From Cutaneotrichosporon cavernicola (taxonomy: Eukaryota; Basidiomycota; Tremellomycetes; Trichosporonales; Trichosporonaceae), in assembly GCF_030864355.1 (NCBI RefSeq), contig NC_083395.1, forward strand, positions 434,001 through 498,000: DNA of 64,000 bases, in the 5' to 3' direction. Below are positions 1 to 64,000 of the stretch, one piece after another. Positions within the stretch are counted from its first letter, which is position 1. Every line of letters starts with the position of its first letter. Both the position numbers and the translations under genes were made by a program. The notes under the pieces are model-generated. The model did no database searches. It saw only the letters and a list, made by a program, of their open reading frames with translations, and was not told the origin of the DNA.

Positions 1-537
1 GAGGCCGAGGAGGAGGACGAAGCCGAGGTGACTGTCCAGGTCATTGTCGAGACGCAGGAGGCCGAGGTTAAGCCCGACGCCGACGCCGAGCCTGCAGCCG
101 TGCCTGAAGCTGAGCAAGTCGCCGTATCGGCCGACGGCGAGCGCCGGAAGCGCAAGCCCAGACCGCGCAAGAAGGAGGACGGCGCGGGCGGCGTGGGCAA
201 GGGCAAGCCCGTCGACGACGAGGGGTTCGAGGTCAAGACTGCGCGGCGGGCGAGTACGCAGCGCGGGCGTGGGCGTGGACGTGGGCGTGGGGGTGGTGAG
301 TGCATCCAGAAGCTAGAGCTAATCCCAGCTCGCGAGGGTGGGCGTCAGGGCGAGCGCGAGCCTCGTGAAGGAGGCGAGCGGCGTAAGACTGAGAACAAGG
401 AGGGCAAGGAGAATGAGCAACGACGCGGTCCGCGCAAGGACAACGCGCCCAAGGATAAGCCCAAGGAGACGAAACCCAAGCCGTCAATTTACAAGGCCGT
501 GCAGCCTGGCGCGCCTGTTTCGGTGCCCATTCTGTGA
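1..537 (+). CDS. C-terminal part of an unidentified RGR-rich basic/acidic protein (5' end outside window)
   Basis: The reading frame is open from base 1 to the TGA at 535-537, so the start lies upstream. The visible part begins acidic (Glu/Ala), passes a basic stretch (RRKRKPRPRKK), a DDEGFEV motif and an RGRGRGRG tract, and ends in a Lys/Glu/Pro-rich tail finishing in VPIL. An intron at about 296-328 (33 nt, GTGAGT...GCTAATCCCAG) is likely: its translation (ECIQKLELIP) breaks an otherwise RG/RE-rich run, and removing it keeps the frame. RG-rich tails of this kind are common in RNA-binding proteins, but no domain is visible, so no function is assigned. It converges on the securin-like gene, 122 bases apart. 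Confidence 0.7.
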   Translation, partial: EAEEEDEAEVTVQVIVETQEAEVKPDADAEPAAVPEAEQVAVSADGERRKRKPRPRKKEDGAGGVGKGKPVDDEGFEVKTARRASTQRGRGRGRGRGGGECIQKLELIPAREGGRQGEREPREGGERRKTENKEGKENEQRRGPRKDNAPKDKPKETKPKPSIYKAVQPGAPVSVPIL

Positions 538-659
538 GAGACAGGGAGAGACAGAGACCGAGGGAGATGGACAAGCGACACCATGGTCGATATGCATGAG
601 AAGTTACAACTGGTACAGGCGAACGGGATGGAATGTGGATCCCGGAAACATGGCGAATT

Positions 660-2601
660 TTAGCTGTTGTCGTCGGCACCAGGGCCGTCAAACGACGCGT
701 CAAAACTCGTGTGGAACGAGTCGTCAAAGCTCGAGTCAACCTCAGTGCGTTCCGAGATGCGTCCGAGGCGGCGGTTCGCGAACGTGATGACGAGGCGGTC
801 GGGCTGGCCGCCGGGAGGTGTGGGCACCAAGTCGACTGGCTGGGCGAGGGGAGACATCTCTATGTGTTCCTCAGGCGTCGAGGACGCGAGTGATGGCAGG
901 GCGGCCGTGAGTGCAGCAAAGTCGAATACGTCGTCGCGGAGAGGTGAGCTAGTGAGTCGCGGCGACATGAGCGGCGACATGAGTGTCGGCGTGAGGGAGA
1001 GGGGGTGTAAGGTCGCGGGGGAAAGGATGAGGGGCGACTTGACGGGTGCGAGGGCGAGAGCGGAAGCGGAAGCGTCTGATTCGGGCTTAGGGACATCTAA
1101 CGAGGCGTCGACGTCGGGCTCCTTCTCGTTCTTCGGCCCGTCGTCGATCTTTGGCGCATTCTCAAACTTGTCGGTCACCTTCTCAACCTGGTCATCGTCC
1201 ATCTTGCCGTCGTCCTCGACCTCCTCGACCCTCTCGGCCTTCTCGTCAAGCACCCCGAGGTCGAGGTCGAGCATGTCGTTCCCGACAGCAGGGAGTGCGG
1301 GGCCTGGGGAGACAGGACGCACGGGGGCCCTCACTGCCTTGATGATGCGGGGGGGAAGGCGCGTGAACCGCGACGTTGGGGTGCTGGTGGCGGAGCGGGT
1401 GGTAGTGCCAGCCGGCCCACTGGTGCGAGTGGCAGTACGCACAGCCGCGGCGGTGGCTGGGCGCACGGGCCGCGTGTTGGACGTGGCGGCCGTGCTGGCA
1501 GGCGATGGGCCGGAGCGGACCGTGGTCGCCGATGCGGCGCGAGGGGCGGCAAGAGGCACGCGGGCGGGGGCAGAGTTTGTTGACGGACGGACTGGGGCAC
1601 GTGCCGTTATGGGAGCTCTAGTCGCTGTGGTCGACGTGGGACGCTTTAGCGCATCAGTCGCCGACGGGGGCCGCGCGCGGGCCGCTGACGAGGTCGTCGG
1701 ACGGACAGCACCCGTAGCGGTGGCGGGTCGCGTGGCTGTGGTGCGACTGGCCCCAATCACCGATCTGCTCGTCGTCGTGGTTGCACCTGCCCGTTGTGCG
1801 GGTACGCGTGCAGTTTCCTTGGCCTCGTTTGTCATTTTCTTCTTTTGAAGAAGAGGGTGGTTGAGGCAATGGTCTGGAACAAGAGTAATTGTAGAAGAAA
1901 AGGGTTCAACATCCATCAAGTCGCGTGGCGGGGAAGGTGGGGAAGGTGGGGTGCGAAGACTCATCGGGCGGATCTGGGCCAGTGTCACCATCGTCTCCAC
2001 CACGTTTGGTACGCTGTCCGACCATTCGGGAACGTACGGCCTATCCACCGCTGTCGGGGCCGCATACTCGAGCTCAAAGTCGTCCTCAGCCACAATCTCT
2101 ATCTGCTCCACCTCGGCCTCGAGGATCGAGTCGAGTGAGATATCGGCGTCCTCGTGCGGCGGGGTCTGAAGACTTGCGCGTGACCGCCGCCGCGTCCGCT
2201 GTGCGCTAGGAAGTGGGACAGGTGGCTCATCGTGGTAGATAAGTGGGGCGGGGGTGCGCATATGCCGCGGACCGGGCGTCTTCATGTGGCTAGGGCCAGG
2301 GGTCTTGAGCCGCAGCGGCACCTTCTTCTCCTTCTTGCCCTCGTCCTGGAATAACCGCTTTGGCGCTACTGTCAGCATAGCCAGTATTGGGCCTACCAAT
2401 GTCCTCGGACGGCTGCTGGACTTGTACGTTGCGGTCGACTGTGCGTGCGCCGAGGGCCCGGCCAGAGGGACCGGCCTTGCCGAGCGGAGCACGAGATGGC
2501 GTCTTGGATGGGAGCGCACCTGCATTCTCCTTATCTAGGCGTGCGCGGCGCGTCGTACCGGGCGCGTTGCGCGTATGGGGTTGTGCCTGGGGCATGAACA
2601 T
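660..2601 (-). CDS. Securin-like protein with KEN box and D-box, long disordered tail
   Basis: Two exons are proposed, 2601-2397 and 2368-660 (637 aa). The start MFMPQ is the first ATG of the exon 1 frame, with another ATG two codons on. The N-terminus has a KEN box (residues 24-26) followed by KTPSRAPL, an RxxL destruction-box-like element. Further on are KTPGP/RTPAP repeats and an acidic segment, ELEYAAPTAVDRPYVPEW, resembling the acidic motif of fungal securins. Securins are APC/C substrates that inhibit separase until anaphase. From about residue 260 the protein becomes a Thr/Arg/Ala/Pro-rich disordered region of roughly 380 aa, ending in Asp/Ser/Phe repeats, longer than I would expect for a securin. 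The intron is only 28 nt (or 31 with the tandem CAGTAG acceptor). Alternative: another APC/C substrate. The securin call is inference. Confidence 0.5.
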
Positions 2602-3346
2602 GGCGTTGGGAAGGTGCGTGGTGTTGGTTGGTGGAAGTCGGAATTGAATTGATGGGATACGGAAGGGTACAGCTGGCAGGAGTAACAAGACTGTATGCAA
2701 TATTGAGTAAACAAGAGGATTGTAGTTGTTGAATGGATTGGTTGTTTGGTTGTTGGATGTTGGATGTTGGATGTTGTTATCTCTGAATGTTATGTTGGGT
2801 GGCGAGATGAGTTACGACTAGAGAGATATCAGTCGCGTCAAGTTGCCACATGAGAATTGAGGTATATTTCCGAAATTAATGCCGCAAGTGTCGTCCGCCG
2901 GCATGGAAAGCGAGCACTACTCGCCATACAGAGCCACCTCCAACCCACCCCTCGACCCCTCATCAACCACCTGCCAGGTGCGTCACCGCTACCTCGGAGA
3001 CGCCGAGAGAGCACAGAGTAGAGCTGAAGGAATAAATGCTGACGCTTGATCAAACTCCGACGCCGAACTCACGCACAACATCTCAATCTCAACCTTGATC
3101 CAACCTCGAAACATCGAAACTGCCCCTTACACCCCAACCCCTCGGTCTCTGCCGATGCCGGTCCGCGCGTGCCGACTGTCGCTACCTCTGTTCCATCTCT
3201 AATGATGATGATAACGACGATGATGATGATGGCAACGATGATCACTCGACGATGATGCGCCCCCACTGGACATGGTTGTCACCCCCGATCGGTCACCGGC
3301 CTCAACTTGCAACTCTGGCTCTTCTCGTGCAGCCGTCAAAACAAGC
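2602..3346. promoter_or_regulatory. Divergent intergenic region, securin-like / EGD1
   Basis: About 745 bases between two divergent start codons. It holds a short TTGGATGTTGGATG-type repeat around 2740-2775, an ATG/GAT-rich microsatellite near 3200-3260, and TC-rich leader sequence before EGD1. No convincing extra gene is seen. The short ORFs on both strands here are low-complexity. Confidence 0.5.
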
Positions 3347-4101
3347 ATGGACAAGGACAAGCTCGCCAAGCTCCAGGCTCAGGTCCGCATTGGTACGTCG
3401 CGCGCGCAGCACTCGACGAGCGCTAGTTTGTTTGTTTGGTTGAATGCTGACGCTGCTGCAATTGACTTTTGACTCGACATGGCACCTCCACTCCGTCTTC
3501 CATTCACTCGTCTTCACTCGTCTCCACATCCTCGCGTCACTTGGGTCTACAGGCGGCAAGGGCACTCCCCGTCGCAAGCAGGTCAAGAAGTCGGTGACTT
3601 CGGCGCAGGGCGACGACCGCAAGCTCCAGGCCGCGCTCAAGAAGCTCGGCGTCTCGCCCATCCAGGGCGTTGAGGAGGTCAACATGTTCAAGGAGGACGG
3701 CAACGTGCTTCACTTTGGCGCGCCGAAGGGTGGGTGTTGGTTCTTGGCCCTTCTCCAGCTCTCTCATCGCGCTCTGCTCATCTCATCCTCATCTTGTCTC
3801 AACTTTGCTAACCCTAGTCGCCGTCCACGCCGCGCTCCCCTCGAACACACTCGCAGTCTACGGCCCCGGCCAGACTAAGGAGCTCACCGAGCTCGTTCCC
3901 GGCATCCTTAACCAGCTCGGCCCCGACTCGCTCGCCAACCTCCGCCGCCTCGCCGAGTCGTACCAGACGCTCACGCAGCGCCAGGCCGACGCCGCCAAGG
4001 GGAAGGACGGTGAGGTCGGTGACGAGGACGACATCCCCGACCTGGTGGAGAACTTTGACGAGGCGGAGAAGAAGGTGGCCGACCTCGAGGAGCTCGAGTA
4101 G
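3347..4101 (+). CDS. EGD1: Nascent polypeptide-associated complex subunit beta
   Basis: Three exons, 3347-3392, 3553-3729 and 3818-4101, give 168 aa, a normal length for the family. The protein starts [24 protein letters not shown] at residue level; the RRK(X)nKK ribosome-contact motif is characteristic of beta-NAC and is split by intron 1 inside the RIGG codons. The NAC domain (about residues 35-100, with [10 protein letters not shown] and LHFGAPK) follows, then an acidic tail ([11 protein letters not shown]). Beta-NAC pairs with alpha-NAC at the ribosomal exit tunnel, shields nascent chains and helps target mitochondrial proteins. Intron 1 is 160 nt and intron 2 is 88 nt, both long compared with most introns here; neither shows C and D boxes. 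Confidence 0.95.
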
Positions 4102-4714
4102 GGTTTGTAGGTTGTGATGTTACAGCCGTGTACCGACCCGGCGAGGCTGCGAAGACGCGAGCGAAGACTGGAGCAAAGCGAGAGTCGAGCGTCGGAGGAT
4201 ATGGGGGGTTTGGAGGAGAGAGGTGAGGGGCGCTGGGAACGTTCGGACAAGGAGAGAGCCTCAGTCGCACGACATCTGCCTGTCAGTTGCCCGAGTCGAG
4301 GCGAGCGAGTGTCGTAGATCGTAGGGCATAACGACACACCACAACCCTGTTAGTCAAAGGGAGTATGAGGAGCAGAGGTGCGTGTCTCCGTTTCGCTGGG
4401 CCTACTCGTCTTCAGTTGGTACCTGCTCGTCTTGGTCTTGGACTCGTGGTGGGGGCACTGTGAGCCAATGTCATGATGGAGTGAGATTCACAACGCTGAG
4501 TACACAACGTACGGTGTACAGCATACGGCGTCAGATCTCAGACTATCACTTCCAATATCGCTATGTTCCTGACTGGAAGAGAAGGGCAAGACGACTGGTT
4601 CCGTTTGAACAACGAGTCAGGGGGTAGGTAGTACTAAATATGCAGAATCACCATCGAGGCGATCCATGCATATTCTACATCTCTGTCATACTCCATTTCT
4701 CCCTCTAGCGTCCA
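4102..4714. other. Intergenic, no gene seen
   Basis: 3' flank of EGD1 and of the decayed CAP10-like gene. The first 200 bases are rich in GCGAG/GCGAAG motifs that recur in other non-coding parts of the window. No ORF with coding character was found. Confidence 0.5.
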
Positions 4715-5175
4715 CTACGACTGATAACTCACTGTCCCCCGGTCGTCAGCCTCAAGCCGCGCATACTCGAGCACCATCCGCAGCATGTATGCATGCATGT
4801 CCTCCCATCACCTGTGGGTGTGTGCCAAGTGTACGGCCGACTCTGCGGTATCGCGGGCAGCGTCCTGGGTGCTCATGAGGTACGAGAGGGCGTCGAATAG
4901 CTCGCTGTAGTCTGTTTAGACGGCTGGAGTTAGATTGAGAGGAAGAAGGTTTGGAAGCTGATCTCTTGACGACCATTCGACCAAAGCGCGACTACCGAGA
5001 TTCAACTTGACTCTGCGCTACTCCTTCCTCAACCCTTCCTAACTCTCTCTTCTCTCTCTGATCCTCCTCCTCCTCCTCCTCCTCCTCCTCCTCCTCCTCC
5101 TCCTCCTCCTCCTCCTCCTCCTCCTCCTCCTCCTCCTCCTCCTCCTCCTCCTCCTCCTCCTCCTCCTCCTACTCC

Positions 5176-5206
<31 letters not shown>

Positions 5207-5797
5207 CCACCTCCTCACGCTGCCTGTATTCACTGACACCGCCGAAGCTGGCGCGCATCCTGTTCTTCCGCTTCTTCTTCTCCCGCCCCAGCTTTCACTC
5301 TAACTCCCTCTCAAACTATATATTTGCCCTCTTCCATCCCGCGCACCTCCACTCACACGAGTGCACGGAGTGCACTAGGTGTGCCTTCCACCCCAACGTA
5401 ATACCGGTGGCAGTACTCGCTGACCGCTGGCCCCAACGTCTTTGACTGACGGCGGAGGAGCAAGCCCCACCGCCGCTGACCGCGGTCAATCAGCTCGTCG
5501 ATGGGATGTTCGGCGCTCATCCGTTTGGAATTTATGCCAAAGCCCTTGATCAACCCATCTGGAGCGAAATCGAGCGACAGGCGGTCTCGAGGGCTAGGGT
5601 ATTCTGTAGTTGCGGTGTTCGGTCACTGAGTGGGGGATGAAGAAGAGGATGGCGACGAAGAGGACCCCAAAGAGGGTGAGTCGGAGTGCGCGCCGCCCGC
5701 AATATATATATCCTAGCGCTTCAAGTGCAGCATGGCTGTGAAGAGAGAGGAGATTAATCTCTCCTCTCTGAGATGATGTTACGACTGAACTGACCAT
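4715..5797 (-). pseudogene. Decayed CAP10/GT90-family glycosyltransferase
   Basis: Two conserved ends of a CAP10-type protein lie on the minus strand with the catalytic middle gone. The N-terminal part has a signal-anchor segment (RLTLFGVLFVAILFFIP, around 5610-5700) and, in a frame shifted by one, the motif HPIDELIDRGQRRW followed by RRQSKTLGPAVSEY (about 5400-5510), typical of the family region before PPKGFDxW. That next motif is missing and the frame stops at 5353. The C-terminal part (4912-4715) reads DYSELFDALSYL, then an in-frame TGA at 4808-4810, then WEDMHAYMLRMVLEYARLEA and a stop at 4715, matching the family's C-terminal helix. A CTAAACAG acceptor precedes it without a matching donor. 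Family knowledge: GT90 members act in the Golgi; Cryptococcus CAP10 and the CXT1 xylosyltransferase serve capsule and glycan synthesis. Frameshift, nonsense codon and large deletion indicate a dead gene. Confidence 0.75.
5062..5203. repeat. (TCC) about 36 plus (CAT)9 compound microsatellite
   Basis: A pure TCC run of about 108 bases (5062-5169) is followed, after ACTCCT, by nine CAT units (5177-5203). It lies between the two surviving ends of the CAP10-like relic. On the minus strand it would encode Glu/Asp runs, but a TAG separates the Asp and Glu blocks, so it is not part of a living ORF. Confidence 0.95.
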
Positions 5798-7660
5798 GGC
5801 CGATGCGCAGACCTCTCTTCGCCACCTCCTCGCTTACACTTGTGGTATGTGGTATATGTCACTCATCGCCTCTTGTCATTCGTCACACTTGTCTCGTTGC
5901 TTAGCTCATGGCATGTCGCACACTCCACTTATACAACTTCCGGCAATAATTTTTGACAATCGTGACTATTCGGCTTCCAACTCGTGCGCGCCGACCGCCG
6001 CTTTTTGCGGACCACAGCTATGCAGTTGTTCTCTTGCGCAGACACTCGCAACATCATCCATTATGCCTGGCAAGCGCTACACAACTCCAGAGCGCATTTC
6101 ATTTGGTGCAGATGCGCAGTACTTGTTGCCTGTAAAGTGTGGATCGGTGCGGCCAAGCCTGGTGGAAGGCGGGAAGCAGTCGAACCTCCAAGTACAAGTT
6201 AGTTAAGTGTTCGGTCTAAGCCAGAGAGTGCTCCAAGTGTAACTGTCTTCTTTCTCTCAGTCACGGGTGCATCGACAAAGTAGTTAGGGGTCCAAAGGAT
6301 GTCTTATATGTAGTCATGTCCAACTTTGGAGTAGCTATAGACAGCTATGAAACATGCAGGTGATTGCTATTTTGTATGCGGGTGGTTGTCATCACATATT
6401 CAAGGATCCTGCAATCCATCTCTCAGTCTTTAGTAGATTGCGGCAGGGTGCAGAAGATTGTTGAGGTGTTTCTGTCAGGAGTCTGTATGTTGCGGGGTTG
6501 TCGCCAGCAATGTCTAACTGTGTAGAGGATCGCAGTGTGTTGCTAGTACGTTGCTACCAGTTGCTAGTGAGTTGCCATCGACTATCAGCAAGTTTGCGAG
6601 ATGTTGCAGAACTTTGCGGATAGTTGCAGACGATAGACATCGTATCTTCTCACCCACTCACCCTGGAAGAGCTCTGGGAAGCAGTACAGATGTGTGGCTT
6701 GAAATTCCAAAGGCATTCGTTAAGAAGCTTGTCCTCAGTATCTACCAAAGAAAAAGGGCTGTGGAGAAGGCTCGTGGCGGTGCCATCAGCTGGTCCTGTG
6801 TGTGTGTGTCGTGAAACAGATGTATTGCTGACACGCCAGTCAATGTTCCTGTGGATTTATAGAATGAATGCATAGAATTGAATGCACTGCAGGACGCCGC
6901 GTGCGAGCGATTCGAACGCGGCGCCGCCACAGTCGCTCGTTTTGGTTGAATTATTGCCGCTTCAGAAAGTGCTCCCGAACTTGCAACTGCAATGTAAATT
7001 TGATACCATACAAAGTATGCTTCCGTTTCTCAGCTTGAACCGGATTACCCCATTGGACGCCGGTACGCCGATACGCGGACCCCTTCATGACGTCATTTCA
7101 CCTTTGCTCCCTGCTCTTTGACACATCATTGTCAATGACCAACGTCAACTCTCCTCGCTGAACCACACGTTCTTGGCGTTGCAGGACCCACAATCCGGCC
7201 CGCAACGCAGCTCTTGCATCCCAGCTACTGAATGGCAGCAACATTCAGGCTCCCTGAGTAGCACCTCATCCAGCGGTTTCATCGGCGTGCACCGAGGGTG
7301 GAGCGCTGCGCAGCCAGGTCCGAGGCCAGAGCCACGGACGTCATTGACTCGGTCATTAATTAACATCGTCTCCATCTCGACGCCATTCCCGCCTTCGCTA
7401 TCACTTCTCTCAACAGCGCCAGCACTCTTTCAAAGAGGCTTGGCGTTGCCTCTCGACAATCTCGATTCGAAACACCACTCCACGTTGCTTAATCCTCTCT
7501 CTTTCACTCGTCACGACATAACCACCTTCCCCTTCACCCTTCCCTACCATTCATTCCCCTTCCTTCAAAACAAACCCAGCCTCTCCTTATTTGCATCCTC
7601 TCCGTTTCCCTCAACCAATCCGCCCACACCTCAATCTTCCCTACACCACAACACTCCACC
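5798..7660. other. Gene-poor 1.9 kb interval upstream of PLD1
   Basis: No ORF here has recognisable coding character. The stretch is less GC-rich than its neighbours, and 6480-6640 is dense in GTTGC/TTGCGG words. A 136-codon frame from ATG 5796 is not homologous to anything I recognise. The last 400 bases before PLD1 are CT-rich with many TTCCC/CCTTC blocks, as expected for a 5' leader. No long terminal repeat or transposase was seen. Confidence 0.45.
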
Positions 7661-10600
7661 ATGTTTGAGGAGCCGGGGTCCGCCGCCCCAGCGCAACATA
7701 AATCCATGGTCGTGGAAGATACGATCCAGCACCTCGGCGAACATTTCACCGACGTGGTTGACTTGAACAAGGACTTCAAGTTCTCCGCTTCAAAGGAGGT
7801 GTCTAATGTCGACGACGAGGCCAGTACCGCCATCCCAGACTCTGGGCTTAAGAAGAACCTCTCCTCCAACGGGGGGTACGCAAACGGCAAGAGCGTGCGG
7901 CGCGAATCGCCGTCCGACGTGAACTCGTTGCGGAGCAAGGACGCCGTCACTGCCGAAAACGGGGACAGCGTCCCCAATGTCGTCATGGCCACCCAGGACA
8001 AGCGGCTCAAGTCTGTACCTCACGTCGACGCCTCCACTCATCCCGAGGCCGTTGGAGATGGCGTCCGAGAAGGGGTACACATACCCCACGAGCGCGAACT
8101 GCCTATAGGCCCACGGGGCGACGCTGTCGAATCTGAGACCACGGTGCGCCAGCAGGAAGGCGCGAGGGGACGGGGCGCTGGCCAGCACGAGGAGCGGCTC
8201 AGCACCAACCTCGTCGAGGGACAGTCGGGCGTGCCTGAGTACCGGCGCAGCCAGGTGTTTGCCGACGGTGAGCCCAAAGCGCTCATGCATACCGACATCG
8301 CTCCGCGCGAGCTCGACGAGATCGGACGCAAGACGACCGGCATTCCCGGCGTGCACCGTCAGCAACCACCTGGCCCACAAAACGACATTGAGCTAGCGCC
8401 CCGTGTCATGCATCTCCAGGTGAGTTTGCACGCTGTCGCGCGCTGACTTTTAGTTCCACAATGTCGAGAACGACCTGGGACAAAAGTCACGGCAGGGGCT
8501 GACCATCTCGCCTGACGGGGAGCACGAGTTTGTCGAGACACCACCCAGCTTCGTGACGACACCTGATGGGCAATGGCGTACTCCTATCAACCAGCTCGAG
8601 TTTGACCAAGAGTTTGCCGCTCAGGGCATTGGCCGTCTTCCCCCTGACACCGCGGATCGCTCGGACAGGAGGGGGAACGACCAGGGGTGGGAGGACGTTG
8701 ATGAGCAGCAGTCTCGCGACGGCGGGCAGTGGCGCACGGCCGCTGGCGCAAAGGTCGGTGAATCAAGCACTGCCCACCCCCTGAAGAAGCCAAGAATGAG
8801 AAAGCGGTTCACGGGATCGACCAGCGCATCCCCGATTGCTGACATTCCCGCGGAAGCATCGTCGTCAACACAAGCGGAACGACGACATGGCGGGCGCAAG
8901 CTCATGCACCAATTCCGCCGCGTTAAGCACCACACAAAGCCTGCCAAGGTCGATGTTGGGGCACCGTCAATGACCAACGAGATGCTCGCAGGGCAGCTGC
9001 CCGTGATGATCCTCAAGACGTGGATGGATCGTGACGATGAGGGCCACCGCGCCGTCCCAGTCCTCCTTGGCAACCTCCGCTTTCGTATCGGCAACTCGGT
9101 CATCGCCCGCACCAGCGGGCGAAATAACAACAAGGAGCTGTACAAGATTGAGTGCGAGTACGGCGAAGGCGCCATCAAGTGGGTCGTCTACCACGACGTG
9201 TGGGACTTTCTTTCCCTCCACACACACTACAAGACCGCCAACCTTGGGCACCGTGTCACTGGTAGCAACGTGCGACATGTCGACATCCCCGACTTTCCGC
9301 GCAATGGTGAGCTTTATCGCTCTATGTGTGCTAACACTAGCGCTGCCTTACTGGGCACGTGATACGCAGACGGCGCTGAAGAAGCTCGCCGAGGAGCCGC
9401 ACAATGCGGAGAAGTCGGTAGCGCACCACGACCCCGAAAAGCAGCCGCAGCCTCCAGGCCGCCAAGACTCGACGCCCATCATCCCCGAAATGCTGCAGCA
9501 GTACCTCATCGACCTCATCCGCGCCGTCATGTTCCGGCCCGAGTCGACGCGCCTGTGTATATTCTTCGAGCTGTCAGCGCTGACCGTCGCGCTTGGGCCC
9601 CGCGGCGGCTTCCAAGGCAAAGCCGGCTTCCTCAAGTTGCCCGCAACCCAGGTCAGCCGCAAGAGCAACCAGCCCGGCTTGCTGCCCGGCAAGTGGAAAA
9701 TCTCCCGCTCGCCCAAGTGGTTCATTGTGCGCGAGTCGTACTGCATCGCGACCAACGGCCCAGCCGAGACAGACATTTACGATGTCTTCCTAATCGACAC
9801 GGACTTTGCCATTGAGCGGCCAAAGCGTGCCTACCGCAAAGGCCTGCACATGCTGTCCCACAAGGCGTGCGTTGATCGCACCTGTTTCACTGACAACTCC
9901 AGCAAGAGTGAAACTCCCGATGAGGACCCAGAAGCCCATGTGGACGACGAGAGAGGCGCCAACAAGGACGCATCACAACACACGTTCTACATTTCCAACG
10001 CCCAGCGCCGGCTGCGGCTGCAGGCGAAGAATGCTGTGAGTTGACCACCAGGCTGCACAGCTAACCGCAGCGAGCGATGCACCAGTTCATCGTGTCGATG
10101 GAGCGTGTGGCTATGCAATGCATATGGGCTGGCCGCAACCGTTTTGACTCGTTTGCCCCGATCCGGGTCAACGTCGCCGCGCAGTGGATGGTCGACGGCC
10201 GCGACTACTTCTGGAACCTCAGCCGCGCGATCAACATGGCCAAGACGCGAATCTACATCCACGACTGGTGGATTTCGCCAGAGTTCTACCTCCGCCGGCC
10301 CGGCGACGAGCGGTACCGCCTCGACAACCTGCTCAAGCGCAAGGCCGAGGAGGGTGTGCGCATCTTCATCATCATCTACAACGAAGTATTGACTAAGGCG
10401 ACGCCAGTGGCGAGCCAGTATGTCAAGCAGACACTCACCGGCTTGCATCCAAACATTATGATGCAGCGCTCGCCGTCGCACCTGCCCAACGGCACTTTCT
10501 ACTGGTCGCACCACGAGAAGCTATGCGTAATCGACGAAACGATTGCGTTTATGGGCGGCCTCGACCTGTGTTTCGGTCGCTGGGACACGAGCCAACACAT

Positions 10601-12952
10601 CCTCACGGACGAGGACGTTAGTGCCGAATCAGGCCCCAATGGCCCCGTCTGGCGCGGCAAGGATTATGCCAACGAGCGCGTCGCCGAGTTCAGCGACCTA
10701 GAGAAACCGTTTGAGGACTCGATCGACCGGCACAAGACGCCGCGCATGCCGTGGCACGACGTGGGGCTGTCGCTTGTAGGACAGCCTGCGCGCGACCTCT
10801 GCCGCCACTTCATCCAGCGCTGGAACTACCTCTTGCGTATCAAGAACCACACGCGCAAGATGCCGTTCCTCCTCCCACCTGCCGACTTTACCGAGCGCGA
10901 GCTCCAGGATCTCGGCCTGCAGGGCACGTGCGAGGTGCAGATCTGCCGCTCCGTCGGGCCTTGGTCGATGGGCACCATGACCAAGATTGAGCATTCGGTG
11001 CAGAACGCCTATGTCAAGTGTGAGTTTACAACTACCTACCTCAGCTCACACCAGCGATTCAGCTGTCCGAGCACTTTGTCTACATCGAGAACCAGTTCTT
11101 CATCACGTCGACGATTGTGGACAGCACGCCGATCGAGAACCGTATCGGTGACGCGCTCGTCAAGCGCATCATCCGTGCGCACCGCGAGGGTGAGAAGTGG
11201 CGGGCCTGTGTCGTTATACCCCTCCTGCCCGGTTACACGCACCCAGTCGACGCGAGCGAGGCAAGCTCTGTCCGCCTCATCTTAGAATGCCAGAACCGCA
11301 CGATCTGTCGTGGCACGCAGTCGATCTTCTCGCGCCTGAGAAAGGAGGGCATTAATCCCGACGACTACATCAGCTTCTTCTCCCTGCGCGGCTGGGGTAA
11401 GTTTGATTCCGGCGCTCTTACGACCGAGCAGGTGTACATCCACGGCAAGACGATGATTGTCGACGACCGCCTTGTGCTGTGCGGCTCGGCCAACATCAAC
11501 GAGCGGTCGCAGCGCGGCGACCGCGACTCGGAGCTGATTTCGGTCGTGCGCGACACGGACATGATCGACGGCACGATGGGAGGCAAGCCGTTCAAGGTCG
11601 GGAGGTATGCGCACACGCTACGCATGCGGCTCATGCGTGAACACGTCGGTGTCGACGTCGACGCGATTGAGGACGACGAGCTCATGATCCGCAAGCCGGT
11701 TGCTGAGGCCGAAGACGTCGCATTATGGGACCCAGATAATGAGCAGGACGAGGCAAAGGGCCGGGGCATCTCGCGGATCAAGAAGAGCACAGCGGGGAGT
11801 AGACTCAAGGCAACTGTCTCGACGGCCGTCCGGGGTATCACCAAGGGCGTGGGCGAGAATATTCGCAACGATATGCAGAAGAAGGCGGAGAAGATGAAGC
11901 AACCTCTCGCTACTACCAAGGATGACTCCCTGAAGAACACCAACAACGGGCCCGGTGGCGGCCCCACCGGCGACACGAGTGAACGCCAGGACGTGGGCCT
12001 TGATGGCAAGGTCATCGAAGGCTTCGCATCTTCGGTCGTGCCGACGCTTGAAGAGCGTGCGATCGCAGCTCGCAAGCCGACTGGGTTGACTGGGGACACC
12101 AGGCCGCTACTGGACATGGCGGACGATGGCGAGGGTCCCGACGAGGCCCGAGTGCGTGCCTCTGACGAGAGGGCGGTGAATGAGCAGCCGCGCATCGAGA
12201 TGTACGGCGAGCCCGCAGGCGCTGTTGAAGGAGACGACCGTGTGCCCCGCGACGGGCCGGTCATGCCGGAGGAATATGACGCCGTCAAGGCGCGCGGTGT
12301 GCTACGCAAGCAACTGAACGCCAAGCCGGACAGTGGCCGATGGAGCATGCCAACGCCGACGCCCAAGATTGACCCGAACCGCTTCCACGACCCGCTGGAC
12401 GACACGTTCTGGAACGACATGTGGGTAGACGTGGCGGTGCATAACACTCAGATCTTCCGCAAGGTGTTCCGCTGCATTCCCGACGATGTGGTGACGACGT
12501 GGGCGCAGTACAAGGCGTTTGCGAATCACATGGACAAGTTTGGACGTACCGAGGTCGCGCCACCAGACGCCAGTGGGCACGGCACAAAGGTCACGCACGA
12601 CCAGGGCGGCGAAGGGGGTGGCACGGTGGGTCCGGCCGGGCACGGTGCGCCGGAGAGTGGTGTCGCGCGCGACGGGAGCATGCAGGGACGGTGGGGCGCG
12701 ACGTCGCCGCCGAGCAACCTCGCCGAGGCGGGCAACGCAGTGCTCTCAGCCACGGAGAATGTTATGGACCGCAAACCGAGCGGGGACAGCGCACCGTGGG
12801 AGGCGTGGGAGATGGAGGAGATGGAGACGCTGTTGAACGAGATTCGGGGTCATTTGGTCGTGTATCCCACTCGATTCCTAGAGGCCGAGGACATGGCCAA
12901 CAACTTCCTCTTCAACCAGGAGCGGATCCTGCCGCTTCTTATTTACAACTAG
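7661..12952 (+). CDS. PLD1: Phospholipase D (PX-PH-HKD type)
   Basis: Five exons, 7661-8419, 8454-9306, 9341-10035, 10071-11019 and 11055-12952, give 1717 aa. The introns are 34, 34, 35 and 35 nt. After a disordered N-terminus come a PX domain (about residues 430-570), a PH domain (about 590-740) and the two catalytic HxKxxxxD motifs, HEKLCVID (about residue 917) and HGKTMIVD (about 1215). Also present are LSEHFVYIENQFF and GSANINERS, family signatures. Family knowledge: PLD hydrolyses phosphatidylcholine to phosphatidic acid and choline, and SPO14-type enzymes act in membrane traffic, stress and filamentous growth. The C-terminal 400 aa hold a long polar insert before the conserved end (DDTFWNDMW ... 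LPLLIYN). The start ATG follows CACCACACCACC-like context and is the first in frame. Confidence 0.95.
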
Positions 12953-14396
12953 GATTTTTTTGACATTGATAAGATTCCCCCATATATGGCGGAGTGCGGT
13001 GCTGGCCATCGTGATCTGATATCAGTAAGCATGGCCATGTCACCGGCTATGTAGCCGTTGCTGTATGAATAATGCGGAGTAGGCCGGAGGCGGGAGGGAG
13101 CTACAGTATGTCGGTGGTCGGTGGTGCGGCAGCCGGCTGACATAAGGACATAAGGAATGTAGTTGGGGTTTGAGGGCTTGAAGGGTTGAGGGGCCTATCT
13201 GATCAGGCTTCAGGCGCCAGTGGCTCAAAAGGATAAGGAGAAGCGCGCCAGATAGGCGATAGGCTCTACCGGTTTGTCGGTTTGTCGGTTTGGCCGGCTT
13301 GTCGGGTTCCCAGTTGTGAGAGGGAAGAATCATCACGGCCACCACCGCCCATCACCAATCACCCATCACGCATTACCTCGCGGCGTCCTCCCTGCGGGCC
13401 CTGCTGAAATTGCATCCTTTACGGAACAGGAACCTGGAGCTCTGCGGGGCCGAGGGCGGGGCGGGGCGGAGCGGGAGCAGAGCGGTTACTGTAGTTTTGT
13501 CAAGAGCTTGACATACCCAAAACGCCCAGGACGCCACAGTGGCTCAGTCAGGTATGCGGCACCCCAACTTGGAGTGAGCCTGATTCTTTCTATACAAGTC
13601 TAGTGCCGATTGTCCGAAAGGCTAGTTCTAATACACTGTTTCAAATACAATTGATTCTCCAATTCGGACCTAACTGAAGGGTCAAATCCCCAACGCTTCA
13701 ATGTCAGCCTGACCCTCCTTTCCCTCCTTCCCTACAAACAAGCCGGACCCCGAACAGCCGACCCACTCAAGCGGGCCTTCTTCTGCCTTCTTCGCAGACT
13801 TGCACACCACAGTATCTCTTGGTCAGTCAGCATCCCACAATCCCCCACAAGACGTCTACTCAACTTGTCATTGTCATTATCATTATCATTGCTCTCCACC
13901 ATCACCATCATCATTGTCCGCCGCCGTCACCATCGCCGCGCTTGAGCTTGGGCGATATCTGGAATCACCTTCCCTGACCACGCCACGCCCTTGCACGCTT
14001 TCGTACGAGACTATCCCTCTATCCCTCCCGACGCGACTGGAACACGTCAGTCATCACTTACGGGTGACGGTGAGTTACCGCCCACGCGCAGACACATGGA
14101 CGTCGAGTCCGAGCGCAAAACAGTCACACTATCGGACGACTGATGCCAGTTTGCCGACGGAGTATTCTAGTTTGCGGAACTCCAACTCGGAACTCGGTCG
14201 TGATCTCGTGATCTCGTGACCTCACATTGACGTGAACACCTTGACCAAACCCAAGTCAGACACCGACTCTGAACGCCGTCCAAACCAACCCCCTCCCTCC
14301 ACCTCCCGGTCCCAGCACACACGTCCCTCCTCAACCCCGCTGCCGCCCCCCCCCCCCCCCCCCCCCCCCTCCCCCCCAACCAACACCACCACACCC
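12953..14396. other. Intergenic PLD1 / pantothenate kinase
   Basis: About 1.4 kb between co-directional genes. It contains short GGTTTGTC repeats (about 13267-13300), CATTGTCATTATC repeats (about 13865-13895) and TC/CA-rich leader sequence. No coding region recognised. Confidence 0.45.
14346..14369 (+). repeat. Poly-C run of 24 bases just before the pantothenate kinase start
   Basis: Twenty-four C residues, then T and seven more C, end 19 bases upstream of the ATG at 14397, so the run is probably in the 5' leader. The complementary strand is a poly-G able to form quadruplexes. Homopolymer length may be inexact in an assembly. Confidence 0.9.
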
Positions 14397-16297
14397 ATGT
14401 CCCTCCTCCCAGACATCTCGATCCCGCAAGCGCGGCGGATCGCAGTGGACACGACGGGTGCCCAGATCGTGCAGGAGGAGAGCCCAGCTGTGAGTCGTTG
14501 GCGATAGAACGGGTGTGGGTAAGCGGGAGGATGCCGCCGTGAACTACACGGGTCGGCTAGCGGAATGCCTGTGTTCGGAGTTCGGAGGGGGCCACGTTAC
14601 CCCCGCGCTCCACTGGAGCTCACTGCGCCCGGTGAGGCTGAACCTCACGCCCACTGTGTTCACGGGCTGCTCTCTCAGAAGCCCTCACGCTGGCCTACTT
14701 GCTCTCTGGCCCGGCTGCTTGCCGGCCCGCTTGCTCACCCCTCGCTTCTCTCTCAGGTGGCCACTAACCCCAGACACGCGACTCTCGCGGCATCTACCTC
14801 CCCCACTACATCGAGCCGGTGTCCCACATCGCCATTGACATTGGCGGTTCTCTTGCCAAGGTCGTCTACTTTACGCGCACGTCGCAGCCCCTCTCTGCGT
14901 CTCCGCCCCAACCATCATCCCCCTTCCTCGCGCCCTCTGAGACGCTCACATCGCCCGGATCCAGTTCCACCCACCTCCCCTCTCCTGAAAACTCCATCCT
15001 GCTGGACGGACACGAGCGCCATCGGCCACATGTCAACGGCGCGCTCACGCCCGGCATCCTCTCTGAGGCGCGCGAGCGCTCCCCACCTAAGCGATCAAGC
15101 AGGGGCAGGCGGTTTAGCAGAGATCCACGCTGGCGGCGGGGAAGCGTCCCCGACCCCCTTCCTGGAGGGTTAGTCAACTTTGCGCGCTTCGAGACGGCAT
15201 GCGTCGACGAGCTCATCGAGTTCCTCAAGGACCTGATTGCGGAGAGTGCCAAGGCCAACCGCGTGAGCCTCGACCGCATGAAGAGCACAGTCAAGGTCAT
15301 GGCAACTGGCGGGGGCGCGCACAAGTTCTATGACGAGCTGAGCCGCGAGCTTGGCGTCGAGGTTGCCCGCGAGGAGGAGATGGAGTGTCTTATCCTCGGG
15401 CTGGGATTCGCCGCGCGTGTACCGGAAGAGGTGTTCTGGTTCTCCGAGGAGCTCGTGTACATGGTGTCGCACCCCGAGGGACCGCGCACCATTCCGCCGA
15501 GCGAGCTTCCACGCCCATCGCCCACGCCGCCCGCGTACGAGGTGACGTTTGCTCCAGCCGGCGACGACGACACGCCTGTCTTCCCCTGCCTGGTGGTCAA
15601 CATTGGCTCGGGCGTGTCCATTGTCAAGGTCGATGAGGATGGGAGCTTTGAGCGTGTCTCGGGTACCTCGCTCGGTGGGGGGACGCTGTGGGGTCTCCTC
15701 TCGCTTCTGACGGACGCGACCACATTCGACGAAATGCTCCTCCTCAGCGAACAGGGAGACAACAGCGCGGTCGACATGCTCGTCGGTGACATCTACGGGA
15801 CCGACTATGGCAAGATTGGGCTCAAGAGCAGCACCATTGCCTCGTCGTTCGGCAAGGTGTTCAAGCACGGTGCAAAGAACGATCGCAAAAAGGAGTTCCG
15901 GCAGGAGGACATTGCGCGTTCGCTTCTGTACGCGATTTCCAACAACATTGGTCACATTGCGTACATGAACGCGGCAAAGTATGGCCTCGACCGCGTCTTC
16001 TTCTCGGGCTGCTTTATCCGCGGGCACGCGGCGACTATCTCGACACTCAGCTACGCTATCCGCTTCTGGTCCAAGGGGACGATGCGGGCGTGTTTCCTCC
16101 GCCACGAGGGCTTCCTCGGTGCCATTGGCGCGTGGATCAAGAACGTAGAGCCGCACTCGGGGACGGCGACGCCCATGCCGGCTACGCCGGGCAGTGCCAC
16201 GCCGGGAGCCGCGACGCCGCAGCGCTCTGCATGTAGCATGGTCGAGCACCACAAGAGCGTGGCGGAGGGGTTGTCCAAGCTGAGCATTTCGACATAG
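14397..16297 (+). CDS. CAB1: Pantothenate kinase (eukaryotic type II)
   Basis: Two exons, 14397-14489 and 14774-16297, give 538 aa. The first exon encodes MSLLPDISIPQ... and joins to TRDSRGIYLPHYIEP. The acetate-kinase-fold motifs of eukaryotic PanK are present: IDIGGSLAKVVYF, VMATGGGAHKF, NIGSGVSI, SGTSLGGGTLWGL, NNIGHIAY and FFSGCFIRGH. The enzyme phosphorylates pantothenate, the first and controlling step of coenzyme A synthesis, in the cytosol. A disordered Ser/Pro/Arg insert of about 90 aa follows the first motif, and a Thr/Pro-rich stretch (ATPMPATPGSATPG) lies near the C-terminus. The intron is 284 nt, much longer than most here; it could hide a small extra exon, but a direct join keeps the frame. 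Confidence 0.93.
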
Positions 16298-16604
16298 TGC
16301 CCAGGGAGTGAAACGGGCGACGCGAGCGTTGCGTTAGGTGGACTGGGCGGACTGCGCTGGTACACATTATCTAGTATCTAGTTTCTAGTCATGCATGTTG
16401 TGAGAGTACCGGAGCGACGAGCGAAGCTTGTCGTAACTGTGCAAAGAACGTAAAGAAGGGGGGGTGGTAGGTATCCCGAACAAGGTGGGTCTTTGGATAT
16501 TTTTGGGTCTGCTGAGGCGCGTTGCCACGTGTCGTGCCTGAGCCTTCCACGACGTCCATGTAACTCACATCCGAACCTCGAAGTCTCTTTTGTTTCACAA
16601 AACC
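16298..16604. promoter_or_regulatory. Intergenic pantothenate kinase / PMT
   Basis: About 307 bases between co-directional genes: 3' flank, then the likely promoter and leader of the mannosyltransferase. No gene seen. Confidence 0.4.
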
Positions 16605-19600
16605 ATGTCCCTCTCCGCACCGCAGCAAAGGCGGCCTCTCAGTGGAGGCCGCGAATCGCCCCCCAGAGAGTCGGACGCAGACACAAAGCTCCGGCTTCGT
16701 GACCAGTCTCAACCGGGGGTTGCGTTTGGCGGGCGCCGTGGCGCCCGGGCCGGCGCAATGCTCGGTCTGCGCAGGCGCGAGTGGATCATCCTCGGCGCAG
16801 TTTGTGTCGTGGCTAGCTTTGTGCGGCTTTGGAACCTCGCGCACCCGAGCTCTGTAGTGTGAGTATGTGCCATGGCCGTTGTCGCGACGGGTTCCGCAGT
16901 GATCGGCATGCGGCGACGCTGGTCTCCCTCCATCCTCGGCAGGTCCTCCTCCTGCCTCCTCCCTACTTGTTGGCGCCGCTAGCTCTCACCCCTTCCACCC
17001 CCACCCTCCCATCCTCTGCTCGCACTCCCTCGCCCAATCCCCCGCCAGCCCCTCGCTGCACTCGCGGCTGACCCCAGCTTTGACGAAGTCCACTTTGGCG
17101 GCTTTGCTGCAAAGTACATTCGCCGCCGCTACTTTATGGACGTCCACCCGCCGCTGGCAAAGCTCCTAGTCACTCTGTCCAGCTGGATCGGAGGCTTCGA
17201 CGGCCAGTTCGACTTCAAGGATATTGGCAAGTGAGTCGCACCATTGTTCTCGGCTGACTGTAGGGACTACCTCGAGCCCAAGGTCCCGTACATGGTTATG
17301 CGCTCGTTCCCGGCCCTCTTTGGCCTCGCTCTTGTCCCACTCACGTTCCTTACGCTTATTTCCCTCCGCCTGTCGCTCGCAACCGCGATCCTCGGCGCGT
17401 TCCTCGTGACATTCGAGAACGCGCTCATCACCCAGTCGCGCCTTATTCTCCTCGACTCGTACCTCATATTCTTCACCGCGCTCACCATCTTCTTCTGGGT
17501 GCGCTTCTCAAACGACGACTCGGAGGGCCGCGCATTCACGCGCTCGTGGTGGCGCAACCTCGCGCTCTCGGGCGCGGCACTCGGTGCTGTCGCGAGCTGC
17601 AAGTGGGTCGGACTGTTCACGATTGCGACCGTCGGCCTTGGCACAATCCGCCAGTTATGGCTCCTCCTCGGTAATCTCAAGGTTACGCCGCGCATGTGGG
17701 CTCGTCACTTTGCCGCGCGCACCCTGTGCCTCATCATCCTCCCCATCTCGATCTACATGTTCACGTTCATGATCCACTTCTGGATCCTCGACCAGTCGGG
17801 CGACGGTGACGGGTTCATGAGCTCCGAGTTCCAGCACACGCTCGACGGGCACGGCATGGAAGACACGTTTGCCGATGTCGGGTTCGGCTCGCTGGTGACT
17901 ATCCGGCACGTCAACACGCAGGGCGGGTACCTCCACTCGCACGCGCACGCATACCCCGGTGGCTCGCAGCAGCAACAAATCACGCTGTATCCCCACAAGG
18001 ACGAGAACAACGTCTGGCGCATCGTCAACGCTTCGGAGCCCAACGGGCCAGTGAGCTACGACTGGGACCAGCTGCCGCTCGAGTACGTGCTGTCTGGTAG
18101 CAAGATCCGCCTTGAGCACGCCCAGTCCGACAAACGCCTTCACTCACACGACGTGCGCCCGCCCATTTCCGAGGTCGAGTTCCAGAATGAGGTCTCGGGC
18201 TACGGCTTCCCTGGCTTCGCGGGCGACGCAAACGATGACTTTGTCGTTGAGATTGCCAAGGAGACGCGCGGCAAGGACCGCCAGGCGCGCCACCGCCTCC
18301 GCACGCTCCGCACCCACTTCCGCCTCCGCCACGCCATGACCGGCTGCTACCTCTTCTCGCACAAGGTCAAGCTCCCAGAGTGGGGCTTTGAGCAGCAGGA
18401 GGTGACGTGCAACAAGAACCCGACGTGGGAAAACTCGTTGTGGTACATCGAGACGAACGTGCACCCGCAGCGTGAGTAGCTGTGTTGGCAGAACTGACGG
18501 CAGTGGGCCCCGCCGCCGAGAGGGTCAACTACGTCAAGCCCGGATTCGTGAGCAAGTTCCTCGAGCTCCAGGGCGTCATGTGGCGCACCAACGCCGGCCT
18601 CACCGACCGCCACGCGTATGACTCGCGGCCGCACCACTGGCCCTGGCTGCGCCGCGGCATCAACTTCTGGGTCAAGGACCACCGCCAGGTCTATCTCGTT
18701 GGCAACCCGGTCATCTGGTGGAGCTCGACTGTCGCTATTGGCCTCTACCTCGCCTTCCGCGGGTTGCTGATCCTCCGCGCCAAGCGTGGCTACCGCGACC
18801 TCTACCACGGTGCGTTGTTTGCAGACAATGCTGACGCCAGCCAAGACTGCCTTTTATGACGAGGTGTGCAGCTTCCTGGTCATGGGCTGGGCACTGCACT
18901 ACCTGCCCTTCTTCCTCATGCAGCGCCAGCTCTTCCTGCACCACTACCTACCGGCACTGTGGTTTGCGATTCTCGTATTCTGTGCCGTGTTCGACTACTT
19001 TACCTCGCGTATCCGCCCGCGTGTACGCTTCCAGCTCGCGATTGTTGTCATTGTCCTCGCGCTCTGGTCGTGGCACTACTTCTCGCCGCTCGCGTACGCC
19101 AAGCCCTGGACCAAGCGCAAGTGCGAGGACGCCAAGTGGCTCAAGACCTGGGACTTTAGCTGGTGCGTGTTGAGTGTGAAGCCGCGGAGCTGCGCTGTTT
19201 GGCAAATTATTTATTTTGTTTCCCTTGCTGTATCGCGTGCGCTAACACCAGCTCCGACTTCCGTGACCAGATGCACCAGTACTACGACCAGAGCGCAGTG
19301 CACAAGCCCTTGCACTCGGTCTACCTCGACCAGGACTCGCACACAACTCTGCTCGAGGAGGCACCCGAGCCGATCAAGAACGTCTTTGACGCGGGTGATG
19401 CTGCTGCGCAGGAGGAGAAGACGATTGGCATGGCCGGCCCAAACAACGACGTCAAGATGTTGCAGAGCACCGCTGCGGCGGGCGCCGTCCCCAACGGGGG
19501 CGAGCAGCAGGCGCAGGGCGACGTGCGCGTGCCGGTCGGCATTGACGCTGGCGCCCTCGAGGTCACGGACAAGGCGCACGACGAGGGCGGCTGGCACGGC

Positions 19601-19741
19601 GGCGCCAACGAGGGCGCGCCCAAGGAGACGGAGGAGGCCCAGGCGTCTGCTCCCGTCGGTGTCAAGGTCGACGTGCCGGAGATGGACCTTGACGCCGACG
19701 CTAAGCGGTTGGCCGACGAGGCTTTGCAGGCGGCCGAGTAG
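16605..19741 (+). CDS. Protein O-mannosyltransferase (GT39 family, PMT1/PMT2-like)
   Basis: Six exons, 16605-16858, 17078-17230, 17264-18471, 18504-18809, 18841-19162 and 19252-19741, give 910 aa. The first luminal loop has the catalytic FDEVHFG (Asp-Glu) and DVHPPLAKLL. Many membrane spans follow (FENALITQSRLILLDSYLIF, SCKWVGLFT), then a MIR region with GGYLHSH and QQQITLYPHKDENN, and C-terminal spans (ALHYLPFFLMQRQLFLHHYL). PMTs transfer mannose from dolichyl-phosphate mannose to Ser/Thr in the ER lumen, needed for cell-wall glycoproteins. The MIR signature excludes PMT4, whose consensus differs; PMT1 versus PMT2 is uncertain. An Ala/Glu-rich hydrophilic tail of about 150 aa follows the last span. 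Introns are 219, 33, 32, 31 and 89 nt. The start MSLSAP is the first ATG in frame, in AAAACC context. Confidence 0.9.
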
Positions 19742-20339
19742 GCCGCAAGTGCGCCATACGTATATACGTAGCATCTTGTCGCGATGTATTCATAGATCGG
19801 CTGCTGGGTGGAGGGGCGAGTGAGGTCTATGCGTCCCCGGCAAGCTGCTGTCGTGGACGCATAGGATTCACCGATAGCCGGTTCCAATGTAGTCGGGTCG
19901 ACTTGGGTTACAAGGTGATACATACGTTGCAAGTACTCATAGTAACGAAACCATAGACATAATGTACGATAGGTCACGTGGCAGCAACATGTCGTCGTTA
20001 CTGAGCAACGAGCTGTGACTACCTAACGGTGGTTCGTGACTATGGTGTTCAACGAGTAGTTGATATGTTGATATGTACAGCGGTATGCGTTATGCCACTA
20101 CAGTTGCCATCCTGCTGATGGTCCAAAACATGTCAGTACCAGGACGTACAGTACATCTTGACCATCTGAACAGCGGTCATCCCTCATCCCTATCCCCTCC
20201 CTCTGTCCCACAGCGCCATCCACCTTGCCACCCTGCACCCAAGTCTATCCCACACCACCACAATCGGAATGCATGTCATTATCATTAAACCAACGTATTG
20301 CCCCTCTCCCGAATCTCCGAATTCTCCTCACGGACGGGC
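19742..20339. other. Convergent intergenic PMT / surface protein
   Basis: About 600 bases between two stop codons. It contains a CACGTG word near 19975 and otherwise AT-richer 3' flank. No gene seen. Confidence 0.4.
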
Positions 20340-21905
20340 CTATGTCTCACGAGACACGGCGCCGCGGTACGCTGCCGTCTTGATCATCTCGCGGTAATCC
20401 TCGTACTGCGAAGCCGTAGACAGCGTAGAGCCGGTAACTGGGGCGACAACTGGGGCAGCAACTGGGGAGGCAACTGGGGCAGCAACTGCAGACGAGGACG
20501 CAGCGTTGGCGGTCCATCCCTCGTCGTAGCTCGGGGGGAAGTAGGGGAGGACAGTGCCAGCGTCGGTAGCGGTGAGAGTGTCGGGCTTGGGGTCCTCGGG
20601 GGCTGTCATTAGATACAGATAAGAAATAGGGGGAGACGTACATTGAGCGGCAACGGCTTTCTTCTTGTTTCGCCAACGCCACAAGATATATGCCGCCGCT
20701 AACACGAGAATGAAACCAAGACTCCCGCCAACCGCCGCTCCAACAACTACAGACTTGGACACGCGACCTTCGTCTGGCCCAACCGGCCACAGTTCGAACG
20801 CATGGATATCAAACCAGAGATACGTCGAATCTCCACCGATACTGCCCAAATTGGTAAAGGCGACGTCGTAACTGCGTTTGGGATCGAGGGCCGCCACGTA
20901 AAATGTCGTGTTGGGCGTGTTCCACGATACCGAGGTGTAGTGGTATTCGGTCTCGATGCGTCCGGGGGGAGGAGGGGTGATGTCGACTCTAAAAGTGCCG
21001 TGGTTCCATCCGCTGGTTCCGTTGACGCGGAGGAAACGGTTACCTTTCGGGATGGAGAGGGAGAGACGGGCGTTGGATTCCCATGTCCCCATCCTCGTGT
21101 AGTTTTTGTTGGGCTGTTTAGAGTCCCAGCCCACCGCGTTTCCAGGGACCCAGTTTTGTTCGAGGACCATGGGGATGGCAGGGTTCTTCTCGGCGAAGGG
21201 GTGGGGTTCCGAGGTGTTGGTGGGGAGGGCTAGGTTGAGAATGTTGGCGTGGGCCTCTGACGAGGCAATGGCTTCGGTGCTTGGGTTAGCAAGAAAACAA
21301 AAAACAAAAACACAAACAACTCACCTCCCGTCGAGTTCCATGTACACGACCATGTGGGTTAACGCAACGTTACCCCACTGCGGCACGAGCGCCAGTGTAT
21401 GGTTACCGAGCATGACCTTTGCCTCGCCGAGCTTAATGGGCACCTTGGAGTCATACTCGCCGTTAACCGACCCCGACGACTGCATGACCGTATTGTTCCA
21501 AATGTCCAGCACGGCCGCCCCGCCCTGCTCTTGGACACTTCCCGGCGCACCCCAGAACCCCCAGAACTCGATCCCCGTACCGTAGAAATTGAACTCTGCG
21601 CGCGCAGGACAGTCGCCCGCACACTTGTACCGCTCAGTAGTAGTCGAGTTTGATGCAGTCGAGTTGGAGGGGGGGGCAAACTCGTCCATCCGCACGATGC
21701 GGTAGCCAAGACCCCAGCCGACATTGTCCGTCCCGTTCACCCAGCTTGTCCATGGCGTGTCGGTGAATGTCGCGTTCCAGACGTTGCGGGCTACGCCGGG
21801 CGAGTTGGGGATGTAGGATATGCCCGAGGCGAAAGCGTCCAAGACAATGGGGTAGGGGGTTGCGATGGCCAGGCCGGCCAGGATAAGAATCGAGAGGGCC
21901 AGCAT
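20340..21905 (-). CDS. Unknown secreted/surface single-pass membrane protein
   Basis: Three exons, 21905-21325, 21279-20642 and 20602-20340, give 493 aa. A signal peptide (MLALSILILAGLAIATPYP) leads an extracellular region of about 360 aa with many N-glycosylation sequons (NAT, NGT, NST, NTS, NYT) and two beta-rich halves with repeated features: GTGIEFWGFWG in the first, SVSWNTPNTTFYVAALDP in the second. One transmembrane helix follows (VGAAVGGSLGFILVLAAAYILW), a basic stop-transfer RWRNKKK, and a cytosolic tail with PPSYDEG and an Ala/Pro/Val repeat (VAAPVASPVAAPVVAPV). Similarly organised proteins, with lectin-like ectodomains and a SKG6-like helix, are common in basidiomycetes, but I do not recognise this one. 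PPSY could bind a WW-domain ubiquitin ligase. Introns are 45 and 39 nt. Confidence 0.8.
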
Positions 21906-22651
21906 GTCTAGAGAAAGAGAACCCAGTCTAGAGCCAGGATGGACACGGCTAACTCGGTGTACGCAGAGGGAGTGGTCTACGGTGGAGTGAGATGAGAAAG
22001 AAGGGGGGAACAATGGACAATGAGCCACGCAATATATGACCGCCGCGTCACGAGTCGGGGGACGAATGCAGCGGTCAGTCTCCTTGACTGGACCTTGGAA
22101 CTCCGCATAAACCGGCCGCTGGTGATGTCAAACGCAAGGTGGCTTGGGCACGATCCCACAAGCCCAGATTGGGAGACTGTGGTATGTTTCGGGGTGCGTC
22201 AAGGGACTTGTGTGTGGCGTTCAACAGCGACACAGATCTGGTACCAACCCCAGTGACACCCTAGTTGTGCGGGTGGTGCTGACATGACCGCGTCCGTGTA
22301 TAGTCCCAATTGGCAAGGTGGCGCCGAAGCTGAGGAGGTGTCTGTCAGTCCAGGCGTCAGTGGACAACATTGACATTGTCAGTGGCAGATATTTCACATC
22401 ATGGTGAATCGATGTTCCTTTGACCATGCATAAACTCAAATGCTGGGGTGGCGCCTTGAGTGAGATGCCATTGTAGTGGTCCTGATCAATCGGTTTCACC
22501 GCAATCTGCAATCTGCGCCAAACAAAGGCGCGAGTATACGCTCAGACTACACACTCTGACATGCCACCTTCCCAAAGCATACTCGAGAGTACTTTGACAC
22601 GCCGCCTTCCCGAAGAGTGCCCGAGAAGCCCGTTGTGGCCACCACTCGGGC
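21906..22651. promoter_or_regulatory. Intergenic, promoter of surface protein and 3' flank of DCAF gene
   Basis: About 745 bases. An imperfect 28-base direct repeat (CACCTTCCCAAAGC / CGCCTTCCCGAAGA) lies at about 22562-22628 next to the DCAF stop. No gene seen. Confidence 0.4.
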
Positions 22652-25210
22652 CTACTCGTCGTCACCCTCGTCGTCGCTGTCACGCTGCGGACCCACCACC
22701 GCTCCGTCTTCGTCGTCACCGTCACCATCCTCGTCGCCCACGATGCGGACGATCCCGATGGAGCGGAACAAGTCCAGTACCGCATCGCGGCGTCCCTCGG
22801 CCGCAGGCTCGTGATGGCGCAGCAGGTTGGCGAGAAGCTGGATCGCGCTCACGTCCGCAAACATACTCGTCGGCCTGGGTGCTGAACGAGACAGGTTACG
22901 CTCGATGATCTGGTTCGCCTGCGACGTCAGGTTGAAGGAAGGGTCAGGGTGGCGGGTCACGGGCGCGAAGACCTGGTGTAAGTACGTTTCATCAGCCGGC
23001 CCTTGGCAGAACGTACCTTGACAGTGTTGTCAATCCCACTGACTGCGACAACAGGGAGCGTTGGGTGTTGTTCCATCACTGTAAGTCAGCGCCATATCCT
23101 AGGCAACTTGTCGGTCGGCAGGCCTTCACTCACCATTCACAATGTCGCTGTCGCCCCGCCAGATGCCGTCCAGCCGCCCAGTCTCCTTGTCCCACACGAA
23201 CCAGTTGCCGTCGTCGCTTCCTGATGCAATCTTGTCGCTTGCGTCGCCGAGGAAGTTGCCTGGTGTTAGTTCTTGATATGTCTCTTCAGCTCACAATCTT
23301 TGACAGTCTCGACGTTGCGCGCACCCCGGAAGCTGCGGCGCGGATACAGCACGTCGACGCCCTTGAACTCGCTCTCCGCGCTCAGCGCGCCGCTGCGGTA
23401 CACCGTGTCGTCGTCGTCGTCGTCGTCACTGTCGTCCTCCTCCTCATCCTCAGCCTCGCTTTCCTCCTCATCCTCAGACGACGAGTCGAGCTCCATCTCG
23501 TCATCGCCGATTTGTTCCCTGGCCCAGTCTAGTTGCGCGAGGATGTCGTCGAGGTTGCGATCCGGCTCACTCCCATCGCCGTCGCGTGCAAACTCGGCCA
23601 GATCGATGACTTCGTCAGGCCCTCCTTCTGCACGTCAGCTCCTGCCGGGAAAGTGAACTCACCCCACTCGGTGCCGAGCGGCCGGCGCTCGCGTGGTCTA
23701 GGGCTAGTGGAGCTCGACTCAGGATCGTGGGGGGGAGAACTTGGTGGGCTGCGGAGAAATCGCGTAGCGCGTGCTACCCGCGCCTCCTCTGGCTCGGTGC
23801 TGTCCGTGCGTTGCCTCGACGCACTGCCAGGACGCGACTCAGGTCGAGACACGGAAGATATCCGACGCTTTGGTACTGAGCCACCTGGTCTTCCGGAGAC
23901 TGGCCTAACTACAGTCTTGTCGCCTTCCTCATGCGCGTTGCCTTCTCCTTGCCCGTCCTCCTCGTTTCCTCTTCCTTCCCGATTCCTCTCCGCCCGGCGC
24001 GTGTTGGACTCGGGGTTGGGCGGCACAATGCTGCTGTGGTGCACACGCGCGCTCGATTCTGCCGGCGAGTCGTTGAGTGAGAAGAGGGATGTCGAGTGGC
24101 GGGGAAATGAGCAAATCACCTGGTGTCAGCTAACAGAGACTGCGTCAGCTCACCTCGCCGGCAATGTCTGCGCTCATCTTGACACATGTAATGTGCCGCT
24201 CACGGTACACGGCGTTTCTGCGCTCGACGCTCTCCCACTCGGCCTGAGGCAGGGCGAGCCGGCGCACACACGTTACCTGTTCTGCTCTCCGCGTATGCTT
24301 GCCCCAGCTGGGTGTCTGGTGCTCTGGTTTCCGCCGGTCGCATATGTACGCGCAGTCTGTCTGCCCTGCCACTGCAAACAGATGGGGTGTGAGAGGCGAC
24401 ACACTGAGAGAATATAGCTCAACGTGTGGTGGAGCTTGGAAAAGCGGCGGCGGGCATTCGTCTCGGCACGTGTGTGGCCGGCGAAGGTCGTGCTGCCGCA
24501 CAGTCCCGTCCTCGGAGACGGAGAGGAAGAGGAACGGACTTGCCTCGGTCGCGATCCGCTTCGTCCTGTTCTTGTGACACCGGAGTACACGTACGCCGGG
24601 CCCTTCGGCACCCCATAGCGCTCCGCGAGTGCGACGCATCGAGGCCATCCCCATCCCTTCCGCCGGCTGGAGGCGTTCGACCTCGAACACCCGAATGTCG
24701 CCATCGCCAGCGCAAGAGACGATGGTAGGTGTGCCAGAGTTTGGGAGGAAGCGGGAGGAGAAGATGTTGGCGCGATGGCCCGTGATGATGGTTCCATTGA
24801 GCTTGAGAGGATGCGGCGAGAGCTGCGCTGCGGGTGCATCTGACCGTGTGTCGGGTGTCCAGATGCAGATCCTGGAGTGAGTCCAGAAATCTCGCGACGG
24901 GGGAAACGGGTAATCTGCATGCCGAGGTGCGACCCAGGCAAGCTGAAGCAGGACTCACCGCTTATCATCCGAACCTGAGAGGAGCGTGGTGCCGTCGTCG
25001 GACCAGCTCAATGCATTAACGCATCTAGAGTCAGTGATGACACTTCCTCCATCAGGCTCACCCATTATGCCCGTCTCCATCCTCGCCAAGCTCCTGTACG
25101 CGGTCGAAGTGGGTCCACGCGTCCGCGAACACCCCACGGCGGCGGGTGGGGGGCCGCGCCGTCAGGCTGCGCGGGAGGGGTTGAAGAGAGTGGGAGTGGC
25201 GGCGGGACAT
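22652..25210 (-). CDS. WD40 protein, DCAF6/DCAF8-like CRL4 substrate-receptor candidate
   Basis: Eight exons, 25210-25062, 25024-24959, 24871-24154, 24119-23663, 23627-23295, 23259-23134, 23078-23017 and 22972-22652, give 743 aa. WD repeats split around a disordered Ser/Arg/Glu insert: GHNGCVNALSWSDDGTTLLS, TGHRANIFSSRFLP, FLSVSEDGTVRQHDLRRP and, after the insert, ASGSDDGNWFVWDKETG and PVVAVSGIDNTVKVFAP. The order matches DDB1-CUL4-associated factors 6/8, where the C-terminal repeats follow a long insertion, and the HDLRR element resembles a DDB1-binding WDXR motif. A role in CRL4 substrate recognition is inferred from the family. The C-terminus is very acidic. Introns are 37, 87, 34, 35, 35, 55 and 44 nt. 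It is head-to-head with NOC2. Confidence 0.85.
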
Positions 25211-25720
25211 GGAAGAGAAGAGGCAGGATAGGGGTTGATGAGGAGTCAGACGGGTAGATGATGGGGGGTGGGAGGACCTCGGAAGTGGGTCACCCCAAGT
25301 TGCGCTTGCGAGAGGTCGGGACCGATGAGAGGTAGTTGTTTGAGTTCGGTATCAAGTTAGTGAGCAATACGCGATGCGGGTGAAGATTAAGATGAAGATG
25401 GAGATGGAGATGGAGATGGGAGGAGTGGGGTTGACGCAGCTCGCAGCTCGGGCACGGCACAGGATGAGGGGTATGGGTGAGTGAGTGGCGGTAATGACGG
25501 TGTGGGGCCCACTCCCACTCCCACGTGGATTCGAGGCCTAACTGCAAGCCTATCCCCTACAGGTTCCCAGACGAAACGCACGAGTTCTCTTCTTTAACAT
25601 ATCAAGTCAACACGTGACCTCGACCCAATCTGCTCCCGTACCTCCTCCCCCTCCACCTCTCAAGAATTTCCAGAATGCAGCAACAACACCACCCCACCCA
25701 GTAACCAGCAACCAGCAACC
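25211..25720. promoter_or_regulatory. Bidirectional promoter region, DCAF-like / NOC2
   Basis: 510 bases between divergent start codons. A GAGATG-type repeat lies around 25385-25420, and an E-box CACGTG at 25611-25616 sits 105 bases upstream of the NOC2 ATG. No TATA box is evident. Confidence 0.5.
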
Positions 25721-27903
25721 ATGGCGCGGCCGACGAAGCAGTTTAAAAAGTTTGTCGCCTCCGGCAAGCTCAAGGAGACGATTGGCAAGCGCCGCAGCGC
25801 CGCCCAGAGCAAGAAGAAGTTTGAGGGCCAGAAGGCACAGCGGCAACTGCAGCGCGGCGCCGCCAACCCCGAACATCAGCTTTCCGACGACGAGGATGAG
25901 GCGCCCAACTTTGAGGGCGGGGCCAAGGGTGGCAAGGCCGGTGGCGTGGCCAAGACGGTAGACGAGCTGTTTGGCGCTGGGGGGCTCGATGTGCCTATTG
26001 AAGAGGGGAGTGATTTGGAGGAGTTGAGTGAGGATGAGGATGAGAGTGAGGATGAAGAGGCAGGAGAGGGAGAGGAGGACGAGCTGGACGAAGAGGCTAT
26101 GGCTAAGGCTATGGCTGATCTTGAGAAGAAGGATCCCGAGTTCTTCAAGCATCTCAAGGCTGAGGATCCGGGTCTCCTGGAGTTTGGGATGGACGTCGAT
26201 GAGGATGAGGATGAGGAGGAGGAGGAGGAAGAGGATGAGGAGATGGAGGAGGATGAGGATGAGGAGGAGGCCGAGCGAACCAAGACAGTCGTTACGATGC
26301 GCATGCTCCGCGGCTGGCGCGAGGGTATGATCAAGGTAAGCTGCACAGTTGACTTTGCTGACGGCAGCAACACTCGCTGCGTTCGCTGCGCAAGATGCTC
26401 ACGGCGTTCCGTGCTGCCGCGCACATGAACGAGGAGGGGGAGCAGGGGTCCGGCCTCGACCTGCGGTACACGATCCCCTCGGCAGACGTGTTCAATCGCC
26501 TCGTAGTCACGGCCCTCAAGTTCACCCCCGTGGTTCTGGCCCATCACAAGCCGTTCAAGACGCTCCCCAACGGACGTATCAAGCTCGGCGCATCCAAGGC
26601 GCCCGCGACCCTCGACCGCCTGATTCTCTCACACTTCAGCACGCTGCTGCACCTCCTCAAGTCTCTGCCGTCTACCCCCTCCGCTCTTGGTGAGGAGGAG
26701 GAGGGCGCTGGCGGCCTCCTCGCTCTGGCGGTTAGCGAGAGTGCCAAGCTCCTCCCCTGGGTCCTCGGGGCGCGCAAGCACGTCCGCGCGTACCTCAAGA
26801 CGCTGCTCGAGCTCTGGTCTAGCGCAAGCGACAGTGTGCGTGTCGCGTCGTTCCTCGCTATCCGGCGTATGTTTGTGGCTGGAGACGAGGCGATCAAGGA
26901 CATCTGCCTGCGCAACATTTACAAGGCGCTCCTCCCGCCCCTTCGCCTTACTTCAGTGCACACTCTTCCGTCGCTCAACCTGATGAAGAACAGTGCGAGC
27001 GAGCTGTACCAGCTCGAGCCGGCGCTGTCCTACCAGCACGCATTCACCTTCATCCGTATGCTCGCCGTGCACCTGCGTAACGTTGTGCGTTCCTCGACCG
27101 CCGGCAAGGCCGGCGAGGACGGTGCGGCCTTCCGTGCGGTCTACAACTGGGCGTTTGTGCACGCCATCGACTTTTGGAGCCAGGTTCTCTCTGGCGCAGC
27201 TGGCACTGAGACGCAGGCGGCGCGTGGTGGCCTCGAGTCGCCCCTCAAGCCCCTCATCTACCCGCTCGTGCAGGTCGCGCTCGGTGTGGTCCGCCTCCTC
27301 CCCAGCTCGCGCTACTTTCCTCTTCGCTTCCACATTCTCTCCTCGCTGATCCGCCTCGTCTCCCTCACGGGCACGTACATTCCACTCGCGCCGTTCTTGC
27401 TGGAGATTCTGGACTCTGCAGAGTTCCGCAAGGCGAACCCGAAGAAGGCGACCCTCAAGCCCCTCGACATGGCCTATGTCATCCGTGCTCCAGCCGCCTA
27501 TCCAAAGACGAGGGTGTACCAGGAAGGGCTTGGGGAGGAGCTGGTCTGGCTCCTAAGCGAATACCACGCGACCCTCGCGACCGACGTCGCGTTCCCCGAA
27601 ATCGCGTTGCCTGTTGTCCTCAGCATCCGGCGGCACGTCAAGCGCGGTTCGGCCGGCAGCCCAAAGGTCTCAACGCAGCTCAAGGCGCTGGCGGACAAGA
27701 TTGACGCTAACCGGGCCTGGGTTGAGAGTAAGCGACGCAATGTCGGCTTTGCGCCGCGCGACCGGTCCGAGCTCGCTCGGTTCTGCCAGGACGTCAAGCC
27801 CGAGACCACGCCTCTTGGGGGATGGGTCCGTATCCAGCGCAAGGCGCGTGAGACGAAGCGGCGCGAGGTCGAGAAGGCGATGCGTGAGGAGCGCGACGAG
27901 TAG
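25721..27903 (+). CDS. NOC2: Nucleolar complex protein 2, 60S ribosome assembly
   Basis: Two exons, 25721-26335 and 26368-27903, give 716 aa; the intron is 32 nt. The basic N-terminus (ARPTKQFKKFVASGKL) is typical of NOC2, followed by very acidic Asp/Glu tracts with KKDPEFFKHLKAEDPGLLEF. The HEAT-like NOC2 core then runs from about residue 190 to the end, with KPFKTLPNGRIKLG, WSSASDSVRVASFLAIRRM, SRYFPLRFHILSSLIRLV and GTYIPLAPFLLEIL. NOC2 forms complexes with NOC1 and NOC3 that move pre-60S particles from nucleolus to nucleoplasm. The start is in AACC-ATG-GC context. Length agrees with fungal orthologues. Confidence 0.95.
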
Positions 27904-28225
27904 CGACTAGCGACATAGAGAGCGGGTTGGGATAGAGCTATGTAGTCTATGCACTGTACGGAACAGGTCCAGCTCGGTTCAATGGAAATTGCGCTGCTAC
28001 ATTCAATTAACTCTGTTCATCTGATGGGCATGATGAGAGAGAGACGTCACACTCAAACTTGACCGCTGGCCAGATCGCCAGTACATTAGATCGTATGCAT
28101 CTATGGTGCTCAGCACCGGTGGGCTCTGGGTCTATAGCCGGGTAATCCGCCCTACTGGCTCTCCAGAGCCAGCCTGCGCCTGGTCTCGGCTCTCAGCGCA
28201 TAGCTGCGCCGCTCGCCATGTTCCC
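27904..28225. other. Convergent intergenic NOC2 / ERG3
   Basis: About 320 bases between two stop codons; mildly AT-rich, no gene seen. Confidence 0.4.
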
Positions 28226-29547
28226 TCACTGCGTCTTCTTAAGCGGCGTCCCGTCCTCGGCCAGCCCCTTGGCCCGCATAGCCTTAAGACTCTCGTGGAT
28301 GGGGTCCAGTTCGGGCCGGGGGTCGCGGTGGCTGTCAAAAGCCTTGTCCGCCCACGTAAAGTACTGTCCGTAGTTGACGGTAAAGTGGAGATGGTGCAGC
28401 GTGTGGTGGGCGGGGCTGTTGATGTACCTTTCAAAGAGGTGGCCCGAGATCATGTCGCCGTCGTGGATCAGGATCGTCCAGAACTGCACGAAACCGAACA
28501 TGCCAAGGTAGAGGAGGCGGTGCATGGGAAAGAGGTAGACGAAGATGCTGATGTCAGCGCGCTCCTGGCGGGGAAGGCGTCGGAGCGAGGCTATGCCTCA
28601 ATGGCACCGTCCGCCGATCACCAACTCACTGGTAGGGAAGCGACTGGGCGTAGCCGTCGACCGGGTGGAACGCGAGTGCGGCGTACGGCGTTGGCACAAT
28701 CCACTTGTGGTGCGGCTTGTGCACGTACTTGTAGATGAGCTTGTGGTGCTGGGGTCAGCTTGGTCATGCGAGTAGCCAGCGCGAGCGGCTGTAGACGAAG
28801 TGGCGGTGCGTCAGGTTGGAGCTCATGGCGAGAGCGGCGCGAGTGCAACTGGGAACGTTGCTCTGCGCTCGCGCCTGCTGGAGCTATTCGACGGGTCGCG
28901 GATCGCGGACTGCCTTCGTTGGCACCTCGGTCTGTCTGGCTATGACGACGAGCGCTTGCGCTTCCCAAGCACAAACGCTCCTCGGCTACACTTGACACTC
29001 GGGCCTGGTACTCGCTGCTCCTCCTCTGCTCTTCTCTTCGTGTATCGCTCGCTAGCCTCAGACTCACCTCAAGCCGGTGGATCCAGTAAATCAGAAAGTC
29101 GGTGAACACGAGGAACCAAATCGCCGAGAAGCAAAAGTAACCCCAGCCATAGTCGCTAACGCGGTTATACAACTTGCTGTAACCGCGAACCTCGCCAAGG
29201 AACCATGGGAGCGTGAGCACGTCGATGACGGGTGCGGCGATGAGGGAAGAGATAATCTCCTGCCGTTTCTGGTTGACTAGGAACTTTGGGTGATGCTCGA
29301 GCCGCCGGTCGTAGAGGGTATAGTAGGAGAGGGTGCAGAATAGGAAGTAGAGGGATAGGGCGGCTGTGAGGGCAATGATGAAGAGCGAGGCGGTTTGGCG
29401 GGGGATCGCGTCGCGCGCGTATTTCGATACTGGAGAGAATGAAGTTGCGTTGGAGGAGGAGAGAGGGGAGGAGGAGGGGGAGGGGAAGAGGTAGGCGTAC
29501 GCCGCGTCAAAGGCGTACTCGTCGCAGTATTCGAGGATGAGGTCCAT
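28226..29547 (-). CDS. ERG3: Delta-7-sterol C-5 desaturase
   Basis: Three exons, 29547-29068, 28748-28630 and 28547-28226, give 306 aa. Hydrophobic spans surround the histidine clusters of the fatty acid hydroxylase superfamily: HRLEHH, HKPHHK and [28 protein letters not shown] and [10 protein letters not shown] are close to known ERG3 signatures. The enzyme introduces the C5 double bond in episterol-type intermediates of ergosterol synthesis in the ER, using oxygen, NAD(P)H and cytochrome b5. The first intron is 319 nt and falls exactly between HRLE and HHK, inside a histidine box; the second is 82 nt. Loss of ERG3 is a known route to azole tolerance in other fungi (general knowledge). Confidence 0.95.
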
Positions 29548-30696
29548 GGTGAAAGGGAGGGCGCGACCTGGCTAGCGAACGGAGTGTGAGGGAGAGTGAC
29601 GCCGGCGAGGCTGGGGAGAATGGCCAGCCAAAGACGATCGAGGTGGGATGAGTTACGAGAGGAAACAAGATTGGGCTAGGTTCAAGTACTCAGATACTTG
29701 AATGTTGGATCTTGTGGAATATAGTTGAGAGTGAGAGAGTGGAGTGGCGGCGCAGGGACGTTTTGTGGGACGATAGTGGTGTCTTTGTGTTCTTTGTAGG
29801 TGTCTAAGGGTTTTGGTTTCGAGGGAGGAGTGCGTCGCGTGGGGGGAAGGGTGAGGGTCAAGCGTGTAAGCGCGTCTGTCGTCTGTCCTCAATCAACTTT
29901 ATGAATGGAAATCTGACGAGTGCTGAGGTGAGATGAGATGTGAGTGTTGTAGGGATCACGATGAGGTGGAGTAACCAACCAAGCAACCGAGCAACCAAGC
30001 AACGAGCTGTTTCTAATGATAACGAGAAAATCCCGACGATGACTGAGACCGAGGTTGGAACGTAAATGGATCCTTGACACAACAACAACAGTTGACCGAA
30101 GTCTGATGAACTTTGTATTAGGGATTAGTCTAGTCTTAATCAAGCAGCTAAATTTTGGGGGGAGGTGGGACGATGGTAACAGCTCACACGGCCCTTGACC
30201 GTGCCTTATCGGGCCCGACCTAGTGTACCCTGAAAGCATCTCAATCTCAATCGGCCGCCGTGTTGTTTTTACCCCCCGAGGTAGTACATGGGTGGGATGG
30301 GATTAGGCTAATTGAGTATTGAATATCGTATTGATCACTTTCTTGATCACTTTGACTTTGTTTATCTGATACTGTATCTGACACAATGTGCGAGCTTGCG
30401 AGGAAACACACAACACACTCTTGAATGTACGGTGCACCATACTTACCTTTTACCCACGCCATATCCACTCATCCCTAACATGCAGCCTTCATTGTTCCCC
30501 GCCCAAACGTCAACCGCCCGTGTCCACTTCCCGTACTCCCGTACCTGGCGTCGTGTCATCATTACTACGCTACGTCCACAGCTACGCACCGCTTACGACG
30601 TACAAAACATGTACATAAACGCATGTAATAGACACAGAAAAGGGTATCCACAGTACTAGTTTATCCAAAGTCGCAATACAAACGCGTAAACCAAAT
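29548..30696. promoter_or_regulatory. Intergenic: ERG3 promoter and 3' flank of PH-like gene
   Basis: About 1.15 kb. GC content drops and short AACAAC, AACCAAGC and TGATAC words occur. An ATACTTACCT near 30439 resembles a U1 snRNA 5' end but lacks U1 structure. No gene seen. Confidence 0.4.
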
Positions 30697-32873
30697 CTAG
30701 GCCTCTGCAAAGCGGATACGACGAGACCGGTCCTCGCGGATCGGCTCTTCGTCCTCCTCTGGCGGCATGTTCTCGGCTTCGATGGCGCTAAACTCTGCCA
30801 TAACATCCACAACCTGTGGCTTGCCCCGCAGGCGCCGCAAGTGACTCGTGCTCGACGTCTGACTCGGCGCCTCGCTGTGCACGCTTTCCGGCTTACGGAA
30901 ATGGTGGTCCGTTCTCATGTGTGGAACAGTCGGACTTGGGGCCGGGAGCACGTCAGAGTCGTCGTCGGCTGCCACGCGGTTGATATGCGGTATGGCAGGA
31001 GGAGGAGCTGTAGGAGGGGGAGCCAGCTGGGTTTTCCGCAGCGGACGGGGAGGAGGAAGGTCGGATGGAGGCGTGGGGAACGCGAGACCAAGGTTGAGCC
31101 CGTCAAAGACACCACTGAGGTTCTTTGATCTAGGACCGCCGTTGGTGTTGCCATTCGCGTCGCCAAACCAGTCGACCACAGCGACCTGTGAAGGGCCCAT
31201 CTTCTCGTTGGATCCCGTGCTACGGTGCGCAAGGCCAGAAGACCCATTGGGCTTGTCAACCTCACCGGCCGAGTGACAGCGTACAAGTGACGCCCCCTGC
31301 GTTGCATCAAGGGATGGGCGCCGGCGCTCCTCCTGACTCGCTGCGCCGGTGGACCCTGCTGTTGGCGAATGTTGAACGCCTGGCAACCCATCTGCTACAG
31401 CCCTTGCCTGACTGCTCAGCTGTAGCGCCAACTCGTCGGCCGATACGCCCCTCGTCTCGAACGCCGTGCGGATAGCATGTCCGTACCCCAGCTCCTCGGC
31501 GTTGATCATGATGGCCGTCTTCTTAATTTGGCGGATCCACTCGTGCAACTGCCGCGCGTCCTTCATCTCGACAACCCACTCCGACGTCTTGGAACGATCG
31601 TCGTCGCCCCAGAGGATACGCATCACCACCGATCGTCCGTCCGCGTTGGGGGCATCGTCGTACACTGACGCCGTCGTCGATCGTGAGAGCCAGCGCCGCT
31701 CAACCTCGATGCGCCCACCCGCAGAGTCGGTGTTGAACCCAGCGGTAGACCTCGAGCGGCGGACAGCAGATCCGACAGACCCCATACTCCCCATACCGTT
31801 GATAGCCTGCGCCGACTTGGAGTAGACGTGGACGTGTGCGACAGTACGCTCGTCGTCTCCAGGGTTCGAGTCCTCTCCGTTCAGCGACACCTTGAACTGC
31901 GTGAACACCAAGGTACATGGCGTCCAGCGGTTCGGGAACGGCGTGCGGGATGTCGATGAGGGCCGCTTGGATGCCTCAGCACTGAACACGGTGATGGGCT
32001 CGAGTGACCCAAGTGTCGCGGGGAAGCGGGGTAAGATGGGGCTCGAGACCTCCTTGGGACTCCAAGCCTTTTGGCCAACGCTGCTTGCTGGCGAGGGCGT
32101 AGTGGTCCGCGACCCCGACGTGTCCGCGTTGCGTACCGAATTGTGCAAAGTGAGGTTGTGTCCGGCAGGAGGCTGCTTGAGCTCAGAATGGAAACCAGGG
32201 TCCGACGACGGGTCAAACGTGAGCGGACCCAAGTGAGGCACGGTTGAGCTCGGGGATGGCCCACCAGTTGGTGTGTGGGCAAAAGACGATGAAACCGACG
32301 GTCGTGAAGCTACTTTGTCAGTGGTGCCAACTATACACACCCACAGGCATTGGACCCGATTTTGCTCAAGCTCAGGTTTGAGCGTATACTCTGCGAGTCC
32401 GTGGCAAGGCTGCTGCTGCGCGTGCTGCTCTGGTCGTCTCGGAACTTGCTGCGCAGGCCCTTGCTCTTCGACTTGAACGCGCCCATGATGGATCCGCGTT
32501 TGCTGCCAGGCTTCTCGCGCTCGGTGAACATGTTGGCAGGCAGGTCGAGGGTAGAGCCCGCAGGCACGGGCGGCAGAGGTGGGAGTAGGTGGGTGGTACT
32601 TGCAAGCGACGCCTTGGAGGTGCTGGAGCCGCTGCGGTCTTTGCGGCCGCGACCAAATGTGCGGCTGGCCTTTGCTTCTGGGAGCCTTGGATTGCTAGCG
32701 GACGACGACACCGAGGCGATGGACCGCGAGTCGTGGGTCTCGTCTGGAACTCGGATCTCGCCGATGGTCTCGATGAGGTCTTCGTCCGAGCCAAAGCTGA
32801 GCTCGTCCTCGAGGCCGATGGATTGCGCTTCCACACCCCCGCGACGAGAGCTGATGCGACTACTTGGAGGCAT
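30697..32873 (-). CDS. Unknown Ser-rich protein with a PH-like domain
   Basis: Two exons, 32873-32345 and 32312-30697, give 714 aa. The N-terminal 250 aa and C-terminal 300 aa are Ser/Pro-rich and look disordered. Between them (about residues 270-440) lies a PH-like module: it opens with PNRWTPCTLVFTQFKVSL, has a long Ser/Arg loop, and closes with SEWVVEMKDARQLHEWIRQIKKTA, the C-terminal helix with its conserved Trp. The tail is Pro-rich (PPPRPLRKTQLAPPPTAPPP), suggesting SH3 binding, and ends in an acidic segment. A role in cortical or membrane signalling is plausible but unproven. The 32 nt intron uses GTGGGT and an unusual AAG acceptor (CTGACAAAG); a 26 nt version (GTGTAT donor) would also keep the frame. 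Confidence 0.75.
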
Positions 32874-34802
32874 GGTTTATGCTGCTTGTCAGAGATGTGC
32901 CATTGCGGGGAAAGAGGGTCGTTCGGAGTGTGACTGATGATGTGTTGGGGGTTTGGAGTGGCGTAGAACAGACGTCCACTACTTTCTGGGGACCTGCTAG
33001 AGGCCAAGTAAAGGGTGAACGCTGTGCAGAGCGTGGCTTGGGTATACCCTGTGCTCCCTCCCGAATGTACATGCACTGTATGCGGACACACAAGTCTCAT
33101 GGATAGAATGACCAACGAGACCAGAAAGGCCAGACCTTGCAGAGCTAGTCCAAGGTTGATGCAGGGTTCGTTGAACGCCACTTCAGCCACGGGTTGCAGG
33201 GCCCTTCAGACGTTTCCCACCCCATACCTCATCCCCTCGCTTCCCGCATGCCCGCAACCAGACACACGCGAACCCGCAACAAGTGCCCACTGCTGGAACT
33301 GCCAACAACACAACGCGCCAGTGGCGCTCCCGACCTCCCATTAGGAGCGCGTCGCTCCCGAAATGACGCGGAACCCAAGATTGAACTGCGACTTACTGGA
33401 TTACGGGTGGGCTGAAATAGATCAGATCGAGACGGCAGCCACGAGTCGTGAAATCGCTGGTGACGCCGTTGTCGTTTCGAGTACTAGTGTTGATGTGTTG
33501 ATGTGTTGATGTGTGGGCGATGCTGAAACGTTGCGAGTGTCGTGGGCGAGAGAACGTGGCACAGTATTCTGAGAGAAGGGGCTTGAGAAAGGTTGAGGGG
33601 ACAGGGTGGTTAAGGTTGAGTTGTCAAGGTGGATGGGTGGGTGCCTCGGGCCTTGGACCTTGGGACTATGTCGCTCTTGTGAGCTGGGGTTGTCGTTAGG
33701 GGAGCGTAACGTCGTATAGGCCGGGCCAGGTATATTGGGGGTGGTTGAAGGAAAGAGAATGATGAGGAGAATGAGAAAGGGATCAAGAGGGAGTTGGATG
33801 GTGACAATCACAAATGGGTGACGCGACCTCTATGAGCAACAGACAAGACTAGATGATCGAAAGGAAGGTGTCAAAAGTGCAAGTGGAGAATGTCTTGAGC
33901 TCTCAACCGCTCATCGATCGTCCCTTTCTCCTCTTTTCTCTATTACTTTACTAGTCTATTGATCTACTACTCTCCTGCTCTACTACTAATATAGTCGGAT
34001 TGTCCCGACTGTGACTTACCAGCCTTACAGATCTACAGAGCTACAGTGCTACAGAGCTACAGAGACTAGACTATTTAAAAGTCGAGCACCCTCCCTGTTC
34101 TCAACCTTCCATTGATCAAATCGGAATGCCGTAAGTACCCCTATCTTATTGCCTCCTTACCCACTTTTCAACAAGGTTGATACGTTGATACTTGTGACTG
34201 TTCCTGTTGTCGTACATGTCACATGTGCTCAATCAAAATCTGGACAACCCTTTAAAAAGTCAACATGGTGAAGAGTGTAGACGTGTAGATGTAGAGTGAC
34301 AAACCCTTGACTGAACCGTGACATTCCCATTCCCTCCACTTGCCCACTTGCAAAAGCTTGCAAAAGCCAACAATGCCAGCAAAGCTAATAAGAAAAGTTA
34401 GGTACCCGTTACAAGTAAACGACCGTGTATTACTAGTATCCCTGACGAGCTGTCAAGCTGTCACCCTGAGCGCTAGCAAAATGGATTGCTTTCTTCCATG
34501 CATTAACCCGCATAACCCGTCGATCACTAATTGCTAATGGCTAATTGACAGCCGTCGCAAATGTCCGACACCCAATCTTGGGATTGAGAACAGTGTATAC
34601 GCTGACTCATGGCAAGCTTCAGCGCGTCGTACGCTGTCAAGGATCTGCGGATCACGCCCTGCAAGTTTGATGTTTCACTTTGTTTCACCGTTATGAGGTT
34701 GAATTAAATTAGACGGGCACACCAAGGAGTAGATGGCGCCCGACCGGTTGTTCTTGGCCAGCGGAGGCCCAAGACTAACACTTGGCTTGGAAGCTGGTTC
34801 CT
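32874..34802. other. Intergenic, about 1.9 kb, no confident gene
   Basis: Contains a GATGTGTT triplicate near 33485-33515 and, at about 33960-34135, a promoter-like block: CTACAG repeats, CTATTTAAAAG (34071-34081) and then an ATG followed at once by a GTAAGT donor (about 34126-34137). No downstream exon could be matched. Several short ORFs here lack coding character. Confidence 0.4.
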
Positions 34803-35069
34803 CTAGATGATCATTGACGATTGAGGGAGGGTCAACGAAATGCGAAATGGGACACGGCGGGGAGGCACGGTCTGTTTCCCGTCCGCCTTGACCAAGGACG
34901 GACCCGTGGCGCCGACGACGTGGGGCTCTTGGGAGTGGGAGGAGTTGCAAGACAAGTGGTGCCCTACTTACTTGGATACGCCGAGAGGTACTTCGCCGCC
35001 TTCGTCGGTGACGGTCGCATCGAGCGAGACCATGGCAAGCAGAGCAAATACCTGAACAGATATGCACAT
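34803..35069 (-). pseudogene. Candidate small secreted protein with an in-frame stop
   Basis: From ATG 35069 the frame encodes a 33-residue peptide that looks like a signal peptide plus a mature start (CISVQVFALLAMVSLDA, then TVTDEGGEVPLGVSK), ending at TAA 34968-34970. The same frame then stays open for 54 codons (GHHLSCNSSHSQEPHVVGAT ... QTVPPRR) to TAG at 34803. The TAA lies within a perfect GTAAGT, so it could instead be a splice donor, but I found no acceptor giving a sensible frame. No family is recognised. It is either a nonsense-mutated small secreted protein, a short gene with an unusual intron, or chance. Confidence 0.3.
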
Positions 35070-35347
35070 GGCGGGCCGAGTGATGCGGTTCTGGCAGTTG
35101 AACATGGGTCGGTAGCGACTTGGCCTGCAGCTGCGATACGGTTAGCTTCAACGTATCTGCGATGCAGGTAACCTAAATGTAGCTGACCACGCCAGAACAG
35201 CCCTTCAAGGTAATCGATTGCAGTGGAGAAACGACATGTCTCCATCTGAGGCTCACCACGTACTGTACTTTTCCCCACCAGAACACTGCCCGCAACCCAC
35301 AATCTCACATCCACTCAATCGCATAGCATTGTATCCGTTTTAACCCT

Positions 35348-37657
35348 CTAGTTCATCCCCTCAAAGCACTCTGTACAATACGCCTTCCCCTCCCTTGGGA
35401 AGAAGAGGTTATTCGCAAACCCTCTCTTACACTCGACGCAGACGAAACAGTCTTGGTGCCACTTGCCGCCCATCGCACTAACCGCGACATCCGGAATAGG
35501 CAATCGACAAGCTTTACACCTCGGTTTGTGCAGGCGTAAGTGGCACCTCTCACAATAAGGGTGGCCTTTATGGACGACGAAATCCGAAGTCTCAATTTCC
35601 TCGTGTTGGTTCAGTTCGGTTCCGGCAGCCGAGGATTTGCTCGGGTCCAAGAATGGGTCGCCGCACTCGCTGCAGAAAAAGTGCAGTTCGTGATAGTGTC
35701 GTACGTTGTTGTCGAGCGTGTCGAGGGTGATAAACCGGGCGTCGACGATCGGCGTTCGGCAGTGATGGCAGCGATGGGCGAAGCGATCGTGATAATCGAG
35801 ATGGCAGTAGGGTTTGCCAGCGTGTTCGTAGGCGCTCACATGTTCTAGCGGTCCCGCGCAGACTCCACATTTGAAGCACGCCGGATGCCACCTCTGTCCC
35901 ATAGCTCTTACGATGCGTCCGATGATTGGATTGGAGCAGCCCGCACAGAGGATTGCTGCTGATGGCTGGATCCGGTGTCCGATGCTCGAGTAGCGCGTGT
36001 CCCCTGACTCGACCTCAATTGTTGGGAGGGGTGTGAATGCCACCCCGGGTGGACTGGGGGGTGGGCGCGGAGCGGCTTCTGGGGCCTTGATTGAAGGGGC
36101 CGGAGCGCCGACCGGGATGGAGGGCAAGGTGGGCGTGGGCGGTGAGCCCACCGAGATGGCGGGCACGGAGGGCGTGGGCGGTGAGCCAACAGAGATGGTC
36201 GGCACGTTTATGGCCGGCACTGTCGGCGTGGGCGGCGAACCTACAGATATCGTTGACACCGTAGGGGTGGGGGTTGAGCCCACAGAGATCGCCGGCATCA
36301 CAATGGTCGCAATCGTGGACGTCCGCGGCGACGCGACGTTGATCGCCGGGATAATATCCCCAAGATTAATCGGCTTGCTCGGCGGCGATGCGACCGAGAT
36401 ACTGAGTGCGGTTGGGGCAACAACGTTTGACGCTCTAAACCCCCGTCTTGGCACGCGGCTCGGCACGATCCCCCCGATACTAACGCCCGCCATACGGTGG
36501 GCGAGTTGGGCTGGCGTCTCCTGAGTTGGGCCGCGGTCTAGCGAGCGGCTGGGGGACACACCGACGGGCAGTTGGGGGAGGGTCCGCTTCATGCCGACCG
36601 CCCGGTCAAGAGATTTCACGGACGCGATGGTGTCCGAGCGCTCGACTGGGGCTTTGGGGTGGGGGAGGGCACGTGGATTCATCGGAGGTGAGGTTACTGG
36701 TGGCGTTCCCCGGGGGTTGATGTGGGAGATTGGGGGTGAGGATGCGTTGGGTGTGACGATCTGCGGCATTGCTGGGGAGGGGGAGGCCGGGACGACGATC
36801 GTCGGGACTTGATGGGCGGGTGACGCCGAGCGCGCCAACGTTATTTCGGGCGGAGGAGGAGCCGGCGAGACGGAACGCGAGGAGAGCTCGATCTGCGGAG
36901 CAGGCGAGACGTTGCGCGATATCTGCGCAGGTGACACGGTGTGCGACAAGGGTGAAGATGACGGCGGTGCGCGAGGCATCGCCGGGGCGTTTCCTGATGG
37001 ATGGTTCTGCATCGGAGCGTATCCCATACCCCTTGGCTGTTGCTGCAACTGTTGAGGGATGCCTGTTGGCTGCTGTTGGATCTGTGGCGCGTATACCATG
37101 CCTGCTGGCTGCTTCTGGATCGGTGGCATACCAGTAGACTGCTGCCCTATCGGCTGCATGCCTGTAGACTGCTGGCTCATCGGCGTCACTGTGCGCGTGG
37201 GCGCCCGAGGCGGGGGTAGTGGTCGTTCTCCACTCCGTCCCAACATGGCAAGTGCTGCGGGCGACACTGATCGGTTCTGGTGGGGGGAGGGCGGTTGCCG
37301 AATCGGGGAGGGAGGAGGCTGCTGGTATGAGGGCACCCGGTGTGATGGAGACGGCGGGACTGGAGCCCTCGGCCTTTGTGGGGGTGTGGGAGGCGGCGTT
37401 CCGACGAGGAGGGCCTCGCGCTCCCGCTTGCGTTCTTGGAACGTCTTGAATACCGGAGCTTGGTATTCGACCCGTTGAACTGGGGCGGGGATCGCAAGTG
37501 GCGAGTTGTAATAGTGGTGATGGGGCTGGAATGGCTGTGGCTGGGTGTATTGCTGGGCATGATGCTGTGGCTGCGCCGCGTACGGCTGCGGAGCATAAGA
37601 TGGCCCCGGAGCACCATACTGCTGAGGATGAGGGCATCCCATCGGAGGTGGGTACAT
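35348..37657 (-). CDS. Three-LIM-domain protein, paxillin-like (PXL1 type)
   Basis: A single exon gives 769 aa, starting MYPPPMGCPHPQQYG; the frame further upstream has no ATG. The N-terminal 560 residues are Pro/Gln/Ser-rich and disordered: a Gln/His/Tyr-rich start, FKTFQERKREREALLVGTPP, QQSTGM/QQPTGI repeats, and a tandem array of IxVGSPPTPTxPA units (about 36100-36330). Three LIM zinc domains end the protein: CAGCSNPIIGRIVRAMGQRW..., CHHCRTPIVDARF... and CKACRLPIPDVAVSAMGGKW... with the usual Cys/His spacing. Fungal proteins of this layout (Pxl1) act at the contractile ring and polarity sites with Rho signalling; that role is inferred. A loop with SSAAGTELNQHEEIETSDF enlarges the second domain. 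Confidence 0.85.
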   Translation of the reverse strand: MYPPPMGCPHPQQYGAPGPSYAPQPYAAQPQHHAQQYTQPQPFQPHHHYYNSPLAIPAPVQRVEYQAPVFKTFQERKREREALLVGTPPPTPPQRPRAPVPPSPSHRVPSYQQPPPSPIRQPPSPHQNRSVSPAALAMLGRSGERPLPPPRAPTRTVTPMSQQSTGMQPIGQQSTGMPPIQKQPAGMVYAPQIQQQPTGIPQQLQQQPRGMGYAPMQNHPSGNAPAMPRAPPSSSPLSHTVSPAQISRNVSPAPQIELSSRSVSPAPPPPEITLARSASPAHQVPTIVVPASPSPAMPQIVTPNASSPPISHINPRGTPPVTSPPMNPRALPHPKAPVERSDTIASVKSLDRAVGMKRTLPQLPVGVSPSRSLDRGPTQETPAQLAHRMAGVSIGGIVPSRVPRRGFRASNVVAPTALSISVASPPSKPINLGDIIPAINVASPRTSTIATIVMPAISVGSTPTPTVSTISVGSPPTPTVPAINVPTISVGSPPTPSVPAISVGSPPTPTLPSIPVGAPAPSIKAPEAAPRPPPSPPGVAFTPLPTIEVESGDTRYSSIGHRIQPSAAILCAGCSNPIIGRIVRAMGQRWHPACFKCGVCAGPLEHVSAYEHAGKPYCHLDYHDRFAHRCHHCRTPIVDARFITLDTLDNNVRHYHELHFFCSECGDPFLDPSKSSAAGTELNQHEEIETSDFVVHKGHPYCERCHLRLHKPRCKACRLPIPDVAVSAMGGKWHQDCFVCVECKRGFANNLFFPREGKAYCTECFEGMN
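36100..36330 (-). repeat. Tandem IxVGSPPTPTxPA repeat in the LIM protein
   Basis: Five or six degenerate units of about 14-16 codons encode I-S-V-G-S-P-P-T-P-T/S-V-P-A. DNA units around 36130-36240 are most alike. The array lies in the disordered linker before the LIM domains. Confidence 0.8.
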
Positions 37658-38955
37658 TGTTTTTGAGAAATGAGCTTGAGGGATTGAGTGATTTAGCCAA
37701 AGCAAGAGCAAGTGAGGTGTTGAGGCGTTGTTTGTGGTGGCTTGTTGATATGGGATTTGATCCCGCTATCCTACCATGTTTGCTCACTTGAGGCCTTGAA
37801 CACCTGGTCCTAGTCCTTGCATGCTCGCTCCATCTCCTCGCCTCTATTCGCACAGACTATATGACCTCCCTTTGCTCGTATTCTTGTCCGTTGATTCCAC
37901 TCCCAATATGAACGTCAAGTACGAAGGGTTGGCCAAGGGGGGCCAAGGGGTGTTGTGTTTTGACTTGTACATTACAGGCACGGAAAAGTAGTCGCGTCGG
38001 CCCTTATTCGCCCAGTCCAGTCCAGTCCGGTCCCTTCCTGTCCAGTTCAGTCTAATCCAGTCTCAGTCCACTCCTCTTACCACCCTGCGTAGGAGAACCG
38101 AGCAACCGGAAGCTAGGCGGTGCAGATATGCAGATAGTGTTGCTGCCCTCGTGCTCACCCTGCCTGGAAACGACGCGCGAATGGGGCGTCGTACTGCCCA
38201 ACTCGCCTCGCCTGAGCGGGACTGTGCAGACGAGTAAACTGTGCACTGCATCTGGATCGGGAGCACAGTGCGGATCTCAACGTTTCAATTGAATGTACAG
38301 TAATAACTGGGTCATGGCCCAGTCTTGGGGCTGTCGAGGCGACAGGAGACATTGGACATCGCAGCCAGGTTCGAAATACACTGCTATCACACTGTCATCA
38401 AGCCCCGTTGACCGAGGCGAGCGCGCTCTGAAGGGAGTGTGACCGGCTAGTCGAAAGGAAGATGTGTCCTATGCCAAGGATCCGAGTTGTTCGGACTGCC
38501 CGGACCGAGAATCAGTGGGATGTATGGTTTAGAAGCTAAAGTGATTGACGACATGAAGCAGGGCGGGACGGGGGCTGCAAGGAGGAAGGGAGCGGTGATG
38601 AGGCGTGTGCGGATGACAAGTGGCTGGACTGTGGTGGTGATTCTAGGAACCAAACTTTGTCACCCAAATGTATGAGCTGTGGGACTTGGCCGTTTCAGCT
38701 TGGGACGTTCCTTAGATCCCCACTCCAACAACCCCACACTCGTACTTCACCCACTTGTTCTTTGCTTCATCCTTTCTTGACCTTGCTCCATCTTAACGTC
38801 TTGTCACTTGCCTCCATCAACCTACATCGACACTTGTTCCAGTCCGACACTTCCCACATCTCCCAAAACTCCCCACACCTCCCCACACCTCCCCACACCT
38901 CGACTCACCCTCCACACCTGCGCACTCCCCGGCCCGCCGACATCCGCGGCGCACG
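37658..38955. promoter_or_regulatory. Divergent intergenic LIM protein / alpha-arrestin
   Basis: About 1.3 kb. Contains CCAGTCCAGTCC-type repeats (38015-38070) and three CCCCACACCT units (about 38870-38905) in the arrestin leader. No gene seen. Confidence 0.4.
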
Positions 38956-41900
38956 ATGACGGGCCATAAAGCGGGTCACGTGCAAGTCTTACTCCGCGGC
39001 CCGCCCCACCGTGACTTTCTCGAAGGCTTCCCGGGCATCGTCGCTGGCGCCGGCCGACCACCCGTCACTGTCAAGGGCACTGTTGAGGTCCGCACCTCTG
39101 GCACAAAGGCCAAATGGGTGCGCGTCTGGATCAAGAAATGCGAGCGTGTGCCTTCGAGCGGGGTCGGCAAGGGCTCGGCCCAGAGCTCGACTGGCCTTGT
39201 CGGCGCGGCGCATGATTTGTGGAAACCGCAAGCAGGTAAGGAGTTTGACATGCTCTTCACGGCCGACTTCGACTTCATCCTCCCCTTCCCCGTCCATGCG
39301 CCTCCAACCACTGAGCAGAGTGGATGCAATATCACGTACGAGTTGGTTGCGGCCGTGTGCCACAAGGGCAAAGGCGGTCTGTTTCGGAAAGACGTGAGCC
39401 AGACCGTGAAGAACGTGGCAGAGCTCCGTATCGTCAAGTACGAGCTGGCGAGCGCGTGGCCAGTCTACAACCAGCTCGAGCAGCGCACGGCCAGCGCCCT
39501 CAATGGCGCGGTCAGTTTGGTCGTGGATCGGCCAATCCAAGCGTTTGGACCAGGCGACAGGATTGTTGTGACCGCCACGATGAAGAGTGAGGCCCAGAAC
39601 CAGTTTCGCCTCAAGGGCTTTGAGATGTCGCTCGTCGAGATCCTCACCATCCATCCGCCCAGACCCGACCCGAAGAAGAAGGCAAAGGCACCATCTCCGT
39701 CCGTCGTCAAACGCCAGCAAGTGTGCACGACCCGCGTCGTCGCCGACGGCCTGGTTGTACCCGGTGGCGAGCGCGGCGCGAGATTAGACCTCGTGGTTCC
39801 GCAGGATCGCCAGCTGCTCACCGTAAGAGGTGCCACCGACTTTCAAGTCGAGTACGAGCTCGTCGTCGAAGCGACGTGCGATGGTGGACCCAGCAAGGTG
39901 ATCCTCGGCGGCATGCAGTGTATCATTGGGACGCTTTCGCGCTCGTTAGCGCAGAGTACCGTCAAGTGAGTCTTAGGCTCTCCCTCTCCAGCTCTCCCTC
40001 CTCGCCTCAACTTCGCTCTTCTCCCTCGTCCATTTTGTCTTCGCTGACACCCAGACAAATCGGCTTCGTACAGGGCCTGTGCCCAAGACCGCCACTTGGC
40101 ACTGCTCCTCAGCTCTCTCCGTCGATCCCCGGGTCAGTCACGGGCAGCTCGAACTCGAAGACGGGCTCGCAGGACAACAACCACTTCAACAACGGGCCAA
40201 CTCGCGGACACCAGTCGAGCATGTCGGCAGACGGTTTCCTCGCAGCCGAGCCGAACCCGTACTACCGTCCCCAATCGATGAACCCGCCTCCCAAGGGGTA
40301 CAATACCCCGTCTCCGCCACCAGCCATGCCATCGATGCAACTCGGGTACCAACAGATGCCTAACCAAGGTTTCCAACAGCCATATCATCAGCATCAGCAG
40401 TATCAACAGCACCAGGCGTTCCAGCGCCAACAACAGGCATTCCAGCAGCAAACCGCTTACGGACCACCGCCGAATGCCTACCAGCAGCAGAACCCGTACG
40501 GGCAACAACAACCGCAGCAAGGGTTTGTGCCGCGCGATTCGTATCGCCGCACCTCGACGGGCACGACAACTACAACTACAACTTCGTTCACGGACCATGG
40601 TCCGATGTCGGACCGGAACGTCGCTACCATGCCTGTTTCCGGCCGCACAAGCATTGCGTTCCCGTCGCCGAATCTTCATCGCGCGACAGACGCTGGCTTT
40701 GGCCCGATGGTCGAAGAGGCTGAGTCGATGTACCACCGCCCACAGTCTGACATCATCCCGCACGGCAACAGCAACCGCTTCTCCGCTCAAGGGACCGGGA
40801 CATTCGGGCAGTGGAACGTGCAGAACATCGATCGTCTCACCAACTCCTTCTCGCCCACAACGACTATGATCCCGACGGCGGATGAGGCGTCCATGAACCA
40901 GTCCACCGCGCGGCCCGAGTCGATCAACACGACCCCCACACGTGCGACCGCTGGGTGGGTCACGGCGGCCAACGAGAAGCAACGCCTTTATGAGCAGGCG
41001 CGGGACCGTGCGGCCAACTCCCAGGCTGAGCACGGCAGGGTGTTATCCGACATCGGGATGGAGATCCCATCCGGCGCGCCACCCGAGTACACGCCGCCTC
41101 CGAAGCCCGCAACCCCCATGCAGCAGATGCAGGCGCAGTCGACGATCCACGACAGCCCGCAGTCGATCATATCCGGCGGGGACAAGCGCATCGTCTCCGC
41201 CTATGGCCCATCAAACGGTTCGGCTGTGTCACCTGTCATTGAGCCGCCGTCTGAGGACCCCGTTCCCTACCAACAGCTCTTCGGGCCCTCTGCGTCGCCC
41301 GGCTCATCGGCAACCAAGCTGCCAGCAGCTCCTTTGAGCCGTGGGGAATCTCCCGCGCAAAGTGCGCATATGTCCGCAGCGGAGGAGAAGGACATTATGC
41401 GGCAGCGATACGAGGCAGCGCAGGCCGGCGTCGCGCGCTTCGCCGGTAATCAGAACGGCCACATCTCGCCGCAATCTACTGGGCACGGACAGGACCTGAA
41501 GCAAAGCTCCCGCAGCATCCAACAGCAGTACATGGGCGCTGCAGACGAGAAGGACATGATGCGGCGCAGGTACGAGGAGGCCAAGTGGCGAGTGGATGGG
41601 GCTGGAGAAAGCAGCTCCGCCAGTGGCGCAGGCCAATCTTCGGTCGCGCCATCCACCCAGACGCCGTCCTCCCATCCATCACCCACCCAAGCGTCACCCC
41701 AGACACCCAAGGTACAGCAGGCATACATGTCTGCTGCGGACGAAAAGGACATGATGCGCCGCCGGTACGAGGATGCGTCGAATGCCGTTAATCGCGCGGC
41801 TGGTAGCAGCCCGCAAGCCGCTGGTCCGTCTAACCCTGTGGTGCGCACACCAGAGGCTGCCGCATACATGTCAGCAGCTGCGGAGAAGGAGTTGATGCGG

Positions 41901-43007
41901 AAACGGTATGAGGAGGCAACGACTGCCGTGAGCCGCGCCGTGGGCGTCAGTGCGGGCCCATCGACGCAGGCGAGTCCAGCCACCCCGACGGCCTCGCAGT
42001 CAGCTGCACACACGCAGACCAGCCAAGCCGCCGCTTCCCCGGTCCCAGCGGGATACATGTCTGCTGTCGAAGAGAAGGAGATGATGCGCAGACGTTACGA
42101 GGAAGCCACAAACGCTGTTAACCGCTCGGCGGAGACGGCCGGGGCCGGTCCCTCCAGCGCCCCAGTCGACACGCCCATCCCGTCAGCTTACATGTCCGCG
42201 GAGCAGGAGAAGGAAATGATGCGCAAGCGGTACGAGGATGCGACTAACGCTGTTAACCGCGCCGCCGAGCTGAGCCCATCGCCGGCTTCTACGGCACAAT
42301 TCGCTCGAGCCCCGTCTAGTCCGCCGGCTGCATCGACCCAACCGGGCCCGTCCATTCCGGCGGCGTACATGTCCGCGGAGCAGGAGAAGGAAATGATGCG
42401 CAAGCGGTACGAGGATGCGACTAACGCTGTCAACCGCGCCGCCGAGCCGAGCCCATCGCAGGCTTCTACGGCACAATTCGCTCAAGCCCCGTCTAGTCCG
42501 CCGGCTGCATCGACCCAACCGGGCCCGCCCATTCCGGCGGCGTACATGTCCGCGGAGCAGGAGAAGGAAATGATGCGCAAGCGGTACGAGGACGCGACCA
42601 GCGCCGTCAACCGCGCTGCGGGCATGGACTCGGCTGGTGCTGGGCCATCCTCAGCTCCTGCTGCTTCGTCTTCATCTGCTGTTGCTGCTGCGACATCGTC
42701 CTCTGCACCGTCCGACCAGCCAGTCCCGTACGACGAGCTCTTTGGCCCACCTACCGGCCCATCGACAGGACCCTCGACGACATCCCACATGTCTGCTGCC
42801 GACGAGAAGGATGCTATGCGCCTCCGATACGAGGAGGCGACGAACGCGATGAACCGTGCAGGTGGCCCATCAACATCGACGGTTCCACAGCGGAGCATGA
42901 CGCTGCGTGAGCGCATGATGTCTGCGCTGCCGGATGGGCCACCGCCGCCGCTTGCACCGCGTCCTCCGCGTGAGTATGTGGAGATGTTGGAGCATCGGAA
43001 TGCATAG
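38956..43007 (+). CDS. Alpha-arrestin (ART-type adaptor) with nine tail repeats
   Basis: Two exons, 38956-39965 and 40055-43007, give 1320 aa; the intron is 89 nt. The first 335 residues form an arrestin fold: N-half with VTVKGTVEVRTSGTKAKW and DFILPFPVHAPPTTEQSGCN, C-half with RPIQAFGPGDRIVVTATM and FQVEYELVVEATCDGG. A Gln/Pro/Tyr-rich disordered region follows, with an APPEYTPPP motif that fits the PPxY recognised by Rsp5-type ligases, and from about residue 775 nine copies of a 25-30 aa element of the form YMSAxxEKEMMRxRYEDATNAVNRA. Family knowledge: ARTs recruit Rsp5 to plasma-membrane transporters for ubiquitin-dependent endocytosis. The repeats are charged and probably helical. A conserved last segment, PRPPREYVEMLEHRNA, closes the protein. 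Confidence 0.88.
41365..42865 (+). repeat. Nine protein-level repeats (YMSAxxEKEMMRxRYE...) in the arrestin tail
   Basis: Units start near 41368, 41527, 41725, 41866, 42052, 42189, 42366, 42543 and 42787, separated by Pro/Ser/Ala/Gln linkers. Units six to eight are almost identical in DNA and spaced exactly 177 bases apart, which indicates recent tandem duplication; the outer units have diverged. Confidence 0.9.
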
Positions 43008-44149
43008 AGGGGATAGGATTAGCTTTAATTGATGCGACTAGTTGTGATGTGATCGGAGCAAGCAAGCAACGTGAATTGTATAGGAGGCGAGATTGGTTGG
43101 AAAGGATTAGGAGGGATTAGTATAGTAGGGATTAGGAGGGTTAGAGAGGGTTTGAAGGGGAATGGGCTGGGCGGAAGCAATCAAGGTGGTCCGATGGTTA
43201 GAAATGGCACTGGGCACTGGGCGTATATGCCTTTTGAGCCCTGACCCTGACTCTCACCGCTGTCGTCTTCCTTTGCCTTTCCCTGCTGAATATACCCAAG
43301 CTCTGTCTCTATAGCTCTTTAGACCAACCTACCTCTGAAGGTTAACTCCCCCCTTCCTTCCTCCTACCCATAGCACCATAGGACCATAGTACTACAGTAG
43401 TCACACATCACAGTCACACCACTGTCACACAACCAGGCAACCCAGGTGTCAACCTTCAAGTCATCCTCCTCATCATCATCCTCCTCCAACTCGTCTCACA
43501 ACATCAACAACAAAGAACCGCCAAACACCAGCGCTCATGCGCCTACACCTACACCTACACTCACACCCTCTACAAACAACATACATTGATTGACGGCGGT
43601 GCGACCTTCGTATCCTGCCCCGTCCCTTCCCCTCCCCTCCCTCTCCCCCCCTTCTCTCTCTCTTCTCCTTCCCATCCTGGTCCAGTCACGCCGACGTCGG
43701 ACTAACTCGTCTTTCCGCCCCTCCCTTGCTGGACAACAACCACGACACGCGCACCATCCTCTGACAACGACCACGAGCGGGCGCACTGAGGTAGATCGAT
43801 CACCGTTTGGCCAACTCGTGTCCGATCGCTACACGTCACCTTGGTCCTCGGCGACCCCTTTACGACTGCAACTGCATACCTTCCTCCAGCGCAACCTCGT
43901 CTTGAATCACTAGACCGCCTGCCTTGCTTGCATTCCAACTACTACCTTGGCCTCAACCAATCCCAGGTTTCCTCCCTCGGCGCCAACCAACTCCCAAGGC
44001 CCATCTAGGCGTCCACTCGTTACTCGGGCTCCTTCCCAAACCTCAACCTCTTTCGCCTTCTCCCTCCAACCCCGGGCGACTTCCCCTCCTCCTCGCACTG
44101 CCGGCCCTTCGGCGCCGCCGTTCTGGTCAGCTCCCTCGCCTCGCCCACC
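43008..44149. promoter_or_regulatory. Intergenic arrestin / ROM2, long pyrimidine-rich leader
   Basis: About 1.1 kb between co-directional genes. GGATTAGGAGGG repeats (43100-43150) lie in the arrestin 3' flank. The 600 bases before the ROM2 ATG are strongly CT/CA-rich, with a polypyrimidine block at about 43615-43680. Short ORFs here are not convincing. Confidence 0.45.
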
Positions 44150-47100
44150 ATGGCACCAGGAGGGCCGCGCCCGCGCCCCCAGCACCCTCAACAGGGATAC
44201 CCGGGCCGCCCGCCTCCCACCGGTACTCGCAATGAGGTCTTTGAGAACATCTTTGGCCGTCCGTCCGTCGCCCACCACCTCGGTGGGCCTCCAGGCCACC
44301 CCGGCATGGGTAGGCCGCCAGGGTACCCAGCAGGCTACGGCCCGCCAATGATGAACCCCGCTCAGCCTGGCTTTCCGCCCGCGAACCCGAACCCCGCCGT
44401 GCCCAGCTTTCCGCCCGGCCAGTTTGCGCAGGGCATGGCTGCGCGACCGCCATACCCTCAGCAGCAGGGACAGCACCGGCCGCCTCAGCGCCAAGTCTCG
44501 CACCGCTCGATGCACGACCGATTCTCTCAGGGGCCAGCCCAGCAAGCGTCTCCATACGACGGCGTGGCCATGTACGACGGGCCGCAAAATGGGTACGGCG
44601 CCTCGCTGGCCCCGTCGCGCGCACCTCCGAGCGCATTCCAGGTACGTGACACTTGGTGTGAATGCCAATGAACGCACACTGACCGTGCGCAGGGAGACCC
44701 TCCAACACAGCTACAACAGGCAAGCGTACCCACGAGACGCCACTCACTTGTGCAGCCCCAGCGCCCGACGGTGCCTCCACCAGGAGCCGGCGGGATCGAC
44801 CAGGCGCGGCCCAACGGCGCTCAGTACAATGGATACGGCAGGCCTGAGAGGTCCGAGCGACTGCCCCACATTTCGGCTGTTGACGAAGGGGGATTCACGC
44901 AGATGCCCGTACCCCACGTTCCCCAGCCGCGCAGCGTGTCAGCAACGTCGGCATCGAGCAGTAACACGGTCACGAACGTGCCTCCCCGCTCGCGCTCGCT
45001 ACAGAACCAGGCTGGGCCAGGGAAGATAGGCGTAAGGATACCGTCGCCCACGTTAGGCGCGTCGATGATGCCCTTCCCCGAAGCTCCGGGGTCTGATTTG
45101 CGAGCGTCCTCGCCTCCTCCAGACTACCAGCGTGCCATGGGCGCGGTCGATCTCAACAGCGACCGCGGGATGCCATATACCGTCATTCCCGGCTTACCGC
45201 ATAACACTGGCAACCCTGGCAGACAGTGGGAGCAGTCAGGCGCCGACGACTACTTCGGCAGCGGTGAGTTCACGCGGGTCGCAAGCGCATGCCACGCGCA
45301 AACAACCCGGGTCACTGTGACACCATGTGCTGACTCTAGGTATCGACTTTGCCCAGCGTCCACCGGGCTCTAGGCACATGTCGTCGTCGAGCGCTACCTC
45401 TGGGCGACGCTCGATGCACATGCGGCAACCGTCTGACCAGTCCATCTCGAGCTCTATATACACACAAAGAGTGGCGTGAGTATACAACACACGCGGCCGT
45501 TCCTATCGAGCCTTGGCTTCACATCGCACGGTCACACGATGCTGACCCTCAGTCCACTTTCCCAGATCAGCAACTTTGACGTACCGGATTCGCCACTGCA
45601 GTCGCCATCAACGCCAACAGGATCGGACAACGGTTACAGCTCTTTCCACAGACTCTCTGGTCGCAAGTCGATGGAGTCGACACACTCGCTTCCTTTACCT
45701 GGCTCTGTTACAGACTCACCCTTGCCCCCAGGCGCCGCTTCGTCTGTGTTCGATCATCGCGCGATGTCGTTCTCCGGCAATGGCGTGAATAGGCGCGACA
45801 TAGTCAGCGCTGTGCGCTCGTCCACCTCGACGGTCGACTCGAGTTCGCGTTCTAGGTCCGGCCTGTACGGCAGCGAGATGTCGCCCATCACATCACAGCG
45901 CTCGCTGGTACCCCACCAGTCTGTGGCGAGAAAGGCCGTCCTCACCCGCGTCACACCTGCGCTACTCTCCAACGTTGCCGAGGCGTTCCGGCAGCTGATC
46001 CATCCGCACGAGATTCTCAAGGACGGCATCGCGTACAAGGACGCGTTTGACGGCCGTCTTGCGGTAACGATCATCGCCGATATTATCAAGACCCCAGACC
46101 GCAATTTGGCCCTGTTACTTGGCCGTGCTCTTGATGCGCAAAAGTTCTTCCACGACGTCACCTATGCCCACCGCCTGCGTGACACCGACAAGGAGGTGTA
46201 CCAGTTCAAAGAGCGGCTGGTAGCGCCGTTCATGAACGACTCAGCCATCATGGACAGCCCGTCGTCGGACCACCTAGGTCTTGCCACGCGGTCACCGTCT
46301 CAGAGCAGCGGTACCACCCGCAACCCGTACCGGCAGAACATACTCGACTCGCCTGCCCAGGCGTCCGACTCGCAAGGCTCGCTCTTTGGGCCCAGCACGA
46401 CACCAAAGCCTGGTCAGACGGCTGCGGGGATCGCGGTGGCAGGAGACGAGAGCGACGATGACGACTTACCCAATGGTGTTTTCACTCTCCTCACCGACTG
46501 TTACTCGCCGACATGTTCGCGCGAACAGCTCTGTTACTCGATCAACTGTCCGCGTCGTGTGGAGCAGATGAAGCGCCTCAACGTCAAGTCAGCCCACCCC
46601 GGTCTGCAGCGCAAGATCGAGGAGGAGACGGTGCTCGACGACGTCAAGGAGACGGGCACGTTGTGGATCCACTCGGTTTCGCAGGAGATCCTGGACAGCG
46701 TCGACGACCAGGAGAAGAAGCGCCAGGAGGCTATCAACGAGGTGATCTACACTGAGCGCGACTTTGTGCGCGGCCTCGAGTACATGCGTGACTCTTGGGT
46801 GAAACCTTTGCGCTCCGAGGAGGTCGTCCCGGCGGCTGACCGCGAGGAGTTGATCAGACAGGTGTTCTGGAACTTCCTCGACGTACTCAAGGTAAACCAT
46901 GTGCTAGCCGAGCGCTTGACAAAGCGACAAAAGCAGCAGCCCGTGGTGCAGTCGATCGGCGACATCTTCCTCGAGTGTGTCCCACATTTTGATCCGTTTG
47001 TTGTGTACGGCGCACACCAGCTGTTTGGCAAGTACGAGTTTGAGAAGCAGAAGACGTCAAACCCGGCGTTTCAGAAGTTTGTCGACGAGACGGAGCGCAA

Positions 47101-49210
47101 GCCCGAGTCGCACAAGCTGGAACTGAACGGTTACTTGACCAAGCCGACGACGCGTCTCGGACGTTACCCGCTCTTGCTCGAGGCGGTCCTCAAATACACG
47201 CCTGATGACCACCCCGACAAGACGGATCTACCCGAGGTTGTCAAGATGATCCGCTCGTTCCTGGCGAAGGTCAACGAGGAGAGCGGCAAGTCGGAGAACA
47301 TCTTCGAGTTGGCGCAGCTGGAGTCCCAGCTCGTGTTCCGGCCGCAGGAGAACATTGTGAGTTCCAACGCCAGAGACTGGCTGACGTTACAGGACCTGCG
47401 TCTGCGTGACAAGAACCGCGAACTGATCCACAAGGGTCCCATGAAGCGCCGCGGTGGCACGCAGGGCGAGAATGCCGACCTGCTCGCATTCCTGTTTGAC
47501 CATGCGTTCTTGCTCGTCAAGTCCAAGTGGATCAACAAGACGTCTGAGCAGTACAAGGTGTACCGACGGCCGATCCCCCTCGAGCTCTTGGTATTGCAGA
47601 CGCCGGAGGACAACTACAACTCCACCAAGTTATCGACGTCTGGGCGCAACAAGCTCATCTCGCGCGCGGGCAGCAAGGCCAACCAGTTACAGTTGTCGCA
47701 TGTGCCACCAAAACCCGAGAGCAAGCACGGCTTCTCCATCACCGTCACACACCTCGGTCGCAAGGGCTACCAGCTACAGCTGTGGGTTGAGTCGTACGTG
47801 AGCCGCAAGAAATGGGTCGAGAACATCGAGAAACAGCAGCAGACCATCCGCGACCGCTCGACCATTTTCCAGAGCGAGACGATTACGGAGGGCTTCTTCC
47901 AGGGCCTGCGTAGAATAAACTGCCTCAGCCCATACGACAACGGCAACCGCATGATCTACGGTACAGACGAGGGCGTCTACTTCTCCAACCTCCGCGACCC
48001 CAATTTACGCGAGCCCGTCAAGGTCATCAACCTCACGGACGTGACGCAGGTCGACGTCATCGAGGAGTTGCAGCTGCTCATCGTCTTACACGAGCGGTCG
48101 GTTACGACATTCCCGCTCGACTGCCTGGATCCCAATGACCCGAACGCGGCGCTTAAGCGCGGCAAGCGCATCTCGTCTCACACGAGTTTCTTCAAGTCGG
48201 GCATCTGTCTTGGGCGCACGCTTGTGGCAGTCGTCAAGAGCAGCCCGCTCAGCAGTACGATCAAGGTGCTCGAGCCTGTCGACCAGTCGATGCGCGGCAA
48301 GAAGCAGCAGCGCGGCTTCATGGGTCGCTTAAACAACTCGCAGGAGACGCTCAAGGTGTTCAAGGAGTTCTACATTCCGTTAGAGAGCTTTTCCGTCTAT
48401 TTCCTCAAGACCAAGCTCTGTGTCGGGTGCCAGAAGGGCTTTGAGATTGTCGACCTCGAGACGCTCGACATGCAGTCGCTCCTCGATCCGTCCGACCCCT
48501 CGCTCGACTTTGTACTCAAGCGCGACGGCGTGCGGCCCATGGCCATCTACCGCATCGAGGGCGACTTCCTGCTCTGCTACGACGAGTTTGCCTTCTACGT
48601 CAACAAGAACGGGTGGCGCGCGCGACCCAAGTGGGCCATCATCTGGGAAGGATCCCCGACGTCCTTTGGTGAGTACGGCTTGGCCATGGTCGCATCCCTC
48701 CGCTGGCACTCGCTCGCATCGCTAACCCCAGCCCTGCAATATCCATATGTCATCGCGTTCGAACCGACATTTATCGAGGTCCGGCACGTCGAGTCAGGAC
48801 ATCTCGTCCAGATCATTCCCGGGTCCAACATCTCGTGTCTGTTTGCCGACACGCCCCCGTCGACCGTCAACGCGCCGGCCATGCCGCAGCAAAACCGTAT
48901 GGGTGGCCACATGATGTACCCTCACCCACAACAGGGCATGTACCGTCCCCCGATGGGCGGCTTCCCTCAGCAGCAGCAGCAGCCCCAAGGGCCGTACAGC
49001 TATCTTCAACCAGGCTTCCCCCAGATGCGTCCGCCGATGCCGCAGCCTTACGGTATGCCGTCGCAGCCCTTGGCGCCATTCCGCAACTTCTTGTACCGGC
49101 CGCAGGTCATCTTCGGCAGCGAGGACGGGCACGTCCAGTTCCTCAAGCTTCCGCCGCAGCAGACCGGGCGGAGATCGAGCGACTCGCGGAGTGTGCACAG
49201 CATGCGGTAG
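44150..49210 (+). CDS. ROM2: Rho1 guanine-nucleotide exchange factor (DEP-DH-PH-CNH)
   Basis: Six exons, 44150-44641, 44693-45263, 45340-45475, 45553-47356, 47393-48668 and 48732-49210, give 1585 aa. The start is MAPGGPRPRP in CCCACC-ATG-GC context. The N-terminal 520 aa are Pro/Gln/Ser-rich. Then come a DEP domain (about 525-620, LIHPHEILKDGIAYKDAFDG), a Cys-rich linker (DCYSPTCSREQLCYSINCP), a DH domain (about 786-990, EAINEVIYTERDFVRGLEYM), a PH domain (about 1005-1160) and a CNH propeller (from about 1170). This is the ROM1/ROM2 layout: activation of Rho1 for the cell-wall integrity pathway at the plasma membrane. Two introns (36 and 63 nt) are multiples of three without stops, so an unspliced reading is also open. 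Near the CNH end a Pro/Gln/Met-rich insert of about 80 aa precedes FGSEDGHVQFLKLP. Confidence 0.93.
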
Positions 49211-49579
49211 GCGGGCGCAAGGTCGTCACCAGCCGCCGCCGGCGCAGCTTTCTGAGGCGCAAGAATGCGCCGCGCCCCTCCCCACCCCGGATTCTTGCTA
49301 GACGAGTGAGAGGGACGTAGACACCACATAATGACCGTGACGGCTAGCAGTGCACGACGCTGGCGGCGGATAGAAGCCCACGTTGGTTCATGCTCGTGAT
49401 GTTGGGTTCGATTGTAGCATCAGTCATGGATTACTAGGATCACAAAAGCATATTACTTTACTATTTGCCACCGCCACGTCATGACGCGTGTCGCCTCCTC
49501 CCGACCCTAGCAACCTCCACTTATCATCTCGCCTTCACCTTTCTCACCTCACCACCCATCACGCATATGCTCAACTAAC
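49211..49579. promoter_or_regulatory. Intergenic ROM2 / HRD1
   Basis: About 370 bases between co-directional genes; contains the 3' flank of ROM2 and an AT-rich patch (49440-49470) upstream of HRD1. No gene seen. Confidence 0.4.
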
Positions 49580-51727
49580 ATGCCCGTCCCCCGCCTCGCA
49601 GCGTACGGCCTCGTATCGACCGCTCTGGCCGGCGCAGTCGTCGGCGGCGCAATTACTACGCGTCCGAACTTTTATGCCGCGGCTGTGTCCGTTGGCCGGT
49701 CCGGGGGGAGTTTGATTGTGAGTGGGCTTCTGTCCCGCACAACCCATTGTTGGGCGCGTCTCTTAGTTGAGTCTGTGAGGATGAGCGACGCTCTCTTTGC
49801 GATGGGCGTGCTGCGTTCCTCTGGGCGCTGCACCACCCTGTCTCAGTCTTTCCGTGCCGGCTCTTCACCAACGCCGTGTCCCTTCCCCCTCCGCCCAGCA
49901 GCGCACCTCGCATCGCTGGGCCCTCGCTCGGCACTCACCTCAGGTCCTGGCCAACTTCTGCCTCTTCTTAGGCATAATTCTCGGCGTGTGCTTCAAAAAG
50001 CTCTTCTTCGGTGAGCTCCGCCCCGTCGAGTACGAGCACATGTTCGAGCGACTATGGATCTTCCTCACCGAGTCCCTCCTCGCCCTCACCATCTTCCGGG
50101 AAGACTTCAGCGCCTCCTTCCTTGTACTATACAGCGTCCTCGTATTCCTCAAGTGCTTCCACTGGATCAGCGCCGACCGCGTCGACTACATCGACCAGGT
50201 ACCTCCTCCAGGCCCGCCTGCATGGTTCCACGTCCGCCTCGGCGCCGTCCTCGCCCTTCTGACTACACTCGACGTTCTGCTGTTCTTGTACACCATGGAA
50301 CACGTCATGGTCATGGGTGTCAGCGCAATGGTGTTGTTTGCGTCCGAGTTTGCCATTTTGGTGGCGGCTATTTGCGGGACGTGGGCGCGATACGCTGTTG
50401 GCATTGCGGATCTCCATCGGGCACGGGGACGGGTGGACGCGCCGGCATGGGAGGAGAAGAGCATGCATCTCTTCTACATAGAGCTCGCCGTTGGTGAGTA
50501 CTCCCCGAAGGTAACGCTGACCCAGACTTCGCCAAGCTCCTCACCTACCTGGTCTTCTTCATCGTCATCTTCCTCAACTATGGTCTGCCGGTCCACATCC
50601 TCCGCGACGTGTACATGACCCTACGCTCCTTCCTCGCACGCGGAGCCGATCTGGTGCGTTACCGCCGCGCCACGCGTAACATGGACGAACTGTATCCGAA
50701 CGCAACAGCCGAGGAACTCGCTCGCCTCGGCGACCACACCTGCATCATCTGTCGGGAGGAGATGGTGGCCGAGCGCCCCGCCGACGCCGAAGGGCCAAAC
50801 GAGACGCCCAAAAAGCTCGCGTGCGGACACGTCTTCCACTTCCACTGCCTCCGCTCCTGGCTCGAGCGCCAGCAGATTTGCCCCACCTGCCGCCGCGACG
50901 TCCTCGCCCCTCCACGCCATACGTCGCCCCCACCACCCCCCACTCCCGCTCCAGCCCCACAGGAACTGCCAGAGAACGAGGCAGACCGCATGCGCTCGGC
51001 GTTCGAAGAGTACTTCAGGCTTCCGGGTGTGAACGGCGACGCGCCGGCTCACGTACCCCCGCCCCACCCGCCGCGAACGGCGTCAGCCCCACCAGACACG
51101 GAACACGACGACGCGGGCCTTCAGCGCGGAATCTGGGGCGCCCCAATCGTGCCCGGCCGCTTCGCGGTGCCACCTCTCGGTACAGCCCCTCAGGAACCGG
51201 GGACCTCGCGCGCCGTAACTCCCGCGGCGTCTCAGGCGCCCGTCGTCTTCTCGTCCACCGGTTCACTGCGCGAACCCACTCCGCCCAACGACGACGACGT
51301 GCCTCTCCGCCAAGCCGCTGCCGCCGCTGCCCTGCGCCGCTTCAATGCAGTATCAGATAAGGGCAAAGGTCGCGCGCCTGACCCCGACGCGTTCGACACG
51401 CCCGCCACCCACCGCGTCATGCTCACGCCACACGCCCTCCCGCCGCCACACAGTGGAATTGCACGCACGCCTGAAGCCGCGCACGCTGCGCTCGACTTGC
51501 GCCTCAAAGCCCTCCGCGACGTCGACGAGGTCGTGTGGTCGCTCGTGGGTGAGCTGAGCCGTCTCCGGAGCGCATGGGAGGCGGAGGACGAGATGAGGGC
51601 TGGTATGAAGCACAGGCCGGAGGAGATGGAGCATAGCCAGCGTAGCGAGCGCAGCCAGAGCCGAGAAATGACAGAGGATGACACGCCGCTGTTTAATAGA
51701 CCTAGCGAGGGACCAAGCACAGAGTAG
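49580..51727 (+). CDS. HRD1: ERAD E3 ubiquitin ligase HRD1 (synoviolin)
   Basis: Three exons, 49580-49717, 49944-50493 and 50526-51727, give 629 aa. The N-terminal half is a multi-spanning membrane region (ANFCLFLGIILGVCFKKLFF, ERLWIFLTESLLALTIFRED, LVLYSVLVFLKCFHWISADR, YLVFFIVIFLNYGLPVHILR), as in HRD1. A RING-H2 domain follows at about residue 302 (CIIC ... CGHVFHFHCLRSWLERQQIC and CPTC). HRD1 retrotranslocates and ubiquitinates misfolded ER proteins. The cytosolic tail after the RING is Pro/Ala-rich and disordered, ending in an acidic/basic helix (ELSRLRSAWEAEDEMRAGM). Introns are 226 and 32 nt; the first separates the opening signal-anchor exon from the rest. Confidence 0.95.
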
Positions 51728-51840
51728 AGCATATGCATGTTGATAGGGCGGGTACAATTTGCGACCTCCACCTCTCCACCTCCACCCACCGCCACCCAAC
51801 TCCAACTTGGCCTCCCTCTTGTCATTTATCCATCACCAAC

Positions 51841-52519
51841 ATGGCCCGCCTCGACGTTGAGACTGACGAGCAGCGCCGCGAGCGGCTCGGTGCGTCCATA
51901 CTAGTCTAGCTGACAGCAGCCAACCTCTTCTCCACCCTCTCCACCCCCCCTACCTCCACTGGAGAGGAGCAGTTCCCCCTTCCCCCAAGTAGGCCATTCG
52001 CGATGCCCGAGAGCGATGGTGAGTCCACGCAACGCTCATCGCCCCCAATCCCTCTCCTCTCTCCTCTTATACACCTTCTGCCATGGTCTGCGCCCCAACC
52101 ACCTCCCTCCCACCCCCCCACACCCCCCCCCCCTCCTCCTCTCCCTCTCCTGTCCTCCCTCCACCACCACCTCCCACCTCGCACTAACCCAAGCCCTCGC
52201 CCGCGCCCGCGCCTTCCTCCCCCTCTTGGCAGCCAGCAACGCCGATCTCGTGGCCCGCAAGGACAAGGGGGAGGACGTGGCGATTGACGCAGTGTTGGGG
52301 CAAGCTGTGGACGGGCCTGACGGACCACAAGATGAGGATGCCCGGAGGGAGGAGGGAGAGGAAGGAGAAGAGAGCAAGACGCATGTCGAGATGGACGTCG
52401 GGGTCGGCGTGTTCGATGTCAACGGGGAGGTTAAGGGTGATTTGGGCCCTGTCGTGGAGCGCGATGCTGGTGTTTGGGCGGCGGGGAAAGGGGATGGCAA
52501 AGGGAACAGTAGTGATTGA
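51841..52519 (+). CDS. Small acidic protein, NOPCHAP1/DUF4598-like
   Basis: Three exons, 51841-51889, 51920-52018 and 52194-52519, give 157 aa (MARLDVETDEQRRERLANLF...). The segment ALARARAFLPLLAASNADL resembles the core helix of the NOPCHAP1 (DUF4598) family, whose human member is a chaperone linking NOP58 to the R2TP complex in box C/D snoRNP assembly. The rest is acidic and Gly-rich, with VEMDVGVGVFDVNG. The assignment rests on this one motif and general layout, so it is tentative. The first intron is 30 nt with a tandem ACAGCAG acceptor; the second is 175 nt and contains a long C/T tract. The gene sits 113 bases downstream of HRD1. Confidence 0.6.
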
Positions 52520-52800
52520 TGCCAGTGTTCATGTGTTCATTTACATTGCGTCGAGGGAGATACTGATGCACGTGCACCGACAGGCTGTGGGCAGCTCAGC
52601 TGTCTCATCTCTAGTGTCTTAATCGTCCTTGGTCTGGCTCGCTGCAGCCCTCGCTGCACTTGTCAGTTCTATCTACCGCCGGCGTGCTCGTCGCTCGCCC
52701 GCTGCATCCCCCGATTCCTCATTGACCGCTCGCTCGCTCTGAGCTCCGCTCAGTGTGTCTATAGCTGCATCACTACCAGATCCCTGCATACACTATCAGC
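52520..52800. other. Convergent intergenic NOPCHAP1-like / RACK1
   Basis: About 280 bases between stop codons, with CGCTCGCTC words. No gene seen. Confidence 0.4.
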
Positions 52801-54125
52801 TTAGACAGTGACGACCCAGACGCGGATGAGGTTGTCGGTGTAACCGGCAAAGAGGGTCTGGCCGTCGGCCGACCAGGCGAGCGACATGGCCTCGGGCTTG
52901 CGAGCCTTGTCCGAGAGCTCGTTAAAGTCGGGCTTGAGGTCGTCGACGATCGACTTGGACTCGAGGTCGAAGATCTTGATCGAGGTCGAAGTAGCCGCGC
53001 AGAGCCAGTAGCGGTTGGGGCTGAAGACGAGCGAGTTGATAATGTCACCGGCCTCGAGCGAGTAAAGGTGCTTGCCGTCGTTGAGGTCCCAGAGCATGAC
53101 AATGCCGTCCTTGCCACCCGAGGCGGCGAGCGACCCGTCGGGCGAGACGGCGAGGGTGTTGATGTAACCGGTGTGGCCAAAGTGGTTGGTCTTGAGCTTG
53201 CACTTGGAGAGCTCCCAAACCTTGATGTCAGCTTGAATCAAGCGGATAAAGTATCAAATATGGGGGATCAGAGATCTTGGTGGAAATGTTGTCTCATTGG
53301 GCCTAGCCCTCTGAAGTAGCAAATATATAAAGATAACATCATTTCCCCAACCAGCAAACTCACCTTGACAACCTTGTCCCAGCCGGCCGAGACAATGACG
53401 GGGATGACGGGGTTGGGCGAGAAGCGGACGCACGAGACCCACTCCGAGTGGCCGTCGTCAACAATGTTGAACTTGCACTCGCCGAGGGTGTTCCAGAGCT
53501 TGATGGTGCGGTCACGCGAAGCCGAGACGATCTGGCGGTTGTCGGCCGAGAACGAGACGCTAGAGTTAGCTTTCCGTCATATCAAAGACAAAAAAAGAAT
53601 CAGAGATCTTGGTGGAAAGGTTGGTCTCATCGGGCAAGCCCTCTGAAGTAGCAAATATATAGATCGCATCATGGGTTGGTGGGTTGGTGGGCGGCGCGGC
53701 GGGGAATTGCACTGAAACCCAAGTTACTCACGAGAGGACGTCGCCGGTGTGGCCGACAAACTTGCGGGTGGTCAGGCCAGTGTTAAGGTCCCAGAGGCGG
53801 AGGGTCTTGTCCCACGACGACGAGAGGGCAAACTGGCCGTCCGACGAGATGACAACGTCCGAGACAAAGTGGTTGTGGCCGTGGAGGATCTTCTTGGGGA
53901 AGCCGAACGACGACTCGTCACGCGAGAGCTGCCAGACAATGATGGTCTTGTCTGCGTGTCAGTTGACCCTTCCTTCAAGATTTTTTTTTTTCGCCAGCAA
54001 CGCCAGCGCTACGCACCACGCGACGAGGTGAGGATCATGTCCGGGTTCTCCGAAGAGGTGGCGATGGCGGTGACCCAGCCCGAGTGGCCGGCAAGAGATC
54101 CCTTGAACGCGAGAGGCTCGCCCAT
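52801..54125 (-). CDS. ASC1: RACK1/Asc1 ribosome-associated WD40 protein, snoRNA host gene
   Basis: Four exons, 54125-54017, 53951-53732, 53559-53364 and 53220-52801, give 314 aa, the family's standard length. Seven WD repeats fill it: [86 protein letters not shown], then [20 protein letters not shown] and the last blade ending in [12 protein letters not shown]1 binds the head of the 40S subunit and links translation to kinase signalling (GIB2 in Cryptococcus, cpc-2 in filamentous fungi). Introns 2 (172 nt) and 3 (143 nt) each contain a U24-like C/D snoRNA in the sense orientation, as the yeast ASC1 intron contains snR24. The 65 nt intron 1 has an A11 run and no snoRNA. Confidence 0.97.
53262..53348 (-). 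ncRNA. U24 (snR24-like) C/D box snoRNA, copy in RACK1 intron 3
   Basis: Read on the minus strand: terminal stem GGGGA pairing with TCCCC, C box ATGATGT, guide GCTACTTCAGAGGGCT, a small GGGC-TAG-GCCC hairpin, C' box ATGAGAC, guide CACCAAGATCTCTGAT and D box CTGA. The two guides and box layout match my recollection of yeast snR24 (U24), which lies in the ASC1 intron and directs 2'-O-methylation of 25S rRNA (Cm1437, Am1449, Gm1450 in yeast numbering). The element is centred in the intron, leaving splice sites and branch point free, so release by debranching and trimming is expected. Confidence 0.88.
53595..53680 (-). ncRNA. U24-like C/D box snoRNA, second copy in RACK1 intron 2
   Basis: Same core as the intron 3 copy: C box ATGATGC, ATATTTGCTACTTCAGAG, a shorter GGGC-TT-GCCC hairpin, C' box ATGAGAC, CACCAAGATCTCTGAT, D box CTGA. 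Both guide segments are unchanged while the hairpin loop and flanks differ, suggesting selection on the guides. The ends (AACCC before the C box, TTCTTTT after the D box) do not form the clear terminal stem of the other copy, so stability may be lower. Confidence 0.82.
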
Positions 54126-54535
54126 TTTTGCTGATTTTTTGGGTGGTGGTGGTGGTGGATGAAGACAAGAAAGGAGATGGCACTGAACGCAGTTTGACCA
54201 GCGTACCCAAACTCGACTTCACTCTACAGTGAAGGCGACCGTGGGAATTCGAGATTTGCGATTTCGTGCGGGGAAGCGGGGTAAGGCACGGCCATGCGCA
54301 CAGTTTGTCGGTCACATCACTCTCTCTTTACAAAGTCCTCCGCGGGAATATAATTATGTGGCGGCACGACAAGTTAAAGGTTGACGAGTACGTGCCGTAA
54401 ACGACACTGTTTTCAAAGCATGTGCGCCGCATTCCCACGTGGTGCTTTTGGTCCCGCCGATGCCTTCCGTCCACTGACGATCCGCGCATTCAACGCACTT
54501 TGGGGCTCATCTCCCAAGCCTGCATCCGCATCGCC
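54126..54535. promoter_or_regulatory. Bidirectional promoter region, RACK1 / NDUFA2
   Basis: 410 bases between divergent start codons of a translation gene and a complex I gene. A TTTACAAAG and an ATATAATTATG word occur near 54328-54358. No other gene seen. Confidence 0.45.
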
Positions 54536-55327
54536 ATGTCGTTCAAGCAGCTCCCCAAGGCCGTCAAGGAGCTCCGTCTCCACCTGTGCCAGAACTCGGC
54601 CGCGTCCGCGGGTGTGCGGTGAGTGCGCGGCGAACGCCGAGCGAAGCGAGGCCAAACGAGGCCAAGGCGGAGCGACTTGAGCGCCGCCAATTGAGCAAGC
54701 GGGCCAGAACCAAGCCAGCGGCAAGAGCCGAGCTGCGGCGTGCGGCGCGGTGCGCGCTGCGACGAGGCAAGCACTGACAACTCGGAACTCGGTGTCGCTT
54801 GCCTCCCGCGTACTGGCGCTCGGCCTACCGTCAACTCGTTGCGCGCCAATACTCTGGCCACTCTTGCCCGTAGCATGTCGCTGACCGCAGGGAATTCATC
54901 AAGTCGTCGTTCCCCGCGCTCAAGTCGTCCAACCCCGACGTCAAGGTGCTCGTCCGTGAGGCGCAGGGTGTCGCGCCGCGCGCGTTTGTCCGCTTTGGTG
55001 AGTTGCAGGATGAGGGTTTGGTTGGCGAAGTGACGGGCGGCCCGCGGCGGGATGCGAGGCTGCGGGTTCAAGTAATGGTGAAGGGACAGGGCGGAGGTAC
55101 CGGGATACCGAGAGCGAGGGTGGGAGATGAAGAGATGTGTAAGCCGCCGCGAAGTTGGTTCAAGACCCAGTTCCGAACCAGCTCCCAACCAACTCCCCCG
55201 CGGATGGCCTTGCCGCTCCGCTGGACTCGTGCTAACCCCAGACCGCGGCGTCGAGGCGCAGGCCGGCCTTGAGAACCTCTCTGAAAAGGACGTCGCTTCC
55301 GCGCTCAACAAGCTCGCTAGCCAGTAG
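54536..55327 (+). CDS. NADH:ubiquinone oxidoreductase subunit NDUFA2 (B8, thioredoxin-like)
   Basis: Three exons, 54536-54618, 54891-54997 and 55242-55327, give 91 aa, the size expected for this subunit. The sequence starts MSFKQLPKAVKELRLHLCQ and continues VREFIKSSFPALKSSNPDVK, VREAQGVAPRAFVRFDRGVE and LSEKDVASALNKLA, matching the family's thioredoxin-like L51/S25/CI-B8 fold. It is an accessory subunit of the matrix arm of respiratory complex I. The introns (272 and 244 nt) are together about twice the coding length, in contrast with the tiny introns elsewhere, and are rich in GCGAAGCGAGG words. Presence of complex I fits a non-Saccharomyces fungus. Confidence 0.92.
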
Positions 55328-55456
55328 ATGATGCAGACATACGGTTGCTATTGATACATCGCGGGCTATCCACGACATGTCTTACGTGCTAGCTATCATC
55401 GACCCCGGCTATCCAGAAGCTGGGGCGCGAGTTTGCGAACTACAAAGAGGTGGCAT

Positions 55457-56332
55457 CTACTTGATGTCGAGCGACTTGATGCCCTGCTCAGCGACATCGG
55501 TGGCCGTCTGCGCCTGGAGCGCGCCAACCACCCCCGCCAAGCCCCCTGACGTCCCGAACACCTCGTCGTCCGACTCGGCCGTCTTGAAACCCCCATCACT
55601 CTCGTCGCTGTCGAGCGGCGCGCTCCCACTACCTGCCTTCTGGAACTTTCGCGTGGCGACGATGACGCGCATAGCGCTGGCCCACTTCTTGCGCGGGTTG
55701 AAGTTCTCCCTGATGTTTGTGCTGAGGTCGGTTCCGTCGCCGCTCGCGCCAGCCATCCACTGCTGTCAGCCAAGATAGAGGCGGAACTTACGGGGTGCGC
55801 GAGCGCCTCGGCAGCAGAGAGGCGGTCCTTGGGGTCTACGACTAGCAGCTTGCGGATAAAGTCGCGTGCGGTCTCGCTCACGTGTTTCCAGAAACGCTCG
55901 TGGAAGACGACCTTGCCACGCGTCGTCTCGCGGATGAGCTGCTCCTTCTCCTCGGAGCGGAAGGGCGAGTAGCCGCATAGCAGGGTGTAGCAGATAATGC
56001 TGGCGTCAGACATAAGTTTGTGAAGTGACGGCCCCGAGAGACTGGCCAGTGCGGCTCATTTAATAGAAATTGCAGCTGCGTTATAGCCCTTTCGCCATGT
56101 CGGCTTGCGTCCGGCGAGATGAGCGCCAGCCAGCCCCTGCAGCCCGCCGCAACTCACCCAATGCTCCACATGTCCACCTTCATCCCGTGCGGCTTGCCGA
56201 GTAACACCTCTGGCGCCACATACCCGACACTTCCAGCCATGCTCGTGACCTCATCGCCCTCCGTCTCGAGGTGCTTGGCGATACCAAAGTCGACAATGAC
56301 GATGGGCGAGTCAGGGTCCTGGGTCCTGTACA

Positions 56333-56368
<36 letters not shown>

Positions 56369-57256
56369 TACGGCTGTGGAGGTAGGCTGTGGCCTCAAGG
56401 ACTTGTCTGGAGTCAGCGGCGAGCCCAAGGAGCGAGGAGAGAGCGAGGTGTGAGGCGAGTGCATCACAGTCCAACCGAACAGTAGGGAGGAGACGCGAGC
56501 CAACGTGAGCCGGCCCGAATGCCTCCTGCATCGCTAACACAAGCGCGGTGATGCCAGTACGGCCTGACTGCTTCACCTCGGGGCCCCCAGCTAGGATCGC
56601 TACCCCTCACCAGACTCACCGGATACACCCCGCCGCATCGTCCTCCGTAAACCGCCCGACCTTGCTGATGCGCTCAAACAGCTCGCCACCGACAGCTAGC
56701 TCAAACGCGATGTAGTACTTGTCGCGCGATTCGAAGTGGTCCCACACATGTACGATATGTTCGTTATCCAGGTCCTTGAGGACGTTGATCTCGTCCATGA
56801 CAGTCGAGGGGTCCTTGACGAGCTTCTTAGGTATAATCCTGGTGTCAGCGCAGCGAGCGCAGCCAGTGCGCAGTACGCCAGGCGCGGTGATCCCCTCTGT
56901 AACACGCCATTGTAGGGGGCACTATAGCGGGCGCCGGTAGCGAGAAGGAGAGCATGCGAATAGCGTTCCGCACCTCGCACACCCCTCAGCCGCTCCATCT
57001 TCCAGCGTCGATATCGACTACCCGCCCTCCTCTTCCCAATAATCATTTCCTGCCCACCATCCAGCCGCCGCTACCTTCGTGTTACTCACTTCAACGCCAC
57101 CTCCTTCTTCTCCCCTTCGCTCGGGCTCCACTGGGCGCGCACGACTTTACCAAAACCGCCCCGCCCCATCACCTCGAGGAGAGTATACTCCTTCTTCTTC
57201 TTGAAGCTCTTTGGCTGGCTGAGCAGCGCGTCGCGGAGGTTGGACTGGATTCCCAT
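55457..57256 (-). CDS. CMK1: Calcium/calmodulin-dependent protein kinase (CaMKI type)
   Basis: Five exons, 57256-57090, 56838-56620, 56406-56158, 55999-55792 and 55759-55457, give 381 aa. The kinase domain starts near residue 24 ([20 protein letters not shown]). It has the VALK lysine, [11 protein letters not shown] (VDFGIAK), APEVL and [13 protein letters not shown]. The segment after the kinase ([20 protein letters not shown]) is typical of a CaM-binding autoregulatory helix. Family knowledge: fungal CaMKs respond to calcium-calmodulin and contribute to stress tolerance and cell cycle. The tail is acidic with a [17 protein letters not shown] element. The introns are 251, 213, 158 and 32 nt; the last has a tandem ACAGCAG acceptor. 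The stop lies 129 bases from that of NDUFA2, which converges on it. Confidence 0.93.
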
Positions 57257-57809
57257 CGCGTCGGATGTGTAGTGAACGTGGAAGAGGCAATAGTGAGATG
57301 CGGAATGAGAACAGGAGGGATGACGTTCGGGGCGCGGGGGCGCGGTCTCTCTCCGTAACCTTTATTCTTGTTGAGAGTGTTACTGATGGGAGCCGACGGC
57401 AGCTGGGTGAGTGGTAAGGGAGACTGTTGAAGTGCAAAGTCAAGAACACAGCTGGACGCGTGGACGATCGTCATCGGGTGAGCGCTGCGTCGCCTAGGAT
57501 CGGTCCGTGAGTGGCATAGATATTCGGATCTGGATCTGGCAAAGTTGCCCGGCGGTCTCACTAAGCGTGTATCAAACATCGGACTAAGCCCAATGCACTG
57601 TTGGGCCCTGCCATAGATGAGCTTGCAAATACATGCCTCTGTATCGTGAATCTCTCTCTCCATCTTGCTATCTCCCCCAACAGCCGGCGCGTCCTTGGCC
57701 CTCCGAGGCAGGGTTGGAACATGATACATGATATGATGTCAGGTCCCAGGATCGCTTTGGCCTACGCAGGTTGGATCGTCATTCCACACTCTACCTCATC
57801 AACATCAAC
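57257..57809. promoter_or_regulatory. Bidirectional promoter region, CMK1 / OPI10
   Basis: About 550 bases between divergent start codons; no clear motif or further gene. Confidence 0.4.
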
Positions 57810-58814
57810 ATGTTCGGCGCGATTGTTGCGGGCCGCCTGGTCCAGACAAACCTGCAGCGCATGTGAGTGGTTTCAACACCTTGAGCTGGGAAGGTGCAGG
57901 AGAGTGGAGGTGGAGGTGACTGAACACCTCGGTGATGACCATGACTCGACTAACACCAGCGACGACACGCACTTTGTGTTCACCCTCGAGAGACCGTATG
58001 ACATCAATCACCTTACCGTCTTCCTAACTGGCGAGAGTAGGTCCAAACGCAACGGAGCTGACCCAGTGCCCTTCCCCGACGGATATGGAGCGACGGTACA
58101 CTTTGCCTGGCCGGGGGGCGAGTATTTCCTGCTCGGGACGTGAGTGCTAGTTGGGCAGTCTGGCAAGGCTGTCGGACGCGCTGTGTCAGCTTCCCCGTTC
58201 GTTTACTCACGCAGCCTCACAAACGCCCGCCCATCGGCCATCTACAAGGTCCGCGGACACCTCCCACCAGGCGTCGCGCCTGGAACTGTCGCAAACGCGC
58301 CCGCGCAGCTCGGTATCGAGGTGGCTACTCTTGGGGCGGTCGAGACGGCCGCGCAGGCTAGCGCGGTGCAGACTGGGAAGGGTCGCGAGGTGGCGCAGCG
58401 CGTCGATGTCAGTCTGGTGGCGCAGAAGATTGTCAAGAATGTGAGTTGCGAGTGCTGGTCTGCCTTTCTCGTCTACCTTCCTCGAGTACGCATCTCTCCC
58501 ACCTGCTTCCCCGCCTCTCCACCATGTCCAACTACTCCCCCTACATCACAATTCAGGCACTTTGGTCTTAACACCCCTACCCCGCAGCCCAACCCCGCAG
58601 CCCGCCAAACCCCGTGGCTCACCCCGCGGCATCGTCGCTTCGCTCCTCGGTCGCTAACGCGCAGCTCTTCAACTACCTCCACTCGTTCGGCGGCGACGTC
58701 AAGCTCACGCCCGACACGCCCATCCCACTCTCCGTCTTTCAGCGCTGGTACGACAACTTCAACCGCAAGATCACCAACGACTCTGGCGCGGCCTTCCTCG
58801 ACCGCGAAGACTAG
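57810..58814 (+). CDS. OPI10: Hikeshi/OPI10 family Hsp70 nuclear-import carrier
   Basis: Five exons, 57810-57862, 57960-58036, 58067-58139, 58215-58440 and 58665-58814, give 192 aa, a normal family length. The start MFGAIVAGRLVQTNLQ is a signature of the family. FPDGYGATVHFAWPGGEYFL, TNARPSAIYKVRG and the C-terminal FNYLHSFGG and FQRWYDNFNRKI are all conserved. Hikeshi binds FG-nucleoporins and Hsp70-ATP and carries Hsp70 into the nucleus under heat stress; the yeast name comes from an inositol-related phenotype. Introns are 97, 30, 75 and 224 nt; the 30 nt intron (58037-58066) is among the smallest here. The stop is 46 bases from the convergent CSL4 stop, so 3' UTRs must overlap. Confidence 0.95.
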
Positions 58815-58860
58815 CCAACTATTGTACATGCATGTTATCTGTCTATCCTCTATCCGACAG

Positions 58861-59588
58861 CTACACATCCTCTGGCTTGGCGACCTTGCGCTTCTCTGTG
58901 CGGCCAGTCCCAGGGTCCTCCATCTCCTGGTACGAGATGGACAGGAGGGGGTTACCTCGGATCAGCTCATCCTTCCATAGTCTTACCATCTTCAGAGACG
59001 GCGTATACCACGCCGAGCTCGTTTGCCGCGGTGGAGAGATAATAGCTCCTCGCGTCGCCGAGCGAAATGACTTTGGCCTTGACGATGTCGCCGAGGCGGA
59101 AACACTCGCCCATGCGCACCTTGTCGCGCTCCGTCAGGCTCGAGTCAGCTTATTCCAACCGGTCAGCTCACCGGATATCCGAAACGCGCACGACCCCAGT
59201 GATCTCCTCTGTCGACTCAGCGACGGGGCGGTCATTGACAATCTGGATAGTGATGCTCGCTTGTGTCGGCGAGAGGCGCGAGACCTGACATTAGCTCCCT
59301 CCCAAGTAATAAGCTACCGGGCCCATGACGATCGCGCCGATGTCAGGCACCGCGCCGGCGTCTTGTTTCCCCGCGACGCTAACGATCTGATGTTAGATAA
59401 AACCAGACAAGTGGCGGAGGAAGGTCAGAAGAAGGCAGTTGACGCACCGAGCCATCGCGCACTGGCCGCCCGATAACGGAAGCGAGGATGCGCCCATCGC
59501 TCTCATAGCACCCCACACCACACTGAGGAAGGGGTGTGGTGTTGAAGGCAGCTGGGAGGGGCTGGCCGGGGAGAAGTATTTGGGACAT
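58861..59588 (-). CDS. CSL4: Exosome cap subunit CSL4 (EXOSC1)
   Basis: Five exons, 59588-59448, 59386-59318, 59284-59172, 59138-58987 and 58955-58861, give 189 aa. The N-terminal domain (LLPGQPLPAAF ... GCYESDGRILASVIGRP) is typical of CSL4, then an S1-type RNA-binding domain (DIGAIVMGPVSRLSPTQASI, VVRVSDIR, GDIVKAKVISLGDARSYYLS) and a zinc-ribbon-like end that here keeps NPLLSISYQEMEDP but lacks an obvious Cys pair. CSL4 is one of three cap proteins of the RNA exosome. Introns are 61, 33, 33 and 31 nt; two use GAG acceptors (CTGACTCGAG, CTGATCCGAG). Confidence 0.92.
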
Positions 59589-60911
59589 GATGATGAGATG
59601 ATGAGCGAGGTGTTGATGATGTGCGACAGCTGAGGAAGGCAAGTGGAGGGCCTCCACCCACAAAGTTGACAGCTGCAGTTTGATTCCGCTCCTGCCTGTC
59701 TTGGATGCAGATCGTGCAGATGTTAGAATGGTTCAAGTGGAGGTACCGGATCGCGTTTGAGACAAGCCAGATAGGCATACATCCATGACATACCTGTGAG
59801 CAATTGCAGTACGCGTCTGTGAGCTACACCTGCAGCACGGGTTCCCGTCGACGCATTCCTATTCTGGCTCGCTTCACTGGTAGAGAGGTCCTAATAGATC
59901 TGGCAGACTGCCGGCCACCTCCCAAATCCCTGGAAGCCTGGAGGCCCCGCATCACGTTTCGGGCTTACGCTCCAGCTTGCTGAGTGATGTGTGTGCCACT
60001 GTCTTCTACCAGCTCGACTGGGAAAGGCATTCGCTACCTCTGTTCCAAGATGGTAGGCAACCCACAAACGAGTGCGACACGACCAGGAAACAGGCGGAGG
60101 TTAGGATTAACGGCTTCCTTTCTCGTTATGCGATTGTTAGACTTCAGATCCGTCAGACAGTAACCGCCAAATGACACTATGACATTAGCAATCAAACAAT
60201 CTGACTAGAATTTGTCGGCTCGCGTTACATCTCACCACGAGGCACCTGAAACTGATCGACTGCACACAGAAGCTAATCTACACCCGCATGAATCGGAGAC
60301 ATACCTCCACTGTCTGTAGAGCAGGAGATCAGTGGCTACTGTATGGCTGCCCACTAACCCGCTGTTAACGGGTGAGGGGTGAGTGACCGATGACGGGCAT
60401 AACGACCTGGAGGGGTTGGAAAACGGAGTCGCAAAGTTGGAGATGTCAACAAAGAGGGAATGTGCCACGTTCGGCATTTTAAGCGGCAGTGGTCATTTTG
60501 TCATTGTAGGTATTCAGCAAGTGCCGGCGGCAAGCTTATTTTGGTGAAGCGGGGTTGAACGGGCCGGCACGGCAATTGACACACCAAACAGGGTGGCCGT
60601 GCGGCATCCGCATCCGCTTTACTTGTCCCCAGCCGCTGCCCCGCCCAGCCGCCTACCCGCCCCAGGCCGTCACCTACTGCTAACCCCACCCTGGCTATGC
60701 CTGGTCACCCTCGTCACCCCACCCAGGGCCTCACATGGCCCTCACCCAGACTCACATTTGGAGATTCGGCCCAGTCCCCACCCTACACACAAGCCCACCA
60801 ACTGATGTTCTACCACATGTGAGCAAGAGCCACAGTGCAAGAGGAAGACGTATCCAGCTGATCATCTTCAATCCTTTCCTCATCATCTCCACTTGTCATC
60901 TCACCATCAAC
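59589..60911. promoter_or_regulatory. Divergent intergenic CSL4 / LAT1
   Basis: About 1.3 kb. The middle (59800-60500) is less GC-rich; the last 300 bases before LAT1 are CCA/CACC-rich leader sequence. No gene with coding character was found on either strand. Confidence 0.4.
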
Positions 60912-62807
60912 ATGCTTCGCCTGGCCACTGTCGCACGGCGCACCGCCATCACCTCTGCTTATGCTCGCAGTGAGTATTCAAAAGCCAGATCCGCACCAAA
61001 CCAGGGACCACGATGGAAAGCATCGCGCGGAAAGGATTCGCCCAATCTGCGCCCTGCAGATGTGCGAGGACCGCGGTCAAGGTAGATGCAGTCAGTTTGG
61101 GGACAGGCTTAACGGAGCTGTTGCCACAGATGTCTCTGCCTCCACTGCGAGTCATATTGTCGCCCATTACGCTGTCCAACTGCTTTTGAGGGAAGCTGGA
61201 AACAGTCCCGCTCACCTTCCCTCCAACCCAGCGGCTAGCGTGAGGATCCGCTAACATCAGACTTCCACGCATCGGCCGCAGTGGCCGCGCTGGAGAAGTT
61301 CAAGATGCCCGCCATGTCGCCAACCATGACCGAGGGCGGCATCGCAGCGTGGAGGAAGAAGGAGGGCGAGGCCTTCTCGGCTGGCGATGTGCTCCTCGAG
61401 ATTGAGACGGACAAGGCGACTATCGACGTCGAGGCGCAGGACGACGGTGTGCTCGCCAAGATTGTCGTAAGTCGGGAGCTACCCACCAGACAAAGGATCC
61501 AACTGACAAACGCAGAAGCAGGACGGCTCGAAGGGCATCCCAATCGGGAGCACAATCGCTATTGTTGCTGAGGAGGGCGACGACCTCTCGGGGGCGGACG
61601 CGCTCGCGAGCCAGGCCGACGACGTTGCCCCGCCCGTGCCGCGCGAGGACGACACACCGGCTGCCCAGGCCGAGGCGCCCAAGCAGGCCGAGGCCCCCAA
61701 GAAGGAGGAAGCGCCCAAGAAGGAGGAGAAGCCTGCAGCCAAGGCATCGTCGGGCGGCGACAAGCCCACTTTCTTCGCCACTCCAATCGCCCGCAAGATT
61801 GCGCTCGAGAAGGGTGTGCCTCTTGGCCAGATCAAGGGCTCCGGCCCTGGTGGCCTTATCCAGAGGGTGGGTCACCTGTTTGGCACTATGCTGCCTTCCC
61901 CCTTGCGCAGAGCTAACCGCAGTCCGACGTCGAGGCCTACAAGGGTGCTGCTGCCCCCGCTGCTGCTTCTGCGGCCGCGGCCGCGCCTTCCGCAGCCGAG
62001 TTCGAGGACGTGGCCGTCACGAACATGCGGAGGGTTATCGGCACCCGCCTCACAGAGAGCAAGCAACAGGTTCCCCACTATTACGTCACCGTCGAGGTCA
62101 ACATGGACCGTCTGCTCAAGCTCCGCCAGGTGTTCAACAAGGCCAGCGAGGGCAAGTCCAAGCTCTCGGTCAACGACTTTATCGTCAAGGCTTCGGCGCT
62201 GGCGCTTGGTGACGTGCCTGAGGCCAACTCGTCGTGGTTGGGAGACAAGATCCGGACGTGAGTAGCAAACGAGTGGAGCACACGCACGAGGCGTAGCCGC
62301 GCTCCAAACGAGTGGAGAACACGCACGAGGCGTAGCCGCGCTCCATTTATACACCGGCCCTGCTAACGTGTCAGGTACAAGAACGCCGACATCTCGGTCG
62401 CCGTGGCCACCCCTACCGGCTTGATCACTCCCATCGTCAAGGACGCCGGCTCCAAGGGCCTCGCGACCATCAGCGCCGAGACCAAGGCGCTCGCGACCAA
62501 GGCGCGCGACGGCAAGCTCAAGCCTGAAGAGTACCAGGGCGGCACGTTCACCATCTCCAACCTGGGCATGTTCGGCGTGAGCCACTTCACGGCCATCATC
62601 AACTCCCCGCAGTCGTGCATCCTTGCTATCGGCGGAACGACGCAGAAGCTCGTGCCCGCACCCGAGGAGGAGAAGGGATTCAAGGTCGTCAACGTCATGA
62701 ACGTCACCCTCTCGAGTGACCACCGGACTGTCGACGGTGCCGTTGCAGCTCGCTGGCTCGGCGCGTTCAAGGGATACATGGAGCAGCCTCTGACGTTCAT
62801 GCTCTAG
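60912..62807 (+). CDS. LAT1: Dihydrolipoamide acetyltransferase, E2 of pyruvate dehydrogenase
   Basis: Five exons, 60912-60969, 61261-61466, 61516-61866, 61923-62257 and 62375-62807, give 460 aa. A mitochondrial presequence ([19 protein letters not shown]) is followed by one lipoyl domain ([15 protein letters not shown]; lipoylated Lys about residue 71 in [12 protein letters not shown]), an Ala/Pro/Lys-rich linker ([15 protein letters not shown]), the E1/E3-binding domain ([17 protein letters not shown] ... GSGPGGLI) and the catalytic domain with VSVNDF-like [27 protein letters not shown] and the active-site DHRTVDG (His about residue 433). It transfers acetyl groups to CoA in the mitochondrial matrix. 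Intron 1 is 291 nt; intron 4 (117 nt) contains a 39-base tandem duplication. Confidence 0.96.
62267..62344 (+). repeat. Two 39-base tandem units in LAT1 intron 4
   Basis: Units 62267-62305 and 62306-62344 differ at a single base (GAGCAC / GAGAAC). They lie just after the donor at 62258 and contain the GCGTAGCCGCGCTCC word. The length and high identity indicate a recent slip or duplication. Confidence 0.95.
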
Positions 62808-63235
62808 GCGGGGGTGTTAGATACCTCGGGAGATGCAGATAGTATGTTACGGCGGTGGGGGGGGGGGGAGGGGAGGTTGTTGGTGCCCTGTCTGGTGGCG
62901 TGTGTGGTGGCGGGCTGGGCGACTGACTGCGATGCTGGAGGTGGAGCGAGACAAGGTGGCGCTCGCACTGACCGCATCGACCATGGAGCGACCTGACCAC
63001 ATCACACACGGAGCGAAAGGGGTATACGCTCCAAACAAGCTGTGCTGATGGCAGATGCGAGGCATTCTGGTGCTTGTTCTTGCCAGTTGATGACCTGCCG
63101 TTGATGGCAGCAAGAGTCCTTGTGGCAGACGCATCAGGCCAACCAAGCGCAAGGATAAAGCAGCGTACCCTCGCGCTCACTCTGTTCACTAACTACCCAC
63201 CTGTCCTCATCCAACTCACATCCTGCCACTGTATC
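62808..63235. promoter_or_regulatory. Intergenic LAT1 / right-edge gene
   Basis: About 430 bases between co-directional genes, with a G-run (62853-62868) in the LAT1 3' flank. No gene seen. Confidence 0.4.
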
Positions 63236-64000
63236 ATGGCCTCAGTCCCCGGTATCCTTCTCGACTCCTTCATAGACGCAGCCGACACGCGCCTCCCTGA
63301 TACCCTCCCAACCTGTGAGGAACTTCACACCCTCAAACCACTGGGCAACCTCTCTCGGAAGAAGGTCCGCGCCATCTTCGGGGCGCTCGAGTACGCGTGG
63401 CGCGAGGTCATGGGCGAATACTCGCCGTCCCCTGTGCTTATCGAGTTGTTGTTCAAGCGGCCGAGGAGCGCGGATGAGGCACTGGGAGTCTACCTCCAGA
63501 CGCTGTTGGAGGAGGAGGAGAGGCGCGCTGAGGCTGGAGACGAGGAAGAGGAGGAGGAAGAAGAGGCTGAGAAGAGAGAGGAGGAGGACAAGGATGAAAG
63601 GGGGTGGCGGCAGGAGGAAGGGGAGAACTGCCGGGAGATGGAGCACTTCGGCAAATACCAAGAGGAGAAGGGGGGATGTGACGAGCTTGACGTCTACGAG
63701 CCGGAGGACGAGGAGGAGGCGACGGCTGAGGAGGAGTGGACGACTGAGGAGGGGTGGACGGGGGAGTGGCACGCGACAGAGGTTGAAGAGACAGAGGCGA
63801 CAGAGGTAGAGGACTCGGTGGACGGTACGGAACAGTTTCATCCTGAAAATGACCAGTCAGCCCTCGAACAGCCCAAGATGAACGCTCCTGCAGTCATAAT
63901 ACAGCCCCTGGAGACGCCCAAGACCTCATCCAACCTCTCCATCCTCTACCCTGACCCCACCCAACCGAACCATGCCGACCAAGCCCTCCTCAACGACTGG
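63236..64000 (+). CDS. Unidentified acidic protein, C-terminus beyond window
   Basis: From ATG 63236 the frame stays open for 255 codons to the window end. The start MASVPGILLDSFIDAADTRL follows leader-like sequence and TATC context. Residues 1-95 look folded and mostly helical (EELHTLKPLGNLSRKKVRAI, YAWREVMGEY, PVLIELLFKR, ALGVYLQTLLEE). Then a long Glu-rich low-complexity region begins (EEEEEEEEAEKREEE, EEWTTEEGWTGEW), followed by a Pro/Ser/Asn-rich part. I recognise no family. The long open frame with a plausible start supports a real gene, but the acidic tract could keep a false frame open, and introns beyond the edge are unknown. Confidence 0.65.
   Translation, partial: MASVPGILLDSFIDAADTRLPDTLPTCEELHTLKPLGNLSRKKVRAIFGALEYAWREVMGEYSPSPVLIELLFKRPRSADEALGVYLQTLLEEEERRAEAGDEEEEEEEEAEKREEEDKDERGWRQEEGENCREMEHFGKYQEEKGGCDELDVYEPEDEEEATAEEEWTTEEGWTGEWHATEVEETEATEVEDSVDGTEQFHPENDQSALEQPKMNAPAVIIQPLETPKTSSNLSILYPDPTQPNHADQALLNDW

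What the first reader, a model, noticed from the sequence alone, without database searches (positions are those of the whole stretch)
53221..53731. Two U24-type C/D snoRNAs in consecutive introns of RACK1
Introns 2 and 3 of the RACK1 gene each carry a sense-strand element with C, C' and D boxes, both U24 guide segments and an internal hairpin. Yeast ASC1 has a single intronic snR24 (general knowledge). Here the element is duplicated within one host gene; the guides are unchanged while the hairpin loop and flanks differ. One copy has a clean terminal stem, the other does not, so the pair may be in the course of dosage change or specialisation.
Basis: partly seen in the sequence, partly recalled or inferred. 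Interest (0 to 1): 0.75.

Follow-up and report, generated by a model that had tools for sequence, protein, structure and literature searches.

The report
Twin U24 snoRNAs in RACK1 introns
A fungal ribosome gene carries two near-identical copies of a known ribosome-modifying guide RNA in neighbouring introns; the RNA and this kind of duplication are both known, so it is a tidy but fairly ordinary example.

Summary
The minus-strand RACK1/Gib2 gene has three introns. Introns 3 (53363-53221) and 2 (53731-53560) each carry a sense-strand U24/snR24-type C/D snoRNA. Rfam SNORD24 scores 47.6 bits for intron 3 (cut-off 41) but only 33.0 for intron 2. Boxes and guides are identical at 44 of 44 positions, against 23 of 31 elsewhere. 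No third copy was found in the 20.2 Mb genome. Intron 3 sits at the codon homologous to the yeast ASC1 intron (yeast coordinate recalled), so copy 2 is probably the daughter, by duplication within the gene. Adjacent-intron snoRNA duplication is usual in chicken (PMC2653536). A fungal "atypical snoRNA motif" with the same boxes, mostly in G-protein genes, has 81 examples in 52 species (PMC5640933); it is probably U24 itself, so several copies per species are already in print. Expression, methylation and sister species could not be tested. A new member of a known kind.

The parts
52801..54125 (-). RACK1/Gib2 host gene, start codon to stop codon, 314 aa, three introns
   Evidence: Splice-site search constrained to the protein read from the frames gave one solution in the ranges tried; gapless match to C. 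neoformans Gib2 4d6v, 1-314 to 1-314, E 1.7e-189
53952..54016 (-). Intron 1, 65 nt, no snoRNA found
   Evidence: no Rfam match there among the 8 matches up to E 10 except a weak RT-17 match (18.7 bits, cut-off 40.4)
53560..53731 (-). Intron 2, 172 nt, in codon 110 (phase 2), host of copy 2; CTAAC branch-point-like site at 53569-53565
53598..53677 (-). U24 copy 2: C box 53672, D' guide 53657-53646, D' box 53645-53642, hairpin 53641-53631, C' box 53630-53624, D guide 53615-53604, D box 53603-53600
   Evidence: RF00069 33.0 bits, below the 41-bit cut-off; boxes and guides located
53221..53363 (-). Intron 3, 143 nt, after codon 175 (phase 0), host of copy 1; CTGAC branch-point-like site at 53231-53227
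53264..53347 (-). U24 copy 1: C box 53342, D' guide 53325-53314, D' box 53313-53310, hairpin 53309-53298, C' box 53297-53291, D guide 53283-53272, D box 53271-53268
   Evidence: RF00069 47.6 bits, above the cut-off; boxes and guides located

Best explanation
Both introns encode U24 (snR24, SNORD24) box C/D snoRNAs. After splicing and debranching of the RACK1 pre-mRNA, exonucleases trim each intron to a core of about 75-85 nt held by the C/D proteins. Each core guides 2'-O-methylation of 25S rRNA at the sites equivalent to yeast C1437 (D guide) and 1449/1450 (D' guide). The copy in intron 3 sits in the intron position shared with yeast; the copy in intron 2 most likely arose from it by duplication within the gene and has been kept with both guides intact. 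Shown: sequence, boxes, guides, intron positions, two copies found in the genome. Inferred: transcription, processing, rRNA targets, direction and age of the duplication.
For: RF00069 hits; 44 of 44 guide and box positions identical against 23 of 31 others, Fisher p 0.0005, segments set by U24 anatomy; the one strong similarity between the introns runs from C box to one base past the D box; yeast SNR24 primers printed in PMC4848094 contain the same guide-plus-box strings; intron 3 follows K175, which aligns with K179 of yeast Asc1 (yeast protein checked against 3frx; that the yeast intron follows codon 179 is recalled); both copies pair with a recalled 25S segment at -27.6 kcal/mol; U24 processing depends on debranching in Fusarium (PMC9606315 passages).
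Against: Copy 2 scores below Rfam's cut-off and lacks a terminal stem. Unconstrained folds do not show the classic C/D shape for either copy: core z-scores 0.23 and -1.57. The organism's own rRNA target was not found in the assembly with up to 2 mismatches. No expression or methylation data. Intron position rests on one outgroup and a recalled coordinate.
Confidence: 0.72

Rival explanations
1. Only copy 1 works; copy 2 is a decaying duplicate that is spliced out and degraded.
For: Copy 2 is below the Rfam cut-off (33.0 against 41) and has 2 of 7 flush terminal pairs and no better external helix (3 bp, reached by 982 of 1000 shuffles).
Against: All 44 guide and box positions are intact while 8 of 31 others have changed. 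Four other C/D loci of this genome also lack a good flush stem.
Confidence: 0.15
2. The two copies are dividing labour: different dosage, timing or targets.
For: Hairpin loop, spacers and flanks differ; copy 1 alone has a 6 of 7 flush stem.
Against: Both guides and all boxes are identical; both sit in one transcript unit; lack of a stem is common among the loci checked.
Confidence: 0.08
3. The copies are alike because of recent gene conversion, not because selection keeps both.
For: Identical runs of 25 and 20 bases.
Against: The 8 changed positions all fall outside guides and boxes, a pattern that conversion would not sort by function.
Confidence: 0.05

Closest known systems
Yeast snR24 (U24) in the ASC1 intron (PMC4848094, PMC3613415: passages)
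   Same: Same host gene family, same guide-plus-box strings in the printed primers, same D' type; host codon of intron 3 homologous (yeast intron coordinate recalled)
   Different: Yeast has one copy in one intron; here two copies in neighbouring introns
Fungal 'atypical snoRNA motif' (PMC5640933, section 14 read)
   Same: C AUGAUGY, D CUGA, C' AUGAGAC, D' CAGA, exactly those of both copies; mostly in introns of G-protein genes, S. pombe cpc2 named; 81 examples in 52 species
   Different: The paper's main text does not mention U24 and speaks of complementarity to 5.8S, 18S and 28S rRNA; its alignment and species table were not seen, so identity with U24 and two copies in one gene are my inference
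U24 and U24b (Neurospora CD50/CD51, S. pombe; PMC2780460, sections 10 and 11 read)
   Same: Two U24-related snoRNAs in one fungal genome
   Different: There the two guides are on separate snoRNAs; here each copy carries both guides
Cis-duplicated snoRNA paralogues in chicken (PMC2653536, section 13 read)
   Same: Paralogues in adjacent introns of one host gene with guides kept
   Different: Animals, other snoRNA families and hosts

Membership tests
Box C/D snoRNA | C and D boxes near the ends, C' and D' inside | tested here: met
   Present in both copies; C' and D' are of the weak U24 type
Box C/D snoRNA | Terminal stem next to the C and D boxes | tested here: inconclusive
   6 of 7 pairs in copy 1, 2 of 7 in copy 2; 0, 2, 4, 1 of 7 in four other C/D loci of the genome, so it is not required among the loci checked
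Box C/D snoRNA | Stable small RNA bound by C/D proteins | not testable with these tools
   No RNA data
U24/SNORD24 | Both guides: CCACCAAGAUC before D and UUUGCUA before D' | tested here: met
   Both in both copies
U24/SNORD24 | Rfam RF00069 curated score, copy 1 (a database criterion) | tested here: met
   47.6 bits, cut-off 41
U24/SNORD24 | Rfam RF00069 curated score, copy 2 (a database criterion, not a biological feature) | tested here: not met
   33.0 bits, cut-off 41; I class copy 2 as U24 by its guides and its homology to copy 1
U24/SNORD24 | Complementary site in the organism's own 25S rRNA | tested here: inconclusive
   Target pattern not in the assembly with up to 2 mismatches; LSU family search unanswered nine times; pairing shown only with a recalled segment
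U24/SNORD24 | 2'-O-methylation at the guided sites | not testable with these tools
   No methylation data
Cis-duplicated intronic snoRNA paralogues | Two paralogues in different introns of one host gene, guides kept | tested here: met
U24/U24b split pair | Guides divided between two snoRNAs | tested here: not met
   Each copy has both guides

The most novel reading that the evidence does not exclude
The RACK1 pair is the undivided, dual-guide duplicate state from which the split U24/U24b pairs of other fungi arose, so one gene shows the stage before the guides parted; and Rfam-based annotation misses second copies like this one, so twin-U24 RACK1 genes are commoner in fungi than recorded.
Probability: 0.2. 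Interest if true: 0.45.

Novelty: new member of a known kind. Interest (0 to 1): 0.3.

Why it matters
It ties together three strands: the yeast ASC1/snR24 pair, the unnamed fungal "atypical snoRNA motif" in G-protein genes, and the split U24/U24b of other fungi. It shows that the Rfam SNORD24 cut-off misses an apparently intact second copy, which affects snoRNA counts in fungi. And a deletion of RACK1 in this organism would remove every U24 found in its genome, so RACK1 phenotypes would need a snoRNA control, as in yeast.

Tried and rejected
Rejected: chance resemblance (shuffles; genome count). Rejected as evidence of change: the missing stem of copy 2. Looked for and not found: an external stem in its place (best helix in the 20-nt flanks 3 bp, reached by 982 of 1000 shuffles); a flank-to-flank duplex better than chance (copy 1 matched by 217 of 500 shuffles, copy 2 by 442 of 500).

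Led nowhere: the fungal U24 pattern gave 0 matches in viral contigs and in genome contigs, collections that hold viruses and prokaryotes. RF00093 (U18) and RF00016 (U14) gave 0 matches in the genome, and the tool warns that this does not show absence. The fungal snoRNAome paper PMC5824354 is not held. 'Find' passages in PMC3596301, PMC8476143, PMC3511168, PMC5033589 and PMC4202332 said nothing of U24 in RACK1 introns. Those for Cutaneotrichosporon with snoRNA, and for Tremellomycetes with snoRNA and intron, listed the same two papers, one mention of snoRNA each, which I did not open. I do not claim that twin U24 is absent from print.

Small base-rate sample: five snoRNA families were searched genome-wide. 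RF00069 gave 1 match at the threshold, the second copy coming from the DNA search; RF00335 and RF00309 gave 2 each, on different contigs; RF00093 and RF00016 gave none.

Full report
What is there. The region lies in a minus-strand gene for RACK1 (Gib2 in Cryptococcus). The protein matches solved Gib2 (4d6v) from 1 to 314 without gaps, E 1.7e-189, and the best of 120 listed sequence clusters is a Kwoniella protein at 91% identity over 97% of the query. The held genome has 20.2 Mb in 8 contigs and the window is C3:434001-498000. A splice-site search constrained to that protein gave one solution in the ranges tried: intron 1 54016-53952, intron 2 53731-53560, intron 3 53363-53221.

The two elements. 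Rfam SNORD24 (RF00069) hits intron 3 at 53347-53264 with 47.6 bits, above the curated 41, and intron 2 at 53677-53598 with 33.0 bits, below it. Each copy has C (AUGAUGU or AUGAUGC), D' guide UAUUUGCUACUU, D' CAGA, a short hairpin, C' AUGAGAC, D guide CCACCAAGAUCU and D CUGA. A sequence-only model built from the two copies and the Rfam consensus scores them 83.1 and 83.0 bits, by construction; the only other match in the window is 3.4 bits. From C to D, 67 of 76 columns are identical. The 44 guide and box positions are all identical, the hairpin 9 of 11, the rest 14 of 20 (Fisher p 0.0005 for 44/44 against 23/31). The one strong similarity between the introns (77 columns, E 7e-23) starts at the C box and ends one base after the D box; four further matches of 9-13 bases have E 0.03-0.4.

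How many in the genome. The D guide pattern occurs exactly at two places, both here; 76 further places have one or two mismatches, against 23 in all for the reversed control, and I did not examine them one by one. The D' guide plus box occurs only at these two places with one mismatch allowed. A DNA search with copy 2 found only these two at E up to 10. Two other families that gave matches, snR52 (RF00335) and snR60 (RF00309), also have two copies each, on different contigs. So duplicated snoRNAs are not rare here; in this small sample U24 differs in that both copies share a gene.

Mechanism. U24 is known from yeast as the intronic snoRNA of ASC1 that directs 2'-O-methylation of 25S rRNA (PMC4848094 and PMC3613415, passages). 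PMC4848094 prints the positions as C1437, C1449 and C1450; by the recalled rRNA sequence the last two are A and G. The SNR24 primers printed there contain the same guide-plus-box strings as here. [quoted passage not shown] the CAGA box here is of that kind. Several intronic snoRNAs, U24 included, fall when the debranching enzyme is deleted in Fusarium (PMC9606315, passages). By analogy both introns should release a U24 particle. Pairing with a recalled 25S segment gives -27.6 kcal/mol for each copy. The organism's own target could not be read: the pattern was not in the assembly and the LSU family search stayed unanswered nine times. Unconstrained folds of the naked RNAs do not show the C/D shape, which speaks neither strongly for nor against, since C/D snoRNAs fold with their proteins (general knowledge).

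Which copy is older. Intron 3 follows K175, which aligns with K179 of yeast Asc1 (yeast protein checked). From memory, the yeast intron follows codon 179. If so, copy 1 sits in an intron shared by Ascomycota and Basidiomycota and copy 2 is the likely daughter. This rests on one outgroup; sister species could not be searched. Published intron lengths are of some help: Flammulina cpc2 has introns of 50, 50, 177 and 48 bp, one of them long enough for a snoRNA, while Aspergillus nidulans cpcB has 144, 128 and 213 bp (PMC7113406 and PMC3728086, passages). A Pleurotus survey at Rfam thresholds found one SNORD24, in an intron (PMC5040776, passages); such a survey would miss a copy like copy 2.

The terminal stem. 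Copy 1 has 6 of 7 flush pairs outside its boxes, copy 2 has 2 of 7. Four other C/D loci in the genome have 0, 2, 4 and 1 of 7, and for all six elements the best helix between 20-nt flanks is matched by 388 to 982 of 1000 shuffles. The C box of one snR60 locus (L028) is not canonical, so its register is uncertain. Copy 1 is the exception, and its 6 of 7 is reached by 889 of 20000 shuffles. The inference is therefore weak.

What is known. Duplication within a gene, into adjacent introns, with guides kept, is described as the origin of almost all snoRNA paralogues in chicken (PMC2653536, section 13 read). In Neurospora and S. pombe the two U24 guides are on separate snoRNAs, and the authors propose two evolutionary routes (PMC2780460, sections 10 and 11 read). 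A survey of fungal structured RNAs reported an "atypical snoRNA motif", 81 examples in 52 species, mostly in introns and mostly with G-protein genes, S. pombe cpc2 among them, with C AUGAUGY, D CUGA, C' AUGAGAC, D' CAGA (PMC5640933, section 14 read). These are exactly the boxes of both copies here, both forms of the last C-box base included. Its main text does not mention U24, and it speaks of complementarity to 5.8S, 18S and 28S rRNA. I infer that the motif is U24 in RACK1 and note that 81 examples in 52 species require more than one in some species; whether in one gene is not said in what I read.

Verdict. It is a new member of a known kind: a cis-duplicated, dual-guide U24 pair in a fungal RACK1 gene. 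It is useful for annotation and for testing how U24 and U24b parted, but not surprising.

Noticed in passing
[not shown]
   Followed up: partly
[not shown]
   Followed up: partly
window 53560-53602 (-): A 9-bp hairpin predicted between the D box of copy 2 and its branch point (-7.0 kcal/mol; 16 of 200 shuffles fold at least as well); probably chance, but it sits where copy 2 lacks a terminal stem.
   Followed up: partly
window 54536-55327 (+): Next gene, divergent from RACK1, reads as a 91-aa L51/S25/CI-B8 domain protein (Pfam PF05047, E 6.2e-14; exons joined by eye), like complex I subunit B8/NDUFA2.
   Followed up: partly
whole assembly G000: The conserved 25S segment targeted by U24 was not found with up to 2 mismatches, so the rDNA may be missing from this assembly.
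   Followed up: partly
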